Assembly (NCBI GenBank): GCA_023105745.1
Contig: JALGQZ010000011.1
Location: 47,894,698-47,958,697 of the forward strand
Source: Austropuccinia psidii
Taxonomy: Eukaryota; Basidiomycota; Pucciniomycetes; Pucciniales; Sphaerophragmiaceae
Reading direction: 5' to 3'
DNA: 64,000 nucleotides
The notes below the pieces were generated by a model, which saw only the letters and a program-made list of their open reading frames with translations, was not told the origin of the DNA and made no database searches. The position numbers and the translations under genes are program-made. The first letter of the stretch is position 1. Every line of letters starts with the position of its first letter. This document shows positions 1 through 64,000 of the stretch, in pieces.

Positions 1-1394
1 AAATTAATTTTTTAGCATTTTGTGTACAAGAGTTGAAAATCCTCTAAACCTCAATTTAATTCACACTGAATGCGGTATTAACCATCAATTTTTGTGTTAA
101 AATTGAGGTGTTGTGTGTAGTTTAGAAGTTATGAGGAATTGAAGTATTTTCAATTGAAATGTCAAATGTGTGCATGTATTACATACGTGAACTGTAGTTT
201 ACATATGAAGTATCAATTATTAAAGTTGTGTACTGTAAAACTCAATTGAATTCTATGTGTAAACTACAAATGTATTACATGATGAGGAATTAAAGAAAAA
301 ATAAATTGGAAAGATTAATTCTGGAGGGGAAAAGGAACTCTAGCTCCAAGGGGGAGCCAGACCCACAAAATTCTTGCTGACAGGCGTGGGATGTCAAACT
401 CCACACAAAATTTCATCACTTTTGGCTTGGAATTGAGTCACATGGTCTGTGACTCAATTGATGATGGGTTTTGATACCAACCAGGGCAGTTTTAACTGTT
501 GCCAAGAGGGTAAAACTACCCTTAAGTTAGAAAATTCTTAGTAAAAACAGTTTTAACTGGTTTCTAATACTCCTACACACATTCTGATGTGTTTTGAAGG
601 CTCTATACCAGGTATTACTATATTAATGGCTGAGTTAAGGGTCTAAAATGGCTAAAACCAGCCCTTTTTTGGTCTAAACCAGGGTTCAATGATGTCATAA
701 TTGGCTTTTCTGTTTTCAGATTGTTTTCCACGACTGAAAAGAGTAAATTTTACTCTTTCAGTAAGAGAATTAATGGCTATAAAAGAATGTCTTCTTTGCC
801 CCACTTTTCTCTTCATGTTAGAATCTTTTCCTTTAATAATTAGTTTAAACACTGTTAAAAGCAATCAATAAAAGATTCCAACCACAATTTTTGAAGCATT
901 TTTAACCTTTGAACCACGTGAAAAAATTATTATAATCATTGTTTTTAACTCTTATAATCATTTTTACACCTTGAACCACCCCAAAAGTGAATTAAAGCAT
1001 CTTTCATCACTGTTAACCTTGTCAATTTGTTTCCAAATTCACTCTGGTATTTTTTGGGTGTGTTTTCTCTTTAAATATCTTTTTAAAGACATTTTTCTCT
1101 AATTAATTGCTTGCAGTTCTTTACTCAATTAATTCCAATTGAAATTGCTCTTGAAGAAATTTCTTTTGTAGCCTTGAATATCTCTTGTAGAGTATTTTTG
1201 GATAAATTTTTATTATTGGTAAAACAATAAATCTTTATAAGATCATTGTTCTATACTTATAAAGTTCAAAACAAAAAATTTGGTGTGTTTTCTCTAAAAA
1301 ATTCTATTTCTTACTATTTTTAATTATATTTCACCTTATACAAATTTTGAGGACAGGAAAAGTACTTGATTTAGTTTCATATCCACACTTTAAA
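1..1394 (+). repeat. Ty3-B family LTR, truncated by the window edge
   Basis: This stretch matches the LTR at 34083-35902 from about 400 bases inside it to its end, in the same orientation. Shared landmarks include the CTCAATTGATGATG block near 456, the segment rich in GTCTTCTTTGCCCC near 790, and the end GGACAGGAAAAGTACTTGAT near 1352. The usual end CCTTACA is decayed to CTTTAAA at 1388-1394. No element interior follows, so it is a solo LTR or the 3' LTR of an element lying left of the window. The short open frame on the minus strand (652-864) recurs in the other LTR copies and is not a credible gene. Confidence 0.85.
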
Positions 1395-4300
1395 CTATCT
1401 CAATAATATCAATTTAAGCAATGATTTCAGCCCTTTTCCCAGAATAAATACTAAGAATATAAAAAAGCCATTTTCACATATTGAATCACCTGAATACTTA
1501 AATAATTTAAATGTATGATTTCATTAATTAACTTTTTTGATAAGCCTATTATCATGAATTTATTTTTTATATTATATTACTGTATCTAGTTAAGTTTAAC
1601 TCCTTAAGCCTCTCAGATTCTTCTCAAATAAACTTTGGAAAGGAATTTCACCAAAGAGCTTCTTTATGTCAGTTATTTCTCAAGATCACATAAAATACCA
1701 ATTATTTTATTTTGTCAGGAAATAGTTTTTTAAATCCTTTCAATAGCTATTCATAAAATCTTAACAATAAGATATATATGTTTTACACATACCTGCCTGA
1801 AAGAATTAAGGTGGAGAAATGATGAAATAACTTCTTGGATCTATTTTCAAATTTAAGTTTCTTAATTTTTTGGTATTGATAATCTCACACAATTTATTTT
1901 TAATAATAAAGTCTTTCCTGATGTAGGGATCTGCTATTATATTAAGTTCTTCATTATTTGAATAACTCTGAGTTTATCCCAGTGATTACAGGATAGATAA
2001 AAACCCAGAAAACCAATCAAGTAAAAATCCTTCATATATTAGTAAAACAGAAAGTGAGCTCAATTGATCACTTTTAATTAAAAAAAATCATTAATGTAAA
2101 TAAAGCTAGGAATTAGTAATATATGCAGGTTAAGTTTCCTCAATTTACACAAATAATTGTATTTCCTTCATACCCGCCATGGCAGTAGTGATTATTAGAG
2201 ATTGAACCATCTATTAAATAGAAACTTCCCCCTAATCTCATTGATATGGAAATACACAAATACAAACTATTGATATAAGATATTTCTTTGGCTAAAATTA
2301 AGAAAATGTGCTATACAAATATGGCGAGATCATAATAAATAACACTTTTAAATCGATAAAAAAATGGATATATGGATTAATTTCAGTGAGAAAGAATTTC
2401 AACAGTGAAAAGAAGCAATGAGAGATATTTTTCATGTATCTGAGAGGTTTTTATGCTGTTATTAGGCTACCTTTTTTATATGAATCTTCTTATTACTTAT
2501 AATTTTCCCATTGGGCCTTTAAAATGGAAAAAATCAATCAATTATAAAATAAAACACAAATATTCTTTAATCAAGTCTTAGACATCCTACCTATAAGTGA
2601 CTAAAAGATCTCTACAGAGTTTCATGAGATGAAATATTGGTAATATTTATTCAAAATACAGTATATTTGGTTAGTATTCTCTGCATAAGAAAACAAAATA
2701 ACTATGCTCCAGATTTTGTTTCATCTTAAATAAATAATATTTCTGCAAAAATGAGGAGAAAAGGAAGTGTATAAATTTTAATCAAGGAAATCACATTAAT
2801 GGTAGGCTATCTCTTTTTGATTTTGTGAATAATCCAAATAGCCCTAATAAGCTGAGATGATTTCTGATAAATTTGGAATCCTTTTTAAATAAAAAGGAAA
2901 AAATTTAAATATTATCCAGCTATTTATTCTCATATATTAGATGGAGATAAAAACCATAGTGAAATTTCAAAACACACCTCATATTTTGCTTTGTTTTTTA
3001 ATAAAATAGTTTTCAGTAAAAAGGAAAATAAAAATTTATCTAGAATTAAAATGCTCCTTTGTATCCTGTAATATTGAACTATTGAGCTTTGAAAATCATT
3101 ACCATAACCTGATGTTGCGGAAATTGAATTAAATCTTTGTGGCTTGCATCTGTGGCTTGAATTTCTTCCAACACTTCAATTTATTGATTTAATTTCTGTT
3201 CTATCTCCCACCTAAATACAATCAATCTCCCATGTCAAATTCCAAATGAAACACATTCTGTCAGGTGTATCCAATTTGCTCATGGTGATATGTTGGTATG
3301 GATAAGGAATCCTCATGCATTGTATTTATTTTTAAAAAGTAATCCACCAAAGGGTTTTATGTGTAAAACTGTAATTTGAATGAAATAAATGAGGGGAAAA
3401 ATTGAAATGATGCTGTGTGAGTGACATACTCCTGAGATGTTTAATTTTAGTTATGTTTTTCAATGTGTGCTTGATGCGGCTTTGAGTTTTCTGCAAAAGA
3501 ATATTGAATAATTACTTTACCTCTACATTCTTCCAGAGAAAATTCAGCATAGCTTCTCCTTTATTTGAGGCAAAGTTTTGGTTCTTGATGGAAGATTTTC
3601 CCTAGTGTGATGCCTAAAGATATTGAAATTCATTATTTCTATTTTTATAATTTTTTCTTTTGATTATGGAATTTTTTCATATCCATTATCTAATTTGTTC
3701 AAGCTATCTAATTTTGATCTGGTATTTTATACCTTATTTGATATTTTTTCAGGATTTTCTCCAAACTAATGCATATTTTACTCAAGTAAATAAGGAATAA
3801 ATGGCTTTATTATCAAAAACCAACTGGGTGGATTCAAATAAATAATTTAAACTCAAAAAAAAGAACTTTTAAAAGAGGAAATTTTTTAGGATGGAATAAA
3901 ACTTAAATAGAGCTTTATATTTTATATTCATTATTAAAATAGAATACTAAAAAAAAGTTACGTTAGGAGGATTTGATAAGAATGTTTCAAATGTTTTTCA
4001 GTTCTCTGTAATCCTCTATTCCAAGACCATATAGTAATGCGGAATACTCTTTATGGTTTTTTTGAGTTTATTTTCCTTCTTTTTCTCATTGAAGAGGGGC
4101 CTTTAAATATGAGGAGAAACATTTTTGAAACAATAAATTCTAAAAGAAACATTCAGAAATATAAGTCGTAAGAGAAGATTCATGGACGAGATAAACTTAT
4201 GATAGAACCAAATTAAGATTGACTAGTAAGCTCTTTGGACTCCCGATACAGACTTATATCCAAAAACCCTTGAGAAAATATCAACTTTTGAAAATATTCT

Positions 4301-7300
4301 AGCTGATCTAATGAAAAAGATCCCTTTCTATGGATATCAATCAATAAGATATAAGGAGATCTTTCTTAGATTTTTTAATGAAACATTGTAGTTATATTCC
4401 AAGATTTTAATTTGAGTTTTTTTGGATTTTTATGAGGAGATCATACCGGAATGAGTATTTTTATAAAAATCATTTATATACAAGAAGATTAGGGAGTCTA
4501 AAACCTCAAAATACCAAGTCCAAAATTTGGCTTTTTCCATAAAATAACAAATCAACATAATACTCATTTGTTTCACATGGAAGGAAGCTGTTCAAGGTCT
4601 AGACTTTTTAAAAGTCAAAAACAAAAATACAGGGTTTTGGGAGAGAGATCACAGTTCATCATCCAGGGTTTCGAGTTTTGAGACACCCTATTAGTCTTGT
4701 TCAGGAAAGGAAATGTGGATAAATATGAAAATTAATAGCAGCTTCATACATAGAATAAAGTTAGAGTAAATAAATAATAAAAATGAATATAAAAAAGAGA
4801 AGAATTAGTTGTTTAAAGCTATTCATACATATTAGATATGAGCTTTATCGTTTTAACTATTAATACATAATTAATTGTAAAAATAATTTTGAGGCAAACT
4901 ATTATCTATTTAGAGTAGATTCCAATTTAATAATTTGAGTTTTTGAATATTGTTGGGAGCCTTAAAGTGAGGTTACTAAGTTTTTTCAAAAAAAGAAACA
5001 ATTCACAATTATCCATATTCCAACCATGACTGATTTTGACAAATCTTCCCATAAAATTATTCCAATTTGCTATCATACTTCTTTTTTTGCATTTACAATA
5101 AGAAAATACACCAATTTAAACTAGGAATAGGATAATGAAATTTCTTATGAGATTATCAGACCAAATTGATCCAGTTTCTGAAACACATTGATAAGTCTAT
5201 ATATAAGTATTTAGGTGAGAAACATATCTTTCAATAGTAATAAATTTGAAAAAATTAATAATAAAACAGAAAATATCTCCAAGAATATTTATATAGAAAT
5301 AGAATATTTCGGATTATTTCCAATTTTGGGAATTAATGCTTTTTTGCAATAAATTATATCATGATATAATTTTGTCCTTATCATAAGAAAGCTTTTTCTA
5401 TCCTTTTCTTTTTAACCAAATCTACCCCTGAAATAGTCTTGAAGTTTTTTTATCTTAATATTTACAAATCCTTCTTTTGTGAGTCTTCCTTCTCCTCGAA
5501 TTAATTGAGATTAATTAAAAATATTACTATGTTTTACTCTTAATGCAGTCCAATACAAAAAATCTCCTTTTCCCGCAAATTTTATTAAGTTTCTTTTTAT
5601 CATTAGCATGTAGCTTACAAAAACAATTCCCCTTTTCAAGAAATTAAGTAAAAGTATTCAATACATATTTTATCTTTATATTCAAAAAAGACCCATATTG
5701 TCAAAATACTAAGTGTTTTTTGATTTTTCTTATTAAATTTTTTCCTTATGTTTCATTCAACCAACTAAATTTTGACAAATGAGCTATAAACCCACCTTAA
5801 AAAGCGAAATATAACTTTGAATTAATCACCAAAGGCTTTTTTTAATTCTCATAGTGAGCTATATTTGAGTAAGAGTGATTGAGAATTGATCTTTTCTCAA
5901 ATAATATTTCTAACCTACTTGGTAAAGAGAGTTTATTTAAAATATTTATGTTTCATTTTTCACAATATTAAGAATAATACTTTAATAGAAATAACACAAT
6001 ATTTGATTTTTGAGATTATTTTTTGGTTAAGAAAGCTCATTCATTCAGAATATGCACAAGATAAATAAACCATTGTATTTCCTATATATATATATTTAAT
6101 TGACAAATTATTATGTTTTTTTCAGCGAGTTTATAATTTTCGTTTAATCTCATCTCAAAGCTCTATGCCATAATTGCAAGTATAGTAAAATTAATTAATG
6201 GGAAAATTCCAGACCAAACAATAAATTATAAATCAATTTTCTCTGAAGATAATTGCTGATCTAATAACTACACACTTTCTTTCATGAATAAAGCAGTATC
6301 TTGAAGAGGAAAAATACAAGAAATGAACCTTTTAATTTCCATCCTAATTCTTATCCAGTCATCTAAATTAATTTTAATAGAATCTAAGCTTCATTACTTA
6401 GAATTTCAATTTATACCAACTGAATCTAAAAGTATTTTTGAATATATCTACTAATTTATAGTACTCTACTCAAAATAATCCCAATATTAATTGTTTTTTG
6501 GTTCTTTGGAAAAATATTTTTCTTTATAAATATACCAAAAAAATTCATAAATTTCAAGAAATTACCTTGAATGCCACTCAATGTTTACACAAACAGAAAT
6601 AAAACAAATCAAAAAACAATATTTAATCTATTAAATAAAGCCTTTCTTAGCTTCCATGTATATTTAACTTTTGATATTGTAGATAAGTTGGTATCAAAGC
6701 TATCAAATCCCACATTAATTTAATCAAAGCTTTAGAGCAAAATCACAAGTCAAAAGAACCCTAATTTTTGGGCTCGAAGCAAATAGTCTTTTGACTTGTT
6801 CATTTGAATTTTGATCAAAATTCAAGATTTCTTTTTTCTTTTTTTGAAACCTAACTAAATCAAATTCTGTTGATGACTTAGATTTTTTGAGCTTTCTCAA
6901 ATACTTCCCCCCCCCTATCACCTATTTTCATCTTCTTTTTATCATTTTTGGGTGAGAAATAAGGTAGAATAACTTTCACAAAAAAAATCTATGATATCAA
7001 TTAATGAAGAGCAGGATTTTAAAGTTACGAATTTAGTGTTACTCTCATCAATGGCTAAAATTACCAATTTCACACTACAACTCTCTTTATCCACTCTTTT
7101 ATCAGTCAATGATCTACACAATGAAATAGTTTAGATTATTACTGATAGCTATTCTTTATAAAGGCTCAAATATCTTTTAAAACGAATTCTCACTCCAATA
7201 TCTAATATTATCAATTATTTTCTGTCTATTTTACTGGCCAGTACTAAGAAAAAACAGGAAAATCATGATTTCCTTGATGATAATTTCTCAAAAGGGTAAT

Positions 7301-8480
7301 TATAAAACAATTTTTATTTTTATTTTTCATTTTTCTTTTAAGATTTATAGAAATAATTAAATATAATACATGATTAGAGTGTGGTTTTAGTTATTAAGAT
7401 GAAAAAAAACATTTCTCAATTCAATAAATTTGAAAAAAAGAAAATTTGACTTATTTTTTGAAGTTTTTTGAAAATATATTGTTCAAAAATAATTATCAGT
7501 AACAAAAAACTTACTTTAAAAAGGGATAAATTATTAGAATATTCTATATTTTGGAGCTCTTTAATTCCTTTTTGTTGTCTTTTTTCAAAAAAATTAATTT
7601 CCTGATGAATTGATTCAGAATTCAAAAAATAACCATGAATATCTTTGAGCAATGAAATTTCATATTGAAGTCATATGAAATATTTTTCTTAAATTCCAAT
7701 TTGTTTTATTCTTCAAATTTTATGAGATTCTTTCTTTGGTAAAAAGATATAACATAATTATCCAATGTCTTGAAAGAGGAAATGTGGTATTTCATCAAAA
7801 AGTATGGGGTTCTGTACCCAAAATCCCATATATTACATGGGGTTTTATCTCTGAAAGATTGGAATCTCACCTTAATATTTGGAGAGAAAAATTTATTATT
7901 TTTATTTGATTTTTCCAAACTATACCCCTTATTATAGATAATGATGATTATGATATAGAAAAACAATTGTCACATTAGGCCTTCTCAGAATTGACACAAA
8001 ACACCATGATTTTTTTGGGTATTTCAGCCCAAAATTTGTATTGAAAACACATTTTTTCAGAAAAAAGTCCCATTAATGATTTGAATTTTAATGCTCTTTT
8101 TTCCAAAATTAAATTTGAGGATTTTTTAAGATCACACAATTAGGCTTGAAATCATAATGAATCCTCTTCTGGTAAAATAAAGTTTTGGTTAAATTAAATA
8201 CTCAATTACCAAACATCTTCAGCTTGATTGTCACTATCAGCATATTATTCCAATTGAAAATTCAAACAATTCCAACCAAGAAATTATCATATTCATCAAG
8301 TGAAGACTTGCCTTCTGATTTTTAAAACTTGGGAATCTTAGAAAAGATAACTATCTCGCAACAATAAATTCTCTAAAACCTAATAAGAATATAAATCATC
8401 ACTTGGCTGTTCTGGAAAGACCTCTGTTAGAAGTCCCTCATTGTTTAAAGACATGGTATATCAGCTCATGGCTAATTAGG
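1395..8480. other. AT-rich intergenic DNA, no gene recognised
   Basis: About 7 kb of very AT-rich sequence with homopolymer runs and no open frame that looks coding. The longest frames are under 90 codons, rich in Phe, Ile, Lys and Asn, and show no known motif. A stretch near 4620-4705 ending in GAGACACCCTATT faintly resembles a Harbinger terminus but is too weak to annotate. Confidence 0.6.
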
Positions 8481-8534
8481 TAAACATAACATAGAAAAAA
8501 GGAACAAATCTTACTCCAAAAAAATGGGAGAGCA

Positions 8535-8735
8535 ATGGGAAAATTCTGGAAGAAATATATATTTTCCAAGAACTATGCAAATACAACTTTAGCTAGTATT
8601 GATAATGAATATGATCAAAAAGTTTTTCAAAATATGGAAATAATTTTCTCATTTTACCCACAAATAGGGACTATCTTTGGTAATAAATCAAATATAAAAC
8701 CAATTGAGGGGTATTTGAATAAAAAGGGGGTAAGT
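8535..8735 (+). pseudogene. Relic of the Harbinger accessory gene
   Basis: The translated frame follows the middle of the accessory gene at 58162-59359 over about 60 residues. WKKYIFSKNYANTT matches YKKKYMAAKKFENLTG, and FGNKSNIKPIEGY matches FGHKPNVTPIASY, with comparable spacing. The usual acidic Asp-Glu run is partly kept as DNEYD. Upstream exons, the coiled-coil end and flanking terminal repeats are not recognisable, so this is an isolated fragment. It lies just left of the Ty3-A insertion. That it is a relic is inferred from a fairly short alignment made by eye. Confidence 0.6.
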
Positions 8736-8893
8736 AAAACTAATGTATATGTCAAACATAAGCACCGTTACTTTAATTTGAGCTTAGAAATATGGCAAGT
8801 TTGTTTGAGACTTTAGTTGATATCATTATTCTAGTATTGGCTATAGTATCAGTAGTTTTCTGGTATAATGAGTAAGCTCTTTGGCTTTGAAAA

Positions 8894-10796
8894 TGTGAGC
8901 CTTGAGGTATATTTTACATACCCAAATAGGCCACAATTATCTTAAAAAGAAATTTTGAATTATACATAACTCATAAATCATGCACATATTCAAAATTCAT
9001 CATTTTTGATTTCAGAAAAGATGAATAACTTTTTATTGAGTAAGTAAATCCATGGATTTAAGGCCAGATTTGGATTCTACACAAAAATTCACCTAGGGTA
9101 TCTCCATAGAATGAATAAGCTCAAATGAACTCTTTGAGGTGGTAATATGGAAAATACTTCAACATCACATCATTAATACCACCTCAAAGATCCGTGAAAA
9201 TTTATGTTTTTCTTGATTTTATGCCAAAATAATGGGAAAGTGAGAAATCCCATGTTACATATACACTAAGAATAGTGTTATAAATGTTTTGAGCACTTAA
9301 TATTATGGTATTCTTACATGCACTTTTGGTACACCCATAGTGGATATCTCACTTTAAGCTTAAATTTCTATTTTGACGTGAAAAATAAGCAAGGGGGACA
9401 AAAGACATCAAAGAGAGCCAGGGTACCCAACTTCTGAGGCCCCAGAGGCATGGATAGCTCCAAAGCTTGGTTCCATGGCTGATCTTGACCCAATTGGTAA
9501 ACTAAACCTCTTTGGGAACTTGGTTACCAAGTTACAACTACTGTAAAACACCAGAAAATAGCAAATAACCTGCTATTTTGATGTGCCAAGGAGGTAAAGA
9601 GCTACTTACACTCCTGTAACCATGTCAATTACTAATTACTTTCCATGGATAAACCCCAAAAGAGTAATTAAAACCCTTTTTGGACTAGTATCCATTGATT
9701 TACCTCATAGCAACCAGTCAAACACTGATATTTGCAATTCTACATAGAAATGAGGTAAAACCTTCAAAAATTCATTAAAAATACAAATCTTAATTAATAT
9801 TTCTGAAGCTTTCAGGACCAATTGAGAACTGTATTATCTATGGTACAACCAAAAAGAATTACAGTTTTACTAGTAAAATTAAAAGTTTTACTTACAATCC
9901 ATTTTTGGTTATTCTATGTGAAAGACTGAATCTTCAAAAATTCACAGTAAATACAACCTGTGATGAAATTGTCAATAACATTGATTACTTTGGAATAAAA
10001 GAAGATTTACAAATGTTACTCCTTTTATTCTTAACCATATTGGGGTTGGTAGTCACGTAAAAGCATCAATTAAGCAATTATGACAATTTTACGTGACAAC
10101 AGATGATGTAAGTACTAATCCAAAAGGGTTTAATGCTTTCTCACTCACTGGTTTTTCAGTTTTCTCCATGGCACGCCTCTGTGAGCTGTTGTTTACTAAA
10201 AAGAGGCCTTCTCTTGCTGTTTTTTCCGTATCATCATCTTATTATCATTTTATATCATTGTTACCAACAAGTAAGTATTAGTTAAACTATTCTTAAGTGT
10301 TTTAAATCTTTCAGAATCAATCAGAAAGACATGAAATCATAGAATCCAGCTATATATTGTTGTAATCCTGCTATAAATTATTTTGATCTCTTAAATCCAC
10401 AATTCTACATCTAATTTCTCTATTTTTATCTATCAATAAGTTCTTTGGAGTATTAGTGAGTCATTTATCTTTAATTCTTGAAGTTTTTCTCTAGTAATAG
10501 TTTTGTTCAAGGATTAGCTTTATAATTATTCTTGCAAAAGATAATTATATATTAAAATAATTTTATTATTTTAATAAAAGAAGTTTTTATTATTAAATTC
10601 TTCTTGTAATTGATTCTTGTAGACAATTACTTGCTCACTGTTAAAATCACTAAAAGTGCTTAACACGTGAAATAAATAATTCTTCAATTATTTAATTGTG
10701 GTTATAATAATATTTTATTATTATATTTCATAAGAACAGACATAGTACTGTTGATTAATAGTAATATTATCATCAGTTTCATAGTCACATCTTACA
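8894..10796 (+). repeat. Ty3-A 5' LTR
   Basis: Starts TGTGAGCC, ends TCTTACA, and matches 17233-19135 base for base apart from scattered substitutions. It is preceded by GAAAA at 8889-8893. It starts with nearly the same bases as the Ty3-B LTRs but is otherwise a different family. Confidence 0.95.
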
Positions 10797-10816
10797 TTTG
10801 GTGGCCTGGCCGTGTT
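10797..10816 (+). promoter_or_regulatory. Putative primer binding site of Ty3-A
   Basis: Directly after the 5' LTR comes TTTGGTGGCCTGGCCGTG. The TGG at 10799-10801 would pair with a tRNA 3' CCA, as in tRNA-primed retroelements. I could not assign the tRNA. The matching position in Ty3-B starts TTTGAGGGGCCC. Confidence 0.4.
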
Positions 10817-11395
10817 TTTTGAACCTTGTACCCTTAATTAATATATTTTCAAGTTCTAAAGTATATTACTTTAATATTTTTTTCTCTTCAATTTAAAGAA
10901 AAAAATTATTTTTAATTTTGAAATTGTCTTAAAATCTTATTTCATTGTGGAATTTGGTTTAATTTTGTACTGTTTTTACACGTGGCTTTTTCACATCCAA
11001 AAACTTATAAAATTATTCTTTGAGTTACTCTGACTTAATTTTTTTATTCAAATTCTTAAATTTTAATACTTTTTTTCTTTGAAAAGAATATTTTTTTAAT
11101 ATCAAAAAATAATAAAACTTATAAAAACTCTTTTAAAATATCTTAAATCATAAAAAATAATTTCTTTTATCATATTTTCTCTTTAAGTGTCTTTAATCAA
11201 ATACTGTGCAGCTGGAAACAGACTCAGTAAAAGATACATTACTAGTCCTGAATCTTCAGAAGCAGAATCTGAAGAAAGTATTGAGGTGCAAATTGCTAAA
11301 AGAGGCACCTTATTTAACTCAGAAAAGAATAAATTACCACCAAAAGGTGTGTTTTTATCTTTAAAATTACTCTTTATCCTTAAATTGACGTAAAA

Positions 11396-12335
11396 ATGGT
11401 GCATACCAGAAATGGAAGCAACTATTAAGTCCAACCAGATGGATGTGGAAAAGGAAGAGGCAAGACCAAATCCAGAAGTGCCAAATCTTCCACAAGAAAG
11501 ACACATCTGGAGGATGCCAGAGTTGCCCCCCATTCCCCAAGGTCTGTACCAACAGATTTTGACATGAATTCTGAGCCTGAACTAATTCATGATATTATTT
11601 CCAGGGCTAAACCATTTTCAAGTGGCAGCAATAGAAATATATCAATGCCAGTACAAGAATTGGTTCAGAGCAGCCAAAGAGGAGGAGTGGGAAATCTGCC
11701 CAAGCCTTTTGCAGGGGGCCATGAACTCCTACTTACACATCAAGAGCTTTCTGGGTCAGGAGAATACCATAGAACGCTTAGGAGGTTGGAGCCCCCTGTC
11801 TTGCAAAGACAAGGTCAAAAAGATAAAGAATTGGTTGAAGAACCAAAGTCTTTTATCCATATACCAGAAGAAAGAGTTGGAAATGACTCCAGCTTTGGAG
11901 ACAGAGGCACCAGTGGCATCCACCAGCTCCAGAAGTGTCCAAGGACAAGCCCAAGGGACCTCAGAAGAAGCAGAAAGGTCCCAAGAACCATCAAGGCAAA
12001 GGAAAAGGCAAAGCCAATTGGCACAGACCTTACCCACAAGGGTACAGGATCCCCAAATTGGAGCCTTCAGCCGTGGACAGTGTCTTCAATATGGCCAGGA
12101 CTCTGATGGAATTCACAGCCAAAGAGCAGGAAAGGATTAACAGAAACTTTCCACAGAAATAATTGGTGTACAGACTAGTATTAATGTAGAAATTGGTAAA
12201 CTTGATGGAATGTTAACTAAAATTGCATCAGATATAGTTGAATTAAAGCAAAATGACAAGAAATACATTGAATTGCACCAAGTAACAAATGCCAGACTTG
12301 ACTCAATTACCAATTCTTGAAATAGAACTGAAAAC
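11396..12335 (+). pseudogene. Ty3-A gag, N-terminal part (broken)
   Basis: The start MVHTRNGSNY resembles MPSTRSGASY at the start of the Ty3-B Gag (41771, minus strand), which fixes the ATG at 11396. The frame is broken: TAA at 11426-11428, a change from the 11396 frame to the frame used downstream somewhere in about 11800-12050, TAA at 12138-12140, and TGA at 12318-12320. The part after 12140 is hydrophilic with a likely coiled coil, as in the matching Ty3-B region. An overlapping frame (11935-12162) carries PYPQGYRIPK and a VFNMARTLMEF block that is also kept in Ty3-B in an alternative frame. The role, assembly of the particle by the N-terminal Gag arm, is inferred from position. Confidence 0.75.
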
Positions 12336-13283
12336 ATGTGCCAAGTTCAGCATGATGAGATGGAAGATCTTTCCATTTTTAAAATGAATGATCAACTTAA
12401 GACTCTGCAAGACCATGTCTGGAAGATAGTTGAAAATACCAATCAATTTGCTATACACTTAGCAAAAAGTGACAGTGAAAGGCAGAAGTTGAAGAATGAA
12501 ATAATTGCAAGTGTGGAACAAATTCATGAGAATCATGAACCACATATGCCAAGACATTCTACACCTTTAAATGAAGAAAAACTTTCTGTTAAAGAAAGTC
12601 TCACCCCATTCTTGGGAGAAAATGCCTACTCTGCAAGGGATATTCCCAAAATAGAAGAATGGCCAACATTCTCTGGTGAAGGAGAATACAACCATATTGA
12701 ATTCCTCAGGACTATTGATATGTTGCAAGAAGACTTTAATATACCTGATGAAATAATAGTGGGAAAAATACATTGTCTGTTTACCAGAACTGCAAAGAAA
12801 TGGTATTACAAAATGAGGATTGATCATGGTAAACATGATTGGTCTTGGTGGAAATCTGAAGTGATTACCAAATGGGCCAACAATTCTTGGAGGTTTAAAA
12901 CAGAAAATTCCTTTGAAAGTGCCATTTTTAACTCAGAGAAAGATAAACCACTTACTTGGTTCTTCAAACAAAAAGACAGATTATCTGCTTTACAACCAGA
13001 TATGTCTGACACTATAATTAATATGAAAATATTAAGAAAGTGTGGAGGAGAATTGGAACATGCTATCAAAAGCAGATGTGTGGAACCCTGTTCAACAGAA
13101 GACTACATTAATGCTATGGAAGATATCATTGCCAGAACAAGAATTGGTAAAACTTGGTCTAAAATCCCAACAGAATCCAAGATAACCTCTAAGATTCCCA
13201 GAGAGGATAAGAGACCAGAAAAACCTGTCTTAAAGTGTCATAAATGTGGAAGCACTTCACATTTAGCCAACACTTGCACATAA
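12336..13283 (+). pseudogene. Ty3-A gag, capsid and nucleocapsid part
   Basis: A 315-codon frame covers the retrotransposon Gag capsid domain, with the conserved stretch WPTFSGEGEYNHIEFLRTID (from about residue 108) and WYYKMRI before a tryptophan-rich WSWWKSEVITKWAN segment. It ends in a CCHC zinc knuckle, CHKCGSTSHLANTC (C-x2-C-x4-H-x4-C), which binds the RNA packaged in virus-like particles. The frame stops at TAA 13281-13283 directly after the knuckle, but the same frame continues into protease. In Ty3-B the matching position reads on through KRGKIN, so the stop is probably a nonsense mutation and not a designed Gag terminus. A read-through signal cannot be excluded. The ATG at 12336 is internal; true Gag starts at 11396. 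Confidence 0.85.
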
Positions 13284-14540
13284 AAGACAAAAATAAATGA
13301 AGTTCAAGTCATTGAAGAAGTTCAGTGTACTGAAGAGAAGGAAGAATCTGATCAAGATTCTGCAATCTCTGAAGATACACCAGTGGAGGACTATCCCATT
13401 GAAAACATCACAGCTTTCTTTGAAGTCACTGAAGTCCATACCCACTTGCCACAGTATAGTGAAGATTGCTACAACCTTATTAATGTTCAGGATGCCAAGA
13501 TGTGTAAAACCAAACCTGCTAAAGGAAAAGGTTATACTGCTGGAGCATCTTGTATCACATCAATTCTGATGAATAATTTTGAAGCCAAAGTCAATTTGGA
13601 TACAGGAGCATTTTGCACTTGTGTAGGTAAAGATTATCTCCAAGCTATACTTCCTGAATGGAAAAACCATCTATTACCAATAGAAGGTGTACAATTTAGT
13701 AGTGCCAGTACCAATATGTACCCTTTGGGTATATTAGACACTATTCTTGTATATCCCCATCCAACAGGAAGTATAAGAATGAAAGCTGAGGTTGTCGTAA
13801 TGGACAACTACACATCTCAACATATCATTCTTGGAAATGATTACTTAGGTATTTATGGTATTGATATCAATAACCATAAAGACAGATATTTCACAATTGG
13901 AGAGAACAGGAGGAAAAAATTTGCTTTCTCCAATATGCCAAAGCAAATATCAATAGTATCTTCTAAGAGAGATACTTATAAGGAAGAACTTGTGTTCACA
14001 CAACTTGTTGAAGCACAAATTAATCCATCATTGTCACCAAAAATGAAGAATGAACTTATTGACGTGTTATATACATACAATACTTCATTTGCCTCTGATA
14101 ATGAACCATTAGGTGCTATAAGAGGACATGAAATTGATATTACTCTTAATATTGACAGACCATATCCCCCAGTACTTAGAAGACCAGCTTATCCAGCCAG
14201 TCCCAGAGCTAGAGAAGCCTTGGAGAAACATATTCAAGAGTTAATTCAACTTGGTGTACTAAGGAAAGTAGGCCATAATAAGGAAGTTGAAGTGACAACA
14301 CCTGTTATTATTGCATGGCATAATGATAAGTCAAGAATGGTTGGAGATTTTAGCGCTTTGAATACCTACACAGTTCCAGATAGGTATCCAATCCCTAGAA
14401 TCCAAGAAACCTTGACTCAATTATCTAAAGCCAAGTATATAACATCAATGGATGCATTGAAAGGTTTCCATCAGAATGTTTTGACGCCTAAAGCTAATAA
14501 ATTACTTAGAATTATCACTCACTGTGGTACTTTTGAGTAA
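13284..14540 (+). pseudogene. Ty3-A pol: protease and first half of reverse transcriptase
   Basis: Same frame as the Gag part. An aspartic protease active site NLDTGAFCTC (DTG codons at 13599-13607) lies about 75 residues into the 13383-14540 frame; the protease matures the polyprotein. It is followed by the linker typical of this family and the reverse transcriptase N-terminal blocks RPYPPVLRRPAYPASP and SRMVGDFSALNTYTVPDRYP. The frame ends at TAA 14538-14540, where related copies have a tyrosine codon (GTFE-stop-LRMPFG against GVYEYLRMPFG in Ty3-B), so this is a point nonsense mutation. The next frame continues in register from 14541. Confidence 0.9.
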
Positions 14541-15155
14541 CTTAGAATGCCATTTGGCATTGAAAATGCTCCATCTCATTATCAAAGAATGATGAATACC
14601 ACCTTCCCCACAGAATTGTCTGAAGGGTGGCTTATCATTTATATTGATGATATTATCATATGTTCTGACTCATGGTCTTTGCACCTTGAAAGACTTGCAA
14701 AAGTACTTCACAAAGTTTCAGAAGTGAATATGAAAATTTCACTTAAGAAATGCAACTTTGGTTTTGAAGAACTTAAAGCATTGGGACATGTTGTTTCTGG
14801 TTTAAGCTTGGGTATTGACAAAAATAAAGTGGCAGCAGTGCTACTTAAGCCAATACCCCAGAATAAAAAAGAAATGATGTCTTTTCTTGGATTTGCTAGT
14901 TACCATAGGCAACACTTAAAAGACTTTGCAGTTCTAGCCAAATCAATCTATAGAATCTGTGATCAACAGACTGTGTTTGAGATGACACAGAAGAGAATTA
15001 AAGTTTATGAGAAGATAAATAAAGCCCTTACAGAAGCACCTTTACTCCTCATGCCTGACTGGAATATTCCTTTTAAGTTGTACATTGATGCATGTGGAGA
15101 TGGATTAGGGGCAGCCCTACATCAAGTCCAAATTATTGATAACAACCTACAGAAG
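14541..15155 (+). pseudogene. Ty3-A pol: reverse transcriptase palm and start of RNase H
   Basis: Contains [18 protein letters not shown] and the polymerase catalytic box [11 protein letters not shown] (YIDD, near 14640), then the thumb and connection with [16 protein letters not shown]. RNase H begins at [17 protein letters not shown] (near 15076), whose aspartate is the first catalytic residue of retroelement RNase H. A single-base length change near 15150 shifts the rest out of frame: the correct continuation ([14 protein letters not shown]) lies in another frame and joins the open frame used from 15218. Reverse transcription of the element RNA would take place in cytoplasmic particles. 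Confidence 0.9.
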
Positions 15156-17092
15156 GACCAGTTTGTTATATCTCAAGGCAAATCAAACCAACAGAAGCCA
15201 GATATGGTGCAATCCAAATGGAGTGCTTATGTTTGGTATGGGCACTTGAGAAATTACACTATTACCTTGATGGCAGTGTTTTTGAAGTGATAACTGACTG
15301 TAATGCAGTAAAATCACTTCTTAACATGAAAACTCCCAACAGACATATGTTGAGATGGCAAATAGCCATTCAGGAATGTAGAGTAGATATGACTATAGTT
15401 CATAAAGCAGGAACTATTAATAAGAATGCTGATGGACTTAGCAGGTGGGCATTAGCCAATACTCCTGATAATCCAGCTTATGTACCTTTGGAAGCAGAAC
15501 CACAGATTCCAATTGAAGGAATTAACATAACTGATATTGGGACTGAACTCTTTGAGGAGGTCAGAGAATCTTATAAACAAGACAAGAATTGCCATATCTT
15601 GACTTCTTCATTAGATAAAGACTGCAAGGATACATCTTTAGTTAATGCACTTGATGAAGTTTGGAAAAATTCCTATTCTGAAGGAAGATTTCACTTGTTT
15701 GATGGGATCATTTACCACAGAACAAAACATTCTTGTGTTATGACATTGTGCAGTAGATTACTTATCGATACCATTCTTCATGAATGTCATGATAGTATCT
15801 ACTCTGGACACCTGTCAGAAGACAGAACACTTGAAAAAGTGGAGAACTGTGCATGGTGGCCATCTTGGAGAAAAGACACCATTGAATATTGCCATACCTG
15901 TGATAGATGCCAAAAAGCAAACAGGAGTACAGGCAAGAAATTTGGACTTATGATCCATATTCAAGAACCAAAATCCCCATGGGAAGTTGTTCAAATGGAT
16001 TGGGTCACAGCACTTCCTCCAAGTGGTGACAGAAGTTATAATGATTGTTTAGTCATTATAGACAGATATAGCAAAACTCCCATATTCTTACCATGTCATA
16101 AAGATGACACTGCTATGGATACAGCTCTTCTTTTATGGAGTAGAGTTATTTCTCATACAGGATTATTTAAGAATATCATAAGTGACAGAGATCCCAAATT
16201 CACATCTGCACTTTGGATCAATCTTCATAGATTGTTTGGGACTAAGTTATCATTCTCTACAGCATATCACCCTCAGACAGATGGGCTAGCAGAGAGAATT
16301 ATTAAGACTTTAGAAGACATGATCAGGAGATTCTGTGCTTATGGATTAGAATTCAAAGACTCAGATGGCTTTACCCATGACTGGTGCACTCTGATACCTG
16401 CATCAGAATTGGCATATAAGACATCAGTCCATTCTTCCACAGGACAAACTCCTGCTATGTTAGAGAAAGGATGGAATCCAAGACTCCCAGCAGACACACT
16501 GAGGAAAGACTTGATTGACATTCATCCTACAGCTTCCAGCTTCAAAATAATGCTTGATAAAGTAAGACTTCATGCACAACAAAGTATGGATGATGCTTTT
16601 AATTATGCAAAACAGAAGTGGGACAAGAGTCATAAAGTACCAGACTTTAAAGTAGGGGACTTAGTTTTAGTTTCAACCTTGAATTTTAATAATATCAAAG
16701 GCCCAAAGAAAGTTAAAGATTCTTATGTAGGACCTTTTGTTATTGTTGCTTTACATGGAACCAATGCAGTTCAAGTAGAATTGAGTGGTGAATTGGAAAA
16801 TAAACACCCCACCTTTCCAGTCAGCTTGATAAAGCCTTATCAACCAGCTGACAAAGAATTGTTTCCTTTAAGAAACCCAACTCCTTTAACTGTACCACCT
16901 GTGGAACAGAATGAAGACAAAAAGATAAAGAAAGTCATTAAAGAAAGGAGACTTAGGGGTAAAAATCAAAGAGAATATCTTGTCAAATATAGAAATCCAG
17001 TACATGAAGATGAATGGATGGCAGAATCAGAAATACCTGACTCAGATAAACTCTTAAGAAGATTTAGACATGAAAGAAGGCCACAAGCCTGA
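15156..17092 (+). pseudogene. Ty3-A pol: RNase H, integrase and chromodomain
   Basis: The open frame 15218-17092 carries the RNase H end ([13 protein letters not shown], then NADGLSRW). The integrase zinc finger is built from [11 protein letters not shown] and CDRCQK. The integrase catalytic core has MDWVTALPP (first Asp), [14 protein letters not shown] (second Asp) and [18 protein letters not shown] (Glu). A GPY/F-like [12 protein letters not shown] module follows, and near the C terminus [18 protein letters not shown] is a chromodomain, which in chromoviruses steers integration by binding histone marks. The stop at 17090-17092 is natural, about 130 bases before the polypurine tract. This is the best-preserved part of the element, with all three integrase acidic residues present. 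Confidence 0.92.
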
Positions 17093-17220
17093 ATATGTCT
17101 ATAAATGTGCTTTAAACTACTTGATCTGAGTGATGTAAAGAGGGTGGACAGTGGACATTAACCCCCTTTGGGGCCTTGTTCTCTTATCACTAATAAAATT
17201 GTAGTACAATTTTATTTTTT

Positions 17221-17232
17221 GGTGGGAGGGAA
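17221..17232 (+). promoter_or_regulatory. Polypurine tract of Ty3-A
   Basis: GGTGGGAGGGAA abuts the 3' LTR, the expected plus-strand primer site in reverse transcription. The matching tract in Ty3-B (34071-34082) is AGGGGGAGGGAA, also preceded by a T run. Confidence 0.85.
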
Positions 17233-19135
17233 TGTGAGCCTTGAGGTATATTTTACATACCCAAATAGGCCACAATTATCTTAAAAAGAAATTTTGAATT
17301 TTACATAACTCATAAATCATGCATATATTCAAAATTCATCATTTTTGATTTCAGAAAAGATGAATAACTTTTTATTGAGTAAGTAAATCCATGGATTTAA
17401 GGCCAGATTTGGATTCTACACAAAAATTCACCTAGGGTAGCTCCATAGAGTGAATAAGCTCAAATTACCTCTTTGAGGTGGTAATATGGAAAATACTTCA
17501 ACACCACATCATTAATACCACCTAAAAGATCCGTGAAAATGTTTGTTTTTCTTGATTTTACGCCAAAATAATGGGAAAGTGAGAAATCCCATGTTACATA
17601 TACACTAAGAATAGTGTTATACATGTTTTGAGCACTCAATATTATGGTATTCTTACATGAACCTTTGGTACACCCATAGTGGATATCTCACTTTAAGCTT
17701 AAATTTCTATTTTGACATGAAAAATAAGCAAGGGGGACAAAAGACATCAAAGAGTGCCAGGGTACCCAACTTCTGAGGCCCCAGAGGCGTGGATAGCTCC
17801 AAAGCTTGGTTCCATGGCTGATCTTGACCCAATTGGTAAACTAAACCTCTTTGGGAACTTGGTTACCAAGTTACAACTACTGTAAAACACCAGAAAATAG
17901 GAAATAAAACGGTATATTGACATGCCAAGGAGGTAAAGAGCTACTTATACTCCTGTAACCATTTAGATTACTAATTACTTTCCATGGATAAACCCCAAAA
18001 GAGCAATTAAAACCCTTTTTGGACTAGTATCCATTGATTTACCTCATAGCAACCAGTCAAACACTGATATTTGCAATTCTACATAGAAATGAGGTAAAAA
18101 CTTCAAAAATTCATTAAAAACACAAATCTTAATGAATCTTTCTGAAACTTTCAGGACCAATTGAAAACTGTATTATATATGGTACAACCAAAAAGAATTA
18201 CAGTTTTACTAGTAAAATCAAAATTGTTACTTACAGTCCATTTTTGGTTATTCTACGTGAAACACTGAATCTTCAAAAATTCACAGTAAATACAACCTGT
18301 GATTAAATTGTCAATAACATTGATAACTTTGGAATAAAAGAAGATTTACAAATGTTACTCCTTTTATTCTTAACCATATTGGGGTTGGTAGTCACGTAAA
18401 AGCATCAATTAAGCAATTATGACAATTTTACGTGACAACAGATGATGTAAGTACTAATCCAAAAGGGTTTAATGCTTTCTCACTCACTGGTTTTTCAGTT
18501 TGCTCCATGAAACGCCTCTGTGAGCTGTTCTTGACTTAAAAGAGGCCTTCTCTTGCTGTTTTTTCCGTATCATCATCTTATTATCATTTTATATCATTGT
18601 TACCAACAAGTAAGTATTAGTTAAACTATTCTTAAGTGTTTTAAATCTTTCAGAATCAATAAGAAAGACGTGAAATCATAGAATCCAACTATATATTGTT
18701 GTAATCCTGCTATAAATCATTTTGATCTCTTAAATCCACAATTCTACGTCAAATTTCTCTACTTTTATCTATCAATAAGTTCTTTGGAGTATTAGTGAGT
18801 CATTTATCTTTAATTCTTAAAGTTTTTCTCTAGTAATAGTTTTCTTCAAGGATGAGCTTTATAATTATTCTTGCAAAAGATAATTATATATTAAAATAAT
18901 TTTATTATTTTAATAAAAGAAGTTTTTATTATTAAATTCTTCTTGTAATTGATTCTTGTAGACAATTACTTGCTCACTGTTAAAATCACTAGTAGTGCTT
19001 AACACGTGAAATAAATAATTCTTCAATTATTTAATTGTGGTTATAATAATATTTTATTATTATATTTCATAAGAACAGACATAGTACTGCTGATCAATAG
19101 TAATATTATCATCAGTTTCATAGTCACATCTTACA
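17233..19135 (+). repeat. Ty3-A 3' LTR
   Basis: Same length and ends as the LTR at 8894-10796. It is followed by GAAAA (19136-19140), matching the GAAAA before the 5' LTR. Confidence 0.95.
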
Positions 19136-19140
19136 GAAAA

Positions 19141-22100
19141 GAATTTGACAGATACCATTGAATTGAGAGAATTAAGTTCCAAAGCTATTTACATAAAAAA
19201 TTACCTTTTAATTGGCCAATTTGTTTATTCAATGTTTTTTATTAACTTTAACCTAGAATTCAACGGCTCAAATAAATGCATTGAAATCTTTATTTGGCTT
19301 ATTTTAGGATAGAATTTTCTTCTAAAGTTAAGAGATGAAGCGGGTTTGTATGGGGTGATATCATAAAGTTAAGTACTAGAGAAAGGAGGGAGATGGTTTG
19401 TATTAAGATTTTTAGTGCCTCTTGAAATGGTATTACTTCTTAATTTTGAAGTTTTTTGGAAAGATGCTTTCCAAATCACGCTAATCTTGGTGCATTATTT
19501 TTTCAACTATAAAATTTTCTCAGGATTTTTTCTTTTGTTCCATAGAATTCAAGAATTTTTTCCTTTGTAATTAGCTTGCACCAGCCAAAAAAATAAGTTC
19601 GACAAGAAATGATATTTTTTTCAATGGTAACTGGTGATAACTATTTTACTTTTTGTGATGGGGGAGTTGATAAATGATTCCATTTGTCCCATTCATTATC
19701 AGTAATTGTTTGAAAAGGGGTTAATTAAATAATATAAATCAGGGTATCAGTTAAAGAAATTCAAAGCTTTTACTTCAAATAAATGGTGCTAATAATTGAA
19801 TTAGTTTTGATAAAGGGGAGCTCTTGTGGTCCTCCAAGATTAGTAGAATTTTTACCCAGCCATTGTTGATTTTTATAATTATTTTCTAATTACGTTGGTT
19901 GTGAAGCTGATATATCAGAAGAATCATCATCATCTTATTCTTCATTATTTACATGTGGATAATCTTTCTCATAATCATCAGTTTTATCTAAAATAAAATT
20001 TAATAAGAAATTAGAATCATATTTTTAAATTGAATTCAAACTATAAAGTCATTTTATCCTCCGGTGCTAAACACTCATAAGATGAAAATTTTCAGTATAT
20101 GTCATATTAAAAAATTCTATGAGGCCATTAATATGCAGAAAGCTATCCTGGAGTTTAGCTCCATTCTCTTTGTTTTCAATTTGATAATTAAGGAAAAATA
20201 TCTTTGATTTTTTATGTTTTATGTAAAGCCTCATATACTTATTTGTATATTTAGATAAATCATATTATACCTATAATAATATCAAAAAAATATTTCACTT
20301 CTTTTTGAAAAGAAAGAAATTTTCCCTCAAATGAATGGAAGCTTAAGAGAAGCTAGAAAAATCAAAAAGAAAAATGTTTCTTCAAATGACTAAAAATAAG
20401 AAAAAAAGAGAAAGAAAATTGAGCAATCAAAAATTGAATTTTAGTTTTTTAAAAAAAGATAATTTTTCTTCAAATAACTGAAAAGGATAAATTGTATAAA
20501 AATAAACTAAAAAGAATACTACACTGGTCAAAAAAAAGGTTTATATTTTTTTTGAAAGAAAATTATTCAAAAAAGTCATGTTTTTGAAAAAAAAAATGAA
20601 AAAAGAAAAAAGAGCTAGAATTATAAAAAATTAATGGAGACTTTCTTTTAAAAAAATTTACTTTTGGTAAAAGAACTACAAAGGGGTAAAAAATAAACAA
20701 ATAATTGAGACAATAAGGAATTAAATATTAGCATGTTTATAAGATAAAAAAAAGCTAAATAATTTTCTTAAATAACTCAAAAAAGTGAAAGGATAACTGA
20801 ATTGGTCAAAAAATAATTTATTTGGTTTTTTGAAAGAAAACCAATCACAAAGATATAATTTTTTCTAAAGAACGACCGGAAATCAAAAAAGAGTTAGAAC
20901 AAGAAAAAACGCACATTTTATTTTGGAAAAAAAGTACGTTCTTAGGAAGAAGATAAAACAAAAAGAAATGATCAAAAAACAAATTCAGAGAATTTTTTTC
21001 AAAAAAAAACAACTTGAATAAATACAGAAATTCAAATAAGCCAAAAGATAAAAACAAGTTTAGCTTGTTTCGTTAGAAAAGTATTATTTTTGAAAATAAA
21101 CTCACTTTTTTTTCCAAAAAAAAATTATCAAGCTTTTGATTAGAAAAATTAAAAAAAAATAAGTTATGTTTTTTTGAAAAGAAAATTAGTTTGAAAAAAA
21201 TGACCTTTTCTTTGGAAAAAAGGGGGAAAATGAAAAAACTTCAAAATAAGATTAAAATGAGAGAAATTCAAATAGAAAAAGAACAGAATTTTTATGTAAT
21301 ATTCAATTTTTATTTAAATAAAAGACATGAAAGATAATTATGAAAAAGAAGATTAAGTAAAATTATTACTCTTTCGATTTCTTTTTCCAATAAAAATGAA
21401 TTATAAAAAGATTGAAATTAAAAAACACTTGAGAAATCAAGAAAAGATAGAAAAGTATTCTTTTGTTTTTCATGAAGTATAAAATTACTGCTTTTTTTAG
21501 ATAAATATTTGAAAAGTTAATGAATGAAATATTAAACAAGTAGTTTAGCAAAAAAAAACATTTTTGAAACTTTTCCACACAAATGAAAGTTTTATTGTAA
21601 CAAATATTACTTTTTGAAAAATAACTAGAAAAATTGGAAAAATTGAAAATTAAATCAATTATGAATATATTTCTTTTAAAATTATCTTTGGAAAAAAGAA
21701 AATTAACAAATTAGTCACCTAAAACATTTAAAATTTATCATTATACTTATTCAATGTAATTATTTTGATCTTTTTACGCGTATTTGTATTGGCCCATAAG
21801 TAGGTCCTTCATGTAGCAATTGTAGCTTAAGCAATAATTCTAATTATACAATTCAGCCATTAATAAACAATCTAGGCCAATAGAGTATTAAATATAATGA
21901 AGATTCTCACCCAATCTAGAAAGAAATAGATAGCTTTTGAGTTCCTCATTTAGAAGCATATTTATTTAAAGCTTGACAAAATACCCTGGAAAACCCAGTT
22001 ACAGTCTAAATATGAGCCTGGGATTGTGTTAAGCAAAATCTGAACTTTTTACAACCATTAACTTCCAAAAGTATTTGTTCACATAAGTACCTAGATCAAT

Positions 22101-25100
22101 TTACATTGAATAGATTTATAAGATCTATGTTCAAATTGGCATACATACTCATTCATAAGCTAAATAATTCATATGAAGAACATATGCTTTTGATCAAAAT
22201 ATACCTTTGAATAATTTGGTGGCTTTTGATAAAATGGAATCAAGCTTCCATGCATAAAGCCAATACTTACGGTGAAAACTTCTTTTTTCATTAAATGTGA
22301 TAATTCCTTTTTCTAATGAACATTGGTCAAAGCTATATAAATAAATAAATTTCTCAAAAGTGCTTTTATAATTTTTCTCTCATGTAGTATTAATGTAACA
22401 TGAACAATTCTAAATATTGGACTAATATGGAAACTTTAAGAGACTTTTCTATAGCTACCTAGTCTGAAAAGCTCAACTACCAGTGCTACATTGATGTTGA
22501 ATCGCTTGATATTTTTCAATTATTAAATATCTTGGATAAGATTTATTAGATTTCTCAAATGTTTTCTTAAACTTCAATGAGGTTAGGTTTTCAAAATCAC
22601 TTGCTTGATAAATATATGTGAAATTTTGAGCTTGACACTGCTTAAGATATTTTTTTCTTTGAGAGTAACCCAGTATTCAAATGCCTTATTAAAGTACTTC
22701 ATCTGCTTCATCCTAAAGGGAATATGAATATTGGGCTGCAATTAACTCAAATAGAATTAAATTGTTTTCCTAAGATCTGAGAGATTATTGTAGATGAATT
22801 TTAGTATGTTGTATTAGGTTTATAATTCAGTTGAGTGGATTTTAATACTGAAAATTTTATTCTTTATTCATGAGAGGAATTTGTTTTGGATCTAAACCCC
22901 AAGGGAATTCCGGGTGTGGTGCTTACAAAATATTAAAGCTTATATGTGGTTGGTTTTTGGTCTCAAGAAATGTTGTGAGTTCTGGCCATAAAGGTTTTCC
23001 ACTTTGAGGAAGGTTTGAATTTTTTTGATTTTCCTGTTGGATATATCATATCAAGTTTCTAAAACTTTGGAAATACGACATCTCAATAGCTTTAAGAATT
23101 TAGGTACTGAAATCTCACATGTCTCTTGAAAACTTTCAAATAATCTTCTTTTACTAATTCCATTTTACTTGAATAATTTTCTTCAAAAGGTAAATCATAT
23201 TCAAATATTCAAAAAATAATGAATAGAAAGCTTCTAATAACTATATCCCTTAAGAAAGGATTTAATCACATATAATACGAGAATTAGATCAAAATCTCAT
23301 TTTGAAAGTTAAAGATGACATACTTTTGTTAATTTAAATTTTTGAAAGAAGCTATGCGGTAGCTTCCAGTTTCAATCAAGAGATTTATAGATATATCTCT
23401 CATTCCTTTGAGATATTATCAGAAGTTAAATTCAGGAAGCTACTCCATAATGCTTATATTTCATTTTACAGAGTAGTTACAATCACCATTAGTAAAAAAG
23501 CTGCACCTTATGGAAGGTTAAAAAGGTTCAAGAGAGTATGTAACCAAACTTTACCTTCCTGAGGGTAAAATAACAATCTTAGCTCCAAGATTAAATTTCT
23601 GGCTCAGATACTCTCAGAAACAATTTGAATATGATTGAATATTACTCTATTTATTTCACAATAATTCAGAGACTTTGGGTCTTTTTCTTTTCCATTTAGC
23701 TCGATTGGAAGTAGGCTTTATTAATTTTTCTTTTTAATTGAAGTTTTTTGTTCTAATTTCTGAAGATTATAGAATTTCTTGGGTGAACTATAAAGTTGAA
23801 AATCTTGATTTTTCTTCTATATAGTAGAAATACCTTTACTATAAAAAATTGTTAGTCTTACTAGAAATAATAAGGAATCAAGAATTCATATTTAGTTTGA
23901 CTATATCTTCTCAAAGTGAATTCTAATTTTCACTTCGTAAAGGCCAATCTCATCAGAAAACTGGGAAGAAGATGATGAATTGTTTTGTCTTATATTCCTT
24001 AAATTAAGTCTTGTTATTTATTCCACAACATCATATAGATATAATGAAAGTTATCTTACAATCACGTTTTATTAATTTAGATACAAAAATATTTATTTCT
24101 AGCTTGAATTATTCAAAATAATGTTTGAAATTCACAAATAGCTTCCGCAAAGGAAAAAAATGTAAATAACTTGGAAAGAAGAATTTTATTTATAATGAGA
24201 AATAATTTCTTTATTGGTTGTTTAAAAAGGAAAATGATTTAGTACTAGAAATTAACAGAACCTATTTTTATAGTAGATATTCACCCACTTTCATTATTTA
24301 AGGGGGCTTATTGAATGAATAGAGCATACTAAAGAAACTCCAATCTATGGGTAGCTAGAATAAGTATTTTACAAAGAAACTTGAAGGGAAAAATTTTAAA
24401 AGTTAAAATAAGCTTTTAATACCTCCTCTGATCGATTATAGCACCACTAAATTAAAGAGCCATAAAATGGTTCTATATAATAGAACTAAGAAGATCCCAA
24501 AGAATTCTTTGGAAAATAAGTCAATCAATAATTTCAAGACAAGAGAAAATAACCTGCATAAGAATTATTTTATTTTAAAAATTGGAAATTTATTTTAAAA
24601 TTTGAATATTACAACCTTTGAGGATCCAAGGATAAATCCTTCCTCATTTGAACTTTCTGAATCTATTAAGAACACAATATAACTCATATCTTTTACTTCC
24701 TAAGATTGAAAATCCCTCGGTTGAATTTAGAATATTATTTCAGCTTGATTATTGATAAGTTGAATTCAAAAAAGGTTATTAAATTTTACTAGCAATAAAT
24801 CAATGGAAAATCTTAAACAATAATTTGAGGAAAAATTCACACATTTTAATATTTTAAACTATTTTACACAATTATCCCCTAAAGTAACAGCTTTCAAGCC
24901 ATAATTTTCCCTTTTAATATTTCTTCACCACCAAATATATTATTATTGAGAGATTTAATGAGGAAAATCGACTTTTTGGTTCATTTTATTGCTTTTATTT
25001 CTTGAATTCAAATTTACCAAGTTTACTTTTGAGATATTTGGTAATCTTTTGAAAATATTTGGCCTTTTTTGATTTTTGAGGATTTTTCTCTGTTTTTTTT

Positions 25101-28090
25101 TGAAAAAACACATTTTTTGTTAATTTAAAGGACTCAAATGAAAGATTCACTCATTTTTTGAAATCCCAACTTTAAATTATCAATAAAATTTCCATTTAAG
25201 CCCTTTTAATATATAAACAACCGCCGAAAAACATAAAAAAAGAAGAGAAAAATAAAAAAAAGCCAAAAATTCCACAAGAAAAGAAGAATTTTTCAAGAAA
25301 ATTTCCTATTCATAAAATAAATGTTTTTTTTAGAAGTAATATCCGAAAGTAAACTTGAATTTTTGTCCTAAAAAAATGAAATATCATAATAAAGCTGGAA
25401 GGGGAACAGATTTTTTTGAATTTATATTAAGCATATTTCCCTCAACAAAAGAAAAATCATAAAAGCTGAAAAAATAATAATTAAATAATTTGATCGCAAG
25501 AAGAAAAAAACCAATATAAATGATATCTTAATATTTAAATTTTTAGAATTTCCAAAAAAATCATTAATTGTTGCCATCAATTATATTATCCAAAAATGAG
25601 ATATGGATATTTTTTTTGTTGAGTTTCATCTTAAAACATATTTTTAAGTTGGAAAAAAACCTTATGAATAGAACTCGATATATTGAGAGACTAAAAAAAG
25701 TTTGGTTTGTTTGAATCATAATTCAGGAATAACTAGGCAGAAACTTATAAAATTGCATAATTTTGGAAGATACTCCACATTGAATGGTTTAGATATTACG
25801 GATTATGAATAAGAAAAGTACCTCAATTAGATAAACAAAATTATTTATGTAAAAGGTTCTGAAACCAAACTCAAATCAATGGGTGTTTGAAATTATTCCC
25901 TATACAATTCGCAGCATAAGTTCCTTTCAAAAGAAAATTTCGATATTAAGTTTTGTATCTTTTAAAATATTCAAATGTAAGCTTAATTTTTTTGTGATAA
26001 AATTCATTTATTAGAAAACTTTGATATTTGAAATTCATAAGGCAAATAAATACAAACAGAATATGAAGAATTATCGTGAAATTATTTTCTAGTAGTAAAA
26101 TAAACAAATAAATATGAATTATAAATTAATATTTAAGGTCAAAAGGAACTTGATTTTTAATTCAATAACAATTTTCCAAAAATTAAACTCAATTAATTAA
26201 GCCTTATTCCATACAACATCTCAGGTTTTTTCTCAAAAAGGAAACAATGAAGCTCTTTTATGTAATTTCTAATCATTTTTTTGGATAATTATTTTAAAAT
26301 ATCAAGATATGAAATATCTGAAGGAGTAAAAATCAATCGTAAATTCAATTTTTTTGACCAAATATTCCTTAAAAACTATTTATTTACTTCAGTAATCAAA
26401 AAGGGAACGATGAAAATGGTGAAATATCTTGTTCAATTCAATATTTCAGCTTTAAATCTAATACACTGTGCTTATTATTTTTTATAATAAATTCTCCAAA
26501 TTTTTCTGGAAAATTTCTCTAGCCTACGACATGCTATGGGCTATAGAAAGCTTTGGTCTGTTTATTACCGTGTTTCAAAACTCTTATACCAAAAGATAAA
26601 TTGACTTTTCAGTTATCCAAATATATTATATCCTATATTTAACGAAAAAACATATATTAAAAAATAATTTGAAACGAAATATTAGTATAAAATCATTTTC
26701 TTTCCAAAAAAGAGACTTATCATTTGATGGTAAATGAAATTTGATTTCTATAGGAATTCTTTAAAGATATATCAATATAATTATATATAAGGATCATTAT
26801 CTTGAAATTATTATTACTAACTCAAAGAAAACTTAATCTTAATCAATTTAACATATTTCAAACTCTCATTTAAATGAAAATGAATAACACATGATTAATT
26901 GATACAATTAATATTTTTGGTTTTGTTTTCTTTTTGTGAATTTCCAACTGAAAAAATACATTTTTTCATTATTCTTTGTCCTTTCCTTTTATTTCAGAGC
27001 TTAATTATAAATTCGTAATCTTACACAAATAAATTTTTAACTTACAAATTAATAAATTTGGCATTCAGTAGCTGAGATATATATACATGTTTAAGTTTAT
27101 CTAATGTTTTTGGAAATAATATTTTCCATTCATTTATATCTGAATCTCTTCTTAGCTCATAGATTAACTGAGAAGCAATTAAAAGAAAATAAAATAAAAT
27201 AAAATTTTCTTGATATATTATTAAAAAGAAGAAGAAATTTCCCTTTTTTTCAAAAAAAAAGTTAAATTGACTTATTTATTTAGCTTATTCATCTGGAAAA
27301 AAACTCTTAAGATTATCAATATATTCCATTTTTCTTCTTTTTATTATACTATACTAATTTATTTCTATATTTGACTAAATGTTATTTATTATATATTCTT
27401 TAATTTCCCATTATTCCACAGATGTGAGGAAATTTTTTCAAAACAAAAATATTTAGCCCAAATTGGTTGAATAATAAATATTAAGGAAAATATGAAAGAT
27501 TAATTAATTAATCGAAATGAACTCAATGAACAAGATGTGATAAATTATAATCAATTTTATAGCCTAATTTCTTTATTTAAGTCAAATTTTTCATGATTTT
27601 TTGTTTGAAGTTCTTTATAAATCTTTAAAAAATAATATTGGTTTGAATTTTTTGATAAAAATTATCTTCAGAAATTTAATTATTTTTTATTAAATTGAAA
27701 ATAAGAACGATTCCACTTCAGATAAATTTTAAACATCAGTCATAAAATTTTTAAGCAAATTCAATGGAATTCAGGTGGGTATATATTTATCATATATTGT
27801 AGCTTTTTCAATTTTGTATCAGTTTTTTGATTTTTTGAAATGAATTTTTTCTTGATCTCATAGATTGAATTTGGAAACCTGAATCAATAGTGAAAAAAAA
27901 ATATTTTCAAATTATTTATTTCTACAAAAATATATAGTAAATAAAATTATAAAGTTCATGATATTCAGATTAATTATTTTTTAAGCTTTAATTATGAATA
28001 TTTATAAGAAATAAACTTTTAATTGAAAACTTAAAATAATTTAATATTTCAATTGAAAAGATTTTTTTAATATAAGCCAAAAATGCTGAA
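19141..28090. other. AT-rich intergenic DNA, no gene recognised
   Basis: About 9 kb with no credible coding frame, RNA gene or element boundary. The stretch 20280-21720 is described separately. Slightly less AT-rich patches near 22870-23100 and 23440-23640 were translated in part and not recognised. Confidence 0.55.
20280..21720. repeat. Purine-rich low-complexity region, probably a decayed tandem repeat
   Basis: Dense A-runs broken by G and short T-runs. Phrases recur with changes: TCAAATAACT followed by AAAA and GGATAA, then CTGGTCAAAAAA or TTGGTCAAAAAA, then TTTTTTGAAAGAAAA. They appear at about 20467-20575 and again at about 20771-20845. This fits an old tandem array blurred by mutation and slippage. 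Confidence 0.45.
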
Positions 28091-28121
28091 CTTTTTTTGT
28101 TTTCCATGAAACATCTATATT

Positions 28122-29430
28122 GGGGGGTGTCAAATATGAGAAATCACAAGTTAAAAATCTTGTATTCTTTTTTAATCAAATACTGCTTTTAATTTCTGGA
28201 GTTTTTTAAATACCACACCACAAGAGGCATGATATTCAAAAATCCAAAAACCCATAATCTTAGGATGAATGCCAAGCTTTGAGAACCTCAAGTCCCAAAT
28301 GGATCCTTCCAAATCCCTGATTAATTCTCTTTCCAACCCCACCAAATTCATGTTTTTTGGATTTCAAGTTCTTCACTTGCACAATACCACATGAATGGCA
28401 CAGATGTTTTCTTAGTGGAAATAATAATCCAATCCTCATGGAAAATGTTTTTAATCTGATTTTTAATCTCATTTATTATTCAACTGTACTCAAAAAATCT
28501 ACCATAATTTTATTATTTCAATAAGTCACTGTATTGTAGTATATAGCTGAAATAGTCTCTGATTCTGGGTTTGATCTGAAACTTAAATTATCACATTTTT
28601 ACCATCTTAGTAGTCAAAGATATCTCAGCCCCCAAAATACTAATCCAAAAGCTTATATATATACCCCAGCATATTACGTCCGTTTTATAAGTCACAAACT
28701 CAGACTACTATAGCTAAGGCTCGTATCACATGGCCAAAAATCAAAAATTAAAAGGTAAATGTTATATTTTATGCAATCTAAAGGACTGCCTGGTTGTATT
28801 GGGTTTATTGATGTAATTCTCATACCATTGTCTCATAAAACCCCAAGCCATGGAGAGAATTATTTTTATTGGGAGAGAAGTTAATTTACCTTTGTTTTTG
28901 TCATTTGTTATTTATTAGCTCAAAGTAACTTTTAGATATTTAATGTCCATTCAATTAGTGTGTGACATAAACAACGATTTCATTTCACTTCATCTTGGAT
29001 GTGCAAGCTCACTTCATTACTCAAAGGATATCAGAATATTAAGATTTACAATACCCTTAAATATTTTCATGTGAGATCTTTGTAACTTCTTCTTAACGCA
29101 AAATATTCCAGCTCCCCATGGACTGTACCAGCATGCAAGGTTGTGGCCTGAAGCTTGAAATAGAATGAAATTATTAACCTATTTCTTGCCAGATAAAGAG
29201 TACAAATTGAATATGAAAGTGGCATTCTTAAATTATTGTGGTCATAATTCATGAAAATAATAAATCAAATGCAAAATCTCAATGATGTCAAATCCCTTCT
29301 GGATTGGGTTGTCACATTTGTGATTTTACCTAGCCTTTTGGTATGTTTTGGGGACCAATGGATTGAGTTATATGAAGAAAAGCATCCACTTAAAATAAAT
29401 GATGTTTTTGATGTGGATGATAAAAATTAG
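28122..29430 (+). mobile_element. H3: decayed PIF/Harbinger element with left terminus
   Basis: The left end GGGGGTGTCAAAT (from about 28122) matches the termini of H1 (GGGGGTSTCAAAG). The subterminal part ACCACACCACAAGAGG (near 28210) matches the position with CACACCTCAAGAGG in H1 (near 53719). A transposase remnant follows in the same orientation as in H1. No right terminus was found before the Ty3-B insertion at 29684, so the element is truncated or its end is eroded. Confidence 0.6.
28775..29430 (+). pseudogene. PIF/Harbinger DDE transposase relic (H3)
   Basis: Pieces in changing frames follow the H1 transposase. LPGCIGFIDVILIPLS (near 28785) is the first Asp block. SIQLVCDINNDFISLHLGCASSLH (near 28950) matches SIQLVCNINKQFTALHVGCTGSLHD. 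WVVTFVILPSLLVCFGDQWIELYE (near 29306) matches WVVSCTILHNMLSQIGDAWFDLYE. An intron seems to lie between the first and second pieces, at the position of the H1 intron. The Asp after SLH is replaced by Tyr, and several stops interrupt the frame, so it is dead. It would have cut and joined DNA at terminal inverted repeats. Confidence 0.7.
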
Positions 29431-29487
29431 CACCTTAAGTTGCATAAAAATATCAATCCATTCAATTGATATTGACTGAAAAATGGA

Positions 29488-29878
29488 TAATATTTTTCTC
29501 AAATTTTAATTATAAAAATTTGATAAATATCCAAATAACACATATTATTAACTGTATTGTTATTATTTGTTGATTATATGAGCTATATTTATTATTTAAG
29601 TGAAGTGATTTTTAAGACATAAAGTGTGAACCATTTATAAGCTATGGAGTGAAACAAATAATAAATGAATGTTTCATAACCACTGTAAGGTGTGGATATG
29701 AAACTTTGATTAAAAATCAAGTACTTTTCCTGTCCTCAAAATTTGTATAAGGTAAAAATCAATTAAAAATAGAAAGAAATATTATTCTTAAGAGAAAACA
29801 TGCCAATTTCATTGTTTATAACTTTATTAGTATAAAACAATAATATTATAAAGATTTATTGTTTTACCAACAATAAAA
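29488..29878. repeat. Inversion block a: flanking DNA plus the LTR end
   Basis: Near-perfect reverse complement of 35708-36098, equal in length (391 bp). It holds 191 bases of the original flank, the ACCAC target duplication and the last 195 bases of the Ty3-B 3' LTR in minus orientation. It stops abruptly within the LTR at about 29878, where pol sequence in plus orientation begins. Confidence 0.9.
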
Positions 29879-30567
29879 GCTTTAGAGCTCTGAACACTTA
29901 CACTGTTCCAGACAGATACCCAATACCAAAAATCCAAATTGCCCCCACCCAAATATCTCAAGCAGTGTATATAACCACTATGGATTCCCTTAAATGATTC
30001 CATCAAAATTTGGTGACACCAAGAGCAAGAAAATACTTGAGAATTATTGTTCATTGTGGAGTGTATGAATATTTAAGAATGCCCTTTGGTATCAAGAATG
30101 CACCCTCACACTTCCAAAGAATGATGAATTAAATCTTCCCTGAAGAACTTTCAGAGGGATGGTTAATTATTTACATTGATGACATTATTGTCTGTTCCAA
30201 GACTTGAGAAGAGCACATGTACAGATTTTCCAGATATTTGACAAAAATTCAATCAGTGAATGTGAAAATCTCTTTGAAGAAATGTCATTTTGGATTTAAG
30301 GAACTTAACGCACTAGGACATGTTGTATCTGGTTTGTCCCTTGGAATTGACAAAAACAAATTTGCAGCAGTATTTCTAAAACCCGTGCCTCATAACAAAA
30401 AGGAAATTCAGTCATTTTTAGGTTTTGCAGGATATTACAGGCAACACATTAAAGATTTTGCATCCATAGCAAGACCACTTTATAAATTGTGTGACAAAGA
30501 CACAGTATTTGAAATGACTGTTGACAGAGTCAAAGCTTTTCAGTCTCTAAGAGAAGCCTTGACCACT
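29879..30567 (+). repeat. Inversion block b': duplicated reverse transcriptase segment
   Basis: Reverse complement of 36099-36788. It begins inside the reverse transcriptase at ALNTYTVPDRYP (an earlier base change blurs the exact junction) and ends at REALTT at the start of RNase H. Both copies carry the same two nonsense codons, so the duplication came after those mutations. Confidence 0.88.
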
Positions 30568-31354
30568 TCTCCACTCTTACTGATGCCAGACTTTGATTGC
30601 CTTTTAAATTGTATATTGATGCATCAGGGGATGGGCTGGGCGTTGCACTTCACCAAGTTCAGATCATAAATGATAAACCTGTAGAAGGACCCATATGTTT
30701 TATATCCAGGAAAATAAAACCAACTGAAGCCAGATATGGAGCAAGTCAAATGAAATGTCTATTCCTTTTCTGGGCCTTGGAAAAATTGAGCTACTTCTTA
30801 GAGGGATATGTTTTTGAGGTGATAACATATTGTACAGCTGTCAAATCACTTTTAAACATGAAAACACCCTGCAGACATATGCTCAGATGGCAAATAGCCA
30901 TACAAGAATACAAAGGCAATATGACTATTTTTCATAAGGATGGGAATATTCATAATAATGCAGATGGCCATTACCAAATAACATTGATAATCCTGCTTAT
31001 ATTCCAGAAAAAGCTTCACCACAGATCCCAATAGAAGGAATAAGTTTTACAGGCTTGAACACCACCTTCTTTGAAGAAGTAAGACACAGTTACACTCAAG
31101 ATAAGAATTGTAGCATCTTGTGCAAATTACTTAACAAAGACTGTAAAGACAACTCTTTCATACATGTCTTGGTTGAAGTATGGAAGAAGTATTATGATGA
31201 AGGAAGAGTTCACCTACTGGATGGTATAATTTACCACAGGACCAAGCACACATGTGTCATGAAAGTTGTGGACAGGTCATTAATCAATCTTGTAATAAAA
31301 GAATGCTATGACAGCCCCTTTTCAGGACATCTGCCTGAAGACAGAACAAGATAG
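29879..31354 (+). pseudogene. Ty3-B pol: reverse transcriptase, RNase H and integrase zinc finger (inverted part)
   Basis: Reverse transcriptase runs from the TVPDRYP block through LRMPFGIKNAPSHFQRMM and the YIDD box ([13 protein letters not shown]) to FLGFAGYYRQHIKDFA. RNase H follows ([12 protein letters not shown], then [13 protein letters not shown], where the usual TDC has become TYC), then the integrase zinc-finger start KECYDSPFSGH. Damage: TGA at 29995-29997 and 30205-30207, frame changes near 30600 and 31000, and TAG at 31352-31354. The solo LTR at 31359 then interrupts the frame. The 5' part of pol is on the other side of the inversion, at 36099-37840. Confidence 0.88.
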
Positions 31355-31358
31355 AAAG

Positions 31359-32796
31359 TGTCAGGCTGAGTCTATATTGAAGTGGTAATAAGAGTATTTA
31401 CAACTAGAATTATGACTGTGACACGTAGAAAATTGATTAAAAATAAGATTTTTTGATTTTAAAGATGATTTATAATATATTTAAAGGGTTCTACTATTGG
31501 AAAATAGTGGTGGTGAGCGCTATTGAGAACCCAGGGTGCAATCTTACCAGTTGAGTTACTATAATAAGAGTTACAATAATTAAATATATAATTATACCTG
31601 TTTATTACCCAAGAGTAAAACTGTTTTTGACAGTTTACTACGTAGGGTATTCAAGAGCAGGATGAGGAAAGGCTTTTGGCTGTGAAAAGCCCTCCTTTTA
31701 TCCTGAATTTGAGGTGAAAAGGCTGCTAGACCTTTCCACGTAGAGGAAGTGAAGATTTTTCACTCTCTATGACAGGCTTGTGGTTTGAAAACAACCTGTA
31801 TACCCTGTATTGGGCTCAGATGTGGTTTTGAAACCACATCTGGGCAGTTTTCACCAATACAGGGTGAAAATTTTCATCTAGGGACCTCACAGCCTGATTC
31901 TGATGTGTATGACGCGTAGAATGCTGTACAGAAACTGTATGGGACCCCAGTATTGACTGACATATGAGGTATTGAAGTAAAAACATGCTTCTTCATCTAT
32001 TTGACACCTCATATTCATGGTTATGGGATATTATCCCATGGTAAGGCTGTATCTGACAGCAGGTGGGATTTTGACCTTAAAATGGTCACAACTCTGTCAG
32101 TTTTTGAGATATCAAGCTCAAAGTTGGTTCATTGAATAGCTCTGTATGAGCTCTACACAATGGTACCCAAATTGACATGGCTATTATTAAATATGACAAA
32201 GTTATCCCATGTACAAGTATTTTTGTACATTGGCGTGGTCTGGGCAAAAACTGTATTAAGCTTGTTTGGCCAAAGACTTCTGTTGTAGTTGAGCTATGAG
32301 GAAATGGATGGCACCATCAGATAGCCCTGATTGTGCTCTTTCCAAAAAGACCCCACTTTAGGTATCTCACACTAAAACTGTAAAAGCTAGATGAGAGGTG
32401 AATGTTTTGTTCACCCTTATTTGGTCTGAATTTGACCATAACTCAAGTAATACTGGTGCTAGCTCAGTTTGGCTAGCACCATTAGATAGCCCTGGCTTAG
32501 AGCTTCATTTTGAGTACCCATTTGATGGTGTTAAGCCTCTCCTTCTAGATTTCAGATGAGAGGTGAAAATTAAGGTTTATGCTCAGCAATAACTTTGAGC
32601 AGGAATAACTTTGTCATTTCTTGTCCTATGGTGATGGGACTTATATTTTCAGAAAGAGGCGAGTTTCCTCTTTCTTCTGATACCTTTTGAGCTGATTTGG
32701 CTCAGCTCCATGTTTTGGTGGTATTTTGGCTATACCATTGGTTTATGGTATTTTGGCTGTCATGCTTGTGCTCTGGTTTTGAGTCACAGGCTGACA
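31359..32796 (+). mobile_element. Solo LTR of an unrelated family, nested in the Ty3-B integrase
   Basis: Starts TGTCAGGCTGAG, ends CAGGCTGACA, and is flanked on both sides by GAAAG (31354-31358 and 32797-32801), a 5-bp target duplication. Removing the 1438 bp and one GAAAG joins the integrase zinc-finger halves in frame (EDRTR, one stop, KVNTCIWWPMW), which proves the insertion. There is no open frame, polypurine tract or primer site inside, as expected for a solo LTR left by LTR-LTR recombination. Its GC is higher than the surroundings. The strand is arbitrary. It contains the nested palindrome at 31803-31864. Confidence 0.85.
31803..31864. repeat. Nested perfect palindrome in the solo LTR
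   Basis: An outer stem (CCCTGTATTGG at 31803-31813 with CCAATACAGGG at 31854-31864) encloses an inner 12-bp stem (CAGATGTGGTTT at 31817-31828 with AAACCACATCTG at 31831-31842) around a 2-base loop. The RNA could form a double hairpin. Whether it acts as an RNA signal or only as a cruciform is unknown. Confidence 0.75.
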
Positions 32797-32801
32797 GAAA
32801 G

Positions 32802-34059
32802 TAAATACCTGCATATGGTGGCCAATGTGGCATAAAGATGTTTCAGAGTATTTCAAAACCTGTGACAGATGCCAAAGGCAAATAAATCCACTGGCAAGAG
32901 ACTTGGGAATATGATCAAAATACAAGAACCCAGCAGACCTTGGGAAATTGTCCATATGGATTGGGTAACTGACCTACCACCAGGAGGTGATAGAAGTAAT
33001 AATTCTTGCCTAGGGATTTTGGGCAGATTCAGTAAAACTCCAATCTTTTTACCATGTCACAAGGAGGATACAGCCATGAATACAGCTTTTCTGATATGGA
33101 ATAGATTAGTGTCATGGACTGGAATATTTACAAATATCATTAGTGATAGAGATCCCAAATTCACTTCAGCACTATGGACAAATCTTCACCAATTATTTGG
33201 AACTAAGCTGTCTTTCTCTACAGCCTACCACCCACAAACTGATGGTCTGGCTTAAAGGATGATCCAAACCTTAGAGGACATGGTAAGAAGATTTTGTGCA
33301 TATGGCTTTGATTTCAAAGATTGTGATGGATTTACCCATGATTTGTGTACTCTGTTGCCAACACTGGAATTAGCATATAAAACATCAATCCATGCCAGTA
33401 CCAATCAAACTCCTGCTATCCTAGAAAAAGGATGGAACCCCAAATTACCCCAAGATTCCTTGAGGAAAGATTTGATTCAAATACATCCCACAGCTGCTAG
33501 CTTCAAGGGAATTCTAGACAAAGCTAGAAAGCATGCAGTAAGGTGCATGGAAGACTCTTTTGCATATGCTAAGGACAAATGGGATAAATCACATGCAACT
33601 TCAGATTTCAAAGTGGGGGATTTAGTTCTTGTATCAACCACTAACTTCAATAAAATCAAAGGATGTAAAAATCTGAAAGACTCCTTTGCAGGGCATTTTG
33701 TTATTAAGGCTCTCCATGGAGAAAATGCTGTTCAAGTGGAGTTATCTGAAGAACTTAGCAATAAGCATCCTACATCTCCAGTGAGCTTGATAAAGCCATA
33801 TAAATATAGTGATGCTGGAAAATTTCCCTTGAGGAATAAAGTTCCCCAAGCTAATCCTCCTGTTGAGCTGTCTGGTAGTAAGAAAATTACCAAAGCTCTC
33901 AAAGAAAGAAAGTTAATAACCAACAAAGTAAGGGAATACCTTGTTAGGTACAGTGACCCAGCTTTTGAAGATGTATGGTTGCCAGAAAAGGACATACCTG
34001 AAGCTACTAAGCTTCTCAGAAGGTCCAGGAACACTAAAAATAACAATATTACAAAGTAA
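32802..34059 (+). pseudogene. Ty3-B pol: integrase core and chromodomain (inverted part)
   Basis: Resumes the integrase zinc finger (YFKTCDRCQ) and continues with HMDWVTDLPPGG (first Asp), [14 protein letters not shown] (second Asp) and [10 protein letters not shown] followed by TAA at 33253-33255. That stop replaces the codon of the catalytic Glu, which is GAG in Ty3-A at this place. The same frame goes on through RMIQTLEDM, a GPF module (DSFAGHFVIKAL, the P now H) and a chromodomain-like end EYLVRYSDPAFEDVWLPE to the natural stop at 34057-34059. Compared with Ty3-A the protein is similar throughout but clearly another family. Confidence 0.9.
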
Positions 34060-34070
34060 TATTCTTTTTT

Positions 34071-34082
34071 AGGGGGAGGGAA
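34071..34082 (+). promoter_or_regulatory. Polypurine tract of Ty3-B
   Basis: AGGGGGAGGGAA directly before the LTR at 34083. Its plus orientation confirms that this LTR was the element's 3' LTR and has been inverted together with the end of pol. Confidence 0.85.
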
Positions 34083-35902
34083 TGTGAGCCTTAGAGGTAT
34101 TTTTATATACCCAAAAGACCACAAATGATAAATTAAAATACAAATATAAATAAAGACTTTTTATTTATATTATAAAAATAGAAATATAAATACAAATTTA
34201 TATTGAAAAATCAAAATTTAATTATAATTTAAAAATAAAATTACAATAAAATTTAAAATTATGAAAATTCATTTTTACTTGTAAAAATTAAGTAAAAATG
34301 AATTGTTAATAAAAATTATGAAATTAAAATATTTTTGGTAAAAATTTATATAAAATATATTATAACTTTTTATCCAATAAATAAACATATAAAACTTATT
34401 TCACCATTTGATTCCTTATAAAAAATTAGGTGGGGTCACCTCTGAGTGAAATTTTTGTAACTCAACTCTAAATAAGCTTAAATTAAGTTTTCAGTATTTT
34501 CAATACAAAAATTGAAAATCCTCAAAGCCTTAATTTAATTCACACCAAATGTGGTGTTAACCATCAATTTTTGTGTTAAGATTGAGGTGTTGTGTTTAGT
34601 TTAGAAGTTATGAGGAATTGAAGTATTTTCAATTGAATTCAATTGAAATGTCAAAATGTGCGCGTGTATTACATAAGTGAGCTTTTATTTACATATGAGG
34701 TATCAATTATTACTGTATTTTACTGTACAATTCAATTTAATTACATATGTAAATTACAAGTATAATACATGATGAGGAATTAAAGGAAAAAATAAATTGG
34801 AAAGATTAAAATTGGGGGGGAAAGGAACTCTAGCTCTAAGGGGGAGCCAGACCCCCAAAATCCTTTCTGACAAGCGTGAGATGTCAAAATTCATGCAAAG
34901 TTTCATTACTTTTGGCCTGGAATTGAGTCACAGGGTCTGTGACTCAATTGATGATAAGGTTTTGATACCAACCAGGGTAGTTTAAACTGCTGCCAAGAAG
35001 GTAAAACTACCCTTAAGTTAAAACAGTGTTAGTAAAAACAATTTTTACTCGATTTCTACGCCTCTTACACACATTCTGACGTGTTTTGAAGGCTCTAGAC
35101 TAGGTATTGCTATAGTAATGGCTGATTTAAGGGTCTAAAATGGCTAAAAATGGCTTAAACCAGCCCTTTTTTGTTCTAAACCAGGGTTCAATGATGCCAT
35201 AATTGGCTTTTCTGTTGTCAGAATGGTCTTTACGACTGACAAGAGTAAATTTCACTTTTGGAGTAAGAAAATTGATGGCTATAAAAGAATGTCTTCTTTG
35301 CCCCACTTTTCTCTTCATGTTAGAATCTTTTCCTTTTATAATTAGTTTAAACACTGTTAAACCAATCAATAAAAGATTCCAACCACCTTTTTTAAATTAT
35401 TCTAAACCTTTTAACCACGTGAAAAAATCATTATAATCATTGTTTGTAACTCTTATGATCATTTTTACCCCTGAACCACCCCTAAAGTGAATTAAAGCAT
35501 CTTTCATCACTGTAAACTTTGTCACTTGTTTCCAAATTCACTCTGGTCACTTTTGGGTGTGTTTTCTCTTTAAATATACTTTTTAAAGACTTTTTTCTTT
35601 AATTAATTGCTTGCAGTTCTTTGCTGAATTAATTCCAATTGAAATTGCTCTTGAAGAAATTTCTTTTGTAGCCTTAAATATCTCTTGTAGAGTATTTTTG
35701 GATAAAATTTTATTGTTGGTAAAACAATAAATCTTTATAATATTATTGTTTTATACTAATAAAGTTATAAACAATAAAATTGGCGTGTTTTCTCTTAAGA
35801 ATAATATTTCTTTCTATTTTTAATTGATTTTTACCTTATACAAATTTTGAGGACAGGAAAAGTACTTGATTTTTAATCAAAGTTTCATATCCACACCTTA
35901 CA
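34083..35902 (+). repeat. Ty3-B 3' LTR (inverted with the 3' half)
   Basis: Begins TGTGAGCC, ends CCTTACA, 1820 bp, followed by GTGGT at 35903-35907. GTGGT is the reverse complement of the ACCAC duplication at the outer edges, as expected if this end was flipped. Short open frames inside are shared with the other LTR copies and are not credible genes. Confidence 0.92.
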
Positions 35903-36098
35903 GTGGTTATGAAACATTAATTTATTATTTGTTTCACTCCATAGCTTATAAATGGTTCACACTTTATGTCTTAAAAATCACTTCACTTAAAAAATAAATA
36001 TAGCTTATATAATCAACAAATAATAACAATACAGTTAATAATATGTGTTCTTTGGATATTTATCAAATTTTTATAATTAAAATTTAAAAAAAATATTA
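35708..36098. repeat. Inversion block a': inverted copy of 29488-29878
   Basis: Contains the last 195 bases of the 3' LTR, the flipped target duplication GTGGT and 191 bases of the original flank. The flank runs to ATATTA at 36093-36098 and then abuts pol sequence with no transition. Confidence 0.9.
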
Positions 36099-36788
36099 GC
36101 AGTGGTCAATGCTTCTCTTAGAGACTCAAAAGGTTTGACTCTGTCAACAGTCATTTCAAATACTGTGTCTTTGTCACACAATTTATCAAGTGTTCTTGCT
36201 ATTGATGCAAAATCTCCAATGTGTTGCCTGTACTATCCTGCAAAAACTAAAAATTACTGAATTTCCTTTTTGTTCTGAGGCACGGGTTTTGGCAATACTG
36301 CTGCAACTTTGTTTTTGTCAATTCCAAGGGACAAACCAGATACAACATGTCCTAGTGCTTTAAGTTCCTTAAATCCAAAATGACATTTCTTCAAAGAAAT
36401 TTTCACATTCACTGATTGAATTTTTGTCAAAACTCTGGACAATCTGTACATGTGCTCTTCTCAAGTCTTGTAACAGAAAATAATGTCATCAATGTAAATG
36501 ATTAACCATCCCTCTGAAAGTTCTTCAGGGAAGATTTCATTCATCATTCTTTGGAAGTGTGAGGGTGCATTCTTGATACCAAAGGGCATTCTTAAATATT
36601 CATACACTTCACAATGAACAATAATTCTCAAGTATTTTCTTGCTCTTGGTGTCACCAAATTTTGATGGAATCATTTAAGGGAATCCATAGTGGTTATATA
36701 CACTGCTTGAGATATTTGGGTGAGGGCAATTTGTATTTTTGGTATTGGGTATCTGTCTGGAACAGTGTAAGTGTTCAGAGCTCTAAAG
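36099..36788 (-). repeat. Inversion block b: duplicated reverse transcriptase segment
   Basis: Partner of 29879-30567 in inverted orientation. Here the sequence runs on without a break into the upstream part of pol beyond 36788, so this is the original location and the other copy is the derived junction. Confidence 0.88.
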
Positions 36789-37837
36789 TCCCCAACCATG
36801 CTAGATTTTCCATTATTCCATGCCACTATGACTGGTGCAGTTATTTCTACTTCTTCATTTTGGCCTACTTTTCTTATTACACCAAGGTCCAACAGCTCCT
36901 TGCTATGAATTTCTAGAGCTTCTCTTGATTTTGGACTTGCTGGATATGCAGGTCTTCTTAAGAGTGGTGGATAAGGTCTCTTAATGTTAAGAATGATGTC
37001 AACTTCATGACAAATAATATCCCCTAGGGGTTCTCCATCTGAATCAAATGCTTCTTTATGGTTATATAAAAGACTAGAGATTTCATTTTCTTGTGAATTA
37101 GTCAGATGAAGGCTTATTTCAGCTTCATTTAACTGTTCAGACTTGAATTTCTCTAACTCTAAGTTGACTGGTGATACTTTGTTCACTGTAATTTGTCTTT
37201 TAAATGGTAAAAAGGCAAATTTTTGGCACTTATTGTTTCCAATAGTAAAGTATCTGTCTTTGTTGTTATGTAAATCTATCCCATACATGATTAAATAGTC
37301 ATTTCCCAATATAAATTGGGTACTAGAGCAGTGTTTCATAACCACAAATTCAACTGTGATTCTTAAATTCCCATTAATGTGTGGGAATATGACATTGGTC
37401 TCAAAAATTCCTAATGCTTTCTTTGGATTACTTGCACTATTGAATTTTATACAATCAATTGGTAACAATTGGTCTTCAAAATTTGGTACACAAGTTTTAA
37501 GAAAAGATTTTCCAAAACAAGAGCAGAAGGCTCCTGGGTCAAGAAAAATTTTGGTGGGTTTGTTGTCAATCACTACTTCTGTTATACAGGAGTGACCGGC
37601 TGTATAACCTTTCCCTCTGTGTGGTTTGGTTTTCATAAGTTGTGGATCTTGAACTTTTGATAAATCAAGTTGACCATTGCTCAATTGTGGCAAGTGGGAA
37701 TAAGATTCCATGATGTCAAAAGTGGCATTGATATTTTCTATATCTTTTGAAGATTCAGAAAATATGGATGACTTATCATCTTGATTGTCTTCAATTATGT
37801 CATTTTTCTCAACATCAGGTTCCTTTTCAATATCAAT
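36099..37837 (-). pseudogene. Ty3-B pol: protease and reverse transcriptase (uninverted part)
   Basis: Reading leftward from 37837: a short linker, the aspartic protease with KIFLDPGAFCSC, where the catalytic DTG has become DPG, then the reverse transcriptase N-terminal part with RPYPPLLRRPAYPASP and SSMVGDFRALNTYTV, the LRMPFGIKNAPSHFQRMM block and the YIDD box. Stops lie at 36671-36673 and 36461-36463, the same two codons as in the duplicated block at 29879-30567. It ends at REALTT (36099), where the inversion junction begins. RNase H and integrase are on the plus strand at 30568-34059. The longest open frame is 36671-37711. Confidence 0.9.
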
Positions 37838-39206
37838 TTAATTGATTTTCCCCCTTTTTGGACATGTATTGGCTAAATGGGTGGTGCTTTGGCAAATATG
37901 GCACTTTCTGACTGTATCTGCATCTTTATACTTAACATTATTAGAATTTTTTTTGGGGTTTTTGTCCACAGAATCTTCCCGAGGTGTATTAAACCTTGTT
38001 TTGAGATTCACCCTACTAGAACCAATTTTGGTTCTGGTGGTTACTTCTTCTAATATATTGATAATATCCTCTGCTGAAGATTGTTCAGTAGTCCTGCTTT
38101 TTCCAGAATGCTCTAAGTCACCTCCACATTGTCTCAGAATCTTTCTATGGATAATAAATTCTGACATGTCTGGATATAATTCTGTTAATCTATCTTTTTG
38201 TTGGCAAAACCATGGTAAAGCTTTGTCTTTATCAGCATCAAATTTGGCAGATTCAAAGGCTGTTTCCACTTTAAACCTCCAAGCATCATTGGCCCATTTG
38301 TTGATAATTTGGGTTTTCCACCAAGTCCAGCTTTGGTGTCCATGTGCTTGTCTCAATTTGAGATACCATCTGTGAGCTGATTTGGTAAAGAAGGTGTTAA
38401 ACCTGGCTTTTACCAATCTGTCTGGTAATTCAAAGTCTTCTTTGATCATGTCAATACCTCTGATGAATTCCATATGGTCATATTCTCCTTCACCACTAAA
38501 GTGAGGCCATTTCTTAAGTTTAGGAACTTCTTTCAAGAGTGCTTGGCCCATTGATGGTTCCAAGTTATGGAAAGAAGTAGAGAATTCATTTTTTTAATTT
38601 AGAATCTTCAATATCCAATACTTGTGGATTGGGAATCCCTGTACCCTCATTTTGATTCAGAGGTATAGACATTTTTGGTAAGGTGTTTAGTAGTTGTTAG
38701 ATATCATTCATTTTAATGTTGTTACACCTTTGTCAATTTATTAATTCAAGTTGTAACCTTTGTATAGAGGTTATTACATTCTTTTTATGATCATCCTCTT
38801 TATATGTCAGCTCATTCCATAATTCTGTTTGTTTAGTATTATCAGAGATAACCTCATTTAAATTTATTGTTAATTTTTATATTTCCTCTTTTGAGGTATC
38901 AAAACACTTTTTCAAGGCAATTATATGTGTCTTTACTTCAGTAAACGATTTTGAAATATCCTCAAGAGCTTTCTTATTATCCTCTTTGATAGTATTTATG
39001 GCTTGTTTTATTCTTGTTTCAATCATGTCATTGATATTGAACTTAGAATATTTGTCTGTCAATTCTTTAATAATGGTAGATTGTTCATTTATCTTATTGC
39101 CAAAAGAATTATCATTATTGCAAGTTTTAATTGTTCTTAAACCTTTTTCAAAACATTCAAGTGTTTCATTGATTTGGCTCAGACTCAAGCTATGTGTTTT
39201 AAGATT
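37838..39206 (-). pseudogene. Ty3-B gag: central coiled region, capsid and zinc knuckle
   Basis: From 39206 leftward, a hydrophilic heptad-like region (NETLECFEKGLRTIKT and onward) is followed by a stop at 38877-38879 and a frame change before 38563. The open frame 37838-38563 then has the capsid stretch WPHFSGEGEYDHMEFIRGID, WYLKLRQAHGHQSWTWWK, and the CCHC knuckle CHICQSTTHLANTC. TAA at 37838-37840 separates it from pol in the same frame. Gag packages the element RNA in particles. The frame is continuous with the N-terminal part at 41021-41771 once the solo LTR and one target-duplication copy are taken out. Confidence 0.88.
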
Positions 39207-39211
39207 GGCAC

Positions 39212-41015
39212 TGTCAGCCTTAGAGGTAATTTCATATACCCAAAAGACCACAAATACAAAAATAACATATTAATATAAATAAAATGAATTTATTTATATT
39301 ATTAAAATGAAAATCAAAATATAAATATAAAATTAATTACAATTTAAGAATAAAAATACATTAAATTTTGTAAGTATATAATTACATTTATACTTGAAAA
39401 AATTAAGTAAAAATGAAATTTTAACAAAATTGTGAAAAAATAAAAAATTTGGAAAAAAGTTAAATAAAAATTATTATAACTTTTTATTCAATAAATAAAC
39501 ACATAAAAATTATTTCACCATTGGATTCCTCATAAAAAATCAGGTGGGGTCACCTCTGAGTGAAATTCTTGTAACTCAACTCTAAATAAGCTTAAATTAA
39601 GTTTTTAGTATTTTCAATACAAAAGTTGAAAATCCTCAAAGCCTTAATTCAATTCACACCACATGTGGTGTTAACCATCAATTTTTGTGTTAAGATTGAG
39701 GTGTTGTGTTTAGTTTAGAAGTTATGAGGAATTGAAGTATTTTCAATTGAATTCAATTGAAATGTCAAAATGTGCGCGTGTATTACATAAGTGAACTTTG
39801 ATTTACATATGAGGTGTCAATTATTACTGTATTGTACTGTACAATTGGATTGAATTACATATGTAAATTATAAGTATAATACATGATGAGGAATTGAAGG
39901 AAAAATAAATTGGAAAGATTAAATTTGGGGGGAAAGGGAACTCCAGCTCTAAGGGGGAGTGAGACCCCCAAATTCCTTGCTGACAGGCGTGGGATGTCAA
40001 ATTCACGCAAAAGTTCATCACTTTTGGCCTGGAATTGGGTTACAGGGTCTGTGGACTCAATTGATGATGAGGTTTTGATACCAACTGGGGTAGTTTTAGC
40101 TGTTGCCAAGAGGGTTAAACTACCCTTTAGATAAACCATCATAGTAAAAACAGTTTTAACTGGTTTCTACGTCTCTGACACACATTCTGAAGTGTTTTGA
40201 AGGCTCTAGGCCTGGTATTGCTATAGTAATGGCTGATTTAAGGGTCTAAAATGGCTAAAAATGGCTTAAACCAGCCCTTTTTGGTCTAAACCAGGGTTCA
40301 ATGATGCCATAATTAGCTTTTCTGTTGTCAGACTGTTTTTCACGACTGACAAGAGTAAATTTTACTTTTGGAGTAAGAGAATTGATGGCTATAAAAGAAT
40401 GTCTTCTTTGCCCCACTTTTCTCTTCATGTTAGAATCTTTTCCTTTTATTAATTAGTTTAAACACTGTTAAACCAATCAATCAAAGATTCCAACCACCGT
40501 TTTTAAATCATTTTAATCCTTTTAACCACGTGAAAAAATCATTATAATCATTGTTTGTAACTCTTATAATCATTTTTACCCCTGAACCACCCCAAAAGTG
40601 AATTAAAGCATCTTTCATCACTGTAAACTTTGTCACTTTGTTTTCAAATTCACTCTGGTCACTTTTGGGCATTTTTTCTCTTTAATATTCTTTTTAAAGA
40701 CTTTGTTCTTTAATTAATTTCTTTCAGCTCTTTGTTCAATTAATTCCAATTGAAATTGCTCTTGAAGAAATTTCTTTTGTAGCCTTAAAATATCTCTTGT
40801 AGAGTATTTTTTGGATAAATTTTTATTGTTGGTAAAACAATAAATTTTTATAATATTATTGTTTTATACTAATAAAGTTATAAAAAATAAAATTGGCGTG
40901 TTTTCTCTTAAAAATAATACTTCATACTATTTTTAACTGAATTTTACCTTATACAAATTTTGAGGACAGGAAAAGTACTTGATTTTTAATCAAAGTTTCA
41001 TATCCACACCTTACA
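39212..41015 (+). mobile_element. Solo Ty3-B-family LTR inserted in Ty3-B gag
   Basis: Begins TGTCAGCC (usual TGTGAGCC with one change), ends CCTTACA, 1804 bp, in plus orientation against a minus-strand gag. It is flanked by GGCAC at 39207-39211 and GTCAC at 41016-41020, a 5-bp target duplication with one later substitution. Removing LTR plus one copy (1809 bp, a multiple of three) rejoins gag in frame (SLCD then NLKTHS). No element interior is attached. Confidence 0.88.
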
Positions 41016-41020
41016 GTCAC

Positions 41021-41771
41021 AAAGTGATGTATTTTTATCAGAAAGATGACTTTTTACGTCATTTATAGCTTCATACAACTCTGGAATAGAATCAAAAATA
41101 TCAGAAATCATTTCTGATATTTTAATCTCGCCTCCCCTTTCTTTTGTAATTCCATCATTGTTCTGGCCATCTGAAACACATTTTCCATGGCATCCTGTTG
41201 AATTTTTGGAATCCTGTAGCCCTGGCTGTAAGGTTTGGTGGCTGGTGCCTTTCCTTTGCCCTTGTTTGGAGCTTGTGGCTGCTTTTTCACGTTGGAATTT
41301 CTGCTTCTGGCCACTGGGGCTGTTCTTGGCACTTGCTTGGGTGGTGGAGGGTTGTTTTTCCTCCATTCTAGTGTCAAGAGAATCATGTTTTTCTTCTACA
41401 TCAATGGATGCCATCCATTGAGCAATTTGCAAGTATTGGGATGGCCCAGGAAGTTTCTCACAGTCAGGTAAGAATTCATGCAGTTTTTCCACAGATCTGC
41501 AAGGATCTGGTACTCCTTGTACTGCAGGGCATTGTTGTAAGATTTGTGGCTGGCTTTGTATATGTCCACTGAGGCTTCTTGTGGAGGTGTCAGCTCTTTG
41601 TGAAGGTAAAATGGTTTCATCAGCATCAGAATGACCTATTTTAGTTGTTTGAAAGTCATCAACTGACCCTTTTCCTTCTGTACCTGGTTGTCTTCTGCCA
41701 TAATCATGTCTATTACCTTTCTGGGAGCTGCTTGAGGGGTTATAGCTGGCTCCTGATCTAGTTGAAGGCAT
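41021..41771 (-). pseudogene. Ty3-B gag, N-terminal part
   Basis: The open frame starts MPSTRSGASYNPSSSSQKG at 41771 and stays open until the solo LTR at 41015 cuts it. It is rich in Ser, Gln, Lys and Pro and probably disordered, ending in ISDIFDSIPELYEAINDVK. The wording is familiar from annotated Austropuccinia psidii proteins (memory, not searched). An alternative frame on the same strand (41626-41396 and 41386-41108, one stop between) carries MNSYLTVRNFLG and PYSQGYRIPKIQQDAMENVFQMARTMME, kept in Ty3-A too. Which frame is translated, or whether both are, is unclear. Confidence 0.8.
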
Positions 41772-42242
41772 ATTTTATGATTAAAAAGGCTTAAAATCAT
41801 ACTTTGATGTCAAAAACTTACTATTGGCCAAATTCTTAGCTTTCTGAAGGGTATTACTTATATCCAAGTTAATCAATTCAGAAGATATTGTTTAAGGTTA
41901 GTTATTTTGAGTCACAATAACAGTACTATTATGGTCTGAATTAACAGTACTGGCAGGGATAATGCTGGTGACTGTTGAGGCTGTTTCAATTTTTTCTTGT
42001 CTGACCACATTTTCAGACACTAAAATAAATGAAAAAGCCAATTAACTAAGTAGAGAAAGGTTATTTCAAAAAAGGAATAAAAAATATAAGCCTCACTTAT
42101 AGTATGGAAAAATTATTTTTTATGGGTTTTTTGAATTAGAAGCATTTTTTATATGTTTTTTAAATTTTTCAACATAAGAAAAAGGTTTAGAAAGGGTGAA
42201 AAAATATTTCGCAGGTAAAATATCACAGCTGGGCCCCTCAAA
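41772..42242 (-). other. Ty3-B leader between 5' LTR and gag
   Basis: Untranslated leader of the element. Next to the LTR, reading on the minus strand, it starts TTTGAGGGGCCCAGCTGTG (42242 leftward), the likely primer binding site by position and by likeness to Ty3-A. No gene is seen. It includes AT-rich stretches near 42060-42180. Confidence 0.6.
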
Positions 42243-44000
42243 TGTAAGGTGTGGATATGAACCTTTGATTAAAAATCAAGTACTTTTCCTGTCCTCAAAA
42301 TTTGTATAAGGTAAAAATCAATTAAAAATAGAAAGAAATATTATTCTTAATAGAAAACACACCAATTTTATTGTTCAAAACTCTATTAGTATAAAACAAT
42401 AATATCATAAAGCTTTATTGTTTTACCAACAATAAAAATTTATCCAAAAATACTCTACAAGAGATATTTAAGGCTACAAAAGAAATTTCTTCAAGAGCAA
42501 TTTCAATTGGAATTAATTGAACAAAGAGCTGAAAGAAATTAATTAAAGAACAAAGTCTTTAAAAAGAATATTTAAAGAGAAAACACACCCAAAAGTGACC
42601 AGAGTGAATTTGGAAACAAGTGACAAAGTTTACAGTGATGAAAGATGCTTTAATTCACTTTAGGGGTGGTTCAGGGGTAAAAATGATTATAATGATTTTT
42701 TCACATGGTTAAAAGGTTTAAAATTATTTAAAAAAGGTGGTTGGAATCTTTTATTGATTGGTTTAACAGTGTTTAAACTAACTATAAAAGGAAAAGATTC
42801 TAACATGAAGAGAAAAGTGGGGCAAAGAAGACATTCTTTTATAGCCATCAATTTTCTTACTCCAAAAGTAAAATTTACTCTTGTCAGTCGTGAAGAACAT
42901 TCTTACAGCAGAAAAGCCAATTATGGCATCATTGAACCCTGGTTTAGACCAAAAAAGGGCTTGTTTGAGCCATTTTTAGCCATTTTAGACCCTTAAATCA
43001 GCCATTACTATAGCAATACCTGGTCTAGAGCCTTCAAAACACGTCATAAGGTGTGTAAGAGGCGTATAAATCAGTTAAAACTGTTTTTCCTAACACTGTT
43101 TTAACTTAAGGGTAGTTTTACCTTCTTGGCAGCAGTTTGAACTACCCTGGTTGGTATCAAAACCTCATCATTAATTGAGCCACAGGCCCTGTGACTCAAT
43201 TCCCGGCCAAAAGTGATTAACTTTTGCATGAATTTTTACATCTCACGCTTGTCAGCAAGGATTTTGGGGGTCTGGCTCCCCCTTAGAGCTAGAGTTCCTT
43301 TTCCCCCCAATTTATTTTTTCCTTTAATTCCTCATCATGTATTATACTTGTAATTTACATATGTAATTCAATTGAATTGTACAGTACAATACAGTAATAA
43401 TTGATATCTCATATGTAAATAAGAGTTCACTTATGTAATACACACGCACATTTTGACATTTCAATTGAATTCAATTGAAAATACTTCGATTCCTCATAAC
43501 TTCTAAACTAAACACAACACCTCAATTTTAACACAAAAATTGATGGTTAACACAACATGTGGTGTGAATTAAATTAGAGCTTTGAGGATTTTCAATTTTT
43601 GTATTGAAAATACTGAAAACTTAATTTAAGCTTATTTAGAGTTGAGTTACAAAAATTTCACTCAGCGGTGACCCCACCTAATTTTTTATAAGGAATCAAA
43701 TGGTGAAATAAATTTTATTTGTTTATTTATTGGATAAAAAGTTATAATATATGTTATATAAATTTTTACCAAAAATATTTTAATTTCATAATTTTTATTA
43801 AAAATTCATTTTTACTTCATTTTTACAAGTAAAAATGAATTTTCATAATTTTAAATCATAATTACATTTTGATTTTTAAATATAAATTTGTATTCATATT
43901 TTTATTTTTATAATGTAAATAAATTAATTTTATTTATATTTGTATTTTAATTTATCATTTGTGGTCTTTTGGGTATATAAAAATACCTCTAAGGCTCACA
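42243..44000 (-). repeat. Ty3-B 5' LTR
   Basis: On the minus strand it begins TGTGAGCC at 44000 and ends CCTTACA at 42243; 1758 bp. It is flanked outside by ACCAC (44001-44005), identical to the bases before 29684. The 80-codon frame at 42754-42996 is an LTR frame present in several copies and is not supported as a gene. Confidence 0.92.
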
Positions 44001-44005
44001 ACCAC

Positions 44006-47000
44006 ATACAAATTTCTTCTTTTGTTACTTAGCTTGTAATCACCATGAAAAAAATCTATTCCCACCAGCAAGAATAGAATGTCCAAGCCAGCTTCCAATT
44101 TGCTTCATACTTTTCTCTAACCTGCTATTAATATTTGGGTATATTCCAAGCAATATTTTAAATATTTTAAAAACATCTAGATAAAATAAATTTAACTATG
44201 TAGAATCTGCATTTTTTAATAATCTCACATTCCACACAACTCCTCAAGAACAAAATAAACAACTGGAACCCCAAAATTAATTTAATTTTCTCACATTATC
44301 ACTTTTTGTATCACTTTAAATCAAATTATATTTCTGGCTTTTCACTTATCACCTGGAACTATTTAATTAAATTTTGACATTATCAAACATGAGGTAAAAT
44401 AACAACATTTCGATTTTGTGAGATCCTCATTATCAGTACTCCTCGGTCCTGAGAATGGAAAAAATACATATTTTTTATCCTGTCTTTTTCCTTGAACCTT
44501 ACATTATTCTCATTGAATTCAATTTAATTTCAATAAAAAGATGTTACCTCCTTTTTATTTGAAAATAATTTTTTGAATTCAGTTTTCAATTCACAATAAA
44601 AAAATTCTTTTGAAAAGAAATATTTATTGATTATAATTTTTGCTTCCTCTTATCCCTCTATAATCATTCTATCTTTCAACAATTCAAGGGATTATGATAA
44701 CTTCCTTTCCAAAATTCCTAATTTTAACACTTTCACAATTCTTCCCCCTCATAGGAATACCTTAACAATCTTCATTTATTTGAGCCACCTGTCTTACTAT
44801 TTATCATAACACATAATAGGACCATAACCTTTAAAGTAAAATTCTTTACTAAAATATCTCCTTCACTACAGATTACTTGAATTTAACTATATCATTAAAG
44901 ATAAAACTCATAATATACCAATATGGTGAGGAAGTAACCAAGAATTTCTTTTATAAATAAATCTTCTTCATATTTTCCAGAAAAAAATCAAGCTATAATA
45001 TATATCTTAAAACAGAAAAATGTGATTAAATTGCCATTTATTTCTCAAAAATGAGATGTATTTTGAATGCAATATTTTTTCCTTAATCTTGTTCATATGA
45101 AAAGGGGTGTTAATTAAAATGGAGATATTAGGTTGTCTTGATTTAATTCAAAATATCTGGAAATGGATTCTGAATTTTGGAATGGCTTCAACTTCTAATC
45201 AAAATGAAGCACTATTTCAATAATAATTACCTTTTTTCAGTAGGGAATTTTAGATATCCAACATTTAATTTCCTCAAATATTGTCATCCATATTTCCTTT
45301 AGTTCTGAATATTCATTTAAAAGGCTTTTTCTCCATGCTTCATTTTTTACTCATTTTAAGGCAATTAGCAATTCGAGGTTAGCTTTTTGACGTTTCTCAT
45401 TCAAAGTTTCCGAAAATCTATTTCTCAGCTCAAATAGCCTGTTACCTCAAATACATGACTTTATATGGATATTCAGGAATACTATACCTGGAATATAAGT
45501 AATGGTCTCAAAACATTGAATTCACCACCACATAAATCTACATAAACTCATATTATTCATGAATAACACTCAGAAACTTTCTAAAACTCTTAAATATGGA
45601 TTATTCATTTAGAACAGTAATAGTTAATATAATCTGGAAAATTCCCACAATTAACAAAGCTTCAATTAATAATTCATTCTGGATTCCTGTTCTTTAAAAG
45701 ATTTGTTGATTGTAATTTTTGCCAATAACTAAGCTCAAGCTAATATTAAAAAAAATTAATTTCAAAAATTTTCCTCAATTAAGAAAGTGGATTATTTTTT
45801 TGAAAATCTACTTGATTATATTTCCGGCTATACACAAAATTCAAACCAAGGGAAAAATTATCAAAATTTAAAAATTCCCCTTAATTAAGAAATTTTCAAC
45901 TAATACTTCATTCCAAATTTCCACTTTCTTCAATTTTCCTTAATGATATTTCTTAACATACACCACGCTCAAATTGATGGTCTACTGGTCAGATTCAAAG
46001 AATTCTTCTTAATTTATAAAGCTATAATAAGTAATATGTGTGATATCTATTTTGTAAAATAAAATATAACAGAAAACTCAAAAACATTTTGTAGTTTATT
46101 ATCATAGCTTTACTTAAAAAAGGAACAAAATCATTTAATTCATTCTTCTCTGTGGTTCTCTGATCCCTTTGTTGTTTATTTTTTAAATAAATTTAATCTG
46201 AAAAATTAAACTCGAGTATTAAATCTTTCAAAAAAGGGGATACTAATGAATATTTTGAAGAGAAAATTTAAAGAATATAAATTGAAACAATTTAATCAAT
46301 TTTTTCATAATTTGGAAATCCCTTTGTTTCATATTTCATTTGGTTTTCTCTTTGTATTTAGAGTCTATTTATTATTTCTCACTTTGTCTTTCCTTTCATT
46401 TTTTATGCTTCTTTTTGGAAGAATTTTTATCTCAATCTTATATCATTTGTAATATATAATTTTTTTAGTTTTTTTGGTTTTTTCTGCTATTCTATTTATT
46501 TTATTTTATTTCAATTTTAATTTTTTGTATTCAATCATTTATTTTATTCATTTTCTTATTTCTTTAATTTATTGATTTAATTATATTTTGTTTCAATTTT
46601 TCATTTTTTTTTTTTGATTTTCTAACTTTTTAAGGGTGCTGGTAAAAGCACATTAGGTTTTGGTAACTACACATAAGTGACACAATTTTTTGAAAAAAAT
46701 TACCCAGAATTAGTTTTGAGGAATTTTTTTGCCATATTTTTTCCAATATGGGATTTCAAGATTCCCAAATTTTTTCAACTTTTTTTTTTTGCCTAATTTC
46801 TTCAAAAATGACTTATTGTTTGAAAAATTAATTGAAAAAAAAATTTCCATTTACGAATTTCCATAAATTCTTTTTCGAAATTAAGAGGAGAATCATTAAA
46901 ATCAAAAATCTAAATCCTATATTCATGGTAATTCTGTTTGGGTGGGACAATGGTAGGCCCAAAAAAGTGTTTTTTGTATTTTTGTTGTTCATTGCCATTT

Positions 47001-48900
47001 ATGGAATCAAAAACAATTCTATTTATGGAATTAACAGTTTCATAATTTGTAAAAAAAATTGGGGGTGCTTGGAAAGGTTTTGCCCAATACAAGTTGATTT
47101 GGTTTCATTTTAATTGGAAATGGGTCCAGGGTACCCATTACATCTTTTCACTTATTTATGGAAAAAACACTTAATTTTTTAGTAAAAACACATAAATGCT
47201 TACAAATGTTTACCAAATCCTATCTTTTATTCTAATTAATATTAAAGTTTATCCAAAACCATCAAAAAATTAAAAAAAAATCCAAAATAAACTCACAAAA
47301 AATTCAAAAATTTTAAAAAAAGGAATCAAAGGAAAATAAAGCAAAAAATTCTAAACTAAAAAAAAAGAAAAAATAAAAATAAGAAATCAAAAAAAAAAAA
47401 AATTTTATATTGAAATGGAATTTCTTCCTATGTTAATTTCTGATTTTTTAATTTTCCAAAAATCCCAGTTTTAAATCTTACAAAAATTGAAAAAATGAGA
47501 ACTTTGTGAATGATGAAGAACATTACCAATGAAAAAATAATTTTTGGAAAAAATTTAATGGGGAAATTTTTGTGAAAGTTGAATAATTATAGAAGAAATT
47601 TATTGAGTTTAACTAACAGAGAGTAAATTTTAAAATTACTTGAATATCAAAAAATAAGTTTACATAAATTTTAAAAGAAGAATTAAGGTATAGTGTAAAA
47701 ATAAGATATAAATATTAATAGAAAAATCTTTGAAATAAAAGTCTCTGTTATTTCAAAAAACATTGAGAAATATATCAAATAATTCTTGAAATATTATGAA
47801 ATGTTTACACAAAGATACTATATCTTTTTAAAATAAATTAGAAGTTTAAGATTTTCCCCCAAAGAATTTTTGGTGATTTTTGTATTTGGAAATAATTTTT
47901 CAAAAGAATTATTTCTAAAAGACTAATGAGTTTTAAATGTGAAAAAGGAAAAAATAAATTTTAATAAGATATAAATATTTTCAGAAGAAAAAGGGCAATT
48001 TATTTTGAATTAAGAAAATAAAAACAATACTTTACAAAAATAAATATTAGAAGTAGGTGGGTGTTTTAAGTATTAAATATTTCTCTTGGAAAATATTCAA
48101 GCCTTGTGATATCTCTTTTCAAACTTGTGTAAAATAAATGATAATAAGGAAAATTCACAATTTTAAATCTGATTGGGTTGGAAAATTTCAAATCTTTAGA
48201 ATAACTATTGGTTTTATATTTTATTTTTGATGAGAAATAATTTGAAGATTTAATTTTCTCAATTGTTTGCAAATAAAAAATAGTTTAATTTTTTTTAAAT
48301 AGAAAAATAAAATTCAAATAATTGACATTTATTCATACATTTTTGTGAAAAAAAAAATTCTGTTAAAAGGAATTTTCAATCAGGAATATATTTTATATTT
48401 TTTCATTTTGAGGTTTATATGCTCTTAATGAGCTCAGAAATAAAAATCATTGAAGATCCATAATTTTCTACTTTGATTGAGTAAAGCTTTCAATTACCAA
48501 ACATGTGGCTGAAATTATCTGCAGAAAAATATTAAGGTTAGAACCAGGGTCGGATCTCAGGTTGAAAGCAGGTTTAAACTTCTACTCCTTCCAACAGGGA
48601 TATCCTTTTTTATTTTTAATGTTTCCAATTCCTATCTTTCTTGGAATAAAATTTTGCTTCAATTTAATGTGATGTTAAATCCTGCTTTTTTTTCTGATAT
48701 TCAATAAATCTTTGTTGATCTTAAAAGTAAATCAAAAATGGGTCATTCCAGGATTCTTAATTTATTAATGGCAGGGGTTTGGTGAGCTAACGTAGTAATG
48801 TAGATTTTTTCCAAAGTATTTCAATAATAAAATCCTTTTCAGACAAATAAAATTGCAATTTTGGCTGAGGAAGAGACAAACCATGGCAAGAGGGTTGACA
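44006..48900. other. AT-rich DNA without recognisable genes
   Basis: No credible coding frame. The frame at 46246-46452 is dominated by Phe and Leu codons from T-rich DNA. A strongly T-rich block (46440-46620) and a strongly A-rich block (47250-47410) lie in inverted relation around about 600 bases. The transposase expected for H2 would lie in the right part of this stretch but could not be recognised. Confidence 0.5.
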
Positions 48901-48939
48901 TATTGTTTTGATTGGTTTATATTTTCTTATTCATAAAAT

Positions 48940-49260
48940 AAAAAATTCCAGAAGTCTAAATTTTGAATTCTTTCTTCTCCATATGAGGCTTATTATGGAA
49001 TCTATCCAAAGAGGTGTGTCATTTCTATTCCACTTGACTAAAATTTGGCAATTTACATTATTTCCTAATATCTTGCATTTTTCTCAGTGCCTTCTTTGAT
49101 TATTAAATGAATTAATTTATCAAAATGTTAAATTTAGGCTCATTATTCATCATCCTGATTGATATCATCTTGAGTTAAGCCTTCTTTAATGGCGTACATC
49201 CCTTCATAATTTTCAGAATCAGGGCCTTAACAGAATCTAATACCCTTCATAGTTACTTCT
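48940..49260 (-). pseudogene. Tet-like 2OG-Fe(II) oxygenase relic (H2)
   Basis: On the minus strand, KLPNFSQVE (near 49060) corresponds to QLPNFSQLKW of the H1 gene. The stretch with TTTTCAGAATCAGGGCC (49208-49231) and CCCTTCATA corresponds to 55988-56033 of H1, which encodes GIMKGIGF and SGPDSGK. The order and rough spacing are the same. The iron-binding core (HKD) is not recognisable in this copy. The H1 intron at 55921-55979 appears to be missing or eroded here. A non-functional fragment. Confidence 0.55.
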
Positions 49261-49366
49261 AGGATATCCTCACTGTTCTTTATTTTCTGCCTATTTTTGG
49301 AGAGCTTGTTCAATGTAAACATTAGTCTATTTTTTGATTTGTAGTTGTTTTTTTCTAATTGGAGGG

Positions 49367-50126
49367 ATGGATTTGATAAGAAATTATTGGGAGATAATGT
49401 TTTTCATGTTTATCAATGATGAAATATGGAAGAGGAAGAATTCTCTTTGTATGAAGTCTAATAAAGGTGGAATCTGGATCCTTCTTTTTGGCTAATTAAA
49501 CTAGAGAGAATTCCTTGTGATCTTGTTCAATATTTGTTGCATTTTTATCAATTAAGCTTAATTGTCTCCCTTGGGTTCTGGTTCAAAATGGGGGGATGGG
49601 TTTGTATGATTGAAACATATCATATTGGAAATCAAAAGGATGATCAGTTTGACTCCCACCATTAATAGTATCATTAGATTTTGAAGTGATTGGAATTTAT
49701 TGTTTAATATAATTGAAAAGTGATTTATTAATTGAATCACTATTATATGGATTTGATAAGAAATTATTGGGAGATAAGGTTTTTCATGTTTATCAATGAT
49801 GACATATGGAAGAGGAAGAACCCTCTTTGTAGGAAGTCTAATAAAGGTGGAAGTGGGATACTTCTTTTTGGCTAATTAAACCAAATAAAAGTCCTTGTGA
49901 TCTTTTTCAATATTTGTTGCATTGTTAGAAATGAAGTTTAATTGTCTCCTTTGGGTTCTGGTTCAAAATGGGGGGTTGAGTTTGGATGATTGAAGCATAT
50001 CATATTGGAAATCAAAAGGATGATCAGTTTGAGTCCCACCATTAATAGTATAATTGGATTTTGAAGTGATTGTAATTTATTGACGAATATAATTGACAAG
50101 TGATTGATGAATTGAATCACTATTAT
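49367..50126. repeat. Tandem duplication of a 380-bp unit
   Basis: Unit 1 (49367-49746) and unit 2 (49747-50126) both begin ATGGATTTGATAAGAAATTA and end GAATCACTATTAT, with scattered substitutions and no obvious length change. Each unit gives a similar minus-strand frame ending CFNHxNxxPHFEPEPKGDN, but the frames look like chance products. Confidence 0.85.
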
Positions 50127-51749
50127 CAAATACTTGAGTCCAACAATCCAAATTATAAGAGGTTTCCGATTGGAAAGTTTTGTTTTGAAATTGAGTGAGG
50201 ATAGAATTTATTTCAATAATAGAAACATCATTTTTAATATAAATTACAAGCCCAAAAACAAAATTCCTCCCATAAATTAATAAACACAAAAATAATAGAA
50301 AAAATAGAATGATTAATAAAGTCAGCTTGATAATCATTAAAAAACAAATATTTAAGAAATATTAAAAAATAAGGCATGGATTATCATTATGTTGGTTGAA
50401 AGGGTGTAAAATATAAGATGAAAGATTTATATGGGCTAATTTGAACTTAATAAATATTGATTAGAAAAAAATATAGCTTATCAATACTTTGAGGGAACTG
50501 TGAAAAATTATTAAATATTTCTTTCAAATCAATTAGAAATAGATTACTAATAATTATTAGGAATTTATTTAGAATAAAATTCTAATTTTTTTGATAAATT
50601 AACTAAGAAGTTTAAATAAACAATTGAGGTGGATGGTTAATAAGGGAAATGATTAGGTGGGTTGAGAGGTGTGTGCAGTAGTTAAGGAGGTGGTTTGAAT
50701 ATGAAATTAATTATAAATAAGTTGAATTACCTATGATACCCAAAAAAAAAGAATAAGAAAATATATAAAAAAAGGTCAATTATTTAATACTGAAGAGGAT
50801 AATCATACCTAGGCAATTAATATGAGGTTAAAGGAGTTGATTTTTAGTGTTTTTAGTTTCAATTTCTGGGGTGATAGATGAAAAAAATAAAAAACAAACG
50901 ATAAAAACTCTATGATCTTTGAAAAAAGGGTGTAAAAAAAATCAGTATGTATTTTTATTAAGTTGAATCAGATGAGATAAATTTTCCTGAAAGACTCAAA
51001 ATGAATAATGAATAATTTAATTCTGAAGAAATTGAAAATAATTTGAGCTGAGAAATGTAAAATTATTCTCTTTTTTTTTTGTTGTTTTCTGATTGCACTA
51101 AGAAAAAAAAAATTAATATTTTTTTGTATTTTTATGAATTTGAGTTTGAAAGAATTTTTAAAAAAAAATTGATTGATCTCAAAGATATCAGTCATTTTTT
51201 TGATTTATTAAAAACAAAAAAAAATAATTCCAAATTAGAGCCTGAAAAGAAATCCATTCAATTGAGTTGATTTTGGAAACTTTCATTTTAATTCATTCTT
51301 TTCAGCTAATACCCCCAAAAAAAACTTTTGATATTTTTGAAGTAAACCAAATGCACATTTAAAATCTATTTAAATTGATAAATGATATATCTTATTGAAA
51401 TAATAATTCAAATAATTCTTTTTCTTTATTTTTAGACTAATTTGAGTCACTAATATACATTTTTAAAGTAAAAAATTGACCTTACTCATTAATATCTTAC
51501 TTTTTTTTCCAATACAAAGAGAACAAAAAGGCCACATTATATGAATTGGGATCACATTTCACCCTTCCACGCAGCTTTGTGAAACATTTAATATGTAAAA
51601 CTGCTAAATAAATGTCAAAAAATTTCATTCTTGTGAAATGACTATCAAATAATATCAGTTTATGAACCCAACCTATCATACCATCCAGGACCTAATGAAT
51701 GACTTACCAATTCATGTAGACTGAAAAATGAATGTCAGGATGAATTTCA

Positions 51750-52870
51750 CTTCCACAAGTTTTTTTTAAGAATCTAATTCAGAAACTGTCAAATCCATAG
51801 TATGTTGCTCTTTTTGTAACCACAACTCTTTATCCCATTTTCCTTGTTCAAATTTTCATGTATCCATATTTTTCACATTTTCAAAATATGGTTTAATTTC
51901 TTTCAAAAGCCTTTCCTTTTCATGTTTCTCCGGGCAGACTTTTTTCCCTTCAATCCACTTCTATTTATCTCATTCCAAGAAAGCATGATCAGTTGCCTCA
52001 TAAGCTAACATGAAAGACCAAAATTATGTTTCTAAAAAAATTCCTTACATTTTTTCCAATTTTCAATGAGCTTATGATATGTTGGAGAAAGTAAATAATT
52101 CATCTTCTTTTTTTGACCCACTTACCCCATTCAAATTGAAGCTGGACCCCCACTTTCTCTTTTGGTATGAGCTAATTTCTATTTACCATAACTACATAAG
52201 CAGAAACCACAATCAATACAGCCCAATCAGCCTCTTAATCAACATGATGATTATATTGATCTATATCTGCTGTGATCATAACATTTTATTCCTTGGTGAC
52301 CATAGATTCCTAAATCACAAAGCTCAAGTCATATCTAAAAAGTCTTTTCAAGCCTAAATGGACTTACTTACCTAATCATTTTGAACCCCTTCCTTGACTT
52401 CAGTTAAAATCACTTCCTCAACCTATTGTTAATCATGAATGGCCAGTGAAGCAAAATTTGGTTTGTGACCAAAAAGCGCATAAGTCTTGGGAAAATATGG
52501 ACACATAATCTCTCACTTTTCAGCCATAGTATGGATTCACATTTTCTCATCTTCTTGAGTGATTCCCACTCCAGTTAGGTTTTCAAGCTTCTTACCTGTG
52601 GAATATTTCTTCCTAAATATATGCTATGTGTGATGACTACTAGCAGATCTGAGATTCAATTGGTGATGGGATTTCTTATTCACCTCCATAGCCATCAGGT
52701 GAAAACCATTTTTGTACTCTCAAGTGGCCTTCTGATGAATTTTGAGGCACTGCTCCCAAAAACATGTATTAATTTTTGATTTATTAGTGAGCCAATTTAC
52801 AATACATAAGTAGTCTGGTCAAGTTAGAGGGCCACAGGGATGTAAGAGACTTAAGCTTTCTTTCATGGTT
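51750..52870 (-). pseudogene. Harbinger accessory gene relic (H2)
   Basis: On the plus strand the blocks CCAGTTAGGTTTTCAAGCTT (near 52571), AGATCTGAGAT (near 52647), ATAGCCATCAGGTGAAA (near 52689) and TTTGGTTTGTGACCAAAAAG (near 52459) correspond in order to blocks at about 59031, 59083, 59145 and 58915 in H1. The last encodes FGHKPN in both. Many stops interrupt it. The C-terminal coiled-coil part may continue to about 51750 (Trp- and Glu-rich stretches on the minus strand), less certainly. The apparent plus-strand frame 52079-52357 is a shadow of this relic. Confidence 0.65.
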
Positions 52871-53589
52871 GATTATTTTTGCTTGATGGAATGGCATGGG
52901 ATTTTGAGTAATAAAGTTTCATTTAAATATTTTTAGAAGGGTGTATGTAAATAAGAAATTTAAATGATACAGTCAATGGCTTGTGGGAATTGATTGATTA
53001 ATTTTTTGGTAGAAGGGGTTAGGTTTCAATAATAAATAAATCTTAGGTTAGTTTTAAGCCTGGAAATCCCATCACTTGCTTTTAAATCAAAAAACCTAGG
53101 GGACTACATCAAAAAAGTGCAGGATTTATAAGCTAAAAATGTGGGTTATTTATATGGGATTTAGGCCCTAAGTCCTGCATTTTTGGGGTTTATGATTTTG
53201 TATAATTGACACCACCTAATATTTAAATTAATTTTTTTTGAACCTTCATTTATTAATCTTGATAAGAAATGAACTTTTAATTAAAAGCTTGAAATAAATC
53301 ACTATTTTAATTAAAATACTTTCTTTAATATAAACCAAAAGTGCTGAATTGTGCTGTTTTTTTGAATTCTCTCTATTAATGATTTTTGAATAAGTCTCTT
53401 TATTAAATTAAGTATATGATATTAAATACAAATATATAATTTTGCTATGGCTGATATTTTCGTATCTCCCAGCCTCAGAATATGTTGAACTTCAAGCGCC
53501 TTCCAGAAGGTATGGCCATATTTCTTATTGGTATATGGTTCAAAATGATTCAATTTTTTCCCCATTTATCTCACTTCAAGAAATGAAAT

Positions 53590-53624
53590 TCATCAATTAA
53601 GCTAACCATTCCTTTACCAAGATT
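53590..53624 (+). pseudogene. H0 transposase, left fragment at the H1 insertion
   Basis: Encodes SIKLTIPLPRL, which lines up with AIQLAVALSRLG of the H1 transposase and continues at 59608 with GLNGDGEALYKTG. The final ATT (53622-53624) is the left copy of the 3-bp target duplication made when H1 inserted. Sequence further left is too decayed to place. Confidence 0.7.
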
Positions 53625-53652
53625 AGGGGGTCTCAAAGTTACCAAATCCCAC
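53625..53652 (+). repeat. H1 left terminal inverted repeat
   Basis: Starts AGGGGGTCTCAAAGTTACC. Pairs with 59577-59604. The subterminal region to about 53820 is rich in AAATCCC and GGGATTT phrases that also occur near the right end. Confidence 0.85.
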
Positions 53653-53944
53653 ACTCAAAATCCCAAGTTTTTTTTTGCCAACTTCCTGCATTAATTTCTT
53701 GGGATTTCAGAAATCCCACACCTCAAGAGGTGAGGTATTTTGAGGTACAAAAACCCAGGTTTTTTGGTACCAAATCCAGTGTTTAAATACTGAAATCCCG
53801 CCTTTAGCTTCCCATAAAGGGACATGTTTCAAACACACAACTCAGTAAGGGCATGTTTAATTGCATAAAATCTCAATAAACTCATCATTTACTAAGTTAT
53901 TTGATTTCAAATTGCATTTACTACAAGCCTTTTCTTCATTTACC

Positions 53945-55191
53945 ATGCCCAAGGCATTGAAAAGGCTACCTTTACTTCAGACCTTGAACTCACTGCAGTT
54001 CATCGATGCTCTCAACTCTGATAGTGATTCTTATATCCAGGAAGATATAATCTTATTAGATATGATAAAATCACAAAGATACATCAATCCTCATAGAAGA
54101 TATCCATCACATTACATGTATACAATGAATGATTTACAGACATTATCATCTGAAAAGTTTTGACAGCTATGTAGGACCACACATGAATCATTTGAAAAAT
54201 GGGTTGCACAAATTCAAGCTGATAAAACCTTTCAAAAATCATCACAAAACAAACAATGCACTCCTGCCATCCAATTGGCTGTGGCATTATCAAGGCTAGG
54301 ATCAAATGGCAATGGGGCCACTTTGGGAAAGATTGGAATGTTGTTTGGAATTAGCCATGGGGCTATTGTGTTGTACACTCAAAGATTCATCCAGATATTA
54401 ATGAAGCTGAAGCGCAAAGTGATTGTGTGGCCAACAATAGAACAACGAAGAGAGATTTCTCAAGTAATACAAGCAGAAGGCTTCCCTGGGTGAATTGGGT
54501 TTATTGATGGGAGTCTAATACCATTAGCACAACGTCCTCCCAATGATGGTGAAGCCTATTTTGATTGCAAAAAGAGGTAAGCTGTTGAATCTTCATTCTT
54601 TATTTCAATTTTACTGATTGTTTACAAATAAGGTATGCTATGTCAATACAACTGGTTTGCAATATCAACAAACAGTTCACTGCGCTACATGTTGGTTGTA
54701 CTGGGTCACTTCATGATTTGAATGTCTATCAACATATGAAAATAGCACAAACACCTCAAGAGGTTTATGAAAAGGATCAGTACTTACTTGCAGATTCAGC
54801 ATATGCAAGCTCTCCTTGGGTTGTTCCAGCATATACGGGAGTTGTAGCACAGAATGAAGACAACCATTCTTTCAATTACTGTCTAGCAAAATCAAGGGTC
54901 AGAATTGAGCATGCAATTGGAATTTTGAAGGAGAGGTGGTTTTCTCTAAGGGAAATGCAAAATCAAATGAGGGATAATCATGAAATCGAATATTTTGTTA
55001 GTTGGGTTGTGTCTTGCACAATTTTACATAATATGTTATCACAAATTGGTGATGCATGGTTTGATTTATATGAAGATGATGATCCACCACATGCGGAAAA
55101 TCTGGCCAACAACGACATTGGGGAAGAAGTGGTAAATATGCATGAAAAAATTAAACCAATCACTTTGGCTTGGAGAAATAGTCAATTGTAA
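53945..55191 (+). pseudogene. PIF/Harbinger DDE transposase (H1), two in-frame stops
   Basis: Cuts and pastes the element at its terminal repeats; family known as DDE_Tnp_4 or Harbinger nuclease. ATG at 53945 (MPKALKRL). Helix-turn-helix-like part: LSRLGSNGNGATLGKIGMLF then ISHGAIVLYTQR. Catalytic blocks: IGFIDGSLIPL (Asp 54506-54508), HVGCTGSLHDLNV (Asp 54715-54717), YLLADSAY (Asp 54793-54795), RVRIEHAIGILKERW (Glu 54907-54909). One intron, 54577-54632 (56 bp, GTAAGC to AAG), joins KKR to YAMSIQL in frame. Breaks: TGA at 54161-54163 and TGA at 54491-54493, the latter where relic H3 reads Cys (GFPG-stop-IGFIDG against LPGCIGFID). Otherwise full length. Confidence 0.88.
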
Positions 55192-55379
55192 ATTTCATCA
55201 GGACTAATGTTTTATGTACTTAATTTAATGGCATACAACGGAGTGGAGATGTTATTCATAAAATAAGACTATTTAAAATTAATATTTTTTAGTTCTTTTT
55301 TGATCCTGCATATTTCTTGCAGAGGACCCATTGACTCTTGAATTAACTTTGGTGGGTGTTATTTTCAATAATTTTTCAC

Positions 55380-56439
55380 CTACATTAAATAATTTAGGTT
55401 TATTTGAAAAGAACACCCAAAATGAGTAATTTTGTCATGACTGATAATTTCTGGAGGTGGTTTTGTTGTATGATGAACCATTGTTGATGTCTTCCAAAGA
55501 ATTTCCATGATGCCAGGTTTTTTTGAAAAATCAATCTCCATTTTCAATTTGGGGAAGTGCAAGCCATGTCCAGAGGGGGTGGATGGAAATCTTTTTTTGA
55601 TAGAAAAGAAAATATACCATAAGTCCAGGCATTGAGATCATTTGAATCTTTGTGTGGCTTATTGAAAAATCCATCTTGGGGGACAATGAAATTGATAAAT
55701 GATTTGAATTCTTCCTTGGGCTTGGCAGAAGTCCATTTGAGTTGACTGAAATTGGGTAATTGGGCTGCTTCCATTAATGATTGATTTTCATTTTCTGCTA
55801 ATTTTGAAAAATGGGAGATTCTTGAGTAAACAAATTCGTCATATTGATGAAGCTTTATCCATTGATTGTTATCTGTTTCAACTTGATGAGGAGTTAAACC
55901 TGGTTTTCTGGAGTAAACACCTAATAATTTTGTAATTAGTCAGTAATTATTAAGGTAATAAGCCAAAAATATCACACACCTGCAGATTTTCCAGAATCAG
56001 GACCAGATCAAAACCCAATACCTTTCATAATGCCACCTTGGAGTTGCTTATTGGTTTTAATTTCTTGTTGATTTTGAGATAAGGACATTAATGTCTTGAT
56101 GATTTTTTGCAGCATATGAGAGTGGCCAGAGGAATTATCAAACAGGGTTATTTCATATATGATGACAGGAAAAAAGGGCTTTGTGGTTCTATTAATGAGT
56201 ATATAAGGATGGGGGAGAGTTTTAAGTGATGGAATTTTTAACCATGAGGCATTGACAGATTTCTGGTCAATCGAAATTGCTGAAAAGTTTTTAAATTCTT
56301 TCTTTGAATGGCCAAGGTGAGACATTATTTGTTTTGAATCATGGATGTGTTGTCTTTGGCTTTGGGTGAGCTTTCTTTTATGATTTGATTTGGTATTATT
56401 ATCCTCATGATGTTCTATATTTGGTTTAGTCCTAACCAT
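55380..56439 (-). pseudogene. Tet-like 2-oxoglutarate/Fe(II) oxygenase carried by H1
   Basis: ATG at 56439 (MVRTKPNIEHHED). A basic segment KRKLTQSQRQ and PHPYILINR are followed by GIMKGIGF. The core holds GFFNKPHKDSNDLNAWTYG with the iron-binding HxD (HKD, 55646-55654); about 58 residues on, EILWKTSTMVHHTT supplies the distal His (55470-55475), and THFGCSFQIN closes the fold. This is the wording I recall for rust proteins annotated Tet-like 2OG-Fe(II) oxygenase (not searched). TET/JBP enzymes oxidise 5-methyl bases in DNA; the substrate here is unknown. One intron, 55921-55979 (59 bp). Breaks: TGA at 56008-56010 and a frameshift near 55580 (FHPPP to GHGLHFPK). A frame upstream repeats the VRTKP phrase (VRVRTKPDSAHH), suggesting a small internal duplication. 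Confidence 0.75.
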
Positions 56440-56599
56440 GACATCAAGAGGAGCAATAATAACTTCATCATCTTTCAAATCATTCTGATGATGTGCTGAG
56501 TCTGGTTTAGTCCTAACCCTGACATCATCAAAATTATTGGAAGATTGAGAGAGAGGATGAGCATTTTTTTGAATTTTAAGGATGATGGAAGGGGTGGGA

Positions 56600-58150
56600 A
56601 ATTAAATGACATTGCAAAATAAATCTTTATAATTAATCCTCCCCTATATGAACAAATAAATCAAAAGGTTAAACAAAAATTAAACTAAAAAATCAATCAT
56701 GGGTCAGTAATGATTATAATCCAAAAACAAAATACAGCAGGTCAACATGATTATGATTTGAATGAAAAAAAGACAAAAAAAACCCATAAGTGATGGATGA
56801 TAATCATTATAAAAGAAAAAAAACATGGTCAGTAATCATCAATTATTTTTCAAATTAAATAAATGAATAAAAATAAAAATAAAAATAAAATCAAAGAAAT
56901 GATGATTAGAGAAAAAAAAATAAATCATGATCAGTAAATCATTTTTCAAATTAAATAAATGAATAAAAAAAATTAAAAGAAATGATCATTAGAGAAATAA
57001 AAAATAAATCATCATCAGCAATTTATTTTTCAAATTAAATAAAAGATTAAAAAAAAATGAAAAAATCATGCTAATGGCCTCTGGGGGCCATTAGCATTGA
57101 AAATAAATAAAAAGGCTCCAAATCGATTTGGAGCGATTAGAAGAGGCTAGGCCCTGGAACCTCCCAGGAGCCTATTTGGGAGGTTCCAGGGTGAGTGAGG
57201 TGGAGTTATGAGATGGGTGGGGGGTTTTGGGAGGTGGATGATGATTGATGATGGTGATGGATGGGTGAGTTGTGGATGATAATGGATGATGATGATGATG
57301 GGTGGGTGAGTTTGGGAGGTGCAGAAAAATGAAAAATTATAAAAGAAGAAAAAAAAATACCTATAGAAAACAAAAATCAGGTTAGAAAAAAATAGTAGTG
57401 GTGAAACAAAAAGAAGAAAAATTCACTTACCTGAATTTTAAAAAAGGTGGATTTTTTTTAGAGGGAGGGGTGAAAAGTAAAAATAGAAAAAAAGAAATTG
57501 AGATTTAAGAATTAAAATTAAAAGAAACATTAAAAAAAATTGGTGAATTTCTTTTAAGAGGGAGGTCTGAAAAGTAAAAATAAAAAAAAAGTGAGAATTA
57601 AGATTTGAAATGAAAAAATAAAAAATAAAAAAAAGGTGTTTTTTTTTTAAATTGGAGGGGTGAAAAGTAAAAATAAAAAGTAATAATTTTAAATAAATTA
57701 AAGAAAAAAATCAAAAATTAAGAATTAAAAATCCAAAATCCAAAATACAAGGGAAAATTCCCAATTAAAAGCTGAAACCCTTCAAAATAAAAAATAAAAA
57801 TTCACCTTTAAATCAAAAAAAACATATAGAAAAATATGAAAAAATATAAAAAAAAACAATGAAATGACATTTTCATAAAAAAGGAAAAAAGGCATCCTCA
57901 AATTTGATTTTTGAACAGACTTCATATCAAATCTCAATGAAAAACTTGCCCAGATTTTCAATTCTGTCCTAAATTGGAAATAAATGTCATATGAAGGTAA
58001 AATGGCAAGTTGGTGCCCCAATTATGCATAAACATTGAAATTTCCATTTTGTAATGAAGTGGAGTTAGATTTCTGACATAAGACCAATAACTAAACATAA
58101 AAATAAGATTTATTGAACAAGCACCACATATAAATGGATCACATTGCATA
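56600..58150. repeat. H1 spacer: AT-rich tandem repeats around a G-rich hairpin segment
   Basis: No gene. Three copies of an 80-100 bp unit (phrases TTTTCAAATTAAATAAATGAAT or near) start at about 56822, 56926 and 57004. Three hairpins follow (57068-57191), then a GGTGG and GATGAT-rich stretch (57200-57320). Three further copies of a 93-bp unit with GAGGGAGGGGTGAAAAGTAA-like phrases start at about 57448, 57541 and 57634. Confidence 0.8.
57068..57191. repeat. Cluster of three perfect hairpins
   Basis: Hairpin 1: ATGCTAATGGCC (57068-57079) pairs with GGCCATTAGCAT (57086-57097), loop 6. Hairpin 2: a perfect 20-base palindrome at 57115-57134 (GCTCCAAATC and its complement). Hairpin 3: CCCTGGAACCTCCC (57152-57165) pairs with GGGAGGTTCCAGGG (57178-57191), loop 12. 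They lie in the middle of H1 between its convergent oxygenase and accessory genes and the transposase side. Confidence 0.9.
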
Positions 58151-58161
58151 TATGTAATAAG

Positions 58162-59359
58162 TTATTTTTTATTGATTAATGCCAGAATGCGTTCCAGCTC
58201 CCCAATTGGCCTGCTTGATGACAATGCTGCTGTAGTGAGATCTGTCTGGCATTGCTTTCCCTTCAATTCCAATTCACGAATCCACTTTTCTTTTTCAAAT
58301 TCATATTTCTTCGTATTTTGCCTCTCCTCAAACTCCATTTGCTTTTGCAACTTGACTTCTTCAAACTGTTGCTTGCTTTCTCTTCATTCCACCTCTCCCT
58401 GTCCCACTCCAAACAAGCATTGTCACTGGTTTCACAGGCTATGAATCATGACTTTTGTCAGTAGTATTGATAAGAGTAACCATAAATACTAAACATACCC
58501 TTTTGCCGTGATTCAAGCAAATTTACATATGTTGGTGCAAACATATCCATCGGCCTTTTCCTAGAGCCACTCTTGTCATTCAAGTTGGTTGTCAATGCTT
58601 GATTACGCTTTTGTGTTGAATGCATTATGGATTTACTTTGCTGTTCAAAGGAGAAATAATCAACAATGGATTTCATAAGTATCAGGCTTAGACGTACTTA
58701 CTGATTCATCTTGAAGGTTTTCTGCTTGAACCAAAGGATCCAGAATGTGAGGTAAATCCAAGCAATTATTCTCCTTTGAAAAGCAAATGACCTGTAATTA
58801 TCTGAGGTAAAAAAAGGAAGAGACAATAACTTACCTTATCAAGCAAAACATCATCATCATCACCATTGAAACTGTCTTTTTCTTGCAAATCATAGCTTGC
58901 AATGGGAGTGACATTGGGCTTGTGGCCAAAGAGCTCATCCATTTCCACATAGCAAGGACACATACTTTCCAGCTTCTCACTCATTGATTTTATTCCTTTA
59001 CTCTCATCTTCTTCCGTTATTCCAGCCCCAGTTAAATTTTCAAATTTTTTTGCTGCCATATATTTCTTTTTATATGTTCACCATAGATCTGGGATGCTGC
59101 TTGAACTAAGGTTTAGGTGATTTTGTGATTTTTTGTTGACCTCAATGGCCATAAGCTGAAAGCCATGCTGCTTTGAGGAAGGAGGTCTTCCAATAGATGT
59201 TGAACCGCTAGTACCAAAACATGACTCAAAATTGGATTTGACTGAAAGCCAATTAATTATGGTTAAATAATCTGTACATATTAAGTGACCTGATGGATGA
59301 GGCAGGCCAGAGGTGATCTTCATATCTGTCTTGATTTGTCTTGCTTTGGATTGAGGCAT
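58162..59359 (-). pseudogene. Harbinger second protein (DNA-binding/accessory type) of H1
   Basis: Starts MPQSKARQIKTDMK (59359). The first part (YLTIINWLSVKSNFESCFGT to DLW, then TYKKKYMAAKKFENLTG) resembles the Myb/SANT-like or trihelix domain of Harbinger partner proteins. An acidic region and DELFGHKPNVTPIASYD follow, then a basic KRNQALT to KRPMDMF segment and a C-terminal coiled coil (KQMEFEERQNTKKYEFEKEK). Three introns join in frame: 58792-58834 (43 bp), 58641-58701 (61 bp), 58439-58498 (60 bp). Breaks: TGA at 59078-59080 between DLW and TYKKK, and a frame change near 58390. The partner protein normally helps import the transposase and binds the termini; inferred here from family and position. 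Confidence 0.7.
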
Positions 59360-59576
59360 TATTATATGGATGAAGAAGTATAAATGGACTGTAAGCTGTT
59401 TGGTCAGATTGTCCAAAATGGAGTGTAGAAGAATATGTTGTGCAGGTATGAATTGTGAGTACTCATTTGGGTTAGGTTTCAAGCTGAAATCCCAGATGCA
59501 TGGGACTTGGTCAAAATACCAGGGGACTCAGTTAAAATGCCATGGGATTTACACATAAAAAACCCGGGATTTAGTG

Positions 59577-59604
59577 TTGGGATTTGGTGACTTTGACACC
59601 CCCT
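59577..59604 (-). repeat. H1 right terminal inverted repeat
   Basis: Ends CTTTGACACCCCCT, the complement of the left terminus with two mismatches, followed by the second ATT copy of the target duplication (59605-59607). Confidence 0.85.
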
Positions 59605-59960
59605 ATTGGGATTAAATGGTGATGGTGAAGCTTTATACAAAACTGGAATTAGTTTTGGAGTCAGTCAAGGCAAAATTAGTTTATATACCCATCAAATTAT
59701 GGTATTTCTGTTTGAATACAGGAACTAACTCATCAAGTAGACAAATTTAATTAAGAGAAGGGAAGCCTTGGGGATTTTGAAGCAAGAGGGGTTCCCTTGG
59801 CACAGACTAGCAAAAGATGGCAGAGAATACTTCACCATGAAAAGGTCTGGCTCATGAACTTTATTCCAGAGCTAAGTTTGGCTAATCCACAGGTTTATTC
59901 TGATATCTTACATCTGGGTTGCACTGGTGTAATGCATGATTTGACTACTTGACCAATGAA
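59605..59960 (+). pseudogene. H0 transposase, right fragment
   Basis: Continues the H0 frame from 53624. GLNGDGEALYKTGISFGVSQ (from 59609) lines up with GSNGNGATLGKIGMLFGISH of H1. Then ALGILKQEGFPW corresponds to the EGFPG region, LAKDGREYFTMKR to NDGEAYFDCKKR, and LHLGCTGVMHDLTT to LHVGCTGSLHDLNV. The FIDG block with the first catalytic Asp is missing, and the pieces are in different frames. An old, dead transposase. Confidence 0.7.
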
Positions 59961-60824
59961 GCTTGCCATTTATTGAGATTAGAGAATAAAATAAGGAACA
60001 TTTCAGCATAAAATTCCAGGTTGTGCCCATTCTCAATTGGCTGCAATTTATACCAAGACTTTGGCTAAGAAATTTGGTGTTTGTTCTTGGCAAGCTTGGC
60101 CACACTGTGCGCCCTTCCACTCCTCATCTGAACGCAAAGGCCTCAGTGAGATCATGGGCTGTGCCAAGGAGCCCTAGAGCTCAGAGGCTGTGTGTGTGCC
60201 ACCTGACTCCATCTCATGGGCTCATTGACCTTCCATGAGATTGACTGGCACTCACCACCAAGATATTTCCACTCTGCCCAGCTGGTGCCTCTTCCCTCCA
60301 ACAATCTAAGCCATGGCCTTCGTTCCACTCCTCTGCGAATCGCCTGCACTCTGGGCACCCTCTGCAGAAATATCCATCAGCAAAGCAAGCTTGCTGCTCA
60401 AAAAGCTTAAAAAGCTCAAAATTCACAGTAATTGGACTGTCATCGGAGTTTTCAGTCCTCACAATGATGGCCGGCCATGGCATCCTCGGCTTCGCTTGGG
60501 ACTGAACCACTCAAGCCGGCCATTCCCCCTGGAAAGCTCAGATTCTGCCGTGGTCATCGTCTGCGGATATTGCCATCGTCCATCAGGATTGCTCATGGGA
60601 TCGGCTCCTTGCTCGGGTCTCGCTCTAGGATTGACATTGCCTCAGAATCCACGCCGCCATGTTCTAGAAGCTTTATCCTCATCGAGGCTTCCATCGGAGA
60701 TTTCCATCCAGTCCTTCTGGTTCAGTCCCATAGCGCTTGGAGTGGCTGTTGAGCCGTGAAACTCTTTCCGGCCGTCGTTCATTCTGGATCGTCATCTATC
60801 GCTTTCAAATCTCAGGTTTTCAAG
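59961..60824. other. GC-richer segment upstream of GPI10, no gene recognised
   Basis: From about 60070 the sequence becomes clearly richer in G and C than the transposon cluster to the left. Overlapping frames exist on both strands (minus 60214-60510, plus 60313-60759), but none shows a motif I know, and their amino acid make-up looks like read-through of GC-rich DNA. It probably holds the promoter and 5' untranslated region of GPI10. CTCAGG at 60811-60816, just before the start codon, could be the acceptor of a leader intron. Confidence 0.45.
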
Positions 60825-62802
60825 ATGAAAACTTTCATCTCAATCTTCATCTTTAGAATCCTTAATGTTTTACTATCCAAAACCTTCTTTCAACCAGACG
60901 AGTTCTATCAATCTTTGGAAATATCTCATCTTTTGGTATTCGATTACGGGTTCAAAACTTGGGAATGGGATCTGGCAAAAATTAGAAGTCCCATTCATCC
61001 CTACTTCTTCTCGCTGGGATACTGGTTATTAAAAGTTTCAAATTTGGATCAAACTAATCTTTTGGTAAGTCAACATCTTGCTTGGATTTTAATCTTGAGC
61101 TATTCCAAAACTAACCATTTTTGGCTTTCTCAGGTTATCGTACCCAAAATCTTTCAAGCTATCATTGCTAGTCTTATCGATTTAGGAACTTTTCATTTAG
61201 CTTCAAATTTATTAAATCAAAACTATTCTATCGCTGCTGTAGGTCATCCGATTTGATTAGATCGAGTTTCATTGAATTCTGATCAACTCTTGGATCTAAT
61301 TTACTAGTTAGCTTGCTCTTTAACTTGCTTCTTCAATGCTTATACGTCAATCAGAACTTCTTCAAACTCCTTGGAAACAGCTTTATTGACTTGGTCTTTA
61401 GCACTTTGGCCTTGGGATCCTAATCATTTGAATCTTTCTTGCTCCAAGTTCATCATCTCAATCTCTTTAATCTTTGGGGCTTTCTTAATCAGACCTTCTT
61501 CCATCTTATTCTCTTCTTCTCTCATCTTTTACCTCTTATTAAAATCTAATTTGAATATCAAATTAGATATCTTAGCTTGGTTAATTGTAATTGGGTGTGT
61601 CTTGTTTTCTTTTAAATTGATCTTTCATTCAATTCATCTCACAGCTAATTTGATCCTTCTTTTAGCTTTACATCCTGCTTCTTAGGTTTCTTAATCGATT
61701 CATCATTTTATGGTGAACCTACCTTTACTCCTTTAAACTTCTTCAAGCAAAATCTCCTCAATAAAATCTCAAACTATTATGGCAGCAACCCTTGGCATTA
61801 TTATTTCTCTCAAGCTTTCCCTTTCATCAATCTTTCTTTCTTTCCTACCGTCTTAATCGGCCTCTTCCCTCTTTCAATTCCTCAATCCCCTTTGGAATCT
61901 GTCCATCAAATCACCAAATTACAATCTGCTCGTTTCGTCATCTTTTCAACCATCATAGGATTCTCTTTCTTACCTCATAAAGAATTCAGATTCATTCAAC
62001 CTCTAGTACCCCTCTTTAATATCTTTGCTGCCCGTGCTATGGTTAATAATCATACTCGCCAAAATCTTTCTCAAACTCAATTAACCCATCAACATAATTT
62101 AGAAGGTTCTCTTAAATTTCGTCTTCCAAGCTTCATTTTCAGATCAATCATCAGTCTAGGTCTAGCTTTCTATCTAATGACTTTTCATTATCCCGCTCAA
62201 ATATCGGTAATGTCTTACCTACGTTCATTACCAAATCATCAATTGAAATCTATCGGATTCTTAATGCCCTGTCATTCAACTCCTTGGCAAAGTCATCTTC
62301 ATAAACCTCATCTTGCTCCAAATGGGTCTCTGGAACCAATGTGGATGCTAACTTGTGATCCTCCTTTAAACTTTTCAAAGTCAGTTTTGTATCCTTTTTC
62401 TCACTTACTGCGATCATCGTCTTGATTATTATTTTTTTCTTTCAAACCCTTAGCAACTCCCTTCAATCAAACCAATCAGCTTTTTCAAATCAATTTAAAA
62501 CTGCCCCCTTTAAAAACTATATTGATGAAGCTGATCAATTTTATCTTGATCCTCAAGAATTTCTACTAAAATATTTTCCAAAACATGTCAATCCTACCTT
62601 TCCTCCTACTAACAAATCCAACAAATCTTATCAATGGCCATCCCATCTAGTTATTTTTGAAGCCCTTTGGAAATTGAATGGCGTAAGAAACATTTTAGAA
62701 AAATTAGGATATCAAGTCGTTTGGAGAGCTTCAAATAGCCGATGGCATGATGATCCAATCAGAAGAGGCGGTTCAGTGATGGTTTTAAAATGGAAAAACT
62801 GA
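60825..62802 (+). CDS. GPI10: GPI mannosyltransferase 3 (GPI10/PIG-B)
   Basis: Adds the third, alpha-1,2-linked mannose to the GPI-anchor precursor in the ER lumen, using dolichol-phosphate mannose; glycosyltransferase family 22. Five exons: 60825-61064, 61134-61238, 61308-61594, 61666-62379, 62454-62802; introns 69, 69, 71 and 74 bp. The first begins GTAAGT and ends CTCAG. Spliced length is 564 residues, normal for the family. Visible features: FFQPDEFYQ (PDE at residues 24-26), YGFKTWEW (45-48), YTSIRTSSNSLETAL, SNPWHYYFSQAFP, the HKEFRFI motif, LMPCHSTPWQSHLH, YIDEADQFY, and the Arg-rich end RRGGSVMVLKW. Many hydrophobic segments fit a multi-pass ER protein. The donor of intron 3 (GTGTGT, 61595) is chosen because it keeps the LLIDSSFYG-type alignment length; GT at 61597 with the acceptor at 61685 is an alternative. 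Confidence 0.9.
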
Positions 62803-64000
62803 CTTGAAATCTCAAATTAGCATTTGATTTAATCATCTCATCTTACAGCAAAGAAATCGTTGGAATAAACTCAAGTTGTTGCAAACAGCGAACCTTAATT
62901 TGTCAATTCTATGCTTGTGTAAAAACTCGTCTCAGCCGTTTTTTCTAAAAACAATTTCATCCTTTGACTTATCCAGACAAAATCATTCGAGTTTGATTTC
63001 TTTTGAAATTCGCTTTCACTTTCACAAACAATTGTTATTGTCTTAAACTATAGCCACCATCCACTTTGACATTTGCAATCTGAATTGCTACTCAATGCTT
63101 TGATGCCGAATTTTTAAAGAGTCTTACAATTTTTATATCATGTCTTATTATGGAAATTGGCCCTGCAATGTTGGAAGTTTCTTATCCATACTAAGAATGC
63201 GTATTTTCAAATGAATGTCAGCGTACTAATTTGCAATTGGTTTTTTGTAGAAAACTAGTTGTCAATTCCTTTGCTTACTAGGCACATTCAAGAAGAACCA
63301 AATAAATACCCATTCAATATATCTATTAAATATTTTGCAAGAGTTGTAGTTACCAAATTGTTTGCTCTTGAAGAGGGCACATTGATTAATAGTAATCAAT
63401 TAATTGGATCAAATTGAAGGCTTTTCATGATCATAAAAACATTTAATAAAGTTGATTGCAGGGAAAGCTTCCACTTGGTTAATATACAAAATCCAAAAAA
63501 ACCAGTTTAAAGAAGTGAGTGACTTTTTCTTGTTGAAAGCTTTTTTTGAATAAAAATAATCACTCAAGATTATCAAATTTTACATTTAATCCAAAACTAC
63601 TTACAGTACCCTCAAAAGCATAAAAAATAAAGCCTTCAAAATTTATTTAAGGTAATGGTCAACTTGAATAAGCAAAATAGTGATTACAGGTAAATCCCTG
63701 ACATGTATTTATCAGTTTCTTACATGTACTTACCATCAATTGGCAATAACACCTAGCAAAGCCCCTGGGCCTCAATTCAATTGAAAATTTCAGATTTCCT
63801 TCTGCTGACCCCACCAAAAATAAAAATTAAACCCATCACAACCCCCCCCCAAAAAAATATATTCACAATTGCCCTGAAATGTTCCAAAATGGTAAAATGC
63901 TACTCCCAAGAAACCTAAAATCACCCTAAAGAGCTCCAAAATGGTAAAAGGACACCCCCAATTTTTGTTTTTGCTTTACTTTTTACTTCTCTTAATTTCT
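62803..64000. other. 3' flank of GPI10, no gene seen
   Basis: AT-rich, with no coding frame above chance. A two-copy 52-bp repeat with the core CTCCAAAATGGTAAAA or TTCCAAAATGGTAAAA lies at about 63872-63960, next to a C-run at 63842-63850. Confidence 0.6.

Follow-up and report, generated by a model that had tools for sequence, protein, structure and literature searches.

The closest described relatives of the element analysed here are PHISTA elements, TET-bearing Harbinger transposons of which 15 families have been reported in six rusts, Austropuccinia psidii included (Kojima, December 2025, PMC12730594). TET-bearing Harbinger elements are therefore already known in print, and the first-pass annotation of this locus, which knew of no description of such a gene on PIF/Harbinger transposons, is superseded on that point. 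According to the part of the paper available, the oxygenase has been captured by seven transposon lineages in rusts, and a tree of the PU type has oxygenases moving between transposon superfamilies; CMD1 is listed among the nearest structures, and another activity is not excluded by Kojima, whose discussion describes the functions of fungal transposon-borne genes as lacking experimental validation (PMC12730594). Dileera, Kyakuja and Zisupton (KDZ) elements likewise are fungal transposons with a TET/JBP gene (Iyer et al. as cited in PMC12730594); they differ in belonging to another transposase superfamily, and the Dileera example has 8-bp duplications (PMC12730594). The HarbingerS elements of oomycetes are Harbinger-related and also carry a chromatin-modifying enzyme, which is a SET histone methyltransferase instead of a DNA-base oxygenase (PMC12730594).

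The window, i.e., the whole stretch of 64,000 nucleotides of A. psidii DNA that was analysed, contains an element with the main PHISTA features: a Harbinger-type DDE transposase, a TET/JBP dioxygenase gene between the termini, a third protein without Myb/SANT, and a rust host, A. psidii itself being among the published hosts. The difference lies in the target-site duplication, which is published as TA (PMC12730594), whereas 3 bp, AWT, appears to fit the present family better. A DDE_Tnp_4 transposase and, on the present reading, a 3-bp duplication are shared with canonical PIF/Harbinger elements. The canonical PIF/Harbinger target is TWA. The present element has AWT instead, carries the extra oxygenase, and has no Myb/SANT partner that sequence profiles recognise. 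The 3-bp AWT reading, the CpG decay and the open-frame counts presented below are additions to the published picture. The features of the locus, numbered from the first position of the window, are the following:

53536-53621, plus strand: upstream part of an older, decayed Harbinger transposase interrupted by the element (joined-flank tblastn)
53622-53624, no strand: left target-site copy ATT, 3-bp reading (sequence, flanks of 15 copies, host-gene frame)
53625-59604: the element, between 28-nt inverted repeats
53625-53651, plus strand: left terminal inverted repeat, beginning AGGGGGTCTCAAAGT (inverted-repeat listing)
53945-54576, plus strand: transposase exon 1 (start codon and splice site taken from the sequence)
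54577-54632, plus strand: transposase intron, GT-AG (read from sequence)
54633-55191, plus strand: transposase exon 2, DDE_Tnp_4 domain (profile match)
55380-55920, minus strand: Tet-like oxygenase exon 2 (PF20515), frame broken in the window copy
55921-55979, minus strand: oxygenase intron, GT-AG (read from sequence)
55980-56601, minus strand: Tet-like oxygenase exon 1, uncertain at its 5' end (frames), one in-frame stop in the window copy
58162-59359, minus strand: third gene, conserved across the family and without recognised domain (frames, relatives, profile searches)
59578-59604, minus strand: right terminal inverted repeat (inverted-repeat listing)
59605-59607, no strand: right target-site copy ATT, 3-bp reading (sequence, host-gene frame)
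59608-59797, plus strand: downstream part of the interrupted Harbinger transposase relic (joined-flank tblastn)

The 28-nt terminal inverted repeats (53624-53651 and 59578-59605) are 93% complementary and form the top-listed inverted pair of the region. The only two exact matches of TAGGGGGTSTCAAAGT in the window lie at the element ends; with up to three mismatches, 4 matches are present in the window versus 0.65 expected. TA also flanks both ends, and under a TA reading the left duplication would be 53624-53625. AWT, however, is found on both sides in 15/15 copies and is identical left and right in 13 of them (chance 0.012); this test left out seven one-ended copies (L048, L050, L051, L052, C12:22866971, C9:47181675 and C7:44379597) as well as C2:38302158, the right end of which lies at the edge of the retrieved piece. 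Joined-flank tblastn in the frame of the host gene favours a 3-bp duplication (61.2 bits) over 2 bp (56.6) and 0 bp (49.3). Seven joined flanks were compared with empty sites, and one of them, that of copy L049, had usable relatives: in the first, 0 bp and 3 bp tie at 139 bits each against 129 for 2 bp, while in the second 0 bp is best (85.6), followed by 3 bp (80.8) and 2 bp (79.2), so that both speak against 2 bp. Judged from these flanks, 3 bp (AWT) seems a better reading of the duplication than the published TA. The interrupted transposase relic has a further short match at 59908-59946.

The three intron-containing genes that the first-pass annotation had read between these termini are largely confirmed: the transposase and the Tet-like oxygenase stand, each with its intron, and the third gene is real, while its identity as the Harbinger partner protein is not borne out. 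The transposase matches DDE_Tnp_4 with E 9.4e-20 (71.3 bits, cutoff 24.8). The third gene is conserved (65 database relatives), and its pieces reach the cutoff for neither Myb/SANT nor any other family profile, which leaves the partner label unproven. Among 21 aligned relatives of the third protein, Myb/SANT is above cutoff in none, the whole N-terminal part being present in only three; the C-terminal part of one of them, P0110, gives a weak match (E 0.089). The look of the N-terminal part had suggested a diverged Myb/SANT trihelix, a candidate to which profile searches gave no support; the predicted structure of the third protein (P0111, mean pLDDT 41.3) is not usable.

The placement of the oxygenase in the Tet-like superfamily holds. 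PF20515 is matched in both downstream frames of the window copy (56.8 and 27.4 bits, cutoff 27) and in 29/29 aligned relatives, and the intron position fits the frame change near residue 113-117 of relative P0144 in all 30 sampled loci. The HxD...H facial triad of TET/JBP oxygenases is present: in the translated minus-strand frames, HxD lies at about 55646-55654 and the distal His at about 55470-55475. The His of HxD is kept in 28/30 aligned rows and its Asp in 27/29; the distal His pair is kept in 27/30 and 29/30. The AlphaFold2 model of P0144 has a mean pLDDT of 39.6, too low for fold reading.

The window copy itself is dead, with stops in all three genes: the frame of transposase exon 1 stops at 54163 and 54493, the oxygenase has one stop plus frame changes, and an in-frame stop interrupts the third gene at the 59077/59078 frame boundary. 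Out of 1,835 first-look candidates in the 1.015-Gb genome, 40 oxygenase loci were scored (89-100% identity, window included). Transposase exon 2 adjoins the oxygenase in 29 of 30 sampled loci, again with the window included, and the divergences of the two genes are correlated across 28 loci (r 0.52; none of 2,000 permutations as high; L021 and L027 left out). Thus, oxygenase and transposase travel together through the genome. Divergence of the spacer correlates weakly with that of the oxygenase (r 0.15) and not at all with that of the transposase, possibly because the low-complexity spacer aligns poorly. Fifteen copies were read at both ends. Both ends are present in 6/10 loci retrieved whole, in 6/10 further loci for which the ends alone were retrieved, and in two older copies on contig C10, where the genes have the same arrangement at 76-83% identity by pieces. 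The exact left end occurs at five places, two with the oxygenase and three being fragments in which the right end was not found.

Copies of the element have lost CpGs by C-to-T change, most strongly at TCG (counts over the first 2,740 bases, i.e., transposase plus oxygenase, of 29 loci; L027 dropped). In the window, CpG observed/expected is 0.150 within the element versus 0.184 in the rest, i.e., no better in the element. A. psidii methylates transposable elements at CpG, younger families most, according to the available part of PMC12774611, and the decay of the relatives is damage of the type left by DNA methylation. It follows from this loss that the oxygenase has not protected the copies in the long term. 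Self-demethylation in the present day, as envisaged at first, is unsupported: the window copy is broken, the oxygenase is fully open in none of 30 sampled loci, and CpG decay is strong.

The termini, the three genes, the joint occurrence of transposase and oxygenase across the genome and the CpG-type decay are established. The best explanation of them, to which we give a probability of roughly 0.6, is a decayed PIF/Harbinger element of the PHISTA kind whose oxygenase would oxidise 5-methylcytosine and so help the element escape silencing. If the proteins act as their families do, the DDE transposase would excise the element via its inverted repeats and reinsert it into AWT targets; the oxygenase would oxidise 5-methylcytosine, and a newly active element would then be transcribed until the host methylates it again. 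The demethylating effect would be transient, with action in trans possible, since copies still lose CpGs and many have a broken oxygenase.

The open-frame counts bear on a less probable but still serious reading, in which the oxygenase, after a single capture, rides along as a passenger without present use to the element. Transposase exon 2 is open in 15/30 loci, against 0/30 for the fully open oxygenase, although the sample may be biased towards dead copies, the loci having been chosen by likeness to a broken oxygenase. In one subfamily of 13 loci, all 13 have a frame change in oxygenase exon 2, as opposed to 7/15 in the other subfamily; an identical one-base gap between HxD and the distal His is shared by nine loci of the first subfamily and by none of the second, as if the first had multiplied while carrying a broken enzyme. 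That gap, however, falls within a base run that is 7 long in most cases, which makes repeated slippage or sequencing error as possible as inheritance. Against a passenger, omega is 0.67 for the oxygenase core (0.82 for its N-terminal part), near the 0.63 of transposase exon 2 (28/30 loci, two dropped), all being estimates without comparison against 1. The metal ligands are largely kept, an unbroken relative of 334 aa represents a cluster of 20 sequences, and the published capture by seven rust transposon lineages argues for use.

More doubtful is the reading in which the enzyme does not demethylate 5mC but alters DNA differently, by acting on some other methylated base or by a reaction like that of CMD1. 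TET enzymes have, at the position after the distal His, an arginine that holds 2-oxoglutarate. There the present family reads THFG, with His in 29/30 rows and Tyr in one. The profile of the oxygenase matches no solved structure by sequence, and the place of CMD1 among the nearest structures points the same way. The family match is nonetheless to the Tet-like superfamily, and the published 5mCpG of the host favours the demethylating reading.

Movement of oxygenases between superfamilies and the AT-rich inverted pairs that enclose the gene (e.g., 55270-55301/57664-57695, 32 nt, 81%) might suggest a separate insertion nested in a plain Harbinger element, but this is very improbable: the arms of that pair are 94% A+T and both occur in 6/6 complete copies checked, the adjacency of the two genes, the correlation of their divergences and the arrangement in the two older copies speak against it, and no oxygenase-free sibling cleanly joined at that position was seen in a small sample.

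Returning to the preferred reading of an oxygenase that counters silencing, we offer a speculative extension. Rust transposons could share the oxygenase as a common good: elements whose own copy is broken would spread with the help of enzyme made elsewhere, and protection would be limited to the burst, followed by the TCG-type decay that affects everything else. PHISTA would at the same time be an ordinary 3-bp Harbinger, its AWT target having been read as TA.

The results are an independent confirmation that Harbinger transposons with a TET gene exist as genuine multi-copy elements, in a species whose 5mCpG data have been published. They also put numbers on the protection that the enzyme gives its carrier, which in the long term is visibly none. 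Self-unsilencing by a transposon-borne TET thereby becomes directly testable within a single genome, through the methylation of families that carry the oxygenase and of equally old families that lack it.

The element at 53625-59604 is a Harbinger-type transposon carrying a Tet-like oxygenase inside its own termini, as the first-pass annotation stated. The oxygenase profile, PF20515, bears the family name "Tet-like 2OG-Fe(II) oxygenase superfamily", in agreement with the annotation's placement, and the HxD and the distal His are both present in the translated window sequence.

Features of the window copy
53624-53651 / 59578-59605: terminal inverted repeats, 28 nt, 93% complementary (inverted-pair listing)
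between the inverted repeats, plus strand: transposase, two exons, exon 2 matching DDE_Tnp_4 (E 9.4e-20)
between the inverted repeats, minus strand: oxygenase, two downstream frames matching PF20515 (56.8 and 27.4 bits; cutoff 27)
between the inverted repeats, minus strand: third gene, conserved

The pieces of the transposase contain legible residues that we take to be the catalytic D, D and E. All three annotated genes are in place; the third, described there as the Harbinger partner protein, gave no domain match in a profile search of the element's frames. The window copy is dead, because its transposase has stops at 54163 and 54493, its third gene has a stop at 59078, and its oxygenase has one stop plus frame changes. 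Among database relatives of the oxygenase exon, 76 of 77 are labelled Austropuccinia psidii MF-1, and the other bears no species label.

The annotation's observation was true and its first guess sound, but its suggestion that such a gene was undescribed on PIF/Harbinger elements does not hold. Kojima (PMC12730594) describes 15 TET-bearing Harbinger families with TA duplications in six rusts, including A. psidii, under the name PHISTA, so that the finding is already in print as a kind. The element shares with PHISTA, as described there, a Harbinger transposase, a TET-type gene and a third gene that matches no domain profile; the published third protein lacks Myb/SANT. The same paper puts forward an escape both from silencing by methylation and from hypermutation.

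Decayed relatives are also found in the window. Older Tet-like and third-gene relics lie on the minus strand just upstream of the element, at 48763-49962 and 51727-52902, the Tet-like one in four pieces (49962-49750, 49516-49370, 49099-48923 and 48894-48763). Both are 27-53% identical, by pieces, to the element's proteins, and their order relative to the transposase relic that the element interrupts is unlike that in the element. A decayed Harbinger-like transposase lies at 28513-29460 (plus strand; 31-68% identity by pieces). A more distant A. psidii Tet-like protein, P0190, is 43% identical to the protein P0004 over 98% of it, which indicates more than one oxygenase lineage in A. psidii.

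The genome searched, in which the window occupies C11:47894698-47958697, comprises 1,015,390,075 bases in 84 contigs, consistent with the gigabase size given for A. psidii in PMC8063080 and PMC12774611. Used as a DNA query, the oxygenase region returned 1,835 first-look candidates, the best 40 of which were scored (89-100% identity, window included). Transposase exon 2 adjoins the oxygenase in the same orientation at 29 of the 30 top-scoring loci, counting the window; it is full in 28 and 78% complete in one, and locus L027 lacks it. Both ends are present in six of the 10 loci that rank next after the window, which were taken at whole-element length (left only in three, right only in one), and in six of ten further loci fetched as end pieces alone, where the right end fell at the piece edge in one and was not found within the pieces in three. 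It should be noted that oxygenase presence in these loci is no proof by itself, because they were picked via the oxygenase. A search independent of it, with the exact left terminus, found five places, including the window. The place on contig C10 is a complete copy with the oxygenase and a large insertion inside, adjoined by a further complete oxygenase-bearing copy. The C9 place retains the transposase part only, with no oxygenase or right end in the following ~12 kb, and at the two C1 places all that remains of the element is 196 and 37 bases from its left end. The same termini thus enclose the oxygenase at the window and C10, the remaining places being fragments; no complete element without it was seen in this small sample of five places and the oxygenase-selected loci. 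The two complete C10 copies, both older members of the family, lie within about 21 kb at C10:26468516-26488889 (L009, L010, L012), the large insertion splitting one of them.

Between pairs of loci (28 loci, CpG excluded, L021 and L027 left out) the transposase part differs by 5.1% on average, the oxygenase by 4.3% and the low-complexity spacer by 15.4%. Divergence of the transposase is correlated with that of the oxygenase (r 0.52; none of 2,000 permutations reached this value); the oxygenase is barely correlated with the spacer (r 0.15; 171 of 2,000), and the transposase is uncorrelated with it (r -0.03). The weak spacer correlations count against a common history for the entire element unless the spacer is poorly aligned, which, in our opinion, it is. 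In codon models, omega comes to 0.67 in the oxygenase core and 0.82 in the N-terminal part of the gene (30 loci each), and to 0.63 in transposase exon 2 (28 loci); these are point estimates that mix decay and constraint. Boundaries of its own nested around the oxygenase would be a rival to common carriage, and AT-rich inverted pairs do flank it on both sides, the longest being 55270-55301/57664-57695 (32 nt, 81%; 94% A+T). Both arms of this pair, however, occur in all six complete copies checked; therefore, the pair moves along with the element.

The target site was compared in the 15 copies whose two ends could both be read, using the three bases outside the A of the left end and the T of the right end. 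AWT flanks both sides in all 15, and the two sides are identical in 13, against 8.3 expected by chance from the observed base frequencies (P of 13 or more = 0.012). The disagreeing copies are L046 and L047; termini are altered in L047 and the second C10 copy. The window element is inserted within an older Harbinger transposase relic, and when its flanks are joined through a single ATT, the relic match has no gap at the junction (61.2 bits; 3-residue gap upstream). Under a TA duplication an extra codon is left (56.6 bits), and without duplication the frame is broken (49.3 bits). The target of L049 has two element-free relatives, in L028 and in the window near 46714-47034. The L028 site, counted by eye, has 14 bases, with 16, 13 and 14 predicted for 2 bp, 3 bp and no duplication; the corresponding matches score 129, 139 and 139 bits, and those to the window relative 79.2, 80.8 and 85.6 bits, the latter favouring none. 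Taken together, flank agreement, relic frame and empty sites suggest that a 2-bp duplication is the least likely and that 3 bp, though unproven, is the one reading with the best overall fit. Whereas PHISTA is defined by a TA duplication (PMC12730594), the present family would fit a 3-bp AWT better.

Among 30 loci, sampled by likeness to a broken oxygenase copy, the oxygenase frames contain one or more stops in 26, and the four stop-free loci are closed solely by frame changes. Exon 1 is open in four, exon 2 in four and both together in none, as against 15 loci with an open transposase exon 2. The oxygenase tree separates two subfamilies, with a frame change within exon 2 in 13/13 loci of one versus 7/15 of the other. 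A one-base gap between the HxD and the distal His is common to 9/13 loci of the first and 0/15 of the second. It lies in a base run whose length is mostly 7, and its origin may equally be sequencing error, repeated slippage or inheritance of a broken oxygenase by an expanding subfamily. An unbroken 334-aa relative, P0144, representing a cluster of 20 sequences, occurs elsewhere in A. psidii (PF20515, E 2.6e-34).

CpG decay was counted in 29 loci. In the 20 columns with CG in 30% or more of the copies, TG or CA fill 46.8% of cells, versus 6.3% AC or GT in 85 control GC columns. By context, taking the columns in which CG makes up 20% or more, transitions number 288/550 for TCG, 90/269 for ACG, 66/216 for GCG and 36/147 for CCG; TCG hypermutation in Pucciniomycotina is mentioned in Kojima's discussion (PMC12730594). 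The element has a CpG observed/expected ratio of 0.150, and the remainder of the window one of 0.184. According to PMC12774611 and PMC8063080, TEs carry 5mCpG, the younger families more of it, and lose CpG as they age. Strong CpG loss in the family together with this published methylation therefore indicates that carrying the Tet-like gene has not protected its family over the long run, as compared among oxygenase-bearing loci and the rest of the window only; the data leave room for a short-lived effect during bursts. What remains of interest, beyond the published kind, is the evidence that the enzyme gives its carrier no long protection and is broken in many copies, together with the doubt cast on the published TA duplication.
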